NCBI RefSeq assembly: GCF_000150955.2 | Contig: NC_011673.1 | Span: 248,001-312,000 of the forward strand | Direction: 5' to 3' | From: Phaeodactylum tricornutum CCAP 1055/1 | Taxonomy: Eukaryota; Bacillariophyta; Bacillariophyceae; Surirellales; Neidiaceae | Length of the DNA stretch: 64,000 bases | Shown here: positions 1-64,000 of the stretch, piece after piece | Layout of the letters: every line of letters begins with the position of its first letter | Numbering within the stretch: the first letter of the stretch is position 1 | Translations under genes and position numbers: made by a program | Notes under the pieces: model-generated | Databases searched by the model: none | What the model was told of the DNA's origin: nothing | What the model saw: the letters and a program-made list of their open reading frames with translations, nothing else

Positions 1-1125
1 AATGTGACCACTATGCTTCTGGTTGCACCAGTGACGATTGACATGTGCAATATTTTGGGTGTTGATCCTCGACCATATTTGATTGGGGAGGTGCTGCTTA
101 GCAATATAGGCGGAACAGCAACATTAATTGGTACGTTACGTGATCAAACAGAATAGATGCAATGTTTCATTCTACTTACCCCCGGGCACCTTTTGTGTAC
201 AGGTGACCCTCCAAACATTATCATTGGAAGTTCGTTTGACGAAATTGGCTTTGTTGATTTTATCGTGAATGTACTTCCTTGCATTTTTCTTCTTTGCATC
301 CCAGTCTCTCTTGGGCTGGTGGTTTGGGTTTACCGGTACTATCTCACTACAAGCACCATGAAAGTCCTAGATACAGCGAAACTCAAGACTGCTTATCCAA
401 TCTATGATGAGCCTCGCCTTATGATTGCTGGCACCGTTACTGCTTTTGTAATCATAATGTTTTTCCTGCATCCGGTACATCACAAAGACACTGCGTGGAT
501 TGCCCTCCTTGGAGCGTTTATTACTATTGCATTCACCAATCCACACGACGTGCAAGATGCGGTATGTCCAGGGTACTTAACGGAGTTTTTTGGGATGGAT
601 TTCTCACAGCATTCCCCATCTCCTTTCTTTTAGCTCCGAAACCATGTTGAGTGGGACACCCTTCTATTTTTTGCGGGATTGTTTGTTTTAGTCGAGGCAT
701 GTGCAGCAATGGGCTTACTCGAGGAAATTGGAAACTTGCTTGGTGACTACATTCAGGCACAGGAAGAGAGCAAACAGCTTACGCTGGCAATAACATTACT
801 TATGTGGGTCAGTGCGATAACGTCGGCATTTCTCGATAACATTCCTTACACGGCGACGTTGATACCAGTGATTCAGATCCTTGCTGATAGTCTACCTGAT
901 ACGTTGCCAATCGAAATATTAGCGTGGGCTCTTTCCTTTGGTGCCTGTCTAGGAGGCAATGGTACTCTCTTAGGAGCAAGCGCCAACATTGTGACGGCAG
1001 GAATTTCAACAAACAAAGGATTTGAGATCTCTTTTTTAAACTTCCTTTATCCTGGTATGCTTTTCATGATTGTAACAGTGGCAATATCAAACCTGTATAT
1101 GTTGGTGCGATACTCATGGATCTAA
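1..1125 (+). CDS. P-protein (OCA2)-like membrane permease, 3' part
   Basis: C-terminal portion of an ion-transporter (IT/ArsB-NhaD) superfamily permease of the P-protein type; the 5' end lies outside the window. I read exons 1-130, 203-561 and 634-1125, with GT-AG introns 131-202 and 562-633; the frame stays open across both. The first residues read [13 protein letters not shown], and the first junction rebuilds the family hallmark [16 protein letters not shown]. The second junction restores [18 protein letters not shown], also typical of the family. The last exon contains [18 protein letters not shown], the second half-repeat signature, and ends with a hydrophobic helix and a short tail. Family members are multi-pass anion or sodium-coupled carriers; OCA2 acts in melanosomes, but the substrate and membrane here are unknown. 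The family call is firm; the function is not. Confidence 0.85.
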
Positions 1126-1599
1126 GAGAAGGATGGTAAGCCGACAACAATCCTCGTCTCTAAATACAACTAATTTAAAGACGCATAACGCGCTGTCAGT
1201 ACATTGTCAAAAGTAAACAAGTTTGGCATGGCTTTGACTGTGAAACCAGCCCAACATAAAGAAACCGAAAAAGAAGAGGTGCTATGATACGATAGTTGGC
1301 CATTGCTGTTGATGGGACTGTGCTTTCAAGTCTAGAATTTTTCACGAGCCCTGACCCCTACTTTGAAGTTCACTTCTAGCTGTCAGACTAGCTAGATACG
1401 TCACTCCGACGATGACTGCCGCTGTCTAGGTAGTAAGTAGGCTGTCGATGACCAAGGACCACGCCGAACCCAACCCATGCTATCGACAGATTGAAATCTT
1501 CCACTATAGGCTTTCGAGTATTGCCAACAAAGTTTCCGCTGGCGACAAAACCGGAGGAGAGTACGTTGCTCGAAAATATTGGCCATTTTAGAAGGAAGA
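1126..1599. other. Intergenic, permease 3' end to guanylate kinase
   Basis: 474 bp between two same-strand genes, so it should hold the permease 3' UTR and the kinase promoter. One copy of the recurrent heptamer ACTGTGA lies at 1237-1243. Short ORFs on both strands resemble no family. I see no tRNA or strong hairpin. Confidence 0.5.
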
Positions 1600-2433
1600 A
1601 TGACAGATCCATTGCGCCCTGTAGTCTTTTGCGGCCCATCCGGTGTTGGAAAGGGAACCTTGATCGAGATGCTCATGAGGCGATTCCCCGACGGCCAATT
1701 CGGTTTCAGCGTTTCACACACAACCAGGGAACCGCGTGAAGGAGAAACTAATGGGGTTCAATATAACTTTACGACAAAGGAGGCCATAAAGAATGAAATT
1801 GCGGAAGGGAACTTTATTGAGTACGCCGAAGTGCATGGAAAATACTATGGAACGAGGTAAGTACGAAATGTAGCATGATTTTCTTCTTCTGGCTGCGTAT
1901 CATAGTGAGAGTTGTGATTTGCTGTTAACTCCGCTTTCTTCGGATTCTTAGTGTGGCGGCTGTGGAATCTGTCCGAAAGCAAGGGAAAATATGCATCCTG
2001 GACATTGACGTCCAGGGAGTGCAAAAGGTAAAAGAAAGCAGCCTCCAACCGTTGTATTTGTTTATTTCTCCACCTTCAATGGAATCGCTAGAAAAACGCC
2101 TTCGTGGCCGAGGTACCGAGACGGAAGACCAGATGAAGATGAGACTAGGAAACGCTGCAAAAGAGCTCGAATATGGGTATGTCAAGAATGGCAAGAACGA
2201 CTAATTATTTCCCCGTCTCTCAGGAATATTTGAACTTTCTGACCTAACCATTCTGTCTATTCATTTTCTACATCAGCCAACACGCCGGTAACTTTGACCG
2301 CATTTTCGTGAATGCCGACCTCAAAACCACGTTTGAGGAAATGGCTAGTGCCTTCAAAGAATGGTATCCGCAATTGAATGAGATGGCCCCCGACGACGAG
2401 CCAAAGAAGTGTAAAACTTGCGTCGTATTTTGA
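1600..2433 (+). CDS. GUK1: Guanylate kinase
   Basis: Phosphorylates GMP or dGMP to the diphosphate with ATP. Exons are 1600-1856, 1952-2176 and 2277-2433; introns 1857-1951 and 2177-2276 have gtaag/gtatg donors and ttag/cag acceptors. The product is about 212 aa, the usual size. The P-loop GPSGVGKGTL lies near residue 13, followed by the GMP-binding stretch SVSHTTREPREGE. The first junction recreates YYGTS before VAAVESV, and DIDVQG and RLRGRGTETE (lid) follow. ATG 1600 is chosen because the kinase fold begins a few residues later; the longer in-frame opening upstream has no ATG. With no presequence visible it is probably cytosolic, although an unseen upstream exon could add a targeting peptide. 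The C-terminus KCKTCVVF has two cysteines and no obvious role. Confidence 0.93.
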
Positions 2434-2549
2434 TACTTGAACACCAATTGATTAGCAGCTTCAACCTAGCAACGTTACACGCGATCAACTGTTATTTTGC
2501 TGTATGTGAGCGATCTGGAAGATATTTGTTGTCGTCGTCATTCGAGAAG

Positions 2550-3260
2550 TTAGAAAGATGGCATTCCATGATTGTTTTGTTGGTCATTCAGATTAAACGT
2601 GGACAGCTCAGATCCACCGCTCACGCGGCGCAATACCAAAGCCATCTCCTCTGTCGGACATGACCGTATCTCGACCTCAACTTGCTTGAAACATTTAGCA
2701 TACGCACATTGTAGAAAGCCGAGCTTCATAAATAACGAGAGAGACGCCACGTTGTCTTCGTTTATTTTGCAAAAAAAACGTTTCAACCCTAACTCAACTG
2801 CCCCATACCACATCATCATGCGGCATGCTTCGCTCCCAATCCCTTTCCCTCGTGCTTGCTTTTCAGCTATCATTATGTCGAGCTCAGCTTGGCGGCCCAG
2901 CGGGATACTCAAATCATCCGTCTCGGGAGTGGAATCTTCAGTCTGTTCCATATTAGAGAGAAAGAGATTTACGTCTCCCACCATTGCCGGCAAATTACGG
3001 AGTATGTAAGACTCTTTGCCGTGGTCTGGTAGACCATCTACTCGATCACGATCAAGGATAATAAAAGTGCATTTTGTGGCGTCGTCCCTCCAAGATTCTT
3101 GCATCTCGTACTCTTCTTCAATCGACAGTGACTCTGAGCAGGTAGATTCTAGCAAATCTGGATCGAGCATCCACTTGTGATATCGATCAACATGTTCTTT
3201 GCGATACGGCACCAGGACACACCTATCTCCCAGGATGCACTTTTCATAATTCTGACGCAT
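2550..3260 (-). CDS. NAT9: NAT9-like GNAT acetyltransferase
   Basis: A 236-aa GNAT-fold protein matching NAT9, a family linked in animals to microtubule stability. The start ATG at 3260 gives MRQNYEKCILGDRCVLVPY, which aligns with the conserved NAT9 N-terminus; an in-frame ATG at 3311 would add 17 residues with no family match. The NAT9 block with YHKWM, EYEMQESWRDDATKCTFI and the acetyl-CoA loop ARGKGIGSEA is clear, followed by INEDNVASLSLFMKLGF. The gene is convergent with guanylate kinase, with only 116 bp between stop codons. No intron is seen. A short tail after the GNAT core (about residue 215 on) is variable. Confidence 0.88.
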   Translation of the reverse strand: MRQNYEKCILGDRCVLVPYRKEHVDRYHKWMLDPDLLESTCSESLSIEEEYEMQESWRDDATKCTFIILDRDRVDGLPDHGKESYILRNLPAMVGDVNLFLSNMEQTEDSTPETDDLSIPLGRQAELDIMIAEKQARGKGIGSEACRMMMWYGAVELGLKRFFCKINEDNVASLSLFMKLGFLQCAYAKCFKQVEVEIRSCPTEEMALVLRRVSGGSELSTFNLNDQQNNHGMPSF

Positions 3261-3788
3261 TTCGCCAAGATGCCATGAAATGGTCCAAGTGGAAAGTGGA
3301 CTTTTCAACATCCAACGACAATGCTGCTCAGCTCACGATGCCAATGCAGGTTTGCATCGCCCACGCAAAGCTTGCAAGCCTCTACATTTTGTATCGCCGT
3401 GGCTGCCGAAGGTAATTGAGGTTTCGATGGACGCTGCTTGAGGTGTGAGAGACGCCCGCCCACAACTCCAGATAAAAAAAAGGAAAAACCAACGTTGACT
3501 CTGTATATACATTTTTTGAGAAGTTGAGTTTAAGTTTTAAAATTAGCAAGAATTAATCTCGTATTCCATCCAATCAGAATTGATCGCATTGATCGCTTAA
3601 ACGCAGCGCCTCATCACTCCATGCAGCCTTTTATCCTCACTTACACTTACTTGGATAGTCAAGAACCCCGCTTCACTTATCTCGCTTCCCTTTCGAAGTA
3701 CGATTACTGGAAACCACCTCTTATTCAAGCCATACGGCTCTTCTGAAAGGATCTGCTTTCTGTCTCTTAGAGTCCGTGTTGACGAGAA
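3261..3788. promoter_or_regulatory. Divergent promoter region, NAT9 / small membrane protein
   Basis: 528 bp between divergent starts, so both promoters should lie here. I see A-rich tracts near 3473-3486 and a short tandem TGATCGCAT / TGATCGCTT near 3580-3597, but no recognisable TATA or named operator. Confidence 0.4.
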
Positions 3789-4072
3789 ATGGCGAGAGTG
3801 AACAAAATATTCTCCGCAGGTCTCGGCCCTGGCGGTCGTGCCGCGGCTTGGGCGGTAGCCTTTGCAGGGGCTGTAAGTGAATCGAAATAAATGCAATTTT
3901 CGTAAACGAACGTTGAGCGTATTTGACTGACGGTCTCTGTCTTATAAACTAGGGTCTGTGGTATTACGCCGAAAATCGGGGAAACGGTGATGTTTTCTCG
4001 ATCGCCGACCAAAAAGAATGGAACGAAAAGCGAAAAAGTGAACAAGCCAAGAAAAGCGACATTTCTAAATGA
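3789..4072 (+). CDS. 67-aa single-pass membrane protein, unknown
   Basis: A two-exon gene too short to stand out as one open frame. Exon 1 is 3789-3872 (28 codons, phase 0) and exon 2 is 3953-4072; the intron has a gtaagt donor and ctag acceptor. Exon 1 encodes a basic start, then GLGPGGRAAAWAVAFAGA; exon 2 continues GLWYYAEN, a run of about 20 hydrophobic residues spanning the splice junction. A charged tail rich in Lys, Glu and Ser follows. This shape suits a small inner-mitochondrial or ER membrane subunit, but I do not recognise the family. Conserved-looking GPGGRAAAW and clean splice signals support it being real. It is tail-to-tail with the TLC gene, 28 bp between stops, where TTACAGT sits at 4086-4092. 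Confidence 0.6.
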
Positions 4073-4100
4073 GTATAGCTTAGCTTTACAGTTAGTTAGC

Positions 4101-4991
4101 CTAGATTCCCTTTATCCCTTTCGGGATTGTAACTACTGACTTTGATGTACCAAGGAGAAGCTTACACAACCCCAAAGCAATTTGCCATCCCCACCACAAT
4201 TGTAAGAAAAACAGGATGAGGGAGCTCATGAAAACGCCAGACATGAAAATGACATAAGAGAGAGAGTCATTGCTTGTATATAGGATGAAGACGTCGCGCA
4301 AATATACGTATGCCCGTGAAAAATCCATGACAATGCGAATCCACAGAAAAGAAACGGCAAAGGCTACTCGAACGTGATGGTTGAACGAGGGGTGTTTCTC
4401 AATCCAGGTTGGGTTCTCTTTAAACATGTTCATGATGACAAGTGGAACACTGCTGATTTCAAACATACCAAAAAAGAAAGGGATGTGATATCTGAAACCG
4501 TTGGTCATGCAGCCAGAGAATATACTGACCATCAATACCGCAAAGTGATGAACAACCATAGCGGTTGTTTCTTGAGCATGTATTATTCCCACCGGCAGTG
4601 CCCACAGCTGGTATCCAAATTGAAATGCGCTCAAAATATAAAACTCTTGAAAGCCCGAAATGGTGTCCTCCAACGTGGGCGTTTCGGATACTGTAAAAAA
4701 TTCGTAATATAGACCGGAGGCCGCAAGGAAACCATTGCCAAAAACACTTGCCATCTGATAGGAAAGCTTTCTTCGACGAAAAACACCAGAATCACTCGGT
4801 AATACAACATTTGCCAAAACAAAGCATAGACCGTACACCACGTACACAACGATCATAGAAATAATGACAGTGGGAATCCAGATGGCTTGGATATATTCCA
4901 TCGGTAGAAAGATGTCCTTATCATTCAAAGCCTCGATCCGGGCCAGCTCCTCCGGTGCTCTGTAAATGCTTGTGTGCGCTTTCGGCCACAT
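4101..4991 (-). CDS. TLC-domain multi-pass membrane protein
   Basis: A 296-aa integral membrane protein with a TRAM/LAG1/CLN8 (TLC) domain. About seven hydrophobic segments are visible, starting with IPTVIISMIVVYVVYGLCFV near residue 40. The region QLWALPVGIIHAQETTAMVV then HHFAVLMVSIFSG is the TLC core. TLC proteins include ceramide synthases and TMEM56/CLN8-like lipid-handling proteins; the Lag1 double-His motif of ceramide synthases is only partly present, so ceramide synthase activity should not be assumed. Likely in the ER or another endomembrane. ATG 4991 (MWPKAHTS) is the first methionine in the frame; the upstream extension begins with TTG. Family call good, substrate unknown. Confidence 0.8.
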   Translation of the reverse strand: MWPKAHTSIYRAPEELARIEALNDKDIFLPMEYIQAIWIPTVIISMIVVYVVYGLCFVLANVVLPSDSGVFRRRKLSYQMASVFGNGFLAASGLYYEFFTVSETPTLEDTISGFQEFYILSAFQFGYQLWALPVGIIHAQETTAMVVHHFAVLMVSIFSGCMTNGFRYHIPFFFGMFEISSVPLVIMNMFKENPTWIEKHPSFNHHVRVAFAVSFLWIRIVMDFSRAYVYLRDVFILYTSNDSLSYVIFMSGVFMSSLILFFLQLWWGWQIALGLCKLLLGTSKSVVTIPKGIKGI

Positions 4992-5714
4992 CGTCCGTTC
5001 TATAAGATGTTCAGTCGTACGAACAATCAAGTCGTTTACACTGCTTTACGCTGTGACGATCGGCGTATCGGTTGGCTCCTTGGAGATAGTTTGACGATGC
5101 CACCTTAGAAATCAGTACCCAAGTCCAGTAGCCGCTGACTGTGAATAAATTTCATTGGAAACATATTATTTATGGCCAACGGTAAAGAAACATGATTTTC
5201 ACTTAAGTGTAAAAACGCTAAGCGAGATTTAAGCTGAAAGTAACGTTGACTGTGAGTAGATCTAGGGTTAGGGTTAGCTTGAAGTTCGCTATATTACTAG
5301 GTGGTTCTTGTCTTGATATCTTGTCAACAGAGCGGACCGTTTTGGAATTCCTGGTGGTAGACTATCCAAACACTGTGGAGAGCTTATAGAAAGGAAAGGA
5401 TTGACAGTTTTCAAGCCACATAGCCATCTTTTCTATGGAGAGGTTGTGTTGGTAGTGTAGTCCCTCAACAAAAACCTGGACCTCCATAGCAGTAAATGTG
5501 TGGAGCGTCCACATTTTCCAAACTCTTTTCGGGTTGCCTATAGTAAATTTTCTTATGCAAGGCGCACGTTCTGGCCGATTAGATCTTTGGTTCCACAAAC
5601 CGATTTCGGTTTCCTCACTTTTTGTATTGATTAATAGTGAGACATTATATTTATATATCGGATTGGGTCCTCGATTTTGACCGCAAAAATCTTGCACCAT
5701 TTCACAGCTTTCGA
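4992..5714. promoter_or_regulatory. Divergent promoter region, TLC gene / methyltransferase
   Basis: 723 bp between divergent starts. It holds two ACTGTGA heptamers (5139-5145 and 5249-5255) and a telomere-like stretch at 5262-5277. Antisense ORFs here resemble nothing known. Confidence 0.45.
5262..5277 (+). repeat. Interstitial telomere-like repeat
   Basis: CTAGGGTTAGGGTTAG contains two tandem TTAGGG-type units. It is too short to be a telomere and may be a chance or repair-derived tract. Confidence 0.5.
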
Positions 5715-6473
5715 ATGCCAAATACTTTGAAAAGCGTCTCTACGAGTCTTCGATTGCGACGCGAAGCTCGCCTCTGTGTCGACAACACAATATCGCTCAT
5801 GGCATTTGTCCCAGGAAACCGCGGATTGTTCAGCGATCAGCAACTTACCCCTCAAGAAAAAGTAAATCAAGAATGGGACGGCATGGCCGGTGAGTGGGAT
5901 GACCTGGCTAAGGAATACGCATCTGGATTCTACAACTTAATCTGGAACAAAACCGGTATCGATCCATCCAAGAAACCTATTGTAGTTGATTTTGGCTGTG
6001 GTACGGGCTTGCTTGCACATAAGATGAGCCTAGATTGTACAAAAATAGTAGCCCTCGACGCCTCAGCAAAGATGATTGATATACTCCAGGACAAGGTGCG
6101 TGACTTCGAACTACAAAACGTAGAAGCCGAATGTGTTATGTTGGCAAACATCAAGAACGAAGCCCGGGGAAAAAAAACTCGTTTCGAAGGGTTAGCAGAA
6201 ACTGTAGATTTGATAGTTGCTAGTTCCGTGTTCACCTTTGTTCCAGAAGGCGATATCGAAGCAACGATGCACGAGCTAGGGAAGATGTTGAAAGTGGGCG
6301 GTATCCTCTGCCATTCAGACTGGCCAAAGACAGCAGCTAGACATCCCAATGCTATGAGCGAAGAAAAAGCTCGACAGCTTCACAAAATGGCAAGGTTGGA
6401 AACCCAATCGACAGAAATTTGTGTGTTTGCGGGTTCTGAAGTTTTTGTTGGCATAGCGAAAAAATCTCAGTAG
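5715..6473 (+). CDS. SAM-dependent class I methyltransferase
   Basis: A 252-aa protein with a complete Rossmann-type SAM-binding domain. Motif I is VVDFGCGTGLLAHKM near residue 92, motif II is IVALDASAKMIDILQ, and the later motif GGILCHSDWPK follows a helix with KMLKVGG. ATG 5715 gives an Arg/Ser-rich leader before MAFVPGNRG, which could be a mitochondrial presequence; the second ATG at that methionine is an alternative start. The core resembles small UbiE/type-11 methyltransferases, but nothing visible fixes the substrate. Single exon. Confidence 0.75.
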   Translation: MPNTLKSVSTSLRLRREARLCVDNTISLMAFVPGNRGLFSDQQLTPQEKVNQEWDGMAGEWDDLAKEYASGFYNLIWNKTGIDPSKKPIVVDFGCGTGLLAHKMSLDCTKIVALDASAKMIDILQDKVRDFELQNVEAECVMLANIKNEARGKKTRFEGLAETVDLIVASSVFTFVPEGDIEATMHELGKMLKVGGILCHSDWPKTAARHPNAMSEEKARQLHKMARLETQSTEICVFAGSEVFVGIAKKSQ

Positions 6474-6979
6474 CAGTTAGCACCCGTACTATTCGACAGT
6501 GAAGAACAAGTGCAGGTTGTTTTGCGGAATTAGTGATTAGACATGCCAAGCTGCCCCAACGGATGCAAGTCAATCCGTTTTCCCCCATCAACTGCAAGCA
6601 CAGAATTCGAGCTCTTATACATTAATTGTTTCTGAAACCCCAACATGAACTTGCTAATATGATTACGGAATCTGAAGATTGTTTTTTTCTGCATTTAGAT
6701 TGTGTAGTGTTCCGAATGAAATACTTGACTCTTACTTACATTAGCAATTACTTAGTTTGGAAGTTTCAATAGCATAACGTACTGTCCGTATTCGCTGTGA
6801 CCATTTAGGGCTGAGGGTTAGGCAGCCGAGACGCGCCAAACGGAGCCATAAAAAGTTTTTGTTAACAGTAACCGAACGTGTCGATATGAAAGTCATTGAT
6901 AAGCAAAGCATTGTACTGGCCGCAAAGACAACGCCCTGCGAGCGAGAAAAGTCGTCTTTGTTCGGATGGCGTCAGAACC
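6474..6979. other. Intergenic before PIG-B
   Basis: 506 bp, AT-rich around 6600-6760. One TAACAGT heptamer lies at 6863-6869. No gene, RNA or repeat recognised. Confidence 0.4.
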
Positions 6980-8740
6980 ATGCCTATTTGGAACTGGAAA
7001 ACGTTTATTCTGCTTTGCGCTTTTCGCATCGCGAATACTTTTCTTGTGAACTCTTACTTCGACCCAGATGAATTCTGGCAGATTATGGAGCCAGCTTACT
7101 GCAGAGTATACAATGTCAAATCCCTTTGCCCTGGCCTTACTTGGGAATGGAAAAGACGTGCTCCAGAGTCGGCAATAAACTTTCTTGATCGCAGTATGCA
7201 AGGTCCAGCGCGAGCATATCTATCAGTGCTGCCGACGTATATTTACTTTTTTATTCTGAAAGCGTCGGGGATGGATTCTTACTGGCTCATTTCGCGAGGA
7301 CCAATGGTTTTATTTGCTGTAACGGTTGCAGCACCAATTGATATGGCGGTGTATTACGCCGCTGGTTGGCTGGAACCAATAAAAGGTTCCAACCAGAGCG
7401 GTGTTGCTGCATGGTGCCTCTTCTGTAGTCTCTGCTCTTGGTTCAATGGATACACGCTTGTCAGGACTTTCGCCAATAACCAAGAAGCTGAGTCTGTTAT
7501 TCTGGCGATTGCTCTGGTCGCTCCGGAATTGATTGGTAATCGCTCGGCGAGGTACGCTCTTTTACGCAGCTGCATGGCATTTCTAATTGGAGGATTTGGT
7601 GTTGGTATACGCTTCACTTCGATAGCCGCATTTATACCAATGGGTGTTTTATTAGCGTTGAGGCACCTTACCTTGTTGAAAAGAGTTTGCTATCTACTGG
7701 TACCTTGCGCTTTCTTCGGATTGGCTGGCTTGAGCTTCGGAATGCTTGTCGATCGTTACTTCTTTGGTTTTTGGACGCTCCCTTTTCTGGGGAATTTTCA
7801 TTTCAACGTTGTTCTCGACTACGCCAGCCTCTATGGTTCACATCCCATGCACTGGTATTTTACCATTGGAGTTCCCGCGCTTGCGGGTTTACTTCTGCCT
7901 TTTCTTTGTTTTGACTTTTGGGAACTTACCAATGGACGATCCTCGTACGGAAAGCAAAACTTATGGATTATCGTTTTGAGCTATGTCGGGATTATGTCAT
8001 TCAATGACCACAAGGAATTTCGCTACATTCTTCCCGTTCTTCCTCTCTTTTGTCTACTGGTTGGCTCCCATGTCCAAGCCCTACTTTCAGGATCGACCTG
8101 GCGGGCTAGATTTCTTCGCTTGACATTTGTTGGTGCAAACCTAATCACTCTCGTGTACCTTGGGATGTTCCACCAGAGTGGCCCGATTCTCGTGAATCAA
8201 AAGATAGTTGAACTCGTACGCAAAAGCCAGGAAACGACTGATGTTTCGATCCATTACCTGACTGGGGCCTGTCATTCGACTCCACTTCATAGCAGCCTTC
8301 ACGTACCACCATTTCAATTCCGCACTTGGTCATTGGACTGTTCTCCAGACTGCCGGGCAGGTCTCAACCGTGTCTGCGAGACAGAAGAGTTTGTAGACAA
8401 TCCTGCAGCCTTTGTTGACAAAGCATATTTTCCTTGCCTGAATGATGAAAATCTTTGTACCGCCAATGCTACTCGAAATGGTACTCCTGATTTTGTCGTG
8501 ACTTTCTCGTCCTTTGTCCGGGACATTAGTGCTCCGCTGCATCTTTTGGGGCTTCAAGAAGTTGCGCGCTTTCCCGATCACATCAACGGGGCTCGATTTG
8601 GTAACTGGACGCTGGGAAGTGACTTTCTCGCGCCAAACTATCGACATTTCATGATTGCTGGCGGGATGGAAATCAGTCTTGAGGAAATGGTTTTGTTTGC
8701 GCGTCCATGTTATATAGACGACGCCATAAAATGTGAATAA
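6980..8740 (+). CDS. PIGB: GPI mannosyltransferase III (PIG-B/Gpi10-like)
   Basis: A 586-aa GT22 family enzyme expected to add the third mannose of the GPI anchor from dolichol-phosphate-mannose on the ER lumenal side. The start ATG 6980 (MPIWNW) comes just before a first hydrophobic helix; the frame upstream opens only with TTG. The GT22 lumenal-loop signature YFDPDEFWQIMEPAYCRVY, with the catalytic-type Asp-Glu, is followed by LTWEW. The HKEFRYILPVLPLF block lies near residue 340. The C-terminal CHSTPLHSSLHVP plus cysteine cluster is characteristic of PIG-B rather than ALG9, ALG12 or PIG-Z. Eight or more transmembrane segments are apparent. Single exon. Confidence 0.87.
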   Translation: MPIWNWKTFILLCAFRIANTFLVNSYFDPDEFWQIMEPAYCRVYNVKSLCPGLTWEWKRRAPESAINFLDRSMQGPARAYLSVLPTYIYFFILKASGMDSYWLISRGPMVLFAVTVAAPIDMAVYYAAGWLEPIKGSNQSGVAAWCLFCSLCSWFNGYTLVRTFANNQEAESVILAIALVAPELIGNRSARYALLRSCMAFLIGGFGVGIRFTSIAAFIPMGVLLALRHLTLLKRVCYLLVPCAFFGLAGLSFGMLVDRYFFGFWTLPFLGNFHFNVVLDYASLYGSHPMHWYFTIGVPALAGLLLPFLCFDFWELTNGRSSYGKQNLWIIVLSYVGIMSFNDHKEFRYILPVLPLFCLLVGSHVQALLSGSTWRARFLRLTFVGANLITLVYLGMFHQSGPILVNQKIVELVRKSQETTDVSIHYLTGACHSTPLHSSLHVPPFQFRTWSLDCSPDCRAGLNRVCETEEFVDNPAAFVDKAYFPCLNDENLCTANATRNGTPDFVVTFSSFVRDISAPLHLLGLQEVARFPDHINGARFGNWTLGSDFLAPNYRHFMIAGGMEISLEEMVLFARPCYIDDAIKCE

Positions 8741-9092
8741 AAGGCCTTCAATAATGAATCCTGAAATCTGATATGCTTGGCAGCTCGAGTTTTTTGTGGC
8801 CGTGCTTGAATCCGAATTTCTTTTAAGTTTGACAGTGAGTCGCAACCCGCTCATGAACATCGATGAAAACAATGTGCACTGGGACAGAAGCTGCTCTTTC
8901 AAACAAGTCCATGGAATCAATCTCTCTTGAAGGTCAAGTAGATTAATCTAGAACATGATTTACCAAGTCAAAGATATCAGCTCACTGCTAAGTCTGAGCA
9001 CAATTGCAGGAACGGTATCATACGAGAGGAAGGCTGCCTAAATACACGTCTAACTGTAAACGAAGCGAAAATGCAAGATAATTGCTAATGCT
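8741..9092. other. Convergent gap, PIG-B / eS17
   Basis: 352 bp between converging stops, so it should contain both 3' UTRs. One ACTGTAA heptamer is at 9053-9059. Nothing else recognised. Confidence 0.4.
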
Positions 9093-9701
9093 TTAGTCAC
9101 GGGTGTGTGCTTGGTTGACGGCAACACCATTCAGCTTTCCGTATCCCAGACTTTCGAGCAAGTCTCGTGTGTCCGGATCAATTTGAATAGTCTCTTGTTC
9201 CAAGGCGGAAACTTCCGGAACGAAGTCCAATCGTCGTTCACGTTCTTCCTCCTGTAGCTTCAGCGAAATACCACGGACGGGTCCCTTGGCAATACGGCGC
9301 ATCAGATGCGTTGTGTATCCAGCGATCTTGTTGCGCATGCGCTTGGAAGGCAGAATAGCTACATCATCAATGATACGCTTGTTGGTGTGGAAGTCCACGG
9401 TCAGGCGGGGATAGTACTTCTCCACGATCGTCCGAGCGGACTTCTTTACGGTCTTAGTTCGGACACCCTGTAAACGAGAATAGAAGAGTCAGGAAACGAC
9501 TATCAGAGTTTTGTACCAGCACTTTCTCGGCCGCATGAGAGGAACTCAGATATACACAGTAAGTGGTTCGTGGTGCACTAGCTCTGGGAAGATGAAACTT
9601 CCTGGGCCATTACTGGTGCGTTTTGCCTCCAGCAGAGTTCCAAATCTATTTATTCTTCTCTAAGACACTCTACAGTCATCGTCCATACGAATCCGTACCA
9701 T
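9093..9701 (-). CDS. RPS17: 40S ribosomal protein eS17
   Basis: Small-subunit ribosomal protein eS17. The main exon (9467 down to 9093) encodes [20 protein letters not shown], then [55 protein letters not shown] and a [17 protein letters not shown] tail, an unmistakable match. The total is about 125 aa, slightly shorter than the animal protein at the C-terminus. A tttacag acceptor precedes 9467. The only good first exon I find is an ATG at 9701-9699 followed directly by gtacgg, giving a 231-bp intron and a start codon alone in exon 1. Ribosomal protein genes often have an intron at or just after the start codon. The coding exon is certain; the first exon is inferred. Confidence 0.9.
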
Positions 9702-10103
9702 TTTACTTCAGGTCTCGGTCGAGGCAGCTACAACAATAGGCTGTTGAAGGGAACATGAACCCACTTCGTTCAACCTCCGTGATAGCATGAGGCGCAATTC
9801 GACAGCTCCAAGTTTAGTAAAGCGAAACAAGGTAACTTGGTCGAATTAGTCAAGAGAAGTACAAACACCAATATGGGATACTGCTAAACTCTCGACATGG
9901 AATATTGCTAACGCTAGATTTCCTCTCGTTTGCGGAATCGACAGGAATGCTGGGACGTCATCAATATCCCCAGACAGTCGTATGTCGCATCTGATCCGAC
10001 AAAATGCAAACGTGACCAGTTCACGTTTCGTCCGGGAGCATGGATTGATGGACCGAGGGCCGCTCCGTAGCGAGAATAAGAAACAAACCCATCAGGAATA
10101 CGA
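9702..10103. promoter_or_regulatory. Divergent promoter region, eS17 / Vms1
   Basis: 402 bp separating a ribosomal protein gene from a ribosome-rescue factor gene, transcribed apart. No repeat or known site is obvious. Confidence 0.4.
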
Positions 10104-11945
10104 ATGATTGCGACGTATTATGCAATGGCTTCTTTATCGAGCGGAAAAATCATTGAAACAGACCAGCTGTATTCCGAGAAGACTTTGTCGTGGCTTAAGC
10201 AAGCACTTGAGCTTATACAGAAGAATGTCTCCGTCAATCAGCGAACAATAGAAGGCTACGCCTCGACTTACCTGAGCAGGTATGCGGATGACTCGGAGGA
10301 TGAACTTGTAGACGAGGATGAATCAAGATCGTCGTGCTCTTCTGAAGACGAATCTAGTGGCGATGCGAAAGGCAATAATATAGGAGACCCCGATGCGCAC
10401 TGTTCCACTTCGGCGACCAGTACGGAACTCTCTTCCGAAAGGCGTTTCACGCACAGGAAGAAAACAATCACCGATGATCGGCAACGTACGAATTTGGTAC
10501 GAAAGCATGTTGAATCGTTGAATAAGTTTCTCTTTCCCATCATTGATCCAAAGTATACGGTTCTAAGTCTACCAGCGGCCTTGCTTCCCAAGGAAGAGTT
10601 TCAAAGCAACAACGCTCTGAAAGCTTGCCAATTGTATTTGAAGCTCGCTTCAGATTTGGCTGCGAAGCGAAAGACGATAGTCGTTCTCTTTCTACGATCG
10701 GGACGTTTCGCCGGTGCCGTCTTTCAAGGTCGAGATTGTCTTGCACATCGTGTCTTGACGCGGTACACTGTTCGCAAAGGTCAAGGAAAGGCGCAATCGT
10801 CGCAAGACTCCCAGCGCAGGGCAAAGTCTATGGGATCGCAGCTGCGACGCGCTGGTGAACAATCCCTCCGAGAAGACATGTCGGCCACAGTCAAGGAGTG
10901 GAAGGTGCACTTCGACAATGCCGCATTGGTGATGGTATCATGTCCTAAGACAATGAGAAAGAGCTTGTTCGACAGTGTGGAAGTCGTCCTGTCCCGTGAT
11001 GATGCTCGTGTACGGCGAGTACCGCTCGATTTGGGCCGACCAACGTTCGAAAATGTTTCCTTGATTTACGAAAGTCTATTGACGGTTCAGGTAAGAGAAG
11101 TAAATGAGCCAGTTTTGAAACCGAAGATGTATGTTGAGGTAGAAGGAGCAGAGAAGAAAGAGACCACGCCAGCCAACACAAGTTGCCCCGATTCTTCGGA
11201 GGGAAAGGAAGATGACGATTTAGCGATACCATTGACGGCGCTACATGTAGCGGCCAAGACTGGATGTGCACAGGTTCTGAAAGATCTGCTTGCGGATGAC
11301 TGCACGGACATAAATCTATTAGCCGGTCCAGATTTGATGACGCCATTGCACTATGCGGCAGATTCGACCCTTTCTGACAATGTGGCGGCTCATTCTGCTG
11401 CTGAGTGCATAACGGTCTTGCTAATAGAAGGAAAAGCTAATCCAGGCTTGGTCGACATACGGCATAGACCCCCGTACTTCTTGGCTTCTCAAGACAAAGT
11501 CCGTGATGCCTTTCGCATGGCCCGTGCAAGACTGGGCGAATCATTTTGTGCCTGGGATGATGACGCAAAGGTAGGCCCGCCGCTCGCCGAGTCGGACTTG
11601 AAATTACGAAAGGAAAAAGAGGCCGAGAAACGACGAAAAAAGAAAATCAAACAAAAAGAAAAGAAAGCCAAAGAACGCGTTGAGACAGAAGCGTTCGCCA
11701 AACATAAGGAAGAAGAAGAAATTCGATTGCAAGAGGAGAAAGAAGCCAAACGGATACGGGATGGTCTGGAGTCGAAGGCTAGCTCCGCAACCAACGTGTG
11801 TGACTTTTGTCAGACGGTCTGTTCCGGTCGTCGCAGAAGCCAAATGCTCAAACGTCTCGACTACTCCTATTGTAGTTCCGAGTGCGTACAAAAGCACAAG
11901 CGTGAATTGATTGCAGCTGCGGCTCTATCTAGATTCGTTGGCTAG
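10104..11945 (+). CDS. VMS1: Vms1/ANKZF1-like peptidyl-tRNA hydrolase
   Basis: A 613-aa Vms1/ANKZF1 family protein. In yeast and animals these release stalled nascent chains from tRNA on 60S subunits during ribosome quality control. The VLRF1 release-factor-like domain spans about residues 188-290: FLRSGRFAGAVFQG, then HRVLTRYTVRKGQGKAQSSQ with the conserved glutamine region, then LRRAGEQSLREDM. Ankyrin repeats follow (about 378-452: IPLTALHVAAKTG and DLMTPLHYAAD), then a Lys/Glu-rich coiled coil (500-552). A C-terminal treble-clef cysteine motif follows (CDFC ... YCSSEC, 565-600), the VATC type. The N-terminus is acidic, with DDSEDELVDEDES, and lacks the C2H2 finger usual in the family. ATG 10104 is the first in the frame; an unseen upstream exon could supply the missing finger. 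Confidence 0.88.
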   Translation: MIATYYAMASLSSGKIIETDQLYSEKTLSWLKQALELIQKNVSVNQRTIEGYASTYLSRYADDSEDELVDEDESRSSCSSEDESSGDAKGNNIGDPDAHCSTSATSTELSSERRFTHRKKTITDDRQRTNLVRKHVESLNKFLFPIIDPKYTVLSLPAALLPKEEFQSNNALKACQLYLKLASDLAAKRKTIVVLFLRSGRFAGAVFQGRDCLAHRVLTRYTVRKGQGKAQSSQDSQRRAKSMGSQLRRAGEQSLREDMSATVKEWKVHFDNAALVMVSCPKTMRKSLFDSVEVVLSRDDARVRRVPLDLGRPTFENVSLIYESLLTVQVREVNEPVLKPKMYVEVEGAEKKETTPANTSCPDSSEGKEDDDLAIPLTALHVAAKTGCAQVLKDLLADDCTDINLLAGPDLMTPLHYAADSTLSDNVAAHSAAECITVLLIEGKANPGLVDIRHRPPYFLASQDKVRDAFRMARARLGESFCAWDDDAKVGPPLAESDLKLRKEKEAEKRRKKKIKQKEKKAKERVETEAFAKHKEEEEIRLQEEKEAKRIRDGLESKASSATNVCDFCQTVCSGRRRSQMLKRLDYSYCSSECVQKHKRELIAAAALSRFVG

Positions 11946-11962
11946 TTTAAAAGTTTTTCTGA

Positions 11963-13116
11963 TTAATACTCAATTTGATTGTGATCACAAGGAATGCCGG
12001 CTAGTTCACACGATAGCCTCCAGAGTTGCGTTCGCTTCTCTTGGCTGATAGACTCTTCAGAAATGGCACAGGGGCAAAATTCTTTTCCGTATATAGCTTT
12101 TGCACCTTTTGTAGAATTGGAATCCCTCCAAAATTCACCACCTCGCCTGCCCGACATATCGGCCAGTACCATGAATACTAACGCACCGGCACCCCATTCG
12201 ACGGTTTTCTCTTTCATGAGCACATGTTTATTTTGTACAAACGTGCCTGAGTCGCCCGAATAACATTGGTGGCGAAAGAGACCCGACGTGGTCATGAGTC
12301 CGGGCGAAAAACAGTTCGCCACTATACCTCTGGGTTGCAAAATGCGGTTCAACTCGAGACAATAGGCAACGTTGCAGACCTTAGATAATGTGTAACATTG
12401 CTTGAAGTGAAACTCACTGTCGTCAATCATACTGAACTCCTTTTTTGCGCTTCCGCTTTCGTCATCAATCATCCCATCAAAGTTTAGAGTCTGCCCAACA
12501 TGAAGACCGCTGGTTGCCACGACAACGCGACCTCCAGGGTTCAGCAAATCAAGAACACAGTTCCCAACTAGAAATGGCGTCAAATAGTTTGTCTGGAACG
12601 TAACTTCCAGGTTGTCGACGGTAAATTCAGGTTCTGAACCCTGTGGTACCAGCACCGCAGCATTCAGACAGAGTACATCGATGCCATTCATGGCCCACTT
12701 TTCCACCCGATATGTTTCTTTCAGCTTGGCGCGCAATTCAGCTTCAAATGGTTTGACACTGTTCAATGAGCAGTGATCGCATGCAAGGGCTATAACATTT
12801 TCTTCGTGGCCTTCATCTTTGGGTAATACGGTGATTACTTCGTTCCGTGCAATGTCGGCTTTTGCTTGAGTCCGGCCGACGAGGATAATGCGATTTAATG
12901 GGTTAATCCTAGCAAGGAGTTTCGCAGCGTAGATACCGATACCACTTTAAGGAAAAAGGCAGCAAAGATCCGTCAGTACAAGCTTGAGCAAGCGGCACGT
13001 AGGTGTGTCGACTGACCGTTCACGTACCTTGTGGCTCCCGTAATGAGAATTGTGAGACCCGATGTGTTCGTCCGTGTGCTTTTCAATCGCGTTGCTAGTT
13101 GATCCAGCGTTTCCAT
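11963..13116 (-). CDS. Short-chain dehydrogenase, protochlorophyllide-reductase-like
   Basis: A 356-aa Rossmann-fold oxidoreductase in two exons: 13116-13028 and 12944-11963, with a gtacgt donor. The junction restores the cofactor motif LTILITGATSGIGIYAAKLL. Further SDR marks are LVGRT, DVLCLNAAVLVP (NAA loop) and the catalytic YTLSK (Tyr-x3-Lys). The order NAAV...PEFTVDNLEVTFQTN, then YTLSKVCN and FSPGLMTTSGLFR, is closer to light-dependent protochlorophyllide oxidoreductase than to typical retinol dehydrogenases. The N-terminus METLDQLATRLKSTRT has no signal peptide, so plastid import is not supported. Substrate unknown; a POR-like side-branch enzyme is my best reading. Its stop lies 17 bp from the convergent Vms1 stop. 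Confidence 0.83.
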
Positions 13117-14359
13117 CGTATTTCTCTGTCACAACAACAAGTACCAGCGAGATTTACAAACTATACCATCACTCTCCACCTTCAACTCTATTTAATGATA
13201 CAATTGAATTCGTACTCTCTTTTCTATGTTTTTAGTTCCGTTACACTGACTCTCCATCTTGCGCCAGCCTTCGATACCGAGAACGAAGAAAACAAAACCA
13301 ACACACTGGGTTTGCATCATCGGCATCCCCACATCATTCTCATTGTCTGACGCAGCGCAGGGATATATGTCAGATGGTTTTGTGCTTTGATCTATGAATG
13401 TGAATACCGGTTGAATCTATTTTTACGCTGATTGGTCACTTCATTCACAAACTTAATCCCAAGATGACGTGGGTCTTGTGATCGAGGCGGTAGCTCGGAC
13501 GCAACAGCTTTTCTCTCCAATTACCTCCACCTCTCTCAAAGCGATCAAAATTAACAGCAAAACGAAACAACTATTCCAACAGGACACGCTTTACAGCTAG
13601 ATTCAAAACCAGGCAATGGTCGGAGATTAGCTTGATCACGATCTATTTACAGAATTGAGCAAACTCACATCGAAGGAAGATGAATCTCCCCACGATTTCC
13701 TCTCTAGTGCACATCTTGGGTTGATGAATAAGGAGCACAAGCACAGCCTCGCGAAGGCGACTGCTTTGAGTATCAAGCTTGCAGGAAAGTCAAATGCAGA
13801 AAGACGAGCTCTTTATCAAATTCAACCTACCAATGGCAGGCCAACAAAATAGCAGGTGGTCATCACAACACCATATACTCAGGGAGGGTCCAGGGAGAAA
13901 ATGAATTGCCCCCAGGAGAACAAGCAACGACGCCATGCCTTTTCCCTTGGACCTCTCAAATTATGGGCTACATCGACTTTCTAGTTGTTCGTTCTTTGAT
14001 CACACAAAGCACGAAACGCATCGTAGTCTTGCAGAACGTCCACAAAAATCGAGCGACATAGAAGCCTGTGTGGTACACGCTTGATAAAACTATTGCATTG
14101 CTGGAAGATCAAAATGAACCTTACGAGATGACAGTTAAAAGCTGAAAATAGTAGCGCAAGAATCAGGACACGGTGAGAACAATACTGTTAACATTTTCGG
14201 GCATTAACTGTAAAATATAGTTTTGTGAAATAACCATGCAATTTACTGTGAATAGCTCACTGTCAAGACAGGTATTTGGAAGAACAATAGCAGAGGATAC
14301 ATGGAGAACGGGTCTTTGATAATTTATAGTGATTACCCAACATGTATAGTATACGTACA
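13117..14359. other. Long gap between SDR and METTL-type gene
   Basis: 1243 bp with no convincing gene except the weak ORF entered at 13655-13852. ACTGTNA heptamers cluster at 14184-14190, 14207-14213, 14245-14251 and 14258-14264, just downstream of the METTL-type gene. The 13120-13360 stretch is the expected SDR promoter. Confidence 0.4.
13655..13852 (+). CDS. Possible terminal exon or short ORF, unknown
   Basis: About 65 codons with coding-like composition, ending PTNGRPTK and a TAG at 13852. It opens with TTG, but a plausible acceptor (ctatttacag) ends at about 13652, so it could be a last exon whose upstream partner I cannot find. It contains an internal ATG (MNKEHKHSLAK). No family resemblance; this may be noise. 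Confidence 0.2.
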   Translation: MSKLTSKEDESPHDFLSSAHLGLMNKEHKHSLAKATALSIKLAGKSNAERRALYQIQPTNGRPTK

Positions 14360-15481
14360 TCACTTCGTAGGTTTCCTTTGCAGGTGCAAGGAGTATATCA
14401 CGACGTCACTCCGAGGCTGAATGAAATTCATTGGGAATACAAGCTGTAAATTACCACACTCTTTGCGGGAAAGTAAAATCTGGGATGATATTCCTTGGGA
14501 ATGAAGTTGCTCTTGAAACAGCTGGAATGTGCTTTGATTTCGTATTGTCGTAGCAAAGATCGCAGTCTTTTCATGAGGGCTCGAGGTAGTCGCTGTTAGG
14601 AAATACCAAATTGTTCGAACCAAGGGACTAAGAATTGCTTTGTCGTACACTACATCAGCAGCAATAAGAGTATCGCCTTGGATCAGGTGGTCCGCACTAG
14701 GAACCAGCAGCGGGTTTACAGCAGCTTCGGGATTCAGATTTTCGTCAATGCCATTTCCAAACTCTCCCCATTCGAGGTATCCAGACGAGATAACACTTTG
14801 CGGCTCCTCCTTCGGTCTTTTCTGTCGCAACCAAGGTTCGTTGATTGCCACATTATGTTTCATATTGTCAAGCGAAGCCTGGGTAAAGTCAGTACAGTGG
14901 ACATGCGAAGCCTTGCAACAGCCCGCAGCGACGAGCCCAGTCACCGCAGTTCCTGCACCTAGCTCCACGACCTTGCGACCTGCCAGAAGTCCCCCACACT
15001 GGACAAAGAACTCTGAAAGGACAGCGCCGGCTTCCCACATTCGTAACGCCACGTCGTTGTGTTGCGGGAAAATTCGAATGCGCAGGGGTATTTCGTGACG
15101 CAATCTTTGTATTCGAAAAGAAACATGGCAGCATTCGTTTGCGTCGGGAAAGGAATTGCGGATGCTCAATCCCTTCAAGAGCAACTGCATAAGGGCTTCT
15201 GATTCGGTGCGATCCTCACCGACGACGACGGAAATAAACTTGAGCAGAAGGCGCTGTAGGTACCGCTTCGAGGGACCCATTTCGTCCTCGTATAAAATGT
15301 TTACCATGGAGCCAAAGATTTCTTGTACAGCGACAGTTGTGCCCGCACATGAATCTTCTTTCAAGCTAGGATGCTCTTGTCTAAAGGCTTCTAAAACTAG
15401 ATCAGACGGTGCCATTGCCGATACCAAATCGACGGCGCGAACGGCGAGCAATCGATGATCATCCCCGGCAAGGAGACTCAT
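14360..15481 (-). CDS. METTL-type lysine methyltransferase (Methyltransf_16)
   Basis: A 373-aa protein with an N-terminal helical region and a seven-beta-strand methyltransferase domain of the Methyltransf_16 family, which includes METTL22, METTL21 and the FAM86/EEF2KMT group. Motifs: NDVALRMWEAGAVLSEFF before the SAM site, motif I VVELGAGTAVTGLVAAGC, motif II HCTDFTQ, then the family post-motif LIAADVVYDKAILSPLV, where the DVVYD tetrad region matches the DxxY signature. Members methylate lysines of translation factors and chaperones. The long N-terminal part favours a FAM86- or METTL22-like enzyme, but I cannot separate these. ATG 15481; single exon. Confidence 0.78.
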   Translation of the reverse strand: MSLLAGDDHRLLAVRAVDLVSAMAPSDLVLEAFRQEHPSLKEDSCAGTTVAVQEIFGSMVNILYEDEMGPSKRYLQRLLLKFISVVVGEDRTESEALMQLLLKGLSIRNSFPDANECCHVSFRIQRLRHEIPLRIRIFPQHNDVALRMWEAGAVLSEFFVQCGGLLAGRKVVELGAGTAVTGLVAAGCCKASHVHCTDFTQASLDNMKHNVAINEPWLRQKRPKEEPQSVISSGYLEWGEFGNGIDENLNPEAAVNPLLVPSADHLIQGDTLIAADVVYDKAILSPLVRTIWYFLTATTSSPHEKTAIFATTIRNQSTFQLFQEQLHSQGISSQILLSRKECGNLQLVFPMNFIQPRSDVVIYSLHLQRKPTK

Positions 15482-15946
15482 TGTCTTTTAGCCAAAGATT
15501 TGCGTTTCTCGCCAAGCTTATACGATAAAGTGAAGCGTCACACAATTCGATAGCGACTTGGAAGCCGCATACATGAGAATTAGCGCTCTAGAGTCAGCAG
15601 AAAGAAGTGCTCCGACGGTTGTCACTGTCTTCCCTATTCATTTGGTTTGGATGATATTTCCGAGACATTTGTTTTTATTAGCTTCCGAACGTCACTCCTC
15701 ATTGTGGATTGACAGTATAGGACTTTCCAATGTTGTGTATATAGGGAAAACTCAATCAACGGGAGGCCAATACTGCAGGAACAGACGTATCCCGTAAAGT
15801 CATTCACGTTTGGGCATCTTGCCGGACGACCATCAAAATTCTTGGTCGAAAACACGAGCAAAGAAACAACAATGGACGAAGCACATCCAATCCTTTGCGG
15901 CATTCAAGAACGAATGTTTTCATAGAGGCGACACGTGTTTTGGATA
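15482..15946. promoter_or_regulatory. Divergent promoter region, METTL-type / PPR genes
   Basis: 465 bp between divergent starts. No motif or repeat recognised. Confidence 0.35.
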
Positions 15947-18900
15947 ATGCATCGCATATCGCTGAAAAGAAAAAGCTCGGAATTTTCTATTCTGTTAACA
16001 AGGAGAAGTAACGACTCATGCTTTCGTACCAACCACCTTAGCAACCTCAACTTTGCTACTTTCTCGCTCACGCGGATCTGTCAAAACCGAATCCTGGAAG
16101 GCTACTTTCAAGCTACGAAATCTTCCCAGCGAACTCTCAGAACGTATCAGTCGTCTTCTTACGCATCACTAGGCTTGCATGAGGATAGCCATCACTCGAA
16201 TGCAGAGGACGTGATCGGTGTTAGTTTCGGCAATTTGCCTCAACAAGGTGCCGATGCCGTCGAAAATAGCAAATTCAAATTTCGAGCAAAAAATAGAGCT
16301 AGCCAAAGTATGACAGAACAGATACCAAAGTCAATTGAAGAGATCATTGTGTTTCACGAAACTCTTCACAATAGTCACTTGCGAATACATTGGACCAAGG
16401 AGCGAGAGTCTCTCTTGCGGCGGGAGCGACGGAAGCTGGGGACGACGAATCAACCAGCTGAAGAATCGATGGATAGATTTCAATCTACTGGCTCGATTCT
16501 GACTCACGCAACAGAACACGAAGAGGAGTCTCCACAGGTTTCTTTACTACCGGACCCTTCACTCTCGACAACGTTTGTCCCTCTTACAAAAAAGGAACCA
16601 CCTGGAGACGAGAAATGCGATAATTCCTTCTCTCATCAAGCTCTGAGCAAAAGCGACGCCTCTTTTGATGGCTTGTACGACTTGGAGACGATCGCTTTTT
16701 TAGACTCCCTTGTTTCGTTTCGAGACGAAAATGAATACGACGGAAATCTCTCTTCGATGGCAGTCAAGCCTTCGTTGATTGGTAGAACAAGCGTTTCGAA
16801 TGTCTGGCCACAGAAGAGGAATTTGTCTCCAGAAAGCTCACAGCCAGCTAAAAGAAAGAGTATTGAGCAGCATGAGCCTTTTGTTGCTAGCGCGAATATT
16901 ACAAGTAAGCCGGTTTCCCCCAATGTAGCCGCTCAAGATGCTCGAGTGGAAGCTTCCCTCCTTCCCGAAACTGGGTCTATCATTAACAATGATGAAGGGA
17001 CTGGGAAGCAGTTTCCTAAATTTTCTGACGACGAGACTCCATCATTAAATTTGCTATCTACCCAGCAAGAAATGCTGTTTGCTGCAGTGTCACTTTTACG
17101 CGCAACTAGCGACCGAGAATGGAAACGCTTTGACCAATTTGTCGAATCAGATGATGAGGATGCAGATTCTGCCATCGATAATGCGAATGAGAATCTTCGA
17201 GATGATACTATTTCATTCAATTCGATTGATGACAGCGCTAAAGCAAAAGACAAATATCTACGTGGGTCGATAGAGAGCTACTCGATTGACGATATCACTG
17301 AGGATGTCCTCTTAGGAAACTTGATGTTGTCTACATTGGAATACAATTTGCTTTTAGCAAATTTGGCACTGTCGCCAACACATTCCACAGACGATGCTTT
17401 TAGTTTACTCATGCGTCTATATCGACATGTGACGAAGCTGAGCGAAATGGGTGTAGGTGCATGCACTCCTGACGGTCTCACATATGAAATTCTTATTTTG
17501 ACTTTTGGTCGAAGACTACAAGCATACGCTGCAGGAATGGATTTAATAAAGGAGATGATGGATACTTCTCGATTTACCCCCCGAGCACTGCTTGCAGCCT
17601 TTGAACTTTGCCGCCAGCGATCAGATTTGAATCTCACTAAGGAGATCCTCCAACAAGCAATCTCAGACGAATCTAGATCTTTTCCAATTCCAAACAGTGT
17701 GTATTCCACCTATCTCAGCATGTTGAAACCAGAAGATGCAACCGAAGAGGCTTTGCAGGTGTTGCAAACCTGTTTAAAAGTAAGTGTGTTACCAAAAAAA
17801 ACATGTAGAAGTTCGCTGCAGTCAGGCTTGCTAACGTGCCTTTGATTTGAAAGGAAAACAAGCGTACGAAGGATAAATATGTCGACGAAGTTTTCAAGAC
17901 AGCAATAGAGTGGCCTCATCGAAACACTAAGGGGACGACAACCGATAGTACTGCTTTCCTTGGCCACATTATAAATCTATTACAGGAAGAGGCCATATAC
18001 CGACCAAGCATTCACGTTTGGACAAAGCTTGTCCACACTTTATGCTGGGGATCGCATCAAAATGAGAAGAGGAGAAATCTTTTAGGAAATGTTTTTCGAT
18101 TTCTTCTGTCTAAATGGACCGACTTCGTTCCAGATGCTCGGTTGCGCCGAATTGGATTGGATCTGAGTCAGCAGATTCCTGATCCCAAAATGGCTCACGA
18201 TTTGATTCAAACTGTCTTGAAGCACGAAGTGTTGAAGCAGCGTCACACTTCGGCCTCTAGAAGGAGCTCCGGGGAGCAAATACGACACGGCACATCAGCT
18301 AGCTCCTTGCTCTTATCACCGACAGAGGATGAACGAAACAGGGGAAAGAATAGTTTCCGCGGGTACTCCGTGCCGTCGGCAGATGTGACGAAGGCGATGG
18401 AAATTTGCGCTCGCTGTGACGAAATGGACAAATGCGAATCTATCCTTAAAAAGATTGACAACCTTGGTTATGCAGTCGATCCGGCCCTCCATAGTACATT
18501 GTATAGTATGGTCCTGAAAGGATATGCCAAAACCGGAAACACAACAGCCGTGGTTCGACTGTTGTCACACATGCGGGTATCTGGGATGAAATTGAGGTAA
18601 GCTTCTGAAAACCAAGACGCTTAGGGCACCTATGTAAACGTCGAAAGCACTCTCACCATTATATCTTTATGTTTAACAGTGATGAGTTGTATGGCACTGC
18701 AATCCATTGCTACGCCGTTTCAAACCAGGCTGAAGAAGCGTGTGCGCTATTGGAATGTATGAAGTCAAATTCGTTCAATGACGGCGTAAGTCCAGGTGAT
18801 GCTTGCTACAACGCACTAATTCTTGCGTACATCCAAGGTGAAGAATGGGACGCTGCGTTATCAATCTTTGCCGAAATGAAAAATTTGGGAATTTCTCCTG

Positions 18901-19346
18901 ATCCAACTACGTCACATGGCCTACTGTTGGCGTTCTTCAAATCAGGTGGGCTCTCGAGCGCAGCAGAGTTTGTCACCACTCTGCTATCGACGAAGGCTGG
19001 TATCAACGGACAGACATGCACTCTTGCTCTTCGCTTCTTTATTCCTGAGCTACAAGCCTGCTCTGATACAGCTTCCATGCGCAAAAAGCTCCGCGAACTC
19101 GGTATGGTAAGTTCTCGGGATGAGGATGCTATATTGTTAGACTTAGCACGTTCTGTGCGCGTCGCAGAGCTGGAGGAAGGTCGGAGTATTTCAAAAAGTC
19201 TTCCTGAGGAAGTATTGAAAAGCCGTCGAAAGGAGGCATGGGGAGCTGTACTACAATACTTGGTGAATTATTCCGAATCGGATTCACAACAAATCGCAAA
19301 TGCGCGAAAACTTAAAGTCACAGTCAAGAGTAATACACTAAATTAG
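15947..19346 (+). CDS. Large pentatricopeptide-repeat (PPR) protein
   Basis: Three exons, 15947-17779, 17854-18596 and 18680-19346, keep one frame and give about 1080 aa. Introns start gtaagt/gtaagc and end aag/cag. The N-terminus (MHRISLKRKSS... rich in Arg and Ser, no acid for about 40 residues) looks like a mitochondrial presequence, though a plastid is not excluded. A Ser/Glu/Asp-rich linker fills residues about 90-440. The rest is helical-repeat: CTPDGLTYEILILTFGRR, then degenerate repeats, and clear PPRs such as DACYNALILAYIQGEEWDAA followed by LSIFAEMKNLGISPDPTTSH. PPR proteins bind organellar RNA for editing, cleavage or stability; the target is unknown. No SMR, DYW or tRNase P domain is visible. 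Confidence 0.85.
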
Positions 19347-19684
19347 TGGTATTCGACAGGATATGATTTGGCCTTTGGCCTTACACTAACTATGTTGGGC
19401 AGAGTAATTTGCAGCACCGGATTGGTCGCCGAGCTATGCATCCCATTGCCGCAACAGACCCTGTATATTTTCCATCTCGCTTGTAGATTGTTTTCGCTAT
19501 CTACTTGCTCCTTCAGGGAAAGAACGTTCAGCTAAATGTGTAAGAGCAAACACTGATCTGTAGCGAACATATTGTTGTTGTTTACTCACGAGGTGAGAAT
19601 GGCTTTTGAAAATCAATCAGAGCACGATCTCCTTGCTTTTACGCTGCATCTGTAAAAGGCATGCGTATTTTCTTCTTCAGCCAC

Positions 19685-19728
19685 AACCATATCCTTCCCA
19701 AGTTTTAACCATATCCTTCCCAAGTTTT
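19685..19728. repeat. Perfect 22-bp tandem duplication (x2)
   Basis: Two identical adjacent 22-bp units, each containing CATATCCTTCCCAAG. Looks like a recent slippage or repair duplication in non-coding DNA. Confidence 0.9.
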
Positions 19729-20234
19729 CGCATGGACTCCCATTGGAATTTGGGTGCATCCAGGGCTTGCAGCGTCTTTGAAAAACTTTCGTTTGTTGGC
19801 AAAACCAATCAATATCTGGCCGAGTGAACGTCCTTCGTTTGAATCGCTACGCATGTGGCGAACCCTGACAATACGTTCCTTTGGCTCACACCAAAATTAG
19901 GCGCTCAAAGACGGCTGGGAAGCACTAAGTGCATCGGTGATATGGCTGCTAGTGAGCTGGACGAGCGCCTGCAAGCCTATGTTGGGAGAGGGGCGATTCA
20001 GAAGATAGGCACATTTCTTATTGATATCCAGCAAGCGGTATGGGCGCCCGCCAACGTGATACAGACCTGATGCTGGTGCTTTTGAAGATCCCTATATAAT
20101 GGACTGGACACGCCTGACGCAATACACCGCGCGAATAAAGGCCATACTCATGACCTTCTGTCTTGAAAGCCGCTGATCAGATAGATTACAGTATCGTTTT
20201 TTGAAAAAAAGTAAAAAATAGGGTGGCAGGCGTC

Positions 20235-20260
20235 TACGACCTCCGCTTTCCGAGGTCGTA
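20235..20260. repeat. Inverted repeat, 9-bp stem and 8-nt loop
   Basis: TACGACCTC and GAGGTCGTA are perfect complements around an 8-nt pyrimidine-rich loop. It does not end in a T-tract. Role unknown. Confidence 0.75.
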
Positions 20261-20393
20261 AAGTACAGCCATGTTCAGCCTCCTGTGTATCCCGTTATCG
20301 TATTTAACAACGACAGGTTGATGCGGAATAGATCCTCCAAAGTAGGCAGGCCAAGGTAAAGGTGTGTCTTTGCAATGGACTTCTGTCGGGAAG

Positions 20394-20420
20394 TCACTGA
20401 CACAGACTTACTGTCAGTGA
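20394..20420. repeat. Inverted repeat, 9-bp stem and 9-nt loop, CTGACA core
   Basis: TCACTGACA and TGTCAGTGA form a perfect stem around a 9-nt loop. The arm core CTGACA/TGTCAG recurs in the hairpin at 24860-24886, and the right side includes the heptamer ACTGTCA (20410-20416). Confidence 0.75.
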
Positions 20421-20459
20421 CGGTCCAGGCCATCACAGTTGTCCCGTTTGCGACTTCGG

Positions 20460-20467
20460 TGACGTCA
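20460..20467. promoter_or_regulatory. CRE-like palindrome TGACGTCA
   Basis: A perfect cAMP-response-element palindrome 252 bp upstream of the reductase start. In P. tricornutum, TGACGT/ACGTCA elements bound by bZIP factors mediate CO2/cAMP control of the carbonic anhydrase PtCA1. A similar role here is inference. Confidence 0.4.
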
Positions 20468-20718
20468 GAGTTCGTGTCTTCTCCCGGGACCCGACGATAT
20501 TATAATGAGCTGTTTCGAAGAGGGCGACGAGGCCGACACGCATCATTTCAATTCTGCGAAACATCAGTGTGATGGACGCATTCCTTCTGTTTCACTCTTC
20601 GTTACTTCTTTTTTTGTACATACCCTCTCCCATCGTTCCGACTGCTCCCATCAACTGCAGTCAACACATACACGATCACGCTTGTCATCCGCACAGCTGC
20701 CTTGGGTCTCTTTGTAAT

Positions 20719-22219
20719 ATGTATGCAGGAGCATCTAGAATAGAGGTATTTGGCTCATTCTGGCTAGTCCTCTGGGCTTGGACTTTCTTTCACAGGAGCG
20801 TCTCGGCCTTTTCGATTAGTCCTTCTCGACACCCGTTATCTCTGAGTACTGCGCACTGGAAGTCCTCTCCAAGATCTGCTACAGCCCCACCCCGGATGTC
20901 GCTCCGCACAATTGACTCACAGTTTGCGTCTGGCCATTCCGAGGATCTGACCGAAAACGATCCGAACTCTGGCGACGCCGACACAACACGTTTGGGAAAT
21001 CTCCGAGTGCCGTCTATAGGCATTGGCACTATTTCCTGGTCTAGCAACAACCGTGAGTCTGAAGGAGACGGGAGGACCACACATGATAGGAAAAGACGAA
21101 CCTACTTTCTCACCTTACCCTTCCCCTCATCCTATGCTGCGTTGCTTAGTTTTGCATTTGGAGAACATCGAGCTTCAGAAACTCGTGACCACTGCTTATG
21201 AATCCAATGCTGCTTTCTTCGATACGGCCGAACGCTATGGATCGCACTACAAGACGGCCATGGGTATGGGTTGGGGTGAAACGGAGAAAATGACCAGGAT
21301 GCTTCTGGACCGCATTCCTCCGAAGGAAAAAGCGGAACGCATAACACCGGTCATCGCGACTAAATTCACGCCGTCACCGTGGAGAACGAGCGTGCAAAGT
21401 GTAGTAGAAGCCTGTGAACAATCACGGGAACGTTTGGGGGTGGAGCAGATTGATCTATACCAACTGCACATGCCAGATATTGTGCAGCCTTTTCGCTTCT
21501 TCGGCAAGGAGGATAATAAGGATGCTATTTATTGGGATGGATTGGCGGAATGCTATCACCGTGGGCTCGTAAAGAACGTGGGTGTATGCAACTACGGACC
21601 AACATTGGTTACGCGATGTCAAGAGGCACTGGCGAAACGAGGTGTTCCGCTGGCTTCCAATCAGATTGCCTTTTCCTTAATGGGCCGCCACAACGGTGCT
21701 CAAGAAACTCTAGACAAGTGCAACGAAATGGGAGTCAAAGTGCTTGCTTTCTTTCCTTTTGCTATGGGTCTCTTGACAGGAAAGTATTCCTCAAATGATC
21801 TGTCCAAAATTCCGTTGAAGGAATCACCTATTTTGAGCTTGGCTGAAAGTAAGAAGACGAAACTCGAGGAGATAGACCTGAAACGTTATGCCGAAGGCGA
21901 TGGTATCAATGTTCCCACTGGAGGCATTGCTCCACTATTGATGGCAATGGAACAAATTTCAAAAGTACGGAATAAATCGGTCGCACAGGTGGCTCTGAAT
22001 TACATTATTTGCAAAGGGGCAATTCCGATCCCGGGAGCTCGAACAAACGCTCAAGTCTTCGACAACATTGGAGCCATGGGATGGCGTTTGACCAATACGG
22101 AAGTAGCATTGCTGGAGCAAACTGCCGACTCTCTCGGATTTGGTTTTGAAGGGGCAGGTTTCAAGCGAACTAGCGAAAAATTTGTTGGCTATGGTGTCGA
22201 AAAGTGGCGACTAGATTGA
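20719..22219 (+). CDS. Aldo/keto reductase with plastid-type presequence
   Basis: A 467-aa NADPH-dependent aldo/keto reductase. Exons 20719-21052 and 21150-22219; the donor gtgagt and acceptor gcttag keep frame and give SWSSNN followed by LLHLENIELQKLV. The N-terminus has a hydrophobic stretch FGSFWLVLWAWTFFHRS and then SVSAFSISPSRHPL, matching the diatom plastid bipartite pattern (signal peptide, cleavage before F, Ser/Arg-rich transit peptide). The AKR domain starts near residue 90. The catalytic tetrad is visible as Asp and Tyr in FDTAERYG, Lys in ATKFTP and His in YQLHMPD. Late motifs include VAQVALNYIICKGAIPIPGA for NADPH binding. It resembles plant/algal plastid AKRs that detoxify carbonyls. 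An in-frame ATG at 20572 would hide the signal peptide, so I prefer 20719. Confidence 0.86.
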
Positions 22220-22755
22220 AGAAAACTCTCCCCTCGCAATCTTTATACTATACGCAGAGGAAAAGGGGTCCGGAAATCTCAATTGCTCGCTTTTAGATAA
22301 GGGTAGCATTGTAAAGACACTGTATAAAACTGATTCTTCTTCAGAGTAAGCTGATCCCGCAGTTTCCCGATACGTTCAATGGTTGTGATGCAGTATGGCT
22401 GCGACTGTAGTTGACAGCGAACATCAAAATCACGTTTACATTTGGGAAAAATGATATTGCCAAACTCTAGATTCCTTTGGATAACGGTCGCGCCAGGACC
22501 AGTCCTGAGTGCCACGCAATCAATCCTCGTGGTGCATGATAGTGATGACATCATCATTCACAAATATTGGTACGGAACGAGAATTTCCTGTTAGCGTCTC
22601 CACACAAGCTAAACATACCAAAAACCAAAAGGGTTCTGTTATCGAAGAACTCGTTGTGACGATCCTCTCGGCTGTTTGCGTTTGATCCATCCAAACCGTT
22701 TCATTTCTCTCTCGGGCGTAAACTTGCGATATAGGACAGACTACTTATCACGACC
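22220..22755. other. Gap between reductase and FUN14 gene
   Basis: 536 bp. Contains the weak minus-strand ORF entered at 22279-22557 and an imperfect palindrome TGATGACATCATCA at 22543-22556. The last 200 bp should be the FUN14 promoter. Confidence 0.4.
22279..22557 (-). CDS. Possible 92-aa protein, unknown
   Basis: An ATG-started frame with coding-like codons, three leading Met codons and several Cys and basic residues (FPKCKRDFDVRCQLQSQPYC). It resembles no family I know and lies close behind the reductase stop on the opposite strand. It may be a real small gene or chance. Confidence 0.22.
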   Translation of the reverse strand: MMMSSLSCTTRIDCVALRTGPGATVIQRNLEFGNIIFPKCKRDFDVRCQLQSQPYCITTIERIGKLRDQLTLKKNQFYTVSLQCYPYLKASN

Positions 22756-23127
22756 ATGACGGAAAAGAACGACGTCATCGAAGATATTATCGAAAAGGCA
22801 AAGCCGATTTTCGGCAACATGACCTTCGGGGCCGTAATGGGTTACTGCAGTGGTATCGCCCTGCAGAAGGTAGGCAAGGCGCTTGCTGTAATAGTGGGAA
22901 TCGGCTTTGTTGGTCTCCAAACTGCTGCTTCCATGGGCTACATTGTTGTTGACTGGGAGAAAATTCGGGTCAGCGTCGTAAGCTCCATTGATCAGAACAA
23001 GGACGGATTCTTCACCGCAGACGACGCCAAAATTTTCTGGCAAAAGTTCAAGAAGCTTATGGTCCACCGAGTTCCTTCGGCTGGAGGATTCAGTCTAGGT
23101 TTTTTATACGGAGTGCGAAGTGGTTAA
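22756..23127 (+). CDS. FUN14-family membrane protein with EF-hand-like loop
   Basis: A 123-aa FUN14-domain protein. Animal members (FUNDC1/2) sit in the mitochondrial outer membrane, and FUNDC1 is a mitophagy receptor; plants and algae also have plastid or mitochondrial members. The domain is visible as MTFGAVMGYCSGIALQKVGK, a glycine-rich hydrophobic helix VIVGIGFVGLQTAASMG, and the C-terminal helix GGFSLGFLYGVRSG. Between them, about residues 76-95, lies DQNKDGFFTADD followed by AKIFWQKF, which fits the EF-hand loop spacing (D-x-N-x-D-G). No LIR-type W/Y-x-x-L is obvious at the N-terminus. Single exon; ATG 22756 is the only reasonable start. Confidence 0.85.
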   Translation: MTEKNDVIEDIIEKAKPIFGNMTFGAVMGYCSGIALQKVGKALAVIVGIGFVGLQTAASMGYIVVDWEKIRVSVVSSIDQNKDGFFTADDAKIFWQKFKKLMVHRVPSAGGFSLGFLYGVRSG

Positions 23128-23529
23128 GTCTATTGCGTCGATTCACTGCGGTATAACATGGGCCATGCCGGGGACACGTAGCTTCTTCCAGCAGTTGCCT
23201 TGGACGCTTTCACATGTATTTTTCAAGTTCTCGCGTAGTTTTCAAGCTATACTTGCTTTTAAAACGTGTTTACACAAGTAATCTTCGCCATGCTTCTCAG
23301 GGGTCAACTTACGATATGGACATTTCTAGGGCTTTCACTGTTCAGTTTCGCCTTGATATATCATTTGCTAAAACGTGAAAGCTCATCTAGATTCATCATA
23401 ATGCCTCCTTGCGTGTCGAAAAGTACGTCCCGGACTGTTGGTGAAGCTTCGCCTATCGAATTACAGTCTCATTTTGTCCGCACTGCAACATTAGAACTTG
23501 CAGCGATTGTTGCTACTATTGTAGTGCTG
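23128..23529. other. Convergent gap, FUN14 / TAF9
   Basis: 402 bp between converging stops, largely covered by the doubtful small membrane ORF entered separately at 23290-23562. Confidence 0.35.
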
Positions 23530-23562
23530 TCACGGTTCTTGTGCCATATGAGATTCTTGTGA
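23290..23562 (+). CDS. Possible 90-aa small membrane protein
   Basis: ATG-started frame with two hydrophobic segments (LTIWTFLGLSLFSFALIYHL and LELAAIVATIVVLSRFL). Its last 33 bp overlap the 3' end of TAF9 on the other strand. No homology recognised, and hydrophobic ORFs arise easily by chance in T-rich DNA, so this is doubtful. Confidence 0.22.
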   Translation: MLLRGQLTIWTFLGLSLFSFALIYHLLKRESSSRFIIMPPCVSKSTSRTVGEASPIELQSHFVRTATLELAAIVATIVVLSRFLCHMRFL

Positions 23563-24588
23563 AGTTTCTTTGGGAGCCGAAGGGGATTGGACAATTGCAT
23601 TAGGCGGAGCAGCTTGTGCAAGCGGAGTAGCTTGTGTGGGAGTGGCAGTCGCCAAACCGGAGAGTGAAGTGGCTGTTTTGGTAGGAACCTCTCCACTTCC
23701 TGATGTATCCATTGGTGTTGGCCCGGCCACCGACTGTTCCTTGAGCTTGACAGGAATCTGTCTTCCTCGCGACGCACCATATCCTGGCTGGGTCGTCGTG
23801 GACTGCTTCTTTTTGGGCGCTTCCGGCGCCTTGTGGGTCATCCTGCGATACACTTGCGCTCCACTCACCACATCGTATGTTCTCGCCGTCAGCTGATGCT
23901 GCTTCGGCGGTAGTAGGATTCCGGAATAGCAATGCGATGGGATTGGCGGAAGGGGCACTCTGTTCAACTGCTGGGAAACTAAATTAAGCTTTGGCAGCTG
24001 CGTCGAAGTGGCAATAGGATGGTCGGCTCTCATCTCGGAAGCGAGCAACAAATCGGCCCGAGAAACATCCGCACGATTTACGGTATACGCATAATCTTGC
24101 GCATCGGCAATTAACTCCTGTGCAAAGCGTCTGGCCTGTTCTAAAAGGCAAGCGAGGGCCTGCGGCGTCACATCTGCCCGTGTCATACCGTGATGGGCCA
24201 ACGCTGCTTCCACAACCTGAACTTGCTCCGGCAGTATTCCCGCCTTTGGCGCCATAGTGCTGGCTTCTTGGACTACCGGTAGCACATCTTCAATACGATA
24301 CCATAAGGGATCAGATCGGCGAGCTGCTGCTTGTGCTCGCTGGTACGCTAGATCGTGACTAGCAGCTCGAGCATCATTCAAAATTGTTTGATTCGACGCG
24401 ACACTCGATTTCGTTGGAGGCTTTCGCTTTCGAGCCGGCTTTTTCGGTTTCGCCTGCGTACCAGCACCAGACGCCTTAACCGGTTTCTTCTTTTTCGTTG
24501 CTGTTTTCGCCGCGGAAGCCACAGGAGTTGCAGCTGCAGCAGGCGACGGTGCTCCAGCTGTGGTCGGTGCCACTGGAGCTGCAACCAT
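23530..24588 (-). CDS. TAF9: TFIID/SAGA subunit TAF9
   Basis: A 352-aa protein with the TAF9 architecture. The N-terminal about 90 residues are Ala/Pro/Lys-rich low complexity, unlike compact TAF9s. The histone fold spans about residues 118-205: SDPLWYRIEDVLPVVQEAST, APKAGILPEQVQVVEAALAH, LLEQARRFAQELIADAQDYA, NRADVSRADLLLAS. The TAF9 conserved extension follows: LNRVPLPPIPSHCYSGILLP then HQLTARTYDV. A Pro/Thr/Gln/Ala-rich tail completes it. TAF9 pairs with TAF6 in TFIID and SAGA. ATG 24588 (MVAAP) is chosen; the frame upstream begins only with GTG. Confidence 0.88.
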   Translation of the reverse strand: MVAAPVAPTTAGAPSPAAAATPVASAAKTATKKKKPVKASGAGTQAKPKKPARKRKPPTKSSVASNQTILNDARAASHDLAYQRAQAAARRSDPLWYRIEDVLPVVQEASTMAPKAGILPEQVQVVEAALAHHGMTRADVTPQALACLLEQARRFAQELIADAQDYAYTVNRADVSRADLLLASEMRADHPIATSTQLPKLNLVSQQLNRVPLPPIPSHCYSGILLPPKQHQLTARTYDVVSGAQVYRRMTHKAPEAPKKKQSTTTQPGYGASRGRQIPVKLKEQSVAGPTPMDTSGSGEVPTKTATSLSGLATATPTQATPLAQAAPPNAIVQSPSAPKETSQESHMAQEP

Positions 24589-25019
24589 TCGTCCAAATTT
24601 AAAGTGCACGAGAAGTCTTTTCTATTGCCGTAATCCGTTCTTGTTCCTCCTTTTGCAGATATCGACAGCAAAGTAGGAAACAGCGTGAACGCAACGGAAA
24701 CCTCCGAATTGGGAGACCATTTCCGTACGCTCTACTTTTTTGGAGCAGCAATTTCGGCATAGGTAACAGAAGCTGCTAATCTGGTTGCTGTGCTTTTCTA
24801 ACGTTCCAATCAGAAGGTGTGAGAAACGTTTATGCCCCGAAAACAAGTGGATCGAAAGACTGACAGTGAGAAAGGCCCACTGTCAGCGACATAGCAGAAG
24901 ACAACACGACCTAGCTAGCTGTGCCTTGGAAGCATATTTAATTGTCAATCGACAATCTCTATCATCCTATTTATTCTAGCGATCCCCTTTTGCCCAAACT
25001 TTTATCCACTTTTTAGAAC
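24589..25019. other. Gap upstream of TAF9, with hairpin
   Basis: 431 bp between the TAF9 start and the 3' end of the acyltransferase. Contains the perfect hairpin at 24860-24886. No ORF of note. Confidence 0.4.
24860..24886. repeat. Inverted repeat, 9-bp stem and 9-nt loop, CTGACA core
   Basis: CTGACAGTG and CACTGTCAG form a perfect stem around a 9-nt loop. It shares the arm core CTGACA/TGTCAG and the loop length with the hairpin at 20394-20420. Confidence 0.75.
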
Positions 25020-26402
25020 TCATCTTTGAGCTTCTGCAATCAGTTCTTCAACTGCACGACTTCTCCCAATCTTTGACGCAACAGACTTTCGGCATAGAAC
25101 CAGCGCACCGAGCCTGCGTCTGGCGCCATTTGTCCCAGATGGACACGCCGTGAACGTACTGATCAGACTTACGCGATCCGGAAGTACTTTCAAGCTTTCA
25201 AGATTATAGACCGGGAGATGTAAGGACATGGTGGCTCCCTCGCCCAAAGAAATTTCCTTGCGAAAAAATTGCTCCCAACTCACACTGACAGACGATGTCA
25301 TGTTCCAACCAAACTGTGGCAGCGGACTCGCCTTACCGACATCGTGGCGAGTCAACCTTGCCAGTGAATGTTGTATAAGACTGGCGCTTACGTAGTCTTT
25401 CGCAGTGTAAGGGATTGCATGTATATAATTACCGGCGTCGCAATTTCCAACCGCACAACCATCTAGACGCCCTCTTAAATTTACGAGTAGCAGTCCAATC
25501 GAAGCGCCATTCAATTTGTAAAACCACGACGACAATACCGAGTTCTTGGACACCACGGTCGCGAGACTAGCTGCGTCAAATGCACTCTTTCGTCGCGCTT
25601 TTGTATCAAGCAACCATTCCTCGTCAACGAAGAAGATTTTGTACACTACTGGGTCGTCGGTGTTTTCATGAAAGTTGACAAGCGGACGCCGGATAGCATC
25701 TCTCAAATAGTTAGCTTCGAGCTTACCGAACGTTTCTTCGACGACCTTTTGAAAATTTTCCGGGCGAATGGGATTCAGCGACTCGAGCTTTGCATCTTCG
25801 TCCAACATGTTCAGCAACTTGTAGTATGTGAAGGCGTCACCGCATATGTGGGACATAGACACCACCAGAGCAAAACGATCATTTGGTGCTACGGAATCAG
25901 GAATTATAGACACCTTCCAGAGCGGCTTGTTTTTGCCAATGAGTTGTTCGTTTGGTTGAACGACAGCGTCCAATGCGGCCATCAATTTCCCATAGTCTTC
26001 GTAGGGAGTTTCAGGAGTGCCACCCCGACAAAGAGGAATAATAAACGGCTCGTAAACGTGAAAGTACCCAGGTGGTCTATCGGAACCAGTCGGGTCGTAG
26101 TAAAGCTTGAGCCTATACTGATCGTCACGATCTAAAATCAACAAGCCTCCGAGCCAAGGATTAAGACTTAAAATCGTTTCTACTCTCGCTTTCAAAGATT
26201 TCACTATGTTTGTGTATGATCCCTCGAAGAACGTAACGGTAACAATTGGCAGCTCAAACACAGAAAGCTCTCGTTCAACATCCAGCAAGGAGCAAGCTAC
26301 CTTTCCGGCTACCGTAACGTCCGGATCCAAACGAGCAGCTTTCTCTAGCTCATTTCTCTTATACGCTACGTAAGCTGCTCCCACAGCGACCAAAAAGGGC
26401 AT
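25020..26402 (-). CDS. HXXXD-motif acyltransferase-like protein
   Basis: A 460-aa protein with an N-terminal hydrophobic helix (MPFLVAVGAAYVAYKRNELE). The body has the CoA-dependent acyltransferase look: the active-site motif in VVSMSHICGDAFTYYKLLNM (HICGD = HxxxD) near residue 210. An N-terminal LSLNPWLGGLLI block resembles the start of the BAHD/WS-DGAT/condensation fold. A NPIRP segment and a CAVGNCDAGNYIHAI segment lie where the second half-domain begins. I do not see the plant BAHD DFGWG motif; QFGWNMTSSVSV may occupy that place. Expected activity is acyl transfer from a CoA or carrier thioester to an alcohol or amine; the substrate is unknown. ATG 26402 is the first Met in the frame. A diatom-lineage family seems likely. 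Confidence 0.6.
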   Translation of the reverse strand: MPFLVAVGAAYVAYKRNELEKAARLDPDVTVAGKVACSLLDVERELSVFELPIVTVTFFEGSYTNIVKSLKARVETILSLNPWLGGLLILDRDDQYRLKLYYDPTGSDRPPGYFHVYEPFIIPLCRGGTPETPYEDYGKLMAALDAVVQPNEQLIGKNKPLWKVSIIPDSVAPNDRFALVVSMSHICGDAFTYYKLLNMLDEDAKLESLNPIRPENFQKVVEETFGKLEANYLRDAIRRPLVNFHENTDDPVVYKIFFVDEEWLLDTKARRKSAFDAASLATVVSKNSVLSSWFYKLNGASIGLLLVNLRGRLDGCAVGNCDAGNYIHAIPYTAKDYVSASLIQHSLARLTRHDVGKASPLPQFGWNMTSSVSVSWEQFFRKEISLGEGATMSLHLPVYNLESLKVLPDRVSLISTFTACPSGTNGARRRLGALVLCRKSVASKIGRSRAVEELIAEAQR

Positions 26403-26649
26403 AGTTGTGCTTGTAAGACCTCTGGCATTAGAATGCCGAACCCTGCACCTTTGCTGACGCAAGTGCAATCGGTGCCCAAGACGTCGGGATTGTCGTAATT
26501 GCTAGTCGAAGTGGAGCGGTGGTCGCCATGCGCAATCGCTTTTCCTGCATACTGTTTATATAAAAATATGTATAATCGAAAGCCCTATTGGACAGTAAAA
26601 AAGGGTTATGTAATCACTACCGTAAGCATCGATGATAACCTTTTTTTCT

Positions 26650-27801
26650 TTACGTAGCGGAAGCAAGAGAGTGGGAACGTTCTACGAATTTGAGCAACGT
26701 TTCGTCGAGCTCCGATAGCGAACGAATTCGAGTGGCAACCTTTTCCTTGGCATGTTCGGCCATTTTCGCTCTTTCAACTATATCAGCTGCGGATGCCGTG
26801 GACCAGGACGGCATGCTCCGTATGTCCTTCAAACGAGAAGCGGCAGATTCAATGGTTTGATCGTCCGGACAAAACCATACTGCAAAGGCGCCACACCCGG
26901 CGCTGGCTCCCACATCATTAGCCAAGCAATCGCCCACGTGACACCACAAGAGCTCCTCTGACGATTGATCCCGGAATGTTGCATTGTAGAGTGCCAACGC
27001 CGCTTCGTAAATTCCTAAATGGGGTTTGCGATCAGGAAACACGTTGCTATCTTCTCCACTAACGCAAAACTCAAAATAGGGGGCCAGTGTATCCTTCATT
27101 GCTAGTGGATCGCCCCGACCATTTGTAATGGCGGCAATGCAGACACCTGGAAAACGTGCCCGAACCGATTGTAACATAGGAATTACGTCTGGAAATAGAT
27201 AGCGTTCCGCTGCCGCGTGTCGTTCCTCCAGCCACACGTTGAATAATTCGTCTATCGCTTTTTCCTCAATCAGTATTGGCCCTCGCGTATCGCCTTGAGA
27301 AAGTTGACACTGTATAACCTCCCGGATCGCCATTTTGCGCAAGACGGTATAAGTCACGGGCTGGGTCAGTCTTTTTCGAATCCGCCGCGTCGTTTCCAAA
27401 AACCCGTCCACCGAGATTGCGTACCCCAAGGCATTCATGGCTGCAATCATGACTGTGTTGGCTTCGTTCACAACCTGACTCGTTGGAAAAAGAGTGTCGT
27501 CGAGATCAAACGAAAGCAAGAAACGTGCTCCTACAATACTGTCGTCGTGCCCGGTGTCAATATCATGCAGTCGTACAGAGGGAAAAGACGGGGCAATAGA
27601 TTGCCTCATTGAAACAAAGCCTTGTACTGTGCGCGTCGTAGAACACCAAATCACGAGAGCGCAACTCCAAAGTAATATTGCCGAGAAGGGTTGTGACTGA
27701 ATGTTACTGCCAGAAAAACCTCTTCGCGTTAGCTTCGAGCCGACGTCTGTTTTCTTCGGCGCGACATTCCTTGTAAGCCTTGAAAAAGGGCTGACATACA
27801 T
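26650..27801 (-). CDS. HAD-superfamily phosphatase, possibly plastid
   Basis: A HAD subfamily IA hydrolase. Motif I is SFDLDDTLFPTSQVV (nucleophile DxD), motif II is AAITNGRGDP, motif III has Lys in FPDRKPHLGIYEAAL, and motif IV is HVGDCLANDVGASAGCGA. YigB-like FMN/nucleotide phosphatases have this layout, so an FMN or pyrimidine-nucleotide phosphatase is possible. From ATG 27801 the product is 383 aa with a central hydrophobic run SAILLWSCALVIWCS then TVQGFVSM, resembling a signal peptide plus a plastid cleavage site, but it lies about 40 residues inside. Starting at ATG 27609 (MRQSIAPSF) would remove it and the overlap with the CHCH gene. The catalytic domain is certain; the start is not. 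Confidence 0.78.
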   Translation of the reverse strand: MYVSPFSRLTRNVAPKKTDVGSKLTRRGFSGSNIQSQPFSAILLWSCALVIWCSTTRTVQGFVSMRQSIAPSFPSVRLHDIDTGHDDSIVGARFLLSFDLDDTLFPTSQVVNEANTVMIAAMNALGYAISVDGFLETTRRIRKRLTQPVTYTVLRKMAIREVIQCQLSQGDTRGPILIEEKAIDELFNVWLEERHAAAERYLFPDVIPMLQSVRARFPGVCIAAITNGRGDPLAMKDTLAPYFEFCVSGEDSNVFPDRKPHLGIYEAALALYNATFRDQSSEELLWCHVGDCLANDVGASAGCGAFAVWFCPDDQTIESAASRLKDIRSMPSWSTASAADIVERAKMAEHAKEKVATRIRSLSELDETLLKFVERSHSLASAT

Positions 27802-27943
27802 TCTTGTCGTGTAAATTATCCTGAATGCACTGCAAGGAGTTTCCGTGTTCGGTGGCACAATCTGTTTGGAGCTTGCTCGAAGATGTGTTGGTGGAAGCGG
27901 AACGGTGATCGGAATGGCTGTCGTCGTTGCGGCCTGGTGGCAT
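27704..27943 (-). CDS. COX23: Twin-CX9C (CHCH) protein, COX23/CHCHD7-like
   Basis: A 79-aa CHCH-domain protein. The first CX9C is CATEHGNSLQC and the second is CQPFFKAYKEC, separated by IQDNLHDKNV; basic ENRRRLEANAKRFF follows. Such proteins fold by Mia40 oxidation in the mitochondrial intermembrane space; COX23/CHCHD7 act in cytochrome oxidase and mitochondrial ribosome biogenesis. The N-terminus is Ser/Thr/His-rich without a presequence, as usual for Mia40 clients. ATG 27943. Its last 98 bp overlap, in another frame on the same strand, the longest version of the HAD gene. Confidence 0.78.
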   Translation of the reverse strand: MPPGRNDDSHSDHRSASTNTSSSKLQTDCATEHGNSLQCIQDNLHDKNVCQPFFKAYKECRAEENRRRLEANAKRFFWQ

Positions 27944-28896
27944 TCTAGCGGTAAGGCTTTTATTTCGAGATGAAGATACGTTGGCGTTTGGAAACAGAAA
28001 GAACTTTTGGCGTTCGTAGGAGAAAGAGACGATGGCCAGGGAAGAAATGGGCTAACAACTCACAGAGAGAAAAAACGTGGTGTAAAAAGGGGACGGAGGG
28101 TCGAGGGCCTCCCTACTGGTAGTTGTACGCCATGGTCGTCTGTTCTTCTTTCCTACTCGACTGAGGATATGCATGTTTCGACCAAGCCAAGGCCGCACGC
28201 TGGGCAGAGTCGTACGAAACTCCCGGTGCGTATGCCAGCACCGATCAGCCGAAAGGAACAGCTTGCTTGTTTTCCAATTGCCATAGTCGAGAATATCCAG
28301 GTTATCTTGGACTGACGTCACATATATATCTTGGCTCGTGACGGAAGCCAAAACCCAACATCATCGGTCCCAGCGTACGTGTCAGTCTCCCGGACCAAGG
28401 AACAAATTTTCGTTCCAGGATCAGCTCCGCTCGTGATATTAGGAGAAATGGAGTCTGTACTTACAACAGTTTATGGACAGCAGGACCGCCGGGACTTCTG
28501 ACACATCCGAAGTTTCGAGCTTTTATTTATAAAGAATATTTCAATCGTATGGAATTTCCATTCACGAGGTTCATTGTAGTTCGTGCGGAATTTAAGGAAA
28601 CAATATGATTGGTTGGTTACAGAAGAATTGCCTGGATCACCGCTTGTTCGTTCGTGTTCGTGAAGTCATGGAGCAGTCGTAGCTGTGCTGCGGCCTGGCC
28701 TTTCTGGTTGGTAAATCTTGTACAGGTTCGCTCGTGCAAAAGTTTGCCTATAGCTGTGCGCACGCAGTATGGTCCGAAAGCAAAGGGAAAACGGACACGA
28801 ACCAAAAACAAATTTCACATCTGCACATCGGCTCTGCTACAGATTATTCCTTTCACAGCAAAGCACAACACAAAGAAAACAACACAATCAGATACA
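27944..28896. promoter_or_regulatory. Long divergent promoter region, CHCH / orphan gene
   Basis: 953 bp between divergent starts. It contains a perfect TGACGTCA palindrome at 28313-28320 followed by an alternating AT stretch. ORFs at 28007-28315 and 28609-28896 are unsupported. Confidence 0.4.
28313..28320. promoter_or_regulatory. CRE-like palindrome TGACGTCA
   Basis: Second perfect CRE palindrome of the window, 370 bp upstream of the CHCH start and 577 bp upstream of the orphan gene. A bZIP site is an inference from sequence alone. Confidence 0.35.
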
Positions 28897-30177
28897 ATGA
28901 GCACCGACCATGATGAAAAGATTGTAGAAGACATTCCTCAGATGAGGAGTGTAGCCATGATGTCTCCGGTGCCAATGGTCCCACTAGCGAGATCCATCGC
29001 AACGCCAAAGGCGCAACTTATCTCCTCTGCCCGATTCGTGGAGAAGAAAGAAATTATTTCTCCGTCCCCGACTGGCTGGGAACTTGCCGTAACCGATCCT
29101 CTTCCGGCAATCTATATGCTAGAGCGAACGCACACGTATGTTTCCAACGCAGGAGCGAAGGAAGTTGCCAATCGTATCGCCAATAGCTTGCGACTGCAGT
29201 CCATTGCAGCAACATTTTCTACCAAGGAGGTATGTTACCGGATATACGGACAGACGCTCTACACGAATCAAAAAGACGTCCACTAGATCCAATTCGCATT
29301 TCGGTCCTGTCGGTACACGTCCTTTTATTAAACCCCTTTTCCTTTGTTTCGCATTCAGGCTCTCGCAACTGCCGAAACAAGTAACCAGGTTGTGTTTACG
29401 ATTCGGCTTTGGTCCCACAAGAAGCAAGTACTTGTAGAACTCCAGCGTGTCTCGGGATGCTGCTTTTTCTATCAGCAAACCGTGAAGGCTCTCTTCCGCG
29501 CGGCAAAGGGTGAACCCGAACGCCGATTGAGCTACAACTATTCCATCCCCGATTGCGTACCGCAAGAATCACCAGAGGAGACTAAACAATGTGTCCAGGA
29601 AGGAATAGACTGCGCATCAGCCCTCCTAAAGAAAGAAGGTCGCTTCGACTCCCACGCACTTGCTATGGAAAGCCTAGTCCATATTACCAACGCTACCAAG
29701 TGTCGGACATTTGCAGCCCATTGCATTCTCTGTGGCGATTTCCTTTCCACTCTTATTTGCCTGGTGGAAGCATCTCGTATGGAGCGCCCTGGAACTGCGA
29801 TGCAGGGGCTTTCCTCAATGGAAGAAGAGCACTTTCGTGTGATGCACCGCCATGCACTCGCCGTGCTCGCAAATTGTCTTTCAGCGCTTGACGATTCGGG
29901 GGAGCTTGCGCACGTGCTAAAGCAGCAGCCTGAACTTTCTTCGACGACATTCTTGCTCGCACTTCTAGACGACGTCGAAAACGCTACTGACCGGCCCCAC
30001 GACGCATGTCAAGCGACACGATGTTTGTGTGCGCTGGTACAGACTTGCAGTGACACCAAGTCACGAATCGTTGGGGAGCTTGGTGGATTGCCGGCCTTGG
30101 AAGCCGCCCACAGTCAAGGCATCTGCCGGAATGCATACCTGGAAACGGAATGTCAAAAGCTTAAACTACATTTGTAA
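28897..30177 (+). CDS. Orphan 383-aa helical protein
   Basis: Two exons, 28897-29229 and 29359-30177, phase 0, with a gtatgt donor and ttcag acceptor; the junction reads TFSTKE then ALATAETSNQVVFT. The N-terminal third is soluble, with a Met/Pro-rich stretch (MRSVAMMSPVPMVPLARSI). The middle (about residues 75-155) reads like a small alpha/beta unit: LERTHTYVSNAGAKEVANRI then VVFTIRLWSHKKQVLVELQR and SGCCFFYQQTVKALFRAAKG. The C-terminal half is helical and Cys-rich, with ARM-like runs such as ALLKKEGRFDSHALAMESLV and CQATRCLCALVQTC. I recognise no family with confidence. Clean splicing and sustained coding character make the gene itself likely. Confidence 0.68.
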
Positions 30178-30315
30178 GATTTTAATCACTAATTTTGCAC
30201 AACACTCAAAGACGATGTTTTCCATTTACGTTACATACGCACTGATTGGCCACTGGATGAGCCGAAAAGGATCTTCTTTCGGAACGAGATGTTTATTGCT
30301 TTCATTAGGCTAGCG

Positions 30316-31035
30316 TTACATAGGATGTCGTCTCATCACAACAATAGGAAAGAGGCAATCTGGTCCCAGTGATACTTCCGTTCGGTTGATTGATGAAAAT
30401 CCCAATGATTTGTAGAAGACTTCGCCAGTCAGCGTACTTAAAACCTCCACCACAACATCAGGGCCTAAATCGTTGGAAAGATCCTGCCATATCCTGTCCC
30501 ATACGGCGCGGGCTACGCCCTGTCGCAGAAAGAGAGGATCCGTAGCAAAATGCCGAATGTGTGGAAGAGGAAGCGTGCGTTCGTAAGCAGCTGACTGGCC
30601 TTCGTTACCTTGAGTATCTTCAGCCGCGTTCGTTTCTGGGGCCGGAGTCCGTTTCGTCCAGCCGCCACAGCCGACGATTCGCCCGTGTGCTGGGTGCTGA
30701 ACAACATACCAGGTGCCGCAGGTCAACAGTTCCGGTCGTGGACTGGTAATCAATGGTAGCGCCTTGGCAAGAGTCTCTGGGTCATAGTCTCTGATGAGAA
30801 GACTCGAATAGGACTCTTTTAACAGTCTCGCGGTAGCGTTGGCGTCGTCCAGGGTGGCTGGGCGCACGACCCATTCCGTTCTTGCATGAGCATGGTCCAT
30901 GGATATCTTTTCTGTCTGATGCTGGTAGTAGACTGCAGATGAGCCGACCGCTCTCGGATTGGCAATAGGCGAGAATGATCGAGTGACAAGAGCTAGATAG
31001 GAAATAGATATCAAGCTTCCAAAGGCAGTGTACAT
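30316..31035 (-). CDS. GNAT acetyltransferase, likely organelle-targeted
   Basis: A 239-aa GNAT protein. After a leader, the domain starts at WVVRPATLDDANATARLLKE and continues through GTWYVVQHPAHGRIVGCGGW, the core strand LPHIRHFATDP, the acetyl-CoA loop RQGVARAVWDRI (Q/RxxGxA type) and VEVLSTLTGEVFYKSLGF. ATG 31035 gives MYTAFGSLISISYLALVTRS then FSPIANPRAVGSS: a hydrophobic signal followed by S-F and a basic Ser/Pro-rich stretch, close to the diatom plastid bipartite pattern. The in-frame extension upstream starts only with GTG. Substrate unknown. Its C-terminus ends 139 bp from the convergent orphan gene. Confidence 0.78.
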   Translation of the reverse strand: MYTAFGSLISISYLALVTRSFSPIANPRAVGSSAVYYQHQTEKISMDHAHARTEWVVRPATLDDANATARLLKESYSSLLIRDYDPETLAKALPLITSPRPELLTCGTWYVVQHPAHGRIVGCGGWTKRTPAPETNAAEDTQGNEGQSAAYERTLPLPHIRHFATDPLFLRQGVARAVWDRIWQDLSNDLGPDVVVEVLSTLTGEVFYKSLGFSSINRTEVSLGPDCLFPIVVMRRHPM

Positions 31036-31401
31036 GTTGTTCTTTGCGGACCTTATACTATTGGAGTTGGTCGATAAATGCAGCTCCCTGGTAAATTTCA
31101 CAGTCAGTTTTTGTTTACAGTTAAAGGATGGAAGGTGGTGATCACGAACGTGGTCTTTGGGTATGATATGATATTCACTGTAAGTCTTTCAATTCGGTTT
31201 CTCCTTTCCACCCTGTCAATGCGTTTACGTTGGCAGTCAGTCAGCATCGGTTTGATTTTGGAATTGACTGTGACACGCGAAGCAAACCGGTTTGAAATTA
31301 GAGATTTTATGTCGTCACGGATTTTTGTATGCGATGGAGTTCAAAACAGCGCACAACATCCACTGGATTTCTCTTCATGACTAACAACCTACCATGTGGT
31401 C
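31036..31401. promoter_or_regulatory. Divergent promoter region with four ACTGTNA heptamers
   Basis: 366 bp between the divergent GNAT and ALG5 starts. Heptamers at 31098-31104 (TCACAGT), 31115-31121 (TTACAGT), 31177-31183 (ACTGTAA) and 31267-31273 (ACTGTGA) make this one of the densest clusters in the window. Confidence 0.45.
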
Positions 31402-32448
31402 ATGTGTCCTTACAAGATAAGAATCCACCATGCTTTCCTTTTCTACCTGAGTACGTTTCGGACGCTCTCTGTTAGGTCTTTTAACTGTAAATCGCTAACG
31501 AGAGTTCCAAAGTCCCACGTTTCCTCCCCTTCCGGCTGTGCATTTACTTGCTATAGTAGTACTCGATCGGACACTTCGTCTGATGATCCCGGAGCACAAA
31601 AAATCGACTCCAAGACTCAAGTGCCGTGGTTGACGATTCTTCTTCCCGCGTATAACGAAGAGTTACGAATTGAGCCTACTCTTATCGACTACCAGTCATA
31701 TCTCGAGACGTCGGAGCTGTGGCAGGATCGAACGAGCATCTTGGTCGTTGACGATGGATCTCGCGACGGAACCATTCGCGTCTTAAAACGATACATGGCA
31801 TCATCCAAAAGTACAATCACAGTAGAGTGTGTATCATTGTCGAGCAATGAAGGTAAAGGTTCCGCCATATCGTTCGGAATCCAGCACATTTTGCGAAAGC
31901 ACCCAGTAAGTCTTATCTTAACAGCCGATGCGGACGGAAGCGCGGATATCAATGGGCTGCCTACTGCGTATACAGCATTGGTGGAGTTGTTGCAAAAGGA
32001 CAAGTCAGGTACCGTACTTAATTGGGATCAAGCCGCCGTCGTTTCGGGCTATCGAACCCATGAGTCAGCGTCCGCCTCACGTCTGATTTTTCGCTGGGGG
32101 TTTCGGACGGTTGTCAAAATAATCGTGGGGGACTTGCGTGTCAAGGATAGTCAATGTGGATTTAAACTGATGACGTCCTCGGCGGCTAGCGTTCTTTATC
32201 GGGATCTGAATGTGAATGGGTGGAGCCACGATGTGGAGGTCCTTTATCGGGCACGTGAGCTTCAAATTCCCATCGCGGAGCGAAATATTCAATGGGAGGA
32301 TAAGGATGGATCGAAACTTGTGGCTTCCCCCGGCGGTATTCCTGCCGTTGTCGTAAGGATGTTCTGGGAAGTTTTGCTAGTACGATGGGGCTACAAAATA
32401 GAAGGTTGGGAGGTTCCGAGCAATGACAGCGGTTCTTCTATTCCATAA
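31402..32448 (+). CDS. ALG5: Dolichyl-phosphate beta-glucosyltransferase (ALG5-like)
   Basis: A 348-aa GT2-family enzyme expected to make dolichyl-phosphate-glucose from UDP-glucose at the ER, the donor for the last N-glycan glucosylations. Motifs in order: LTILLPAYNEELRIEPTL, ILVVDDGSRDGTI (nucleotide-binding DDGS), NEGKGSAISFGI, LTADADGSADI (DxD-type), VKDSQCGFKLM and GWSHDVEVLYRARELQIPI, then WEDKDGSKL. This order matches ALG5 rather than DPM1. ALG5 normally has an N-terminal membrane anchor; here HHAFLFYLSTFRTL near the start may serve. ATG 31402 is the first Met in the frame. Single exon. Confidence 0.86.
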   Translation: MCPYKIRIHHAFLFYLSTFRTLSVRSFNCKSLTRVPKSHVSSPSGCAFTCYSSTRSDTSSDDPGAQKIDSKTQVPWLTILLPAYNEELRIEPTLIDYQSYLETSELWQDRTSILVVDDGSRDGTIRVLKRYMASSKSTITVECVSLSSNEGKGSAISFGIQHILRKHPVSLILTADADGSADINGLPTAYTALVELLQKDKSGTVLNWDQAAVVSGYRTHESASASRLIFRWGFRTVVKIIVGDLRVKDSQCGFKLMTSSAASVLYRDLNVNGWSHDVEVLYRARELQIPIAERNIQWEDKDGSKLVASPGGIPAVVVRMFWEVLLVRWGYKIEGWEVPSNDSGSSIP

Positions 32449-33209
32449 TAAGACTTTCAAAGGGTTTGTAGCCTGCAGTCTCCGTACCTGAATTCACAAG
32501 CCTTCAAACATTGGGAAAGTAGTGGTTTGTGCCGGCGAAGACCTTTTGATCAGACTATCACCTTATTTCGGACCATGATGGAAGGAGTCCAACTCGTGAA
32601 CTTCTTACTTCAGAATAGGCATAAAGTTTTTTTGCACAGCACTACAGGAACAACTCTTGCCCCAAGAAAAGGAAGGGAGCCCCCAAGGGGCGTCAAATAT
32701 TCGATCTGCTGTTTCCAGCGTCACAGTATCGCTAGTAAGCTTGCAATCAGCAACATCACACCGTCGGTAAAAACCTCATTGGTTGTGAAATGTGTCTCAG
32801 AACAAGAATACTCTGCGTAGCATTTTCATTGTATATAAACAATAGTTGTACAATTTTGCTTACGCTCTTTCTACCCAAATGTTTAGAAGTACAGCTTATA
32901 ACACAAAAAGCGAAGAAAAACATCAGATTGAACTGGAATTTTCTGCACAGGCAAAGAGGTAGCTAGATAGCTAACCGTAAGAAGCAGTTTCGGAAACGGG
33001 CTGTAAATTCAAAGTTAGGTAGGACTGCGAATGCAGGTCGGGAGATATGTGGGGAGGTGATGAAATCATAATGGGTTATGATTCCCATTTGTCCCACAAC
33101 TCTTTTCTCTCACCCTCGGTTCAGGTTTTCGGCTCCGTGTGGTCTATACTTGTACCGTGATAATTTTGCCGTGCTAATCTAACACAATTACACAAAGGCG
33201 CTGCACACC
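32449..33209. other. Gap, ALG5 3' end to eIF3f promoter
   Basis: 761 bp. The ORF at 32527-32820 has no homology or ATG near its start and I do not call it. The last 150 bp are T/C-rich, suitable for the eIF3f promoter and leader. Confidence 0.35.
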
Positions 33210-34130
33210 ATGGCGGACCTCCTAGCCAAAGTGGAGTCCTCACCGGCTCTTCTTTTCGACCAGAATCCGGACACATCTGTCACAAAAGTCATTGTGCATC
33301 CAGTTGTTTTGCTCCATGTTCTGGACCATCACACACGACGACAGGAAGAATCCGGCCGCGTGATTGGGACCTTATTAGGACGTCAAAACGGCAATGTCGT
33401 GGAAGTAACCAACTGTTTTTCTGTACCGCATGCGGAGCGTGGCGAAGAAGTCGCAATTGGTAAAGATTTCAACAAAACCATGCTAGGTTTGCATTTGCGA
33501 GCGAATCGGAAAGAAACTGTGGTGGGTTGGTACGCGTCGGCAGCGAATGGTGATAGTGAATCCAATGGGGATTTGATCACAGATACATCGTCGTTGATTC
33601 ACGATTTTTATGCGGGAGAAGCAGACGAAGGAGACCCAGTCCATTTGGTAGTCGACACACGACTGAAGGAAGACAGTTTGTCGATGCGAGCATTCAAGTC
33701 TTCTCAAATTGTTGTACAAGGCGAAGCAATGGGTAACTTGTTTCACGAGTTGAAGCTTTCGCTCAAGAGCAACGAGCCAGAAGCCATTTGTCTGAACCAA
33801 ATGATTCGCACCGGCGGTGAATTGGTTGCAAGCAAGGACGAATCTAATTCAGCGAAAGCGCTGCAGATTTCTATGGAAAAGCTTTACGCTCTTCTCGAAA
33901 AAACTCTAGCATACGTAGACTCGGTAGTCGATGGGAAAACTCCTCCGGATGCCGAAGCCGGACGTCAGATTGCTGACACGTTGGCGACTGTTGCACGCGT
34001 TCGCCCTGAAGTATTTGACCGCCTTTTCCATGATAGCCTGCAAGACTTGCTCATGGTTTCGTACTTGTCCAACATTACTCGAACTCAAATGACCATTGCT
34101 GATAAGCTCAACGCGAGCCTGGGCGTGTAG
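33210..34130 (+). CDS. EIF3F: Translation initiation factor eIF3 subunit f
   Basis: A 306-aa MPN-domain subunit of the eIF3 complex. It starts MADLLAKVESS, and the MPN domain runs from TKVIVHPVVLLHVLDHHTRR through VIGTLLGRQNGNVVEVTNCF, SVPHAERGEEVAIGKDF and ETVVGWYASAANGD. The JAMM zinc-binding HxH-D pattern is absent, as expected for a non-catalytic eIF3f; a GWYAS block stands where GWYHSH is found in active enzymes. The C-terminal helices include ISMEKLYALLEKTLAYVDSV and LQDLLMVSYLSNITRTQMTI, the eIF3f dimer region. Single exon, with a weak start context cacaccATGG. Confidence 0.93.
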   Translation: MADLLAKVESSPALLFDQNPDTSVTKVIVHPVVLLHVLDHHTRRQEESGRVIGTLLGRQNGNVVEVTNCFSVPHAERGEEVAIGKDFNKTMLGLHLRANRKETVVGWYASAANGDSESNGDLITDTSSLIHDFYAGEADEGDPVHLVVDTRLKEDSLSMRAFKSSQIVVQGEAMGNLFHELKLSLKSNEPEAICLNQMIRTGGELVASKDESNSAKALQISMEKLYALLEKTLAYVDSVVDGKTPPDAEAGRQIADTLATVARVRPEVFDRLFHDSLQDLLMVSYLSNITRTQMTIADKLNASLGV

Positions 34131-34258
34131 AAGCACTACGAAGAGATCAGAAGAGTCGATATACGACAAATACTAACAATATGATAATACGAATACACCG
34201 TTCTGTCAAGACTACCATCGCTATGGGTTTCGTCCTATTCCTACACCGCGCGAAGATG

Positions 34259-35970
34259 TTAGCGAAAGTCACCATCGAAGCCTTGGAATCCGGAGAGCAT
34301 GAGGACATTGTAGTACGATTTTTTCGCCACCCGGGATGTCCAGTTCCAAGAGCTCGTCAAACGACCATCAATACAGGACCCACCGTCATCACCGCTGCCG
34401 TCAAACCCATGTTTGAAGTAATCCGCAAGAACAGCCATTTGTAGTCTATGTTCTGACCCAAATTGTTCTTTTACGTAAGCATCAATCCGTTCATCTCGAC
34501 ACAACTCCGGTAATGATTGCAAGAAGCCAACAATCGGGTTCAAAAACCGCGGAATCTGGGTATATTTGTCGATAAATATGAGTGCGTTGGGAACATCGCG
34601 GTCGCCCAGGTGCACTACGCTCAGACCAACCCATGCCGCTCCAGCCTCTTGTTGAGTTTGATGCAAGAGCGTGTGCATCACTTTACGCACACGGGGACAA
34701 TTCTGGACACGGTTCAAACCTTGACCAGTATTGTATAAATGGTATGTTTGTGTGGTCGAAAGCAAGTCGTTGTCGGCACAGACCCACAGACGATGCATAT
34801 GCGCATGACCTTGGACCAAAGGCGGAGACTTTGCCAGACAAAGATAAATTGTGTGCTGTGCGAATGGGAAAGAGTTGGGCCGTCATTACTTCCAGAGCTG
34901 TATGCAGAGAGTCCGTACTTGGCGTAGCTGTTACTAAAGCCCCCGCGACTGCTACCACCCAATGCGAGCGTGAAGCCCGGTGTTTCCCGATGCGGATCAA
35001 AATTGTCCTCCAAATACTGCAACATTCTCTGCACAGGCTGAACGTTGCTTTCTACGTACGCAACAGCGTCCGCCAAGGAATCGATTGCCCGAAGGACATT
35101 TTCCGGCGATAGGCTGCCGGACGCACTATAGGTTTCGACGAGTTGATCGGTAACACGCCGTTTGCCCTCCACCATGGCTTGGACATGAGCACGATCCAGG
35201 CGTTGACCCGTGACGGGATCCCGATCGTGAATGTGTTGTACGGCACATTCAAGACGTGAATCTTGGAGTAGATCCGCGCAATTGTGTTCCTCGAGGTAGG
35301 GCTGTACGAGAACCATGTCTTTGTGCAGAGAAAAGCCTAGCGATTTTGCCACGGAAGGATTTTGCGCATCCTGTAGCAAATACATGAGTTTGCCGTACGT
35401 CGTCCTCATAGATGTTGGATTCAAAACCTTGTTTCGTCGTCCAATTTCAAACATGGTCTGAAAGAGTGCGGCATTGTCTACCGGATCCCGGCCTGCCCAA
35501 GACGTACGACTGCCGTTGGCTGCCGACGAGGTAGCCGCCGAAATTTTCTTTTTGGACTTTTTCAGCTTTAGCAATTTCTTCTTTTTCTTTCTCAACATTG
35601 TCTTCTGGGCATCCAAGTCTTGTTCCTGTTTGCCTATGAGTTCGGTAAGCTGTCGTTCTTGTCCGGAAGCCACAGCGAGGCCAGTGGCAATGTGACAACA
35701 CTCGAGAATCCCTTCTAGAATCCGGCGGGTTTTCAATCCACCCCGACGTGCCGCTGCCGTCACGTCCACATGGTCAGTATATTCGGAAACATGCAGGGTT
35801 TGTTCCAGTACGTCCAAGAGGGACCGCTCTTCCGGGGTGAGACGCAGGGGTACCCACCGGGCCAAATCCGCAACCGAGATGAGAGTCGCGGACAACGACG
35901 AGACCGCGGTGGAAGAAACGCTCCCCACACTGCTGCTTCGGTTCGAAGAAGCAGAGGGCTGCAAGACCAT
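34259..35970 (-). CDS. DUF2009 family protein with a frame break
   Basis: A conserved eukaryotic DUF2009 protein of unknown function (present in plants and protists). ATG 35970 (MVLQPSASS) begins a Ser-rich leader; then LTPEERSLLDVLEQTLHVSE with YTDHVDVTA, a poly-Lys coiled segment, FEIGRRNKVLNPTSMRTTYG then KLMYLLQDAQNPSVAKSLGF, and LSHSHSTQFIFVWQSLRLWS. At about 34808-34822 the first frame leaves the family and reaches a stop at 34714. The expected C-terminal part continues in another frame: HMHRLWVCADNDLLS, YNTGQGLNRVQNCPRVRKVM, VHLGDRDVPNALIFIDKYTQ, stopping at 34259. The full family therefore spans both frames. Sequencing error, a polymorphism, or real frameshifting are all possible; an intron is less likely because no residues seem missing. 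Confidence 0.82.
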
Positions 35971-36586
35971 CGCCGGAAATAACTGATTGAATGATTGTTG
36001 GTTGACTGATTGTTTATGTGCCCGTCTACGACTGATAGCGAGTCTGGATGGCACTTTCAAGGAGTAGCACAGCAACAGTGAACATAGGTAGACATGCCGA
36101 TTGTGCGGAAGGAGAAATTGCTTGTGGGTTTGACTGTGAGAATGTATATTGTTAGGTTAGGTTTTCTTTCGTTGCCGATTTCCGATTTCTGTCGCGTGCA
36201 CTTTCTCTCAGCGAGTCTCGAAGCAGACCAAAACTATAGAGATGTCATTGCATCGGACACGGTTGAATACTGTAATCTCAGACATACTGACAACGTCGGT
36301 CACAAGACCCTGCGGTCCATGGCTTCCCCGGGCTAGTAGCGGAAAATAACGTGCTAACGGTGTGTTGGCTAACCGTATTCACTATAGGAATTGTAAGCAT
36401 CGCGAGACAATCTTTTCGGACCGGACTAACGGACACGGAACCAGAACCGAGCAAGCGGTCGTTCCACAGCCAACTCGATCTCGATCAACGTCCTACCATC
36501 ACCGTACAAACCAAACAACTTGCCTCTTCGCCTGTTTCTCCATACCGTCGTCCTTCGTAACAACGAAAACAGTCAAACCCGACAAT
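35971..36586. promoter_or_regulatory. Divergent promoter region, DUF2009 / SNARE
   Basis: 616 bp between divergent starts, with one ACTGTGA heptamer at 36133-36139. The upstream part of the long frame ending in the SNARE has no ATG support. Confidence 0.4.
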
Positions 36587-37661
36587 ATGGTGGCTGCCAA
36601 ATCTCGTCAAGACGATGAGCTCACGGAGTTGCTCACAAAGCTCTACACCATCCAGGAGGAGATTGGGGCCAAGCCCAAAAGCTCGGAAGATGAAAAGAGG
36701 GCCAAAGCCGAGAACGTTGCCGTCATGGGACAAGGCAAAAAAGCGCAAGCCAAGGGATCTAAATTTTTAGATCTCAAGAGTACCATCCTTGATCGGCTCA
36801 AGACAATTCACGGGCTACTCAAGGCAACCAAGGAAAAGGAGCAGGCTGGCTTTGGAGGTGACAACGCCAAGGATATTATTAAAATGCAAGCCAACGTCCG
36901 GGAGCACTTGCGTCAAGCCACGGACGAATGGAAAGAAATGGACGAAATTTACAAGAAGGAAGCCCGCAAAAAGAAATCTAAATTCACTCCGGAAGAACTC
37001 GAGGTACAGTCGGAACTTGTCCGGCGGTTGTACGCGGAGATTGATAAGGTGAAAGAAGTACAAATGCGGGGTTATACCCGATCACGTCAACCCGATGCTG
37101 CAGTTAGTCTCAACACCAAAGCGCTCTATACAGACTCGGGTACGTTCAGAAAGAGGGCCTCTTTACCAACGACTTTATCCACATCCTCAATTTCTTACCC
37201 ACCTCGATTATTTCAATACATGTATACGTGTACGTTTCTGATGACGGAAAGCATCTAGTAGTAGAAAAGGTGGTAGCAAAAGTGCCTCTTGGGCTGGCAC
37301 GGGCGGTGGTGGCGGCGTTGCGATGACGGATAATCAGCGCCAACAAATGCTGCAACTCGAGGAACGGGATGCAGATTTTGACAAACAATTGGACGAGATT
37401 GGCGAAGGCATTCTAGATTTGGCAGAAATCGCCGCACTCCAAGGCGAAGAAGTCAAACGCCAATCCGTCATGCTGGATGGCGTCAACAACAAAATGGACA
37501 AGGTTGGCGAGCGTATGACGTCGGTGAACTCCAAGATGAAGGAGACTCTGGATGAGGTGGGACGATCAGCCGATAAACTATGTGTGGATATCATGTGTGT
37601 TGTGCTCATGGTTGGCTTTGCGGCAGTCATTTACAACATGGTCAGCAACGACAGCAATTAA
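36587..37661 (+). CDS. Qc-SNARE of the SYP7 type
   Basis: A 320-aa membrane-fusion SNARE. Exons 36587-37139 and 37252-37661; the donor is gtacgt, and the acceptor after gacggaaag (37251) restores frame, giving YTDSAS then SSRKGGSKSAS. The N-terminal half is helical with Lys/Glu-rich segments (LDLKSTILDRLKTIHGLLKA). The SNARE motif runs from about residue 215: ERDADFDKQLDEIGEGILDL, AEIAALQGEEVKRQSVMLDG and VNNKMDKV, with Gln at the zero layer. The C-terminal anchor is LCVDIMCVVLMVGFAAVIYN. The motif order is closest to plant SYP71-73, ER and plasma-membrane Qc-SNAREs. The exact acceptor is an inference from frame; an alternative acceptor would change a few linker residues. Confidence 0.82.
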
Positions 37662-37866
37662 TCAATGTATCAAGATCCAAGGAATGTGTTGATGTTGTCT
37701 GGTGCGGGGCACGTTAAGCTGACATTCCTAAACTCTTTGTCGCCTTCTTTCCCTCAGTGTACACATAATTATATCACTATGGTCAGTAACGAAAGCAAAC
37801 AATCAATGTAGCAAGGTTTGCTTTTATGCTTGCTGGAGGTCTCGTGGTGCTCAAGATTATCTATCT

Positions 37867-38823
37867 TTACAATCCCCGGACACCGACACCGTAATCGACT
37901 GGGTGTACCCACCGATTGCAAACCCACTTTTCACCACCATCCACTGGCATTCCAGCGTGGCGCATACGCAAGTCGGTATTCAGAAACATGTCGGCTCCAT
38001 CGTATGCGGGAGATCCAGGTTTTTCGTGCGTGTTCCAGAAAAAGATGGCGGAGCCTTGTCGCGGGGCGATCCGGATCTGAATAGCCTTGTCAGCGTGAAC
38101 ATCGGGAAAGAGGGTTTCCCCACCAATCGTCGGTGCCGCCAGGTAGATGAGGCACGTGGCTACGCGGCCACGTTTGTCCATTTCGTTGTACGCATCAATA
38201 GTGTCCGTGTGAAGCTTAAAGGACTGGCCGGTCTCGTAGCGCACGACTTGAAGGTTTTCCATATGATTGGCGGGAAAGCCTGAAATGGAAGATATCTTTT
38301 CGGCAATTATTCGGGAAGTTTCCGGAACTTGCTCGTCGTTGAGCCAGACGGTCGTACTTGTACGAATTGTGGAAGTCTCTTGTTCCGACCCCGTGGTAGA
38401 GCGTATCATTTTGTCCGTGCTGGTGGCGGTGTCGATTAAATTCTTGCACATGCTCGTTGAGAGAAAGTCATGGATCAACACTAGTGGTGGTTCGGACGAG
38501 ACTACATGGGCTGTCGGCCTGGTATCGTCATCGTCAGTCTGTTGGGTAATGTCATCTAGACACGTTTGCACGTGCGCACGAACTTCTTCGGCCGTACGCT
38601 CCTTGCGCCAAAATTCGTGTGAGTGCGTACCAGTCACGATTTCGCTGACGAGAGGTCGAGTGTGGGGCTGGAAAGCAAGCTTGCTATCTTCTCGAATCGT
38701 TCGAAATGTAGGCTTCAGGGACGGTGAACGAATCGAGAGGCTATGTAGATAGAAGGCCTCTGTCGTTCCGGCCATTGCTGTGGCCGACAGAAGTAGCAAC
38801 GAGGTTCGTGATCGTTTGGTCAT
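37867..38823 (-). CDS. Prolyl 4-hydroxylase-like 2OG-Fe(II) oxygenase
   Basis: A 318-aa 2-oxoglutarate/Fe(II) dioxygenase with the prolyl-4-hydroxylase alpha-subunit fold. The N-terminus SLLLLSATAMAGTTEAF is a signal peptide; what follows (YLHSLSIRSPSLKP, Ser/Arg-rich) could equally be a plastid transit region. The catalytic domain starts near residue 115 at VLIHDFLSTSMCKNLID. The iron ligands are His and Asp in FKLHTDTID and the distal His in NTDLRMRHAGMPVDGGEKWV, with the 2OG-binding Lys in GEKW. RTSTTVWLND and GGETLFPD are further family marks. Substrate may be a hydroxyproline-rich cell-wall or frustule-associated protein, but this is a guess. ATG 38823; single exon. Confidence 0.85.
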   Translation of the reverse strand: MTKRSRTSLLLLSATAMAGTTEAFYLHSLSIRSPSLKPTFRTIREDSKLAFQPHTRPLVSEIVTGTHSHEFWRKERTAEEVRAHVQTCLDDITQQTDDDDTRPTAHVVSSEPPLVLIHDFLSTSMCKNLIDTATSTDKMIRSTTGSEQETSTIRTSTTVWLNDEQVPETSRIIAEKISSISGFPANHMENLQVVRYETGQSFKLHTDTIDAYNEMDKRGRVATCLIYLAAPTIGGETLFPDVHADKAIQIRIAPRQGSAIFFWNTHEKPGSPAYDGADMFLNTDLRMRHAGMPVDGGEKWVCNRWVHPVDYGVGVRGL

Positions 38824-39672
38824 CCTTTCAGTGCTTACTTCCTGGATTACAGCTTTCGAAAGAGATGTTATCCACGAGCCTTGATACGGGGGGCGCTGAC
38901 AATCGAGGGGGTTCTGCTCGAAAATCTCCGCTCTGTTTGCTTTGTACTCGTAAGCAAATCAAGCGACGCTCATGTTGAATGTGAAATCTCGACAATGGGA
39001 TGTTTCTATCTCTTGGTCCATGTGTGATAGTAGTAAAGCGTCCAGAGAACTGACGACACGATATTGCCCAAAATACTTCATTTGGTCAGCCGGTATCTTT
39101 GCTCTATAGACATCTTTGATTGGCTTGTAAAGTCCATTTGAAGGTGACCAGTGGTTCGTCTCGTGGTCACTGACCACACGATACAAATCCACCTCCGTCT
39201 TTTCCATTCCCCTACCCCTCTTACACCTTCTCTGTGAACCAGCAAATCGAGAACCAATCCGATTCATAGAAGGTTGTTGTGCCAAACAGTAAAACAATCG
39301 TTGGCCTGCTAGTGCTCTACGAGGTGCTCTTTCCCAATCAGTGATTACCAACTAGAAGTGGAAAAAGAGCTCCCGCAGTATATCTTAGAAAAGTTCTCCT
39401 TGAAATGTTGCAAGAGAGAAAGATACTACCTCTTCCATCGTTGCATAGAGAAAGGAAAGTGGCGACGGATGACATACGCACCGTCTGCAACATCTAGAAA
39501 TATGCCAAAGTGTCGCTTGTGCTACAAACGCAATTCTAACACGACAATGGTGACAAGAAAAAATTTCACAAGATTTGTATTGCTGTTTATGTTCTGACAG
39601 TTAGCAACCCGACGTCAACAAAAAGCAGCAGAAAGTTCCTAGTCCGACGACACACAGCATACAGTATCGATA
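38824..39672. promoter_or_regulatory. Divergent promoter region, prolyl hydroxylase / SEH1
   Basis: 849 bp between divergent starts. A minus-strand frame at 38959-39351 opens with TTG and shows no family. GTGACCA and TGGTCAC (39144-39170) form an imperfect stem with a 13-nt loop. Nothing else recognised. Confidence 0.35.
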
Positions 39673-40773
39673 ATGTTGACGAGTGCAAAAGCTACGGCTG
39701 ATCAGTCGGCCATTTCGAAAGACATACTACCTTCATCGGGAGGTGGAACCTCGGCAAGCATGCAGGTAATCCAATCGTCCCACGCCGACTACATTCACAA
39801 GGTTGCGTTCGATACGTACGGTCGTCGGATGGCGACTTGTGCGGGTGATCGATTCGTCCGCGTGTGGGACTTGACGGATGAAGGGACCTGGAGTTTGGCC
39901 GCACAGTGGCAAGCGCACCGGGGAGCTGTGACGAGCATTAGCTGGGCGCATCCTGAATTCGGATCTCTCTTGGCAACCTGTGGAAGCGATCACGACGCCA
40001 AAATCTGGGAAGAACGACACGCAACCCATAACGCCGCGACTGCCAACGGCTCCACGACTGCGGCCTCCTTGGCTTCTCGCTGGACGATCCGGGCCGCTTT
40101 GACGGAAGCCCGTCGGTCCGTGACGTGTGTAGAGTTTGCACCGCGTCACTGGGGACTAAAGCTCGCTGTGGGTTCCGCTGACGGATGCGTCCGCATTTAC
40201 GAAGCCGTTGATGTTATGAACCTGTCGCAATGGCCCCTCGCTGCGACCTTGCAATCCTTCGCCGAAGGCAATCATTTGGGCTGTACCTGCTTGAGCTGGT
40301 CGACCGGACGCTTCGAACCACCCACGCTCGTAGCGGGGGGTAGCCACGTTGTCATTTACCGCTACAGTGAATCAGCACGGTCGTGGTTACCCTTACTCCA
40401 GTTACCACCGCCGGAAAAGGGCGACGTCTTGGATGTTGCCTGGGCGCCTAACGTGGGACGACGTTTTCACCTCATTGCGTCGGCAGAAGATCAAGAACTG
40501 CGCATTTATCGCTTAGCACGGGAAATGAATATCGAAAGTGGCAATGCTGGAGCCCCGGGGACAACGGAGACCAATCTGACCCTGGAATCGCCACAGACTA
40601 TTAACACGAACGCTTGGCGATGCCAATGGAACGTGACTGGCACAGTTTTGGCGAGTTCCGGAGACGGCGGTGTAGTACAAATGTGGAAAGCCAACAACAA
40701 CGGACACTTCGAATGCGTATCAACCATCCAAGGTGATTTAAATGACGTTGGTGCTGTCACTGAATCAAAATAA
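39673..40773 (+). CDS. SEH1: SEH1-like WD40 nucleoporin / GATOR2 subunit
   Basis: A 366-aa WD40 protein matching Seh1, an open six-blade propeller that joins the Y-complex of the nuclear pore and the GATOR2 (SEA) complex. Seen: the N-terminal blade SHADYIHKVAFDTYGRRMAT then CAGDRFVRVWDL, HRGAVTSISWAHPEFGSLLA then TCGSDHDAKIWEE, SVTCVEFAPRHWGLKLAVGS then ADGCVRIYEA, GDVLDVAWAPNVGRRFHLIA and INTNAWRCQWNVTGTVLASS with GDGGVVQMWKA. Each is the diagnostic Seh1 blade order. ATG 39673; single exon. A short Ser/Gly-rich leader precedes the propeller. Confidence 0.9.
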   Translation: MLTSAKATADQSAISKDILPSSGGGTSASMQVIQSSHADYIHKVAFDTYGRRMATCAGDRFVRVWDLTDEGTWSLAAQWQAHRGAVTSISWAHPEFGSLLATCGSDHDAKIWEERHATHNAATANGSTTAASLASRWTIRAALTEARRSVTCVEFAPRHWGLKLAVGSADGCVRIYEAVDVMNLSQWPLAATLQSFAEGNHLGCTCLSWSTGRFEPPTLVAGGSHVVIYRYSESARSWLPLLQLPPPEKGDVLDVAWAPNVGRRFHLIASAEDQELRIYRLAREMNIESGNAGAPGTTETNLTLESPQTINTNAWRCQWNVTGTVLASSGDGGVVQMWKANNNGHFECVSTIQGDLNDVGAVTESK

Positions 40774-40847
40774 GTAATCTTCGGAAATGATCTAACTGCA
40801 AGTACCCCGTCGTTGCTTTAGTATGATGGTGCGATATTGTGTTTATT

Positions 40848-42632
40848 CTAGCTTTCAAATTTCGGGTTGCAAAAGACTTGAACCGAGTGGGGTTGAACTT
40901 GTGCTTGAATTGGCCCGTCCTCCACGGCCTCTCCGTCGATATCGTTGAACGATCCTGGAGTTTCCTTCACTAGACGATAGGCTACACACTGCACAAACTC
41001 CACGCCGGGCATGCCCACATGATTGCCCGATTCCAGCGCCAACAGAATCCGAGTCATGCGATATCGTGAAACTCGTCCACGTACAATCATGATTTCAAAG
41101 ATTCCGTCCTGAAACTTTGAATTCGGCGAATGATACGTGTGCATGGCGGCGTGGGTGACATGGGAAGCCCAAAAGAGATAAAAACCATCCTCCACAGTAG
41201 TCCAGGTTGAGGGGACTGGATCCGACAAGGCCGGTATCGTGATGGTGTTATCGGCGGTCGCCTCCGTGGCGGGTAAATACGAAAAGGTAGCTTGGTAGCG
41301 GCGCAGGGCCAATATCCGCAAGACGGCCCAAATATCATTGCGAGGTTCGCCCAGCCAGTGCAAAACTTCCGATTCGATATCGATATCGGCAATAATTGCC
41401 CACGAAAAGGTCAGGAATGAAGAATAGGATTTGGTTGTAGTTTGGTACCGCGACGTATCGTGCCAACAGGACTGGCCCTTGGCCACTAAGAACGTTTCGG
41501 CCACAATTCCGTAACGTTCGTGACTACCGTGGGCCAAACTCGTCGAAAAGCCGTTACAGGAACCACATCCAATCACACCGATCTTAAGTTTTTTTAGCAG
41601 TTCGTCCTTATCAGCGCGGGCGAACAACCCATTATATGCTTCGTGCACAACACCGTCGCCGCCCATGAGCACTAAACCGTCGTAGCCAGCAATATCCTCT
41701 TCCGTAGACGACTTCGCCATGCGTTCCTGAGCATGATTCGGATGCGTCGTGATGCAAACATCGACTTCAATTCCAGCCTGCTCCAGCATGGGCTGAACCT
41801 GTGTTTCGCATAGTTTTCCTCCACTGCGCTTCGGACCCGATTGGGGATTGACAACGATCAAATAACGCAGAGGAGAAACAGCGCTCGGTTGCTGAGAGGA
41901 GCATAGCTTACGTAGGGCAGCCACCACGGTCGAACAGTCCTGTAGGTCTTCGGTAGGAGCCAACTTAAACGTGCGATGATGCGCATGTCGAAAGCCAAGT
42001 TTAGATAAAGTGTCAGCGGTCGGACGTGCGTACTTGGGATCAGGTTTCGGTTTGTAGGTCGTAACTCCGTACCGATTCAAGAATGATGGTTTAGAGGGAT
42101 CCTTACGAGGGTAGACAAAGAGCGTCAAAAGCGCGGAGCCTCGAGAATCAGCCAAGCCGTCAGTAGTAGGTTCGTTGGTGGCTCGAATGAATGTGTTCTC
42201 TTCCCCTTGAGCGCTCGCTTGGGAAGTCGATCTAGCTGCACCGAAACGATCGGTGGTTTGAATTTCCAGTTTGACCCCAATCATGTCATCTGGATCGATG
42301 ATGTCCAGTATTTGCTCACCGTCACGATTGTCGTCCGTGGATGTGGACGTCACGACTAGCAATAGTGCTTTGGTGGTATCGTACTGTAGCACACAATGCT
42401 CGGCGGACACTTTACATGCGGAAGGCGCCCGAAGCTGCAGCCGGTTCGCGGCTTCCGTCGGCCAGTCTGCAGTTGCCAGGCTGGACGATGCGAAATGTGG
42501 AGGAACATTCATGAAAGCGCGTGTCAAGCTGGGATCAATGATGGAGTTGCCAATGCTGGTGTCCCGAGTTGCGAAGTCTTCTCTTACTGCTACAGCGGCC
42601 GACGAATCACAGCAACAACAGATAGCAGGCAT
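40848..42632 (-). CDS. SPHK: Sphingosine kinase-like lipid kinase
   Basis: A 594-aa lipid kinase of the DAGK-catalytic family, expected to phosphorylate sphingoid bases. The N-terminal about 240 residues are variable with a Cys-rich start (MPAICCCCDSSAA), which could be lipidated. The catalytic core shows RYLIVVNPQSGPKRSGGK near residue 256, then DGLVLMGGDGVVHEAYNGLF near residue 318 (GGDG nucleotide-binding motif), GVIGCGSCNGFSTSLAHG, and later FSWAIIADIDIESEVLHWLG (the FSWGxxAD-type segment of sphingosine kinases). The layout matches sphingosine kinases rather than ceramide kinases. ATG 42632; single exon. Confidence 0.86.
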   Translation of the reverse strand: MPAICCCCDSSAAVAVREDFATRDTSIGNSIIDPSLTRAFMNVPPHFASSSLATADWPTEAANRLQLRAPSACKVSAEHCVLQYDTTKALLLVVTSTSTDDNRDGEQILDIIDPDDMIGVKLEIQTTDRFGAARSTSQASAQGEENTFIRATNEPTTDGLADSRGSALLTLFVYPRKDPSKPSFLNRYGVTTYKPKPDPKYARPTADTLSKLGFRHAHHRTFKLAPTEDLQDCSTVVAALRKLCSSQQPSAVSPLRYLIVVNPQSGPKRSGGKLCETQVQPMLEQAGIEVDVCITTHPNHAQERMAKSSTEEDIAGYDGLVLMGGDGVVHEAYNGLFARADKDELLKKLKIGVIGCGSCNGFSTSLAHGSHERYGIVAETFLVAKGQSCWHDTSRYQTTTKSYSSFLTFSWAIIADIDIESEVLHWLGEPRNDIWAVLRILALRRYQATFSYLPATEATADNTITIPALSDPVPSTWTTVEDGFYLFWASHVTHAAMHTYHSPNSKFQDGIFEIMIVRGRVSRYRMTRILLALESGNHVGMPGVEFVQCVAYRLVKETPGSFNDIDGEAVEDGPIQAQVQPHSVQVFCNPKFES

Positions 42633-43317
42633 GCAGGCCTAAAGCAGTCCAGTCTACAAGTGCCGAGAGAAATGATTGGAAAGCCTTGCTCTTTCGGTTT
42701 TCGAATAGAGCAGAACGATTGACGGGGAGCGCTTAAGGGTCGTCGCTGCTCGTGGGGGTGCTGCGATACGTTATTGCAGTTACTTTGGAACTGTAAGAAA
42801 GCATTGTAAAAGCAACTCTGGATGATGATTTCTTCACAGGCAACAACCCATAGCGTGTTTACGGAACGCACTTTGCACCGGTACGCGACTACCTTAAATT
42901 ACTGTCGTGTTCTCTCTAGCTTAGTATATTTAAGAAACATGCGTCGGAATGACATGAGAGGATTTCATCCGAGAGAATAGGTATGCAAAATGCAACTCAC
43001 AGTAATTAGTAGTGTCATGTCGTCCGTTTCCCCCCGGAGTAGCATTTACGGCTATTAACGGTAACTAACAGTAACGTAACGTCGATATCGTTTCACGGCT
43101 TGGAACTCCGATGACACCGGCATTTCAACACCACCGCCATTCGTCTCGTCATCCTAGTCCGACGGTGAGGCTGTACAAACTGACTGGGAGTGGGAAAAGG
43201 GGCAACAAGACGAGCTTGTCATTTCCAGACTAATTTCGATATCAGCGACTGAACTTCGTGTCTCTTTTACGCTGGTCGATTCCTACGAAAGACACTTCAT
43301 ACTTTCGACAGTCCATC
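42633..43317. promoter_or_regulatory. Divergent promoter region, sphingosine kinase / RPC6
   Basis: 685 bp between divergent starts. Heptamers TCACAGT (42997-43003) and TAACAGT (43066-43072) lie beside a run of alternating AACGGTAACT/AACAGTAACG units at 43057-43081. Confidence 0.4.
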
Positions 43318-44310
43318 ATGGCTCCACCAAGTCGAAAACGTGCAGCGCCGACAGAAACAGCCAAAACCGGCAATGTCTCAAAAAGAATCATGACAGGCAT
43401 GGCGCTCAAAAAGGAATCCTCTGGCTCGTACGCCGTTCAAGGTGCGGCACGCTCCGAAGGCTCTGGTCACCCACTCAAAGATCGGTTCTTGGCTGTCTTT
43501 GTAATCCCCGAGTTCAAGTCCGGTATTTCCAACTCGACTCTCAAAGAACGCTTCGGCGATGCCGATTACATCAAACTGGTACCAATTATCAATGAGCTGA
43601 CTTCTCAATCACGTCTGGTCATGAGCAAAGTCGGTGAAACGGAACTGTTTTACAGTCTGGTTTCGGAAGACGTCGCCTCTAGGTTTCATGGGTTGGACGC
43701 ATCTGCCCGCATGGTGTACCAATACATTGAACGGGCAGGCAATATGGGTATTTGGACCAAGGATCTACGAGTCCAAACATCTATTCAACAACAGGCACTC
43801 AACAAAATTTTCAAAACTCTAGAATCTCGACAACTGATCAAGCCAGTAAAGTCGGTCAACGCCAAATCAAAAAAACTATACATGCTATACGATCTTACTC
43901 CGTCGACCGAACTTACCGGTGGCGTCTGGTACAGTGACATGGAGTTTGATCACGAGTTTATTTCAGAGCTCCGCAATTTTCTGTTGTCCTGTGTTCGACG
44001 CATGAATGGCGGAAATGGCGTCACGCTGCCTGAAGTTCGCGAAAAGATGATCCAAGGAAAAGTTAGCCGAGTGCAACTCGCCATCAACGAACTTCGCCAA
44101 CTCATGCAGACCCTTGTGTACGATTATCTTGTGGACGAGGTGGAAACTGAAGATGAGACCGAAGTAATGTACTTGCAAGCCCGACGGGTCACTCCCATGT
44201 GTAGTTTTAAGTGGTGGGATTGCCTGTCTCCCGACTTTCAGTATCGGGCCATTCAGTTCGAAGACAGTGTGACGCTCGCTCCACACGAGCCACACTACCA
44301 CACAGCTTGA
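43318..44310 (+). CDS. RPC6: RNA polymerase III subunit RPC6 (Rpc34)
   Basis: A 330-aa winged-helix subunit of RNA polymerase III. It helps open promoters and contact TFIIIB. Start ATG 43318 (MAPPSRKRAAP) precedes an N-terminal basic tail, then winged helices: ISNSTLKERFGDADYIKLVP with SQSRLVMSKVG, and LDASARMVYQYIERAGNMGI then WTKDLRVQTSIQQQALNKIF, KTLESRQLIKPVKSVNAKSK. The family marker STELTGGVWYSDMEFDHEFI follows, then a third winged helix. At the C-terminus only two cysteines occur (MCSFKWWDCLS) where human RPC6 has four that hold a 4Fe-4S cluster. Single exon, 330 aa is the normal length. Some 59 further in-frame N-terminal codons would need a TTG start and are not used. Confidence 0.9.
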   Translation: MAPPSRKRAAPTETAKTGNVSKRIMTGMALKKESSGSYAVQGAARSEGSGHPLKDRFLAVFVIPEFKSGISNSTLKERFGDADYIKLVPIINELTSQSRLVMSKVGETELFYSLVSEDVASRFHGLDASARMVYQYIERAGNMGIWTKDLRVQTSIQQQALNKIFKTLESRQLIKPVKSVNAKSKKLYMLYDLTPSTELTGGVWYSDMEFDHEFISELRNFLLSCVRRMNGGNGVTLPEVREKMIQGKVSRVQLAINELRQLMQTLVYDYLVDEVETEDETEVMYLQARRVTPMCSFKWWDCLSPDFQYRAIQFEDSVTLAPHEPHYHTA

Positions 44311-44470
44311 TAGTAGCTTTGTATTCCATCGCAATCGTTTCCTGTTATCATGACTGTCGATAGATAAACTCAGATTACACCTCGGGGATTAGAATGTCTC
44401 TGTAAAAACGGATTTTACATATTATCTGGAAAAATGTATAGCGAGGGAGAAAGTAGGCAAGAACGATGCT

Positions 44471-45762
44471 TCAACGAGCCAAATCAATATTGAAGTCCAA
44501 ATCGATGGATTCCTTGGACGCTTGCGATCCTTCCTCCAAAATCGTGTCGCAAGAGGCTGTTTGCGTAGCATCGGCAGAACGAATTCCACTGCAAGAGGCG
44601 CTTCGTGATCGTCCGGGAGACTGCACCTCCAATGGTTGCATCATAAAAGCGTGACCTTGACTACTACGAATAGGAGCAGCAAACGATGCAGAGCGTGGTC
44701 GACCTTCTTTGCGTTCATCCCGAAGATCAAAGGCTGGCTGCTGTTGCGTCGCGCTGACACCAGACCTCTTCAACCCAAGCTGCTTATGAGTTGCTTCTGA
44801 TGCTGCCATCTTCATGTAAGAGCCTCTTACAGAATCTAAACTCTTAGCCAAGATGCTGGTATCGAACAGCATGGGAGATATTGATCCTTCCGTAGAAGCT
44901 GCGGGGTCACCAGCCACAGCAACAGCAAAAGGCAGTCGGTGTTGTAACTCTACGTTTTTTTGATGATTGCTGAACTGGAGTCTCTTGATCGGCGGATGCT
45001 CTGTTCCTATCGATTTCCTAGGAGGTGGCGGAGGCATGATACTTTTCTTCACCAAAGGAACAATTTCGTTGTCACTGTTGAGCATAAAGGACGAGACTCC
45101 TTTGCGCGAAGAAACTTTCTTCGTCGTGGATACAGTTGACGAACGGGCGCTGGAAGTACTAGAGCGTTCCAAAGTACTCCTGGCCTGCCGGGCGACCAGA
45201 TAGCAGACGAGGCACACGTGCTGCCGACTCAGATCACGTCGACCGGGTGCTTGTCCGACTTGTTTGGCGCGAATTGCTCGACACCGACGGTAGTGTGCGA
45301 GAAGCTTCCGAGCCTGATCACAGCCGTGATAGCCAGTTGGACATTCGAAGCCGACTCCAGCAGCACAAGTTTTGATGTGTAAATGAAGCAATTTGGCTTC
45401 ATGACAACCGGTGTGTGGGCATCTGTCCCCCAAAACGCAATTCTGTTGAAGAAAGATACCACTCAGATTTTAGAATTACAAAGGAGGGCAAAACGGAAAC
45501 GGTTTCCCGCAAGAAAACCTACCTGTGCATGAAGTAAAGTCCAAATAGTCGAGGCTGCGCGCTTCGCTTTTACCACTACAGTCTCTACATTAGGAGTTCC
45601 TGTTGCCACCGACATCGCCCTTCGACGGCCTCCTCCATTCTGCGAGTCGGTCCTAGCAGCATCCGCACTTGCGGAACTACTCGTAGAATAATTGGACGTA
45701 GAGGCGGCATTTACGGCAGCATATTCAGCAGGCGTTGTTGCGGGATCTATTCTATCAACCAT
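44471..45762 (-). CDS. TAZ-type zinc-finger protein
   Basis: A 403-aa protein with one TAZ finger, as found in CBP/p300 coactivators and plant BT proteins. Exons 45762-45523 and 45442-44471, with a gtaggt donor and ttcaacag acceptor; the junction gives TIWTLLHAQ then NCVLGDRCPHTGCHEAKLL. The finger continues HLHIKTCAAGVGFECPTGYH, GCDQARKLLAHYRRCRA and, farther on, RQHVCLVCYLVARQARS, so one Cys/His module is split by the intron. The N-terminal 80 residues are Ser/Ala/Asn-rich; the C-terminal 250 are low complexity with MPPPPPRKS and Ser/Arg stretches. No HAT or BTB domain is seen, so it may be a stand-alone adaptor of transcription. ATG 45762. Confidence 0.85.
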
Positions 45763-46827
45763 TGAATCTTCCCTGGATTCATGTAGCGTCTTAATTCTCT
45801 GTCACGGACCACTCACTTTTTTCGTTTTTCCTTGATGGCTAGATTTTGTGGCGATCCGTGCTTTCTTCGGGAAGAGTACCTCACTTTTTTCTGTGTTTTG
45901 AATGGCTATGAAACCGGGTGGTTGAGGTTTTTGTATCCCGGTGCGGTTTCGAAAAGTATCATCGACTGGCGTGCTCCTCGCCAGTTCTGAAGTTTTACCC
46001 TAACACGTAAAGAGGAATGGCTGCAACTCGTGGCTACGTACAAGGACGGACGATACATATATCGTCTGTGAAGGAAGGACGAACGAGAGGTCGGTATTAC
46101 TGTATGAAAGTAGCTGCGAACAGAAAAGGGACCAAACGCAGACTTTACTACATAAGGGAACACAAATGACGTAAAGGGGACAGACGATCAATGCGTGCGT
46201 CCTAATAATGTCGTTCAGGGCTCATGGTCTTGGAACCCGATGTCTGTTTTTCCACACGTAACCGATCTTCGACTCGACCGCCAGGTGACGGACATTCTCA
46301 TCGACAGCAAAAAACCGTTATTGTCGCGCTTTGGCACACCTTTTGCGGGACTACTGCTTACGAGTAAACCTGTGAAGCTGTGCTACTTCAGCTCATTGTG
46401 AAAACTCTATCGAACGCTACTGTTAGTTTTGTTTGCTACAGGTGCGTTGCAAACAACTTTGGTGGGTGGTTCGTCTCCGTTTATATTCGTCTACATGTCC
46501 ATAGAAACGTGTTATTCACACGTCAGCAATTTGACACCATTTCGTCACCAATCGAAAAATTGCGATCCCCGCGCGGGTGTGCGGCAAGGAGACCTGACAC
46601 CACAGACACAAACAGGCAGCAGCCGCGACACCGTTTCATGTGTGCTCGCAGTCTGTCTGCTTCAAACCCAAAATCATCGTCATCCATTACCCCCAATAGG
46701 CACACGACGAGTAATTAACACACATTCTACCTCTCATTCCTTCCGGCAGCTAGGAGAAGATATCCCTAGACAGCTTTGATCGGACCCTTTAGTTAGGACG
46801 ATACCGATTAGGACTCGGTTTGCATCT
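45763..46827. promoter_or_regulatory. Long divergent promoter region, TAZ / TALE-RING
   Basis: 1065 bp between two divergent regulatory-type genes. A CRE half-site TGACGT is at 46168-46173. Overlapping small ORFs (46195-46401 and others) show no family. Confidence 0.4.
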
Positions 46828-48916
46828 ATGTTGCAGTCGCCAGTTCAACCCTTAAATTGTTCATTGCGTGTTCGTAAAAAGTCGCCTACCGCCGACAAAA
46901 GCTTCAAGTGGCCTGCGGAATTTATCGACGATCAACTCAATCCACTCATGGACGATATGTTCGATGACGACGATATGGGGAGTGCCGGAGATGGCGGCAA
47001 CGTGAAAGGGAGAAACAAGTCTAGGAGAGAGTTACCCGCCGGAGCTGTTGCCACGCTTAAGGCGTGGCTGCTCTCCCCCGAGCACTTCACGCATCCCTAT
47101 CCAACGCCACAAGACCAAGTTATGCTTATGCAAAAGACAGGCATTGACAAGAAACAGCTCAAAAATTGGTTTACGAATGCACGCCGCCGAATATGGAAAC
47201 CCATGCTAAAAAAACAGATTGAACAGGGAAAACTCACCGCAACGGGAGGGATTCCCGGGTCCATCCAGGGATTATTGATGCCCAGCATGGCAGGCGCTCC
47301 GGCTCCGAATGGATCGATGGACAATCCGCATTCGGTACAAGCGATGCGTGTGCATTATCAGCAAGTGGTAGATCAAACCCAAAGTCAGCAACAGCAGGTA
47401 CGTTTGGTCATGTGTGGTTCCGAATGGGTGAATTGTTGAATGACCCGCTTCATTCTTACATTTTGTCCTTACTCAGTCCTCGTCGGGATCTACCGACATA
47501 TACGGTAATTCGATCTACTCGTCGGCGCCCTCTAACGAACAAACGAACGATGCACACTACTACTCCTCCACACTCCCGTCAGATCAGGGTATGCAATCAA
47601 ACCCTCAACTGTCAACGAGCAGCTCGATCGGCACCCTGCCTCAGCTGTCCTCAAGTACGCAATTGAGCAAAACCGACAGTCATGCTGTGCTCATGGAATT
47701 GTTCGCCCGTGATCAAGATCTCGTACGGCAGGCAACCGAGTCAGCGCGTCTGAAGGCAGAAGCCAAGCAACATCCTCAAACAACAAGCATTGCTTCACAG
47801 CAACAAGGCGCAAATCAAAATCCCATGAAAGCACCGTCTCACAATGCTCTTCCAAACGTGCCAACGCTGAACTCGTGGCCGCATTTCTCAAGCATCACAT
47901 CGTTGAGTAATCTCGGAACTATTCCGGGTGTAAAGAGCGTCAGTTCACTCAGTGGAGCGGACTTAGCGAGCCAGGGGAATCTGAACAAAATGGGTAATCT
48001 GGCTCAAGTGAAGAGTATGGATTCCATAGGGAAAAATGACTCGTATGCGTTTCTGGAAGTGTTCTTTGGTGGTGACCGTAATTCAACAAACAATCTTAAT
48101 GCAATGGGAGGTCGGGATCAAAAAGGAGCTACCAAACCTTCAGGCGATGAAGATAACGAGATTGGCTTGTCTTTGGAAGACGAATCGCCTTCGCAGTCAA
48201 TGCGTAAGGAATATTCGTTGCCTGCGTCAGTGTCGGGGGCTCCTAGGCTGGCTGCTTTGTCGAGTATGGGGTCAGAAACGTCGAATACCGATACGGGAAC
48301 TCTGAAACGCGCGTATGATGATGCTTTGGCAGCCCGTGGTCTCATGTCCGTAAGCAGAAGCTGTGAAAAACTTACTGATTTGGTGTTACCAGCGAAGATT
48401 CAGCGTACACTATCCCAGGAGTTCATCAATCGCGAAAAACATCAACAATACGGCCAGTATTCCTATCCACCAGCTTCGGCTCCAGTAGGTTTGGGCCAAG
48501 AAGGAGAGACCTCGCATCAGCATCCAGGACAACACGCTGTTGAAATGCCGGAAGAACGAAGTAGTCAGTATAAGCTGCATTATGGAAAGGACGGCGCATC
48601 TTCAGTTGATCCGAGTGAAGGGGATGGTCATGTCCAAGTTCCGTCGGAGACGATATGTGCGCTGTGCTCACAGACCAATGTCGACACTCAATTGCGTCCC
48701 TGTGGACACATGTTTCACGAGCGCTGCCTTAAACCGAGCCTGCAAACTCCAGTAGGGCCGCCCAAGTGTCCTATCGATCACATTCCAATGCAATCGGCAC
48801 TCTTAGCCGTGCCAACGGACAATCCGCAGCCACAACAGCAGAAGCAGCAGAATTCTTGGAGCTATTCCAGCAACGGGAACTTGCAAACTTTATCCACAGA
48901 AAGCCCAGGGCTATAG
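46828..48916 (+). CDS. TALE homeodomain protein with C-terminal RING-like finger
   Basis: Exons 46828-47397 and 47477-48916 (phase 0, gtacgt donor, actcag acceptor) give 669 aa. Near residues 65-127 is a TALE homeodomain: RRELPAGAVATLKAWLLSPE, then HFTHPYPTPQDQVMLMQKTG, IDKKQLKNWFTNARRRIWKP; HPYPT is the three-residue loop extension. A Gln/Ser/Asn-rich middle holds two short related motifs, KTDSHAVLMELF and KNDSYAFLEVFF. Near residues 581-627 is a RING-like finger: ICALCSQTNVDTQLRPCGHM, FHERCLKPSLQTPVGPPKCP, IDH, with Asp in place of the last Cys. The homeodomain suggests DNA binding; the RING suggests E3 ligase or protein contact. The two exons are clearly continuous, so this is one protein, not neighbours. 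Tail is Gln-rich. Confidence 0.86.
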
Positions 48917-49373
48917 TAATTGCGAGCGGACTTAGCCACTATGGGTTGCGCATTTTGTGTCAGTCTGCTATTCCCGAAAGCCGCTCAAGCTGAGCCGGTT
49001 CTGTTTCTCCTTTTAGCTACAAATCATCTTCGCTCATTAGTACAAGGTCAGTATTTTAAACAGCGTGCCAATAAGCTAGAAAGTAAACAATTTGTGTCAT
49101 TGAAGCACAGTTCGGGCAGGTTAGAAAGACTCTTGGGCCACGTGCCTGCAAATCCTGATATAGATTTTTTCGAAACGTTTTTCCCGGATTACGTCATTGT
49201 TTAGACTGTGAAATTTTTCTATGAAAAATCCTTCGTGCATTGACTGTATCGAATGAAGGTAGGTAAGTAGGCGTATTCACCTCAATTTACATGGGGTTGT
49301 GCTTTGAACGTCGTATCGAGATTAAATCGAATGCGCCCCCTTTGTCAAGGGCACGGTTCTGCCATCGCTACCA
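48917..49373. other. Convergent gap, TALE-RING / HMCES
   Basis: 457 bp between converging stops. ACTGTGA at 49205-49211. An 87-codon ATG frame from 48941 looks like chance in 3' UTR. Confidence 0.35.
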
Positions 49374-50531
49374 TCAAGATGGAGGCGATGGCTTTGGCTT
49401 AAAGAAGGATGCAATTCCACTAGTTTTGATTTTGGTCTTTTTCGTCGGAGTTTGGCTGTTTTGATGACTCTTCGCATTCCGTTTCGACAGAGAGGTAGGT
49501 GGTTTCTTGCGCGACGGGGATCTAGACGGTGAAGAATCCAATTTCTTGTCATTTTCCATCACGGCGAAAAACGATTGAATCGATTTTGGCTGCGGCAGTG
49601 CCTTAATAGCTTCCGACGAGCGAAATTTGGGTTTCGACATTTCCGACGTCACGGCATGCCAAGCCAAAAGGTTGTCTTTTGTATTTCGAGAGGCGTCTTC
49701 TAACTTGCGGTGGCATCTTTGCGTTGGATGTCGCAACCATTCCCAGGCCAAAGCGTCCTCCCATACACAAACTGGCATACGAGTATGTAGCCATTGTAGT
49801 GGCGGACAAGCTTCCGTGGTCACTATTGTGAAAGTATCGAGCGTATCGCCGTCCGCCAGTCCAGTAGGAACACTTGTCCATAAGCCCGCCAATAAAAGAT
49901 ACGGCCGAGAGGATGCTTTACAGTCAGTAGGAAGTCCCCGTTGCCTATTTTCTTCTGCTTTTTGGTTTTCGTGTTGCTTGCGGTAAACGAAATAAGGCTG
50001 TTTCTTTCCCACGACAGTTTTCCATTCAAAAAATCCGTCTACCGCAATCAAGCAGGTCTTGCCTGATGTCGCGAGTCGTCCAAAGGTCGGCTTGGTATAA
50101 AGGGTATCAGAACGAGCGTTGAACATAAGATTGCTAAAATGCTTGCCCATGCCGTCCTCGATCGGCTTCTCTTCGCTTCCACCCCGTGTTATTAAGCCCC
50201 AAGTCTTTCGCGTTGCGCGAACAGTGTCAAATTTGTCTTTCCAAAAGACGACTGCATCCATCCCAGGGCTGAGATTAAAATTGTTGCGCAACTCAGAAGA
50301 CTCGTTGTCATGCAACGAAGAAAACATGGATTCCTTGACCACAGATAATGGCTTTGAGGATGAAGAGCTTCTTTGAGCATCAGTAGATTCCATGTGTTGC
50401 TGTTGCTTCTCTGGCCCCGAAAAATTCGTCGTACTACCAGCGTTCGACTTTGACGTAGTCTCGAGAGCTATTCCTAAACTTTTCGCGGCAGCTCGGACGG
50501 CATCTCCTGTTTGTGCGGTTCGGCCACACAT
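49374..50531 (-). CDS. HMCES: HMCES/YedK-type SRAP abasic-site protein
   Basis: A 385-aa SRAP-domain protein. HMCES forms a covalent DNA-protein crosslink with abasic sites in single-stranded DNA through Cys2 and shields them during replication. Here MCGRTAQ keeps Cys2 directly after Met. Later: NFNLSPGMDAVVFW (asparagine region), FSNLMFNARSDTLYTKP, CLIAVDGFFEWK (catalytic Glu), FTIVTTEACPPLQWLHTRMP with the catalytic His. An insert rich in Ser/Gln lies at about residues 30-75, within the N-terminal part. The C-terminal about 90 residues are basic and carry two FF-ending motifs (KSIQSFFAV and SGIASFFKPK) resembling degenerate PCNA-binding boxes. ATG 50531; single exon. Confidence 0.9.
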   Translation of the reverse strand: MCGRTAQTGDAVRAAAKSLGIALETTSKSNAGSTTNFSGPEKQQQHMESTDAQRSSSSSKPLSVVKESMFSSLHDNESSELRNNFNLSPGMDAVVFWKDKFDTVRATRKTWGLITRGGSEEKPIEDGMGKHFSNLMFNARSDTLYTKPTFGRLATSGKTCLIAVDGFFEWKTVVGKKQPYFVYRKQHENQKAEENRQRGLPTDCKASSRPYLLLAGLWTSVPTGLADGDTLDTFTIVTTEACPPLQWLHTRMPVCVWEDALAWEWLRHPTQRCHRKLEDASRNTKDNLLAWHAVTSEMSKPKFRSSEAIKALPQPKSIQSFFAVMENDKKLDSSPSRSPSRKKPPTSLSKRNAKSHQNSQTPTKKTKIKTSGIASFFKPKPSPPS

Positions 50532-51819
50532 GTTTGCCGTCGTCCGGCTGGACTAGGATAAAGCAAATGATCCTGAGTGCTGATCAAACGTAGCGAGCAC
50601 GGCCGACGATCCAGGACGGAACAACTGACGCACTAGTAGACACTGGCAATCCCAGTATTTGTGCCATGGTCTACATCATAGAGCGCAGGACAGCGGCTAT
50701 TCGGAACCCCTAACTTTATCCCACGATATGTCAGGGATCGAAGGTCCTCCGTACGAGAGCAAATAAGTACTGTGAGTGTCATACCGATGGGTCACTCGCT
50801 GCCGGCCAATAATTGCAAACTTTGAAGCCTTTTTGCGCTTTCGATTCTCTTACAGTTAGTCAACTCTACTAGCTAGCTAAAGGGGCATGGCTGTCCATGG
50901 CAAACATGAACCTTACATTAGATCCTTTCACGGAAAGCTCGGTTCGCAGTATTGACATTTTTCCCAAGTCACGTGCTAAAGAGATCGTTAACAGAAGCGA
51001 ATCTGCAACAATCGAGTTTCTGAAAAATATAGTCCACAAGCAAATTATTCGCATTAAATACAAAAAATTCGTGCTGCTGGCGACTCTTAGACATAGAAAC
51101 TTCAAACGTGGATTGTATGCTGCGACAAACAAGAACCCCAACGACATCGTAGGGAATCCTATGTTTATGTTACCGTTAGTTTGGCGTTTGGAGCATGACA
51201 CCATTCTGCGGTGGATGGGCCTCTCGCGACGGACGAAAACAACTGCCGGTAGTACAGACGGCAGAATGAGATACAGAGGTTTTTGTTGGACTCTGACCCG
51301 ACCGTGTAACCTCTGTATTTGCAGTGGGAAGGAAAACGAGGGCCTTCTCTTGACGTAGTACATAGTTTTGCTCCTAGTGTAATCAGCATCATCGTTTCCT
51401 ATCTTTTTGGAGTGTACATTACGAACCATTTTCTTCTCTAAGCATAGCAGTGTATGCGCCTCAACGGCCCCTCCAAGTCCACCATTAAGCGTCGCGAGAG
51501 AACAGCTCACCTCGTTAGTCCGCCAACATCATTGACAGCCCCTCATTTTACCTCCAAGTACGACTCACTGTCAACCACTTTTTCCCCGCGTTGTTGGTAA
51601 ACTCTATTTTAGAGAAGTTGCGTTGACTATCCATCAACCTCTTATACAAAGGGCTTGCTTTCCCTTACATTAGTCGGATTTCAAGAGTCAGTGCATTTGC
51701 AAATACGAGCGAAAGAACTCAAATCCTTCCATTGCCACGTTTGCTTTTGACAAGAAAACTGCAGGAAGTACACGAAGGATAACGACGAAACTTTTGTCAC
51801 ATTTGCTTGCGACCATAGC
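50532..51819. other. Long gap, HMCES / Mei2-like
   Basis: 1288 bp between two divergent starts, so it contains both promoters. Heptamers at 50769-50775, 50850-50856 and 51567-51573. The doubtful ORF at 50897-51358 is entered separately. Confidence 0.4.
50897..51358 (+). CDS. Possible orphan 153-aa protein
   Basis: An ATG-started frame with coding-like codon usage, beginning MANMNLTLDPFTESSVRSID and ending in a Cys-containing tail (RPCNLCICSGKENEGLL). The middle is basic (IRIKYKKFVLLATLRHRNFK). The opposite strand is also open over most of this span, which weakens both. No family recognised. Confidence 0.3.
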   Translation: MANMNLTLDPFTESSVRSIDIFPKSRAKEIVNRSESATIEFLKNIVHKQIIRIKYKKFVLLATLRHRNFKRGLYAATNKNPNDIVGNPMFMLPLVWRLEHDTILRWMGLSRRTKTTAGSTDGRMRYRGFCWTLTRPCNLCICSGKENEGLLLT

Positions 51820-54507
51820 ATGAACGGAACAACGCCCGGGGGGTCTATTCCCTTGCAAAAAGGCGAGATTGATCACCACTCGCATACGGACGAGTTCGAG
51901 CGCCCCTTGTCCGCTCCTCCGCCCCCAGGTTTCGGCAGCGGTTTAGAAGAACGAAATCGGATTGCATCATCACTCTTTTGGCCGCAACCGGCCGCTCAAC
52001 AAGAAAATCCTCATGCGCAATCACAAAAGACCGCCTCGACTTCTTCATCGAAAGACGGTACAGATACAGATTCGGGCAAACGCCGGACCTCCTCCTTCAG
52101 CAACTTGGCCGCAGTGCTGGGTACAGGCCTTGCCCAATCAATGGAAGATGCGACACACGAAGCCGCCCAACAGCAATTGCACCTACAGCATCATCATGAG
52201 GCCCTTTTGAACAACAGCAATAAGGATGATTTGAATTTACACCGTCAAACTCGACACGCGGCTTCTCGTTTGATCGGAGCGTCGCCTCCGAATTATGGTG
52301 ATTTATTGCTACGTGCTCCTACTGGCAATCACGCTCTCGGTGGCGCCCCGGCGTCTTTGTTTGATTCACGATTGTACACAAAAAGCACTAATCCCACGAC
52401 GAAGACATCGCCCTCATCATCGTTGGCCCAGGCTGCGGCGGCTGGAGGATCCCGCCACCTCAGCAGTCACGATGGGACCGCTATGAGTTCCTTTGGCTTT
52501 CCCACCTCGCTTAGCAATCCTTCGCCCTCTGTAGATTTTTCCGGCGACAGGCAACATTTGCTGCACAATCATACTAAAGACGCTCCAATGGAAATGTTTT
52601 CTGGACATAATGCTGCTCGCCGGGCCAAAGAAATTGTTACGGACCTGAGCGAACCAGAGAACGAGTCCCAGTATACAAGTGGACATCGCAGTTTGCCGTC
52701 AAAGTTAAATCACAACAACGGTACTAACCACAATAGCGGTATTCCGGAACTGGAAGAACACATGTCGGGTTTGTGGTCGACCAATGCACGCGAGTTTAAA
52801 CCATCCAACTTCAACGATGGTGCGTCGGCAGCTTCGTCTATTTCCGATACCGTCGGTGCCGGCACCGAAGTTTCTGCCCGCCAAGCTGAAAGCGAACTTC
52901 GGCCTTATTTATGGGATGTGGATCGGAACAGATCATCTCGAACCTTAGCCGTTTTGCACAGTTCTTGGTTGCGCACGCCAGATGTCCGCAATGCGTGTGA
53001 AACATTTGGGGTACTCGAAAGTTTTCGGGCCGATTTCAGCACGAAAGGAATCTTCTTTGTGTCCTATTATGACATTCGGTCTGCTCAATATGCAGCTATT
53101 GAGTTGCAACCCATTCTACAGCGTCTGGCTGTGGTTCAGGGCAGTAGTGACGAAGTTATGGTACGCTACTGCTTGCCCCTCAATGCCAGTTCACAGTTTG
53201 ACGAATCGCAAGTCAATATTCACGATCTGCCCGATGAAGTCGACGAGCATGCTTTGACGCATATGTTGTCCAGCTACGGTGCTGTGCGGAGCATTATTCC
53301 GCAAGGAGAAGGATCATTCGTGGTAGAGTTCCAAAACGTTCAGGATGCGAAACAGGCATTGCTGGAAATGGAAAGCTCTCAACCTTACGGGTCAAATGTA
53401 ACTGTCGAAGTTGGTCTTAGAAATCCTACGGAACGCAAACGAGGCCGTGAACTTTTGACAGTGATATCACGATGGCGACACGGGTCTCGCAATACTTCCA
53501 ATATTTCTGGTGTGGGGGCGGCTCAAAAATACACCAGTATGCAACAGCAAAGCTCATGCTCGTCAAGCGATCGTTGGAGACCACTCTCAGTTAACAGTGG
53601 AGCCTCGCTACCCGGTATGTCTGCAGATCGGACGTTTGGTGGGGGTGGAGCATACGGACGCGCCCAAGAAGTGCCGACAAGTACGACACAGTTGATTCTT
53701 GGTCAGGATGGACGATACATGCAAGTGGTCGTGCAGAACCCTCCTTTTCCCGGGATGGATCATCGACAAGCACCTCATCAGCAGATTGTGCATGGACCGA
53801 ACGGCCAGATTTATATAACGAGTGTTCCACAAATGGGCCATCAGGGCGGACCTGTTTATTTACAGTCGCAGCACCAGGCATTTCCTGGTGAAATGGCAGC
53901 GAAATCAGGTTACACAGACGGCCCTCGCCGACAGAACGGTTCCGTGAGCTCACACTATTCGTTACACTATATTAGTGACGCGAATTCAGCCAGCGGTTTG
54001 TCCGGACGATCCCATCGATCTTCGCATTCCGCCAGCGAAGACAAGGATAATCGTCATTTGACGATGGACTTGGACGCTGTGGAGGTTGGGCATGACACTC
54101 GAACCTCTTTGATGGTCAGAAACATACCCAATAAGTACACCCAGCAGATGCTTCTTACCGAGTTTATGGACAACGGCCACGGCCCTGGAGTCATCGATTT
54201 TTTCTATTTGCCAATCGATTTCAAAAACAGGTGCAACAGAGGCTACGCTTTCATCAACTTTGTGGACTTTAAGGACATTCTACCGTTTCACCGTCGCTAT
54301 TTCGGAAAGCACTGGCGGACTTTCAACAGTGACAAGATCTGTGACATAACCTACGCACGAATTCAAGGCAAGGGCGCCATGCTGAAGCGATTTGAGAATT
54401 CGGCACTGATGGAAAAGGATGATGAGTACAAGCCTCTCGTTTTTGTGAGCGATGGTCCAGAAAAGGGCCAGCGCCTTCCCTTTCCTGATCCCAACAAGCT
54501 AACGTAG
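51820..54507 (+). CDS. Mei2-like RNA-binding protein
   Basis: An 895-aa protein with the Mei2 three-RRM order. The N-terminal 350 residues are Ser/Gln/His-rich. RRM1 starts near 360 (SSRTLAVLHSSWLRTPDVRN then GIFFVSYYDIRSAQYAAIEL), RRM2 near 464 (QVNIHDLPDEVDEHALTHML then GSFVVEFQNVQDAKQALLEM). A long Gln/Gly/His linker follows. The Mei2-specific RRM3 starts near 761: TSLMVRNIPNKYTQQMLLTE, FMDNGHGPGVIDFFYLPIDF, NRGYAFINFVDFKDILPFHR, DICDITYARIQGKGAM-like core and a QRLPFPDP tail. In fission yeast Mei2 drives meiosis; in plants AML proteins act in meiosis and growth. Here the role is not known. Single large exon. Confidence 0.92.
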   Translation: MNGTTPGGSIPLQKGEIDHHSHTDEFERPLSAPPPPGFGSGLEERNRIASSLFWPQPAAQQENPHAQSQKTASTSSSKDGTDTDSGKRRTSSFSNLAAVLGTGLAQSMEDATHEAAQQQLHLQHHHEALLNNSNKDDLNLHRQTRHAASRLIGASPPNYGDLLLRAPTGNHALGGAPASLFDSRLYTKSTNPTTKTSPSSSLAQAAAAGGSRHLSSHDGTAMSSFGFPTSLSNPSPSVDFSGDRQHLLHNHTKDAPMEMFSGHNAARRAKEIVTDLSEPENESQYTSGHRSLPSKLNHNNGTNHNSGIPELEEHMSGLWSTNAREFKPSNFNDGASAASSISDTVGAGTEVSARQAESELRPYLWDVDRNRSSRTLAVLHSSWLRTPDVRNACETFGVLESFRADFSTKGIFFVSYYDIRSAQYAAIELQPILQRLAVVQGSSDEVMVRYCLPLNASSQFDESQVNIHDLPDEVDEHALTHMLSSYGAVRSIIPQGEGSFVVEFQNVQDAKQALLEMESSQPYGSNVTVEVGLRNPTERKRGRELLTVISRWRHGSRNTSNISGVGAAQKYTSMQQQSSCSSSDRWRPLSVNSGASLPGMSADRTFGGGGAYGRAQEVPTSTTQLILGQDGRYMQVVVQNPPFPGMDHRQAPHQQIVHGPNGQIYITSVPQMGHQGGPVYLQSQHQAFPGEMAAKSGYTDGPRRQNGSVSSHYSLHYISDANSASGLSGRSHRSSHSASEDKDNRHLTMDLDAVEVGHDTRTSLMVRNIPNKYTQQMLLTEFMDNGHGPGVIDFFYLPIDFKNRCNRGYAFINFVDFKDILPFHRRYFGKHWRTFNSDKICDITYARIQGKGAMLKRFENSALMEKDDEYKPLVFVSDGPEKGQRLPFPDPNKLT

Positions 54508-55187
54508 CCCGAACCACCTCTATTTTACATCATCAAACATAGAAGACAGATTTAGACCATGCGATCGCAAAGATAGACAATCCGCTCGGTTTTGTTTAAT
54601 CAACTCATTTTGATACACGAGTTGCTTAGCTAGACTTGTCTTCGTTAGCACCCGAAGAAAAAGAACGGCACTGGTGCTCTTTGAACTTTTTACCGTAAAC
54701 GCCTGATCAGCAGTTTTCACGTCGTTCGGCCCATTCAAGGGCCAGTCTGGAGATAAGGGGAACAAGACAGGCGAGTTTCTTGACAACGAGGTCCTTGCAC
54801 CTACTAGCGGGCTTCAGAGAAATAGTTTTACTTCGAATTTTTGTTCTCATTTTAGGTAGGTTCGATAGCGTCACATACATCTTTTCAGCAATCAAAACGA
54901 TCTAAATGTAGATGCTTTTTACAGCTACGCACAAAACTAGCTCATTTAAAGCTGTAGACCAATGACTTAGGCCAGTCAAAGTTTTTGATGTGACAGATGA
55001 CCCCAGGCCGGCCGAGCGTGATTGATCAATCGCAGAGTAAGAAAAACAAACATGGTGTCAAACTTAAGGCAAATGCTTATCCAAAATAAACAGGAATCAC
55101 TACTTTCTTTTTTTGCGGAGAAGCACAATCTACCCCATTGTGAGCAACTCTTAGCCGCTCCTACGGTACTTTGATGGAAGCAAAATT
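54508..55187. other. Convergent gap, Mei2-like / HIS7
   Basis: 680 bp between converging stops. The minus-strand frame 54520-54786 has no ATG and is not called. Nothing else recognised. Confidence 0.35.
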
Positions 55188-57075
55188 TTACGAGCTTTTC
55201 CTGGTTGCAGTGCCGTGGGCATGCATCGCTGCCTTGACATCTTCAATTTCGACCTCCCTACGATGGAACATACCGGCTGCTAGAGCCGCTTGGACGTTTG
55301 TTTTCGAGAAAACATCGGTAAAGTGCCCCGGCGTTCCGGCACCGCTGCTAGCAATAACGGGGATCGACACCGCTCTGGAGACAGCTCTCATCAATGACAA
55401 GTCAAATCCATTGCATTGGCCATCCATATCGATGCAGTTCAGCATAATTTCGCCCGCTCCAAGAGCTTCGCACGCTTTGCAAACCGTTACGGCACAAATA
55501 TTTCGGGCCTCCCGGCCTCCTTTTACCGTACATTGATACCAGCACAAACGCTCTCCGGTCGGCCCCAACTGGTCATCACCCAACTCAACAACGACGTGCT
55601 TTGAATCTACCTCCTCCTTTGACTTTATGTACACTCGCTTAGGATCGATAGAGACAACAACCGCCTGCACTCCATACACACGAGAAATCATTTCAATGGA
55701 GGTTGTTCCAGTCTTCGTCCCGCCCGAAGCAACGTATGCCTCGGCGGCGTGCACCGCGTCGCTGCCCATACTCACCTGTTTGAAAATAAATTGTCAGGAA
55801 CATTTGTTTCAAAGCTGTCAATCAAGGGCTTCAAAGACACACCTTATCGGCTCCGGCACGAAAATAGCGCGATGCTACCTCCAGTGCGGACCAAGTTCGC
55901 CCTGATATGGGCTCCGTGTAGCTGCGGATCCCTCCACCAACTGTCAAGGGAACGAAAATGTTCTTGGAGGCTTCTTCCAAAACTTGCAACATGGGCATAT
56001 CTTCGATGACACCCTGGCGGAAGCTTGTAATGTTCAGAAAGGCAATCTCGTCCGCACCCTCTTGATAATACCGACGAGCCAAGCTAACAGGCTTACCCAG
56101 GTTGCGAACACCGCCTCGTCCCTCCACAACACCCTCTTTGTGATTTTCACGGACGTCGTATTGATCTCCCTTGGTGACGACCAAATCGCCATGATCATTG
56201 CTGCGAACGTCCAGTGCCACAACAACTCGTTTCGTCAATTTTGTCTCTGTTTTAATGTCAGCGTCCAGGCTCCTAGTCTTATCAAGCGTTCCGGTTTCCA
56301 CTGCCTATACAATCCAACAAATGCACCTGTGTCAGCACAGAAAAGTGTCCAAGCGTAAACCTTGGCAAATTTTTCCAAGACACTCTGCAATACGAACCTC
56401 CAGAAATCCTTGCAGAACCTTCAACCCTGTCGATCCGCTCTTTTCCGGATGAAATTGCGTCGCCACGACGGATCCTCGCTGGATGGCACTGACGAATGGT
56501 TGGTCGCCGTACGTGGTAGTTGTCAAAATCCACTCCTTATTCTCTTCGATGACGGGCGCGTAAAAGGAATGCACAAAATACGTGTCTTCGTCGTCGGCTA
56601 CATACCGGAGCACCGGCGATTCCTGATGCACGATGCGTCCGTTCCAGCCAATATGGGGAACGGCGATCTTGGTTGAATCAAACTTGATCACCTTACCAGG
56701 AATAACACCCAAACCCGGAATGGCGGGTCGGCCGTCTTCGTGTTCGTCCGAACTTTCGAAAAGCGTCTGCATTCCTAGACAAATTCCCAAAAAAGGACGA
56801 TCGTGGGCGGACAAATAGGTCCGCAGTGGTCCATCGAAACCCTTTTCCTGCAAAACCCGCATAGCGGATCCGAACGAACCAACCCCGGGGAAGATGATGG
56901 CCTTGGCCTGTGCAATCTGTGCAGGATCTGTGATGTCTTCAATCTCGTAGCCGTTGGCGAGAATCGCATTCCGGACGGATCTAACGTTACCGGCGCCATA
57001 ATCCAGTAAGGAAACCTTGAACGATGGCATTCTTGCTTTTACAGATGGTGAAGGATTGCTTTGTTGACGGGGCAT
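55188..57075 (-). CDS. HIS7: Imidazole glycerol phosphate synthase, HisH-HisF fusion
   Basis: Bifunctional histidine-biosynthesis enzyme making IGP and AICAR from PRFAR and glutamine. Exons 57075-56398, 56304-55843, 55775-55188 (phase 0 throughout; total 575 aa, like yeast His7). The glutaminase half has [16 protein letters not shown], the oxyanion GVGSFG, catalytic Cys in [12 protein letters not shown], and His-Glu in [10 protein letters not shown]. The cyclase barrel has [66 protein letters not shown] joined to [29 protein letters not shown] and [12 protein letters not shown] with the catalytic Asp residues. No signal peptide is seen. The donor at 56397 is chosen because a later one would break frame. 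Confidence 0.92.
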
Positions 57076-57845
57076 GGTAGTTTCTTGTCATGCTCTACTC
57101 TAGAGAGGTGTCTGCATAATCCCGAGCACGTACCTCGACAATCGTCTCTCTGGGGTGCGGATCCCGGTCAGACCCGTTCGGCACGAATTTCCAGTAAGAC
57201 CAACTACTATTAGGTAGATGTGCTTCTGCCGAAACCAATCGAACTTTGACTGTTGACTGTGAATACAGCGACATCCAAAATGAGCGGCTGATCGGTTGAA
57301 CGTCTGTCCTGCTCCAGAAAAGATTGGCAAAAGATTGATTGTGAACCAGAACCGAGTGAAATTGAATGTGAATTCATTTTCGATTATGTTTACAGTTAAT
57401 TGATAAGTGCGTTTCCATGAATTTTGTATGATATTGAAGTATGTCGTAAGAAGGATCAATAATTGAGGATACGGCATCATTGGTAAACAAGTATTTATCT
57501 CCCCTGTGCAGAGTGGTGAAATGTTCAGTCCTGACATCCGGAGGGCAGAGATATTGCGGAGAAACTCAGAGGCTAGATTTTAACGAAGTCCGGCGACCAT
57601 AAGTAAAATATCACGAAAAAGCGAAAGGTGAGGCCTTTTCATTAGCAAGCGGGATTTCCAGAATTGCGAACAAAAAGGAAGCAGTGAGGAAAAAACTCGA
57701 GTCAATGCGATAGATATTTCACATTCCTTGCCCTTCCGCGAACAACAAGGAACAGTAAGCTTGAGACAAGTCCTGACTGTAAGTATCGAAGCAGACCAAA
57801 CAAAGATACCACAAACACAATATTCCAGCGCAGTTTATAACCAAC
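57076..57845. promoter_or_regulatory. Divergent promoter region, HIS7 / ABCG
   Basis: 770 bp between divergent starts. Heptamers at 57256-57262 (ACTGTGA), 57390-57396 (TTACAGT) and 57776-57782 (ACTGTAA). Antisense ORFs are unsupported. Confidence 0.4.
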
Positions 57846-59972
57846 ATGTCGGCCGAGGAGGAACAAAAACACGACGATGACCCTGTCGCTGAAGAAGATG
57901 GCACCGGTGTCGTCATCGAGAACCCCTCGACCAGCAAGATGGGTACTTCTAATCATCGCTCCACACACAGTCAGGGAATGGAAAGTTCTGTGCTCCGCTT
58001 CAAAAACGTCAATTTTGTGGTGGGCAAGAAAGATAAGCAAAAGAGTATTCTCACGGATGTGTCTGGAACAGTGAAATGGGGTCGTAAGTGTCTATCTGTG
58101 GAGTACTTCTCCTCCTCGTACAATCTCTAGATTCTCACCCGTTTCGCGACGTACCGTTCGCAAACCATCAATGCGTGCCCCACAGATGTCCTCGCCATTA
58201 TGGGACCGTCCGGTGCTGGTAAGACGACTCTCGTTTCCGCCTTGACCTTGGAAGGATTGTATGGAGAAGCGACTGGAAAGGTTACCCTCAACGGCGTTCC
58301 GTTGACTGACAAGATTTTCAAATCACACTGTTATGTTGTCAAGCAACACGATAAACATTGGCCGTACTTGACCTGTCGTGAAACACTTATGTTCGCAGCC
58401 GAACTCTACGATGTTGCTGTCAATCGTGCCGAAATGGCTTTGGTAGTGGACGAGATTCTCGACAAGATGGGCCTGAAAGTTTGCGAAAATACCCGCAACG
58501 GAAGTTTGTCCGGTGGACAGCGTCGTCGCCTTTCCATCGGAATCGCTCTACTGAAGCAGCCCACAATGCTTTTCCTGGACGAGCCAACGTCTGGTTTGGA
58601 TGCGGCGTCAGCTTCTAACATTATGAGAGAGATTGTCCGGGTGGCCAAAGAAGAACGTCTTATCATTATCTGCACCATCCATCAGCCTTCCACTAAAGTA
58701 TACCAAGGTTTTGATGAACTCATGCTCATGTCGCGAGGCCGCGAGGCCTTTAGTGGAGACGTGAACGAAGCGATCCCTTACTTCGAAAGCATCGGCCATC
58801 CGTGTCCTCCGGCAACAAATCCTGCGGAGTTTTTTTTGGATCTTGTCAACTCGGATTTCTCCGATGAGTCCGTTGTTACAGGCATTCTCAACACGTGGCA
58901 AGAAAAGCGACCCGGCGGAGGAAACTCTTCGCACCACAAGAAAGGATTTGACGACGAAGAACAGCAAGGGGTTGTAGACATGAAGCGTGCCCCTTTGAGA
59001 AAGGAACTTATGATTATGTTCCGTCGCCATGGAGCCCTGATTGTGCGCGATCCTATTTTGTAAGAAACTCACAATGTTGATGGTACAAGTTGCTTGCAAG
59101 GTTTTAGGGGTTGACTAATTTGTTTGTTTCCTCCTTCTTTGTACTTTGTAAGATACATCGGTCGATGTCTCATCTTCTTCGTATCTTGTCTGATCTTTGC
59201 CATTGTCTACTGGAATGCTCGTGATTTCACTCAGGATCAAGCCATCAATAAAATGTGGGTCAGCATCTGGTTCGTTGGTGTTCCATCAAACATGGGAGTC
59301 GTTGCTGTCTACGCCCTCAATGATGAATTCAAGTCGATTCTCCGGGAGACCAAAAATGGAATGGTGACAGGGATCAGCTATGTACTTGCCAAATTCATTC
59401 TTGTTCTACCGCTCTTTTTCGTCTTTGCCATTTTTTCACTGGGTATTCCATCCTACGCGGTTCAAGATGTTCCCGCAGAGTCGTTTGGTATCTGCGTATT
59501 GTTGTTCGCCTGTCTCATGTTCGTCTTTGAATCCTTGGCGGAGATGCTTTCGGTTTGGTTTGAAGATCCTATCCTAGGCATGCTTCAGTTTATGAATTTT
59601 TGGTTTGCCTCTTTCTTGTTTGGTGGCTTCCTAATTCCGTTGGATGACTTGTACTGGCCTTTTGAACTCTTCTACTACATAATGCCGTACAGCTACTACG
59701 TACGCAGTAACATCTACGAAACATTCTCCGCCTCGACCTTTGAAGCCTGCACAAATCAAGGAGTGTCCGCTGTATGCGTGAACTCAACGTCTGGAATCGA
59801 AGTCCTCGGAGATCTCGAACGGTTCTTTCCTGTCTTATCAACCGAAAACAGTACCGTATTTGACTTGGGCATTCTGTTGTTGATTGGAGCCGTCTACAAG
59901 GTCTTATATATCATCGGTATCCTTTACAAGACTTCCCTAGTTGCTCCAATCAAGAATGTCGAAGGACTCTAA
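57846..59972 (+). CDS. ABCG half-size transporter
   Basis: A 643-aa reverse-orientation ABC half-transporter. Exons 57846-58083, 58186-59059, 59153-59972; the first junction rebuilds KWG then HVLAIMGPSGAGKTTLVSAL (Walker A near 88-96). The Q-loop region is CYVVKQHDKHWPYLTCRET, the signature GSLSGGQRRRLSIGIALLKQ, and Walker B MLFLDEPTSGLDAASA, with the H-loop in ICTIHQPSTKVY. The membrane half has six segments, including LIFFVSCLIFAIVYWNARDF and MFVFESLAEMLSV. ABCG half-transporters pair to export lipids, sterols or small molecules; nothing here names the substrate. No plastid or mitochondrial signal. An acidic N-terminus precedes the domain. Confidence 0.9.
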
Positions 59973-60107
59973 GATTATTCGTAAAGGGAGCTTTGTTATA
60001 CGAGGCAGTGCTGAATGATGCGTTTTAACTTTACATATTTGTTACTAATGAATTCACAGTCCTTTCGCTTCCCCTGCTGCTTTACTGTTAGCGCATACAC
60101 GTGTGGG

Positions 60108-61901
60108 TTACATTCGGAAGACACCAAATTTGGTAGCGTTTGGGTTGCAACCAACTCGTCGTGCTATTGCCAACGAGCTACCGAGTACCATTCGTGTATC
60201 AGCCGGATCAATTATGCCATCATCCCACAGATGCGAGGTCGAGTAGTACGCTGAGCTTTCTTTCTCAAATTTGTCCAAAATGGGTTGCTTGAAGCTTGCT
60301 TCTTCTTCCGCGTTCCATTGGTCACCCCGTGCGTGAATGTTGTTTCGTTGGATAGTGGCCAGTACGTTGGCAGCTTGCTCGCCGCCCATGACACCAATCT
60401 TGGCGTTGGGCCACATATAGAGAAACCGAGGACTGAAGGCACGCCCACACATACCGTAATTTCCGGCGCCGTACGAGCCACCAACCACTAGCGTTATCTT
60501 GGGGACGGCTGCCGTCGCCACAGCCGTCACCAGTTTAGCCCCGTGTTTCGCGATACCTTCGTGTTCGTATTTTTGCCCGATCATAAAGCCTGTAATATTT
60601 TGGATAAATAAAATAGGAATCCCGCGTTGGCAACACAGCTCAACAAAGTGTGCACCTTTCATGGCACTTTCCGGGAAAAGAATTCCGTTGTTGGCGATCA
60701 CACCGACGTCTTGACCCATAAGTTTTCCAAAGCCGGTCACCAAGGTCGTCCCGTAGTTCTTTTTGAATTCGTGAAATCGACTACCGTCCAAGATACGCGC
60801 CAGAATCAGACGGACGTCCATGGGTTGTTTGGAATCAACGGGAACGATCCCGCCGAGTTCCTTGGGGTCGTACAAGGGTTCTTCGTGCTGTGGCAAGTGT
60901 TCCGAAGTTGTCTTGGTGCTTGTAATACCGGAAGGTGCCCGTCCCAAACTTGCTACGACGTCGCGCGCCAATCGCATAGCATCGAGCTCGTTTACGGCCA
61001 AATGGTCGGCCACCCCCGAGACGGTGGTATGTACTCGAGCGCCACCTAATTCCTCAGCCGATACGACTTCTCCCGTCGCTGCTTGTACCAACGGTGGTCC
61101 ACCAAGAAAGATTGTGCCATTGCCTTGCACAATAATTGTTTCATCGGACATACTAGGGACGTAGGCCCCACCGGCAGTACATGATCCACAGACGACAGCA
61201 ATTTGTGGAATATTTCGGCTCGACAAGGTCGCTTGGTGATAAAAGATGCGCCCAAAATGATCGCGATCGGGAAATACTTGGTCTTGCTGGGGCAAATAGG
61301 CTCCACCAGAATCGACCAAATAGATACAGGGTAGGTCGTTCTGCAAAGCAATCTCTTGAGCCCTCAGATGTTTCTTGACAGTTATGGGAAAGTAGGTGCC
61401 ACCTTTGACGGTCGCATCGTTGGCGATAAACATGACGGGCTGTGAAGCGACGATCCCTATCGCTGTTACAATACCACCGGATGGGATGTCGTCCTGGAAG
61501 CCGGCAAGTGCGGACAATTCGAGCAACGGGGTCCCGGGGTCGATAATACATTCGATTCGATCCCTTGGTAAGAGTTTCTGACGAGAGACGTGACGCTGCA
61601 CGGCCTGTGGCCCCCCACCGAGACGGACGTGAGCGAGACGTTCGTTCAAAAGCTCAACGTCGTGTTGCGTGCGGGACAAGGCGCATCGAACGACATCACT
61701 ACGAGTATCAAGGTCACATCCCTTCAAGACGGGAAGGATATTGAAAGTTTTGGGTGAATCGTACGTAATATTTCTTTCCAAAAAGCCAGTCGCGGTGGAG
61801 AAGAAGCCGGGACGACGAAAAGACGCACAGGCCGGTGTTGGAGACGTCCGTTGACGGAACACGGGCGGCACGAAGGTACGATAAAGCATAGAACGCTGCA
61901 T
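60108..61901 (-). CDS. MCCC2: Methylcrotonyl-CoA carboxylase beta subunit
   Basis: A 597-aa carboxyltransferase, the biotin-dependent partner of MCC alpha in leucine breakdown. N-terminus [20 protein letters not shown] then [13 protein letters not shown] is a mitochondrial presequence. Domain blocks: [80 protein letters not shown] with [53 protein letters not shown] and [20 protein letters not shown]. The second half has the acyl-CoA face [20 protein letters not shown] and [20 protein letters not shown]. These distinguish MCC beta from propionyl-CoA carboxylase beta. ATG 61901; single exon. Stops 136 bp from the convergent ABCG gene. Confidence 0.94.
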
Positions 61902-62773
61902 CGCTTTCTTGAGACAGCACTTGAGAAGTGGATGCAGATCGATGCAGTATCAAAAAGTGTTGGAGCGACCAAAGTGTGACAACATGCAGCGGCAGACAAC
62001 GAGGGGAAACGAAGGGTGCGCTTGACATCGTTTACGAGAATTCTATCTTTTACCCGTCAGGTTGTCTCTAGGAGAGTCATGTTCGACGCGAGTTCTCGCA
62101 AGTTCTGAAATCCGTGACCGGACTGGATTTTTGTTTGGTTGGGAAACCAACGAAGCTCGAATCATGTGTGATGGTTAAATTAGCGTTAGCTCTCTTCCAT
62201 CTCGCACGTATTCCCGTTCGCATGTGTGGGGATCCGTACTACTAGGGCCCAATTTTGGGGGCCGACGGAAGACATTGATTTCAAGTACTACATGCAACTT
62301 TTTTTCGGAGCGGCGCACTTGAGGGAAGCCTAGTTTGTCCAAAGTCTACAATACTGATTATAACTGATATACTCTCAACGCACAGTAAACCTCCGACAAA
62401 CGAACCCGGCAAGACTCTCGTGGCTTCCCACCAAGGGCAAGTGTACTATACTTGACGGTGACGTGAAAATAGGCCTGCAATCCATGGAAAGGAAGGAGAC
62501 GGAATGGTCCGGCGCACTGTAAACTTTGATCACACAACGACTTGTTTGTTGTTGCTGTTGATGCGATAACAGTAACCATCCCAGAAGTTTACAGTTAGTC
62601 GTGCTTTCGCCAAAGTTGCCACCTCGAATCACCCCATTCGTGTAAGAGACGATACAACACGACTTGCCTGACGGTACAGTAGGTCAAGGCTACTAGAGCG
62701 GTTTCTGCTACGTTGATACCTGGATTTGTCTCATCGTTGTTGAATTGGGATCGATCGAACGATAGATAGATAG
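61902..62773. promoter_or_regulatory. Divergent promoter region, MCC beta / 3' unknown gene
   Basis: 872 bp. Heptamers ACTGTAA (62516-62522), TAACAGT (62567-62573) and TTACAGT (62589-62595) cluster. A short GATA microsatellite lies at about 62761-62773, just before the start codon of the next gene. Confidence 0.45.
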
Positions 62774-64000
62774 ATGCGTTCACACCACTCTCCCTCCACG
62801 ATGAGCAGCGCCCGTAATTTCAAGAGGCACGAAGATACCACGCGATCTTTGTCAAACGTATCGTCGTCCCACAAAAGCTCGTTTTCGGATCCCAACGTGG
62901 GAGCGCTCTTTCCAAGATCGAAATACGATATGTCGCGGCAGTCTCTTCCCAATCACTCGTTCGAGGGGGGACGACAACGACAACATCAACAGCAACATCA
63001 ACGGATGAAAGAATTTGCACCAGTAGACGCATCTTGGGACGCCATTGTGGAGGAAAAGAAGGACGATGTGTCCGTAATCACCAATCCTTCCGCTGCATTC
63101 CAGACAGGTTCGGTAGCTTCGGGTGCACGCAACGGAGCCCGGATAACTAGACTGGCGTCCATGTTCAGTAATCATGCCGTTGGTAAGACACACAGCAAAG
63201 ACGATGGTTCTCCCAAACATAATCGGTACACGAGCAACACGCCGACCACACGTATCACCAAGACGACGCTCGCGTCTCCCTCGAGCCCTGTGCCTTCTGC
63301 CGGGAGTAGCGCTTACGTTGGCTGGCCCGGAACACAGGACAAGGAAGGCGCTGTGGTATCCATACAGTCATCCTTCGAAGACAGTTCTCAGGAAGACTTC
63401 GTGCGCAAGCGCGAATCCTCGCCCTCACCCCAAACCGCGACCGCTCTGCTCATGCGGTCCAGCAACGAAAAATCGAGGCCTAGTTCCACGCCTTATTCGT
63501 ACTCATCCGCTTTGTCAGACAGACACGTGATGTCTCCAAAGCAGAGCAATACGGTGCTTCGCTACACACAAGTTGGTGACCGATACTCCAGTATCACCAG
63601 CAACCATAACAGCAATACGGGACGTGGAGCGAGATCTCCACCGAACTCGGCAAATCGAAGACGCACCGGCGGTAGCTCAGTTTCCTTCAACAACTTGCTG
63701 GAACCCACATTGGACGATGCCTGGGATTCCGAGCCTTCTACCAACCCGCCTTCGTCCACTGGCGGCACGAGTTTCTCCAAGGCCTCGTCGGCCTACATGG
63801 ATGCTTTCACTGACAAGAACCGCCGCGAAAATTCGGTGACTCTAGCCGCCAAGGAAGTGTTGCGTCGGCACCGCTCTTCGATTCCTCAGCCACCGACACA
63901 AGAATCGCTGGCTGCCATCGATTGCCTATCTCCGCCGCATCGGGCCTTTAATGCTCCGGGCTATCGAGGGTTAATTGAAAAAACTAAGGAGGTGCCCAGT
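62774..64000 (+). CDS. Low-complexity protein, unknown, 3' end outside window
   Basis: One frame runs from ATG 62774 to the window edge, exactly 409 codons without a stop. Start MRSHHSPSTMSSARNF, then a Ser-rich region, a Gln/His stretch (RQRQHQQQHQRMKEF) and a possibly folded piece DASWDAIVEEKKDDVSV. Most of the rest is Ser/Pro/Arg/Asn-rich and probably disordered. The last piece, SIPQPPTQESLAAIDCLSPP then FNAPGYRGLIEKTKEVPS, looks more conserved and may lead into a domain beyond the edge. No family recognised. Many Ser/Thr-Pro and RxxS sites suggest phosphorylation. Since the other strand is also dotted with ORFs, frame length is the main support. Confidence 0.7.
   Translation, partial: MRSHHSPSTMSSARNFKRHEDTTRSLSNVSSSHKSSFSDPNVGALFPRSKYDMSRQSLPNHSFEGGRQRQHQQQHQRMKEFAPVDASWDAIVEEKKDDVSVITNPSAAFQTGSVASGARNGARITRLASMFSNHAVGKTHSKDDGSPKHNRYTSNTPTTRITKTTLASPSSPVPSAGSSAYVGWPGTQDKEGAVVSIQSSFEDSSQEDFVRKRESSPSPQTATALLMRSSNEKSRPSSTPYSYSSALSDRHVMSPKQSNTVLRYTQVGDRYSSITSNHNSNTGRGARSPPNSANRRRTGGSSVSFNNLLEPTLDDAWDSEPSTNPPSSTGGTSFSKASSAYMDAFTDKNRRENSVTLAAKEVLRRHRSSIPQPPTQESLAAIDCLSPPHRAFNAPGYRGLIEKTKEVPS

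Follow-up and report, generated by a model that had tools for sequence, protein, structure and literature searches.

A TALE-class homeodomain and a RING finger combined in one predicted protein of a eukaryotic locus

In this work we describe a locus within a window of 64,000 nucleotides, the whole stretch of DNA that was analysed, at which two forward-strand frames, 46828-47397 and 47477-48916, join into a 669-aa product that translates without internal stop. Exon 1 (46828..47397, +) is an open frame of 190 codons that encodes an acidic N-terminus, the homeodomain and the start of a linker, and exon 2 (47477..48916, +) is an open frame of 479 codons plus stop that encodes the S/Q-rich linker and a RING finger. 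Between them lies a predicted intron of 79 nt (47398-47476, +), recognised from sequence and frame, with GT-AG boundaries (GTACGT at its 5' end, CTCAG at its 3' end) and phase 0. The first-pass annotation had proposed one phase 0 intron and a continuous frame of 669 aa at exactly these positions, and translation reproduces this model to the nucleotide.

Several neighbouring genes can be recognised from their domain matches. Downstream of and convergent with the locus is a SRAP (HMCES/YedK-type) domain protein (49374-50531, -; E=2.4e-39), followed by an 895-aa frame (51820-54507, +) that carries RRM_2, a Mei2-type C-terminal RRM (E=4e-36), together with an RRM_1 match. On the other side, a frame at 44471-45433 (-) has a TAZ zinc-finger match of 24.2 bits, slightly short of the 25 bits that Pfam requires. 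Elsewhere in the window, a frame at 10104-11945 (+) matching bVLRF1, ankyrin and the Vms1-associating treble clef looks like a Vms1/ANKZF1-type release factor, and an Rpc34 subunit is also encoded. Neighbours such as the Rpc34 subunit and the Mei2-type RRM protein indicate that the window is eukaryotic. A diatom as probable source, suggested in the first-pass annotation, agrees with the GC content of 48%.

Support for the gene model comes from codon preference, expressed as a log-odds score under a single scheme of our own choosing. The training set consisted of 24 further long ORFs of the window with 9,879 codons in total, and these ORFs themselves score about 0 to 0.12. Exon 1, at 0.053, and exon 2, at 0.041, resemble them, and the first 114 nt of exon 2, which precede its earliest internal ATG, are likewise coding-like at 0.098. 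Two of the three intron frames are non-coding-like (-0.259 and -0.430), and the remaining one, which scores 0.073 over 26 codons only, cannot be told apart from coding sequence. Scored in sliding windows, the exon-1 frame is ahead until the donor. Inside exon 2 the exon-2 frame is ahead except in two windows; upstream, this frame meets a stop within the intron and is open only from 47444. Since the coding signal moves into a frame that is closed upstream by an intronic stop, one spliced gene is favoured over two as the best gene model, with an exon-intron structure that is predicted from sequence.

The N-terminal domain is a TALE-class homeodomain region spanning residues 65-130 (47020..47217, +). 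Pfam Homeobox_KN (PF05920) matches residues 85-121 with E=2.6e-16 and 59.6 bits against a cut-off of 24, and the best solved sequence is MEIS2 (5.4e-13). A single-sequence AlphaFold2 model of this region folds into three helices with a mean pLDDT of 79.6, and Foldseek places it closest to MEIS1 and TGIF1 (probability 1.00), its top five matches having TM-scores by target of 0.80-0.87 with a best E of 1.4e-03, none of them below 0.001. The recognition helix is MEIS-like, with N51, R53, R54 and R55 retained and Thr at residue 50. An extended, PYP-bearing loop between helices 1 and 2, together with the three-helix fold of the model, places the domain in the TALE class. The initial description of a three-residue-loop homeodomain thus stands as to its class, as judged from Homeobox_KN and the fold, while the label itself is not strictly correct: compared with MEIS/TGIF, the loop carries two extra residues, which precede the HPYPT motif and distinguish the protein also from the four TALE homeodomains of a metagenome-assembled genome (G001) discussed below. 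The usual partner domains of TALE proteins went undetected: no KNOX, MEIS, PBC or BELL domain appears among the Pfam matches of the full 669-aa protein at E up to 1. An NCBIfam search of the protein gave no match.

The second domain is a predicted RING finger at residues 584-624 (48656..48778, +), for which the putative zinc ligands are C584, C587, C599, H601, H604, C607, C621 and, by position, D624. Compared with the published RING signature, C-x2-C-x(9-39)-C-x(1-3)-H-x(2-3)-C/H-x2-C-x(4-48)-C-x2-C (PMC6118397), seven ligands and all spacings agree, and the eighth ligand is Asp. Asp in this position is documented in RBX1 (PMC7280518) and also described for the Arabidopsis family FHH11 (PMC6118397). 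The zf-C3HC4 model (PF00097) reaches 22.2 bits in the full protein against a curated cut-off of 21, and 27.2 bits for a 70-aa segment; the other Pfam RING models score the region under their cut-offs, with zf-rbx1 matching only below its own. None of nine shuffled versions of the 70-aa segment gave a RING match, and when the whole protein was shuffled 20,000 times the spacing pattern never arose. Among solved sequences, RING E3 ligases such as AMFR, Arkadia, synoviolin and BRE1 come nearest, at modest E-values from 3.5e-05; the single-sequence model of the finger has a pLDDT of 46.7, too low to use. Taken with the shuffles, the spacing and the PF00097 match bear out the earlier reading of a RING-like C-C-C-H-H-C-C-D finger, and a domain search of the 669-aa product returns both Homeobox_KN and zf-C3HC4 over cut-off.

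In active RINGs a hydrophobic E2-contact residue precedes the second ligand, and a linchpin residue, mostly Arg or Lys, follows the eighth, according to PMC13061254. At the first of these positions the window protein has L586, hydrophobic as in active RINGs, while the linchpin position is occupied by H625 and the Trp that is common between ligands 6 and 7 (C607 to C621) is missing. The DNA-bound E3 ligase or self-degrading regulator that the first-pass annotation raised as an idea stays a hypothesis: the sequence is compatible with a RING E3 having two weakened catalytic positions, and these two departures leave its activity uncertain.

A TALE homeodomain and a RING finger in one predicted protein is thus a supported assignment, as the first-pass annotation had it, with both domain matches lying in the same 669-aa frame, and represents an unusual combination of two ordinary parts. 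A non-exhaustive check of the openly licensed literature turned up no described family that combines the two domains, and nothing in it contradicts the first-pass remark that no established family of this kind is known. Searches of IMG/VR, plasmids and prokaryote genomes, collections that are viral, plasmid and prokaryotic in content, returned no protein carrying both domains; one query row in the IMG/VR and prokaryote-genome searches, a constructed homeodomain of stramenopile-like type, served as bait and has no evidential weight. Three further PF05920 searches, comprising 1,159 overlapping genome look-ups, added two matches, both below cut-off. A metagenome-assembled genome titled Verrucomicrobiaceae (G001) contains four TALE homeodomain frames, which suggests that it probably includes eukaryotic contigs and that these frames are likely contamination from a eukaryote. 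The stretches read around them, one of which is a whole contig of 3 kb, contain no uninterrupted match to the RING pattern; this is a weak negative, as introns and contig ends might hide a RING. In the literature, four TALE genes are listed for P. tricornutum (PMC4827209), and stramenopile TALE factors have been surveyed in PMC6368402, in which the word RING is absent from the main text and the gene list is placed in a supplement.

To account for these features we propose, at about even chance, that one nuclear gene encodes a 669-aa TALE factor whose C-terminal RING recruits a ubiquitin E2. The homeodomain would bind DNA through its MEIS-like recognition helix, the S/Q-rich linker would probably serve as a disordered tether, and the RING, once folded around zinc, would probably recruit the E2, such that the factor itself, a bound partner or a neighbouring chromatin protein could become ubiquitinated. 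The outcome may be either a limit on the lifetime of the factor or the remodelling of a complex at its target sites. Two additional ideas were considered and set aside. An internal repeat in the linker was dropped because its best pair was equalled in 30 of 1000 shuffles and a DSxA pair lay near the shuffle mean, and autoregulation through upstream MEIS-like sites was rejected, there being no excess of such sites.

The main rival, owing to H625 and the absent Trp, is that the same single protein uses its RING as a non-catalytic interaction or dimerisation module, which would make it a TALE factor with a RING-shaped docking site. We regard this as rather unlikely, even though the score in the full protein lies barely above one cut-off and under others, given that L586 retains the hydrophobic character of active RINGs at the E2-contact position and that RBX1, which has no Cys at its eighth ligand, is still active as a cullin partner. 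A further alternative divides the locus into two genes: the homeodomain gene would end within the putative intron or close to it, and a downstream RING gene would start from an internal ATG, e.g. at 47591. Exon 1 read into the intron does stop after 203 aa, exon 2 alone offers a 441-aa frame from that ATG, and one intron frame has a coding-like score; however, the exon-2 frame already scores as coding over the 114 nt that separate the acceptor from this ATG, and good GT-AG sites unite the two frames exactly and leave no space for an intergenic region, such that we consider this division highly improbable.

Compatible with the RING-E2 reading, and best regarded as an addition to it, is a splicing switch in which retention of the intron would yield a homeodomain-only protein of 203 aa that either competes with the form carrying the RING or escapes it. 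Retention would keep the entire homeodomain ahead of an in-frame stop, and intron retention is reported to be prominent in P. tricornutum (PMC5859163), which would bear on this intron if the window is from that species. Most introns of 79 nt would truncate a protein if retained, however, and we consider such a switch quite improbable. More broadly, the protein could belong to a family of TALE-RING E3s, conserved among stramenopiles, that are tethered to DNA and act site-specifically, in which splicing perhaps selects between the RING-bearing and the homeodomain-only form; this extension is speculative and, in our judgement, unlikely.

In plants as well as brown algae, TALE factors govern transitions of the life cycle (PMC6368402). 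If true, a RING built into a TALE protein would unite DNA targeting and protein turnover in one chain, and if the host is a transformable diatom, the coupling would be open to direct testing.

Compared with known systems, the homeodomain resembles animal MEIS and TGIF in sequence and predicted fold, sharing the HPYP loop and the WFxNARRR helix, but differs in its two additional loop residues, in Thr at position 50, in an undetected MEIS domain and in its C-terminal RING. ORO and SAM of brown algae are likewise stramenopile TALE proteins with a single homeodomain, largely disordered and without KNOX/BELL-type domains (PMC6368402); they are set apart, by description, through flanking domains that match no known domain and a main text in which a RING is unmentioned. 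Outside brown algae, an ORO-like protein is reported there from Heterosigma only. With the RING E3s AMFR, Arkadia and RBX1 the finger shares its ligand spacing, AMFR and Arkadia being among its nearest solved sequences, and with RBX1 the Asp at the eighth ligand; in contrast to these proteins, the window RING scores under the zf-rbx1 cut-off, carries a His linchpin and is joined to a homeodomain.
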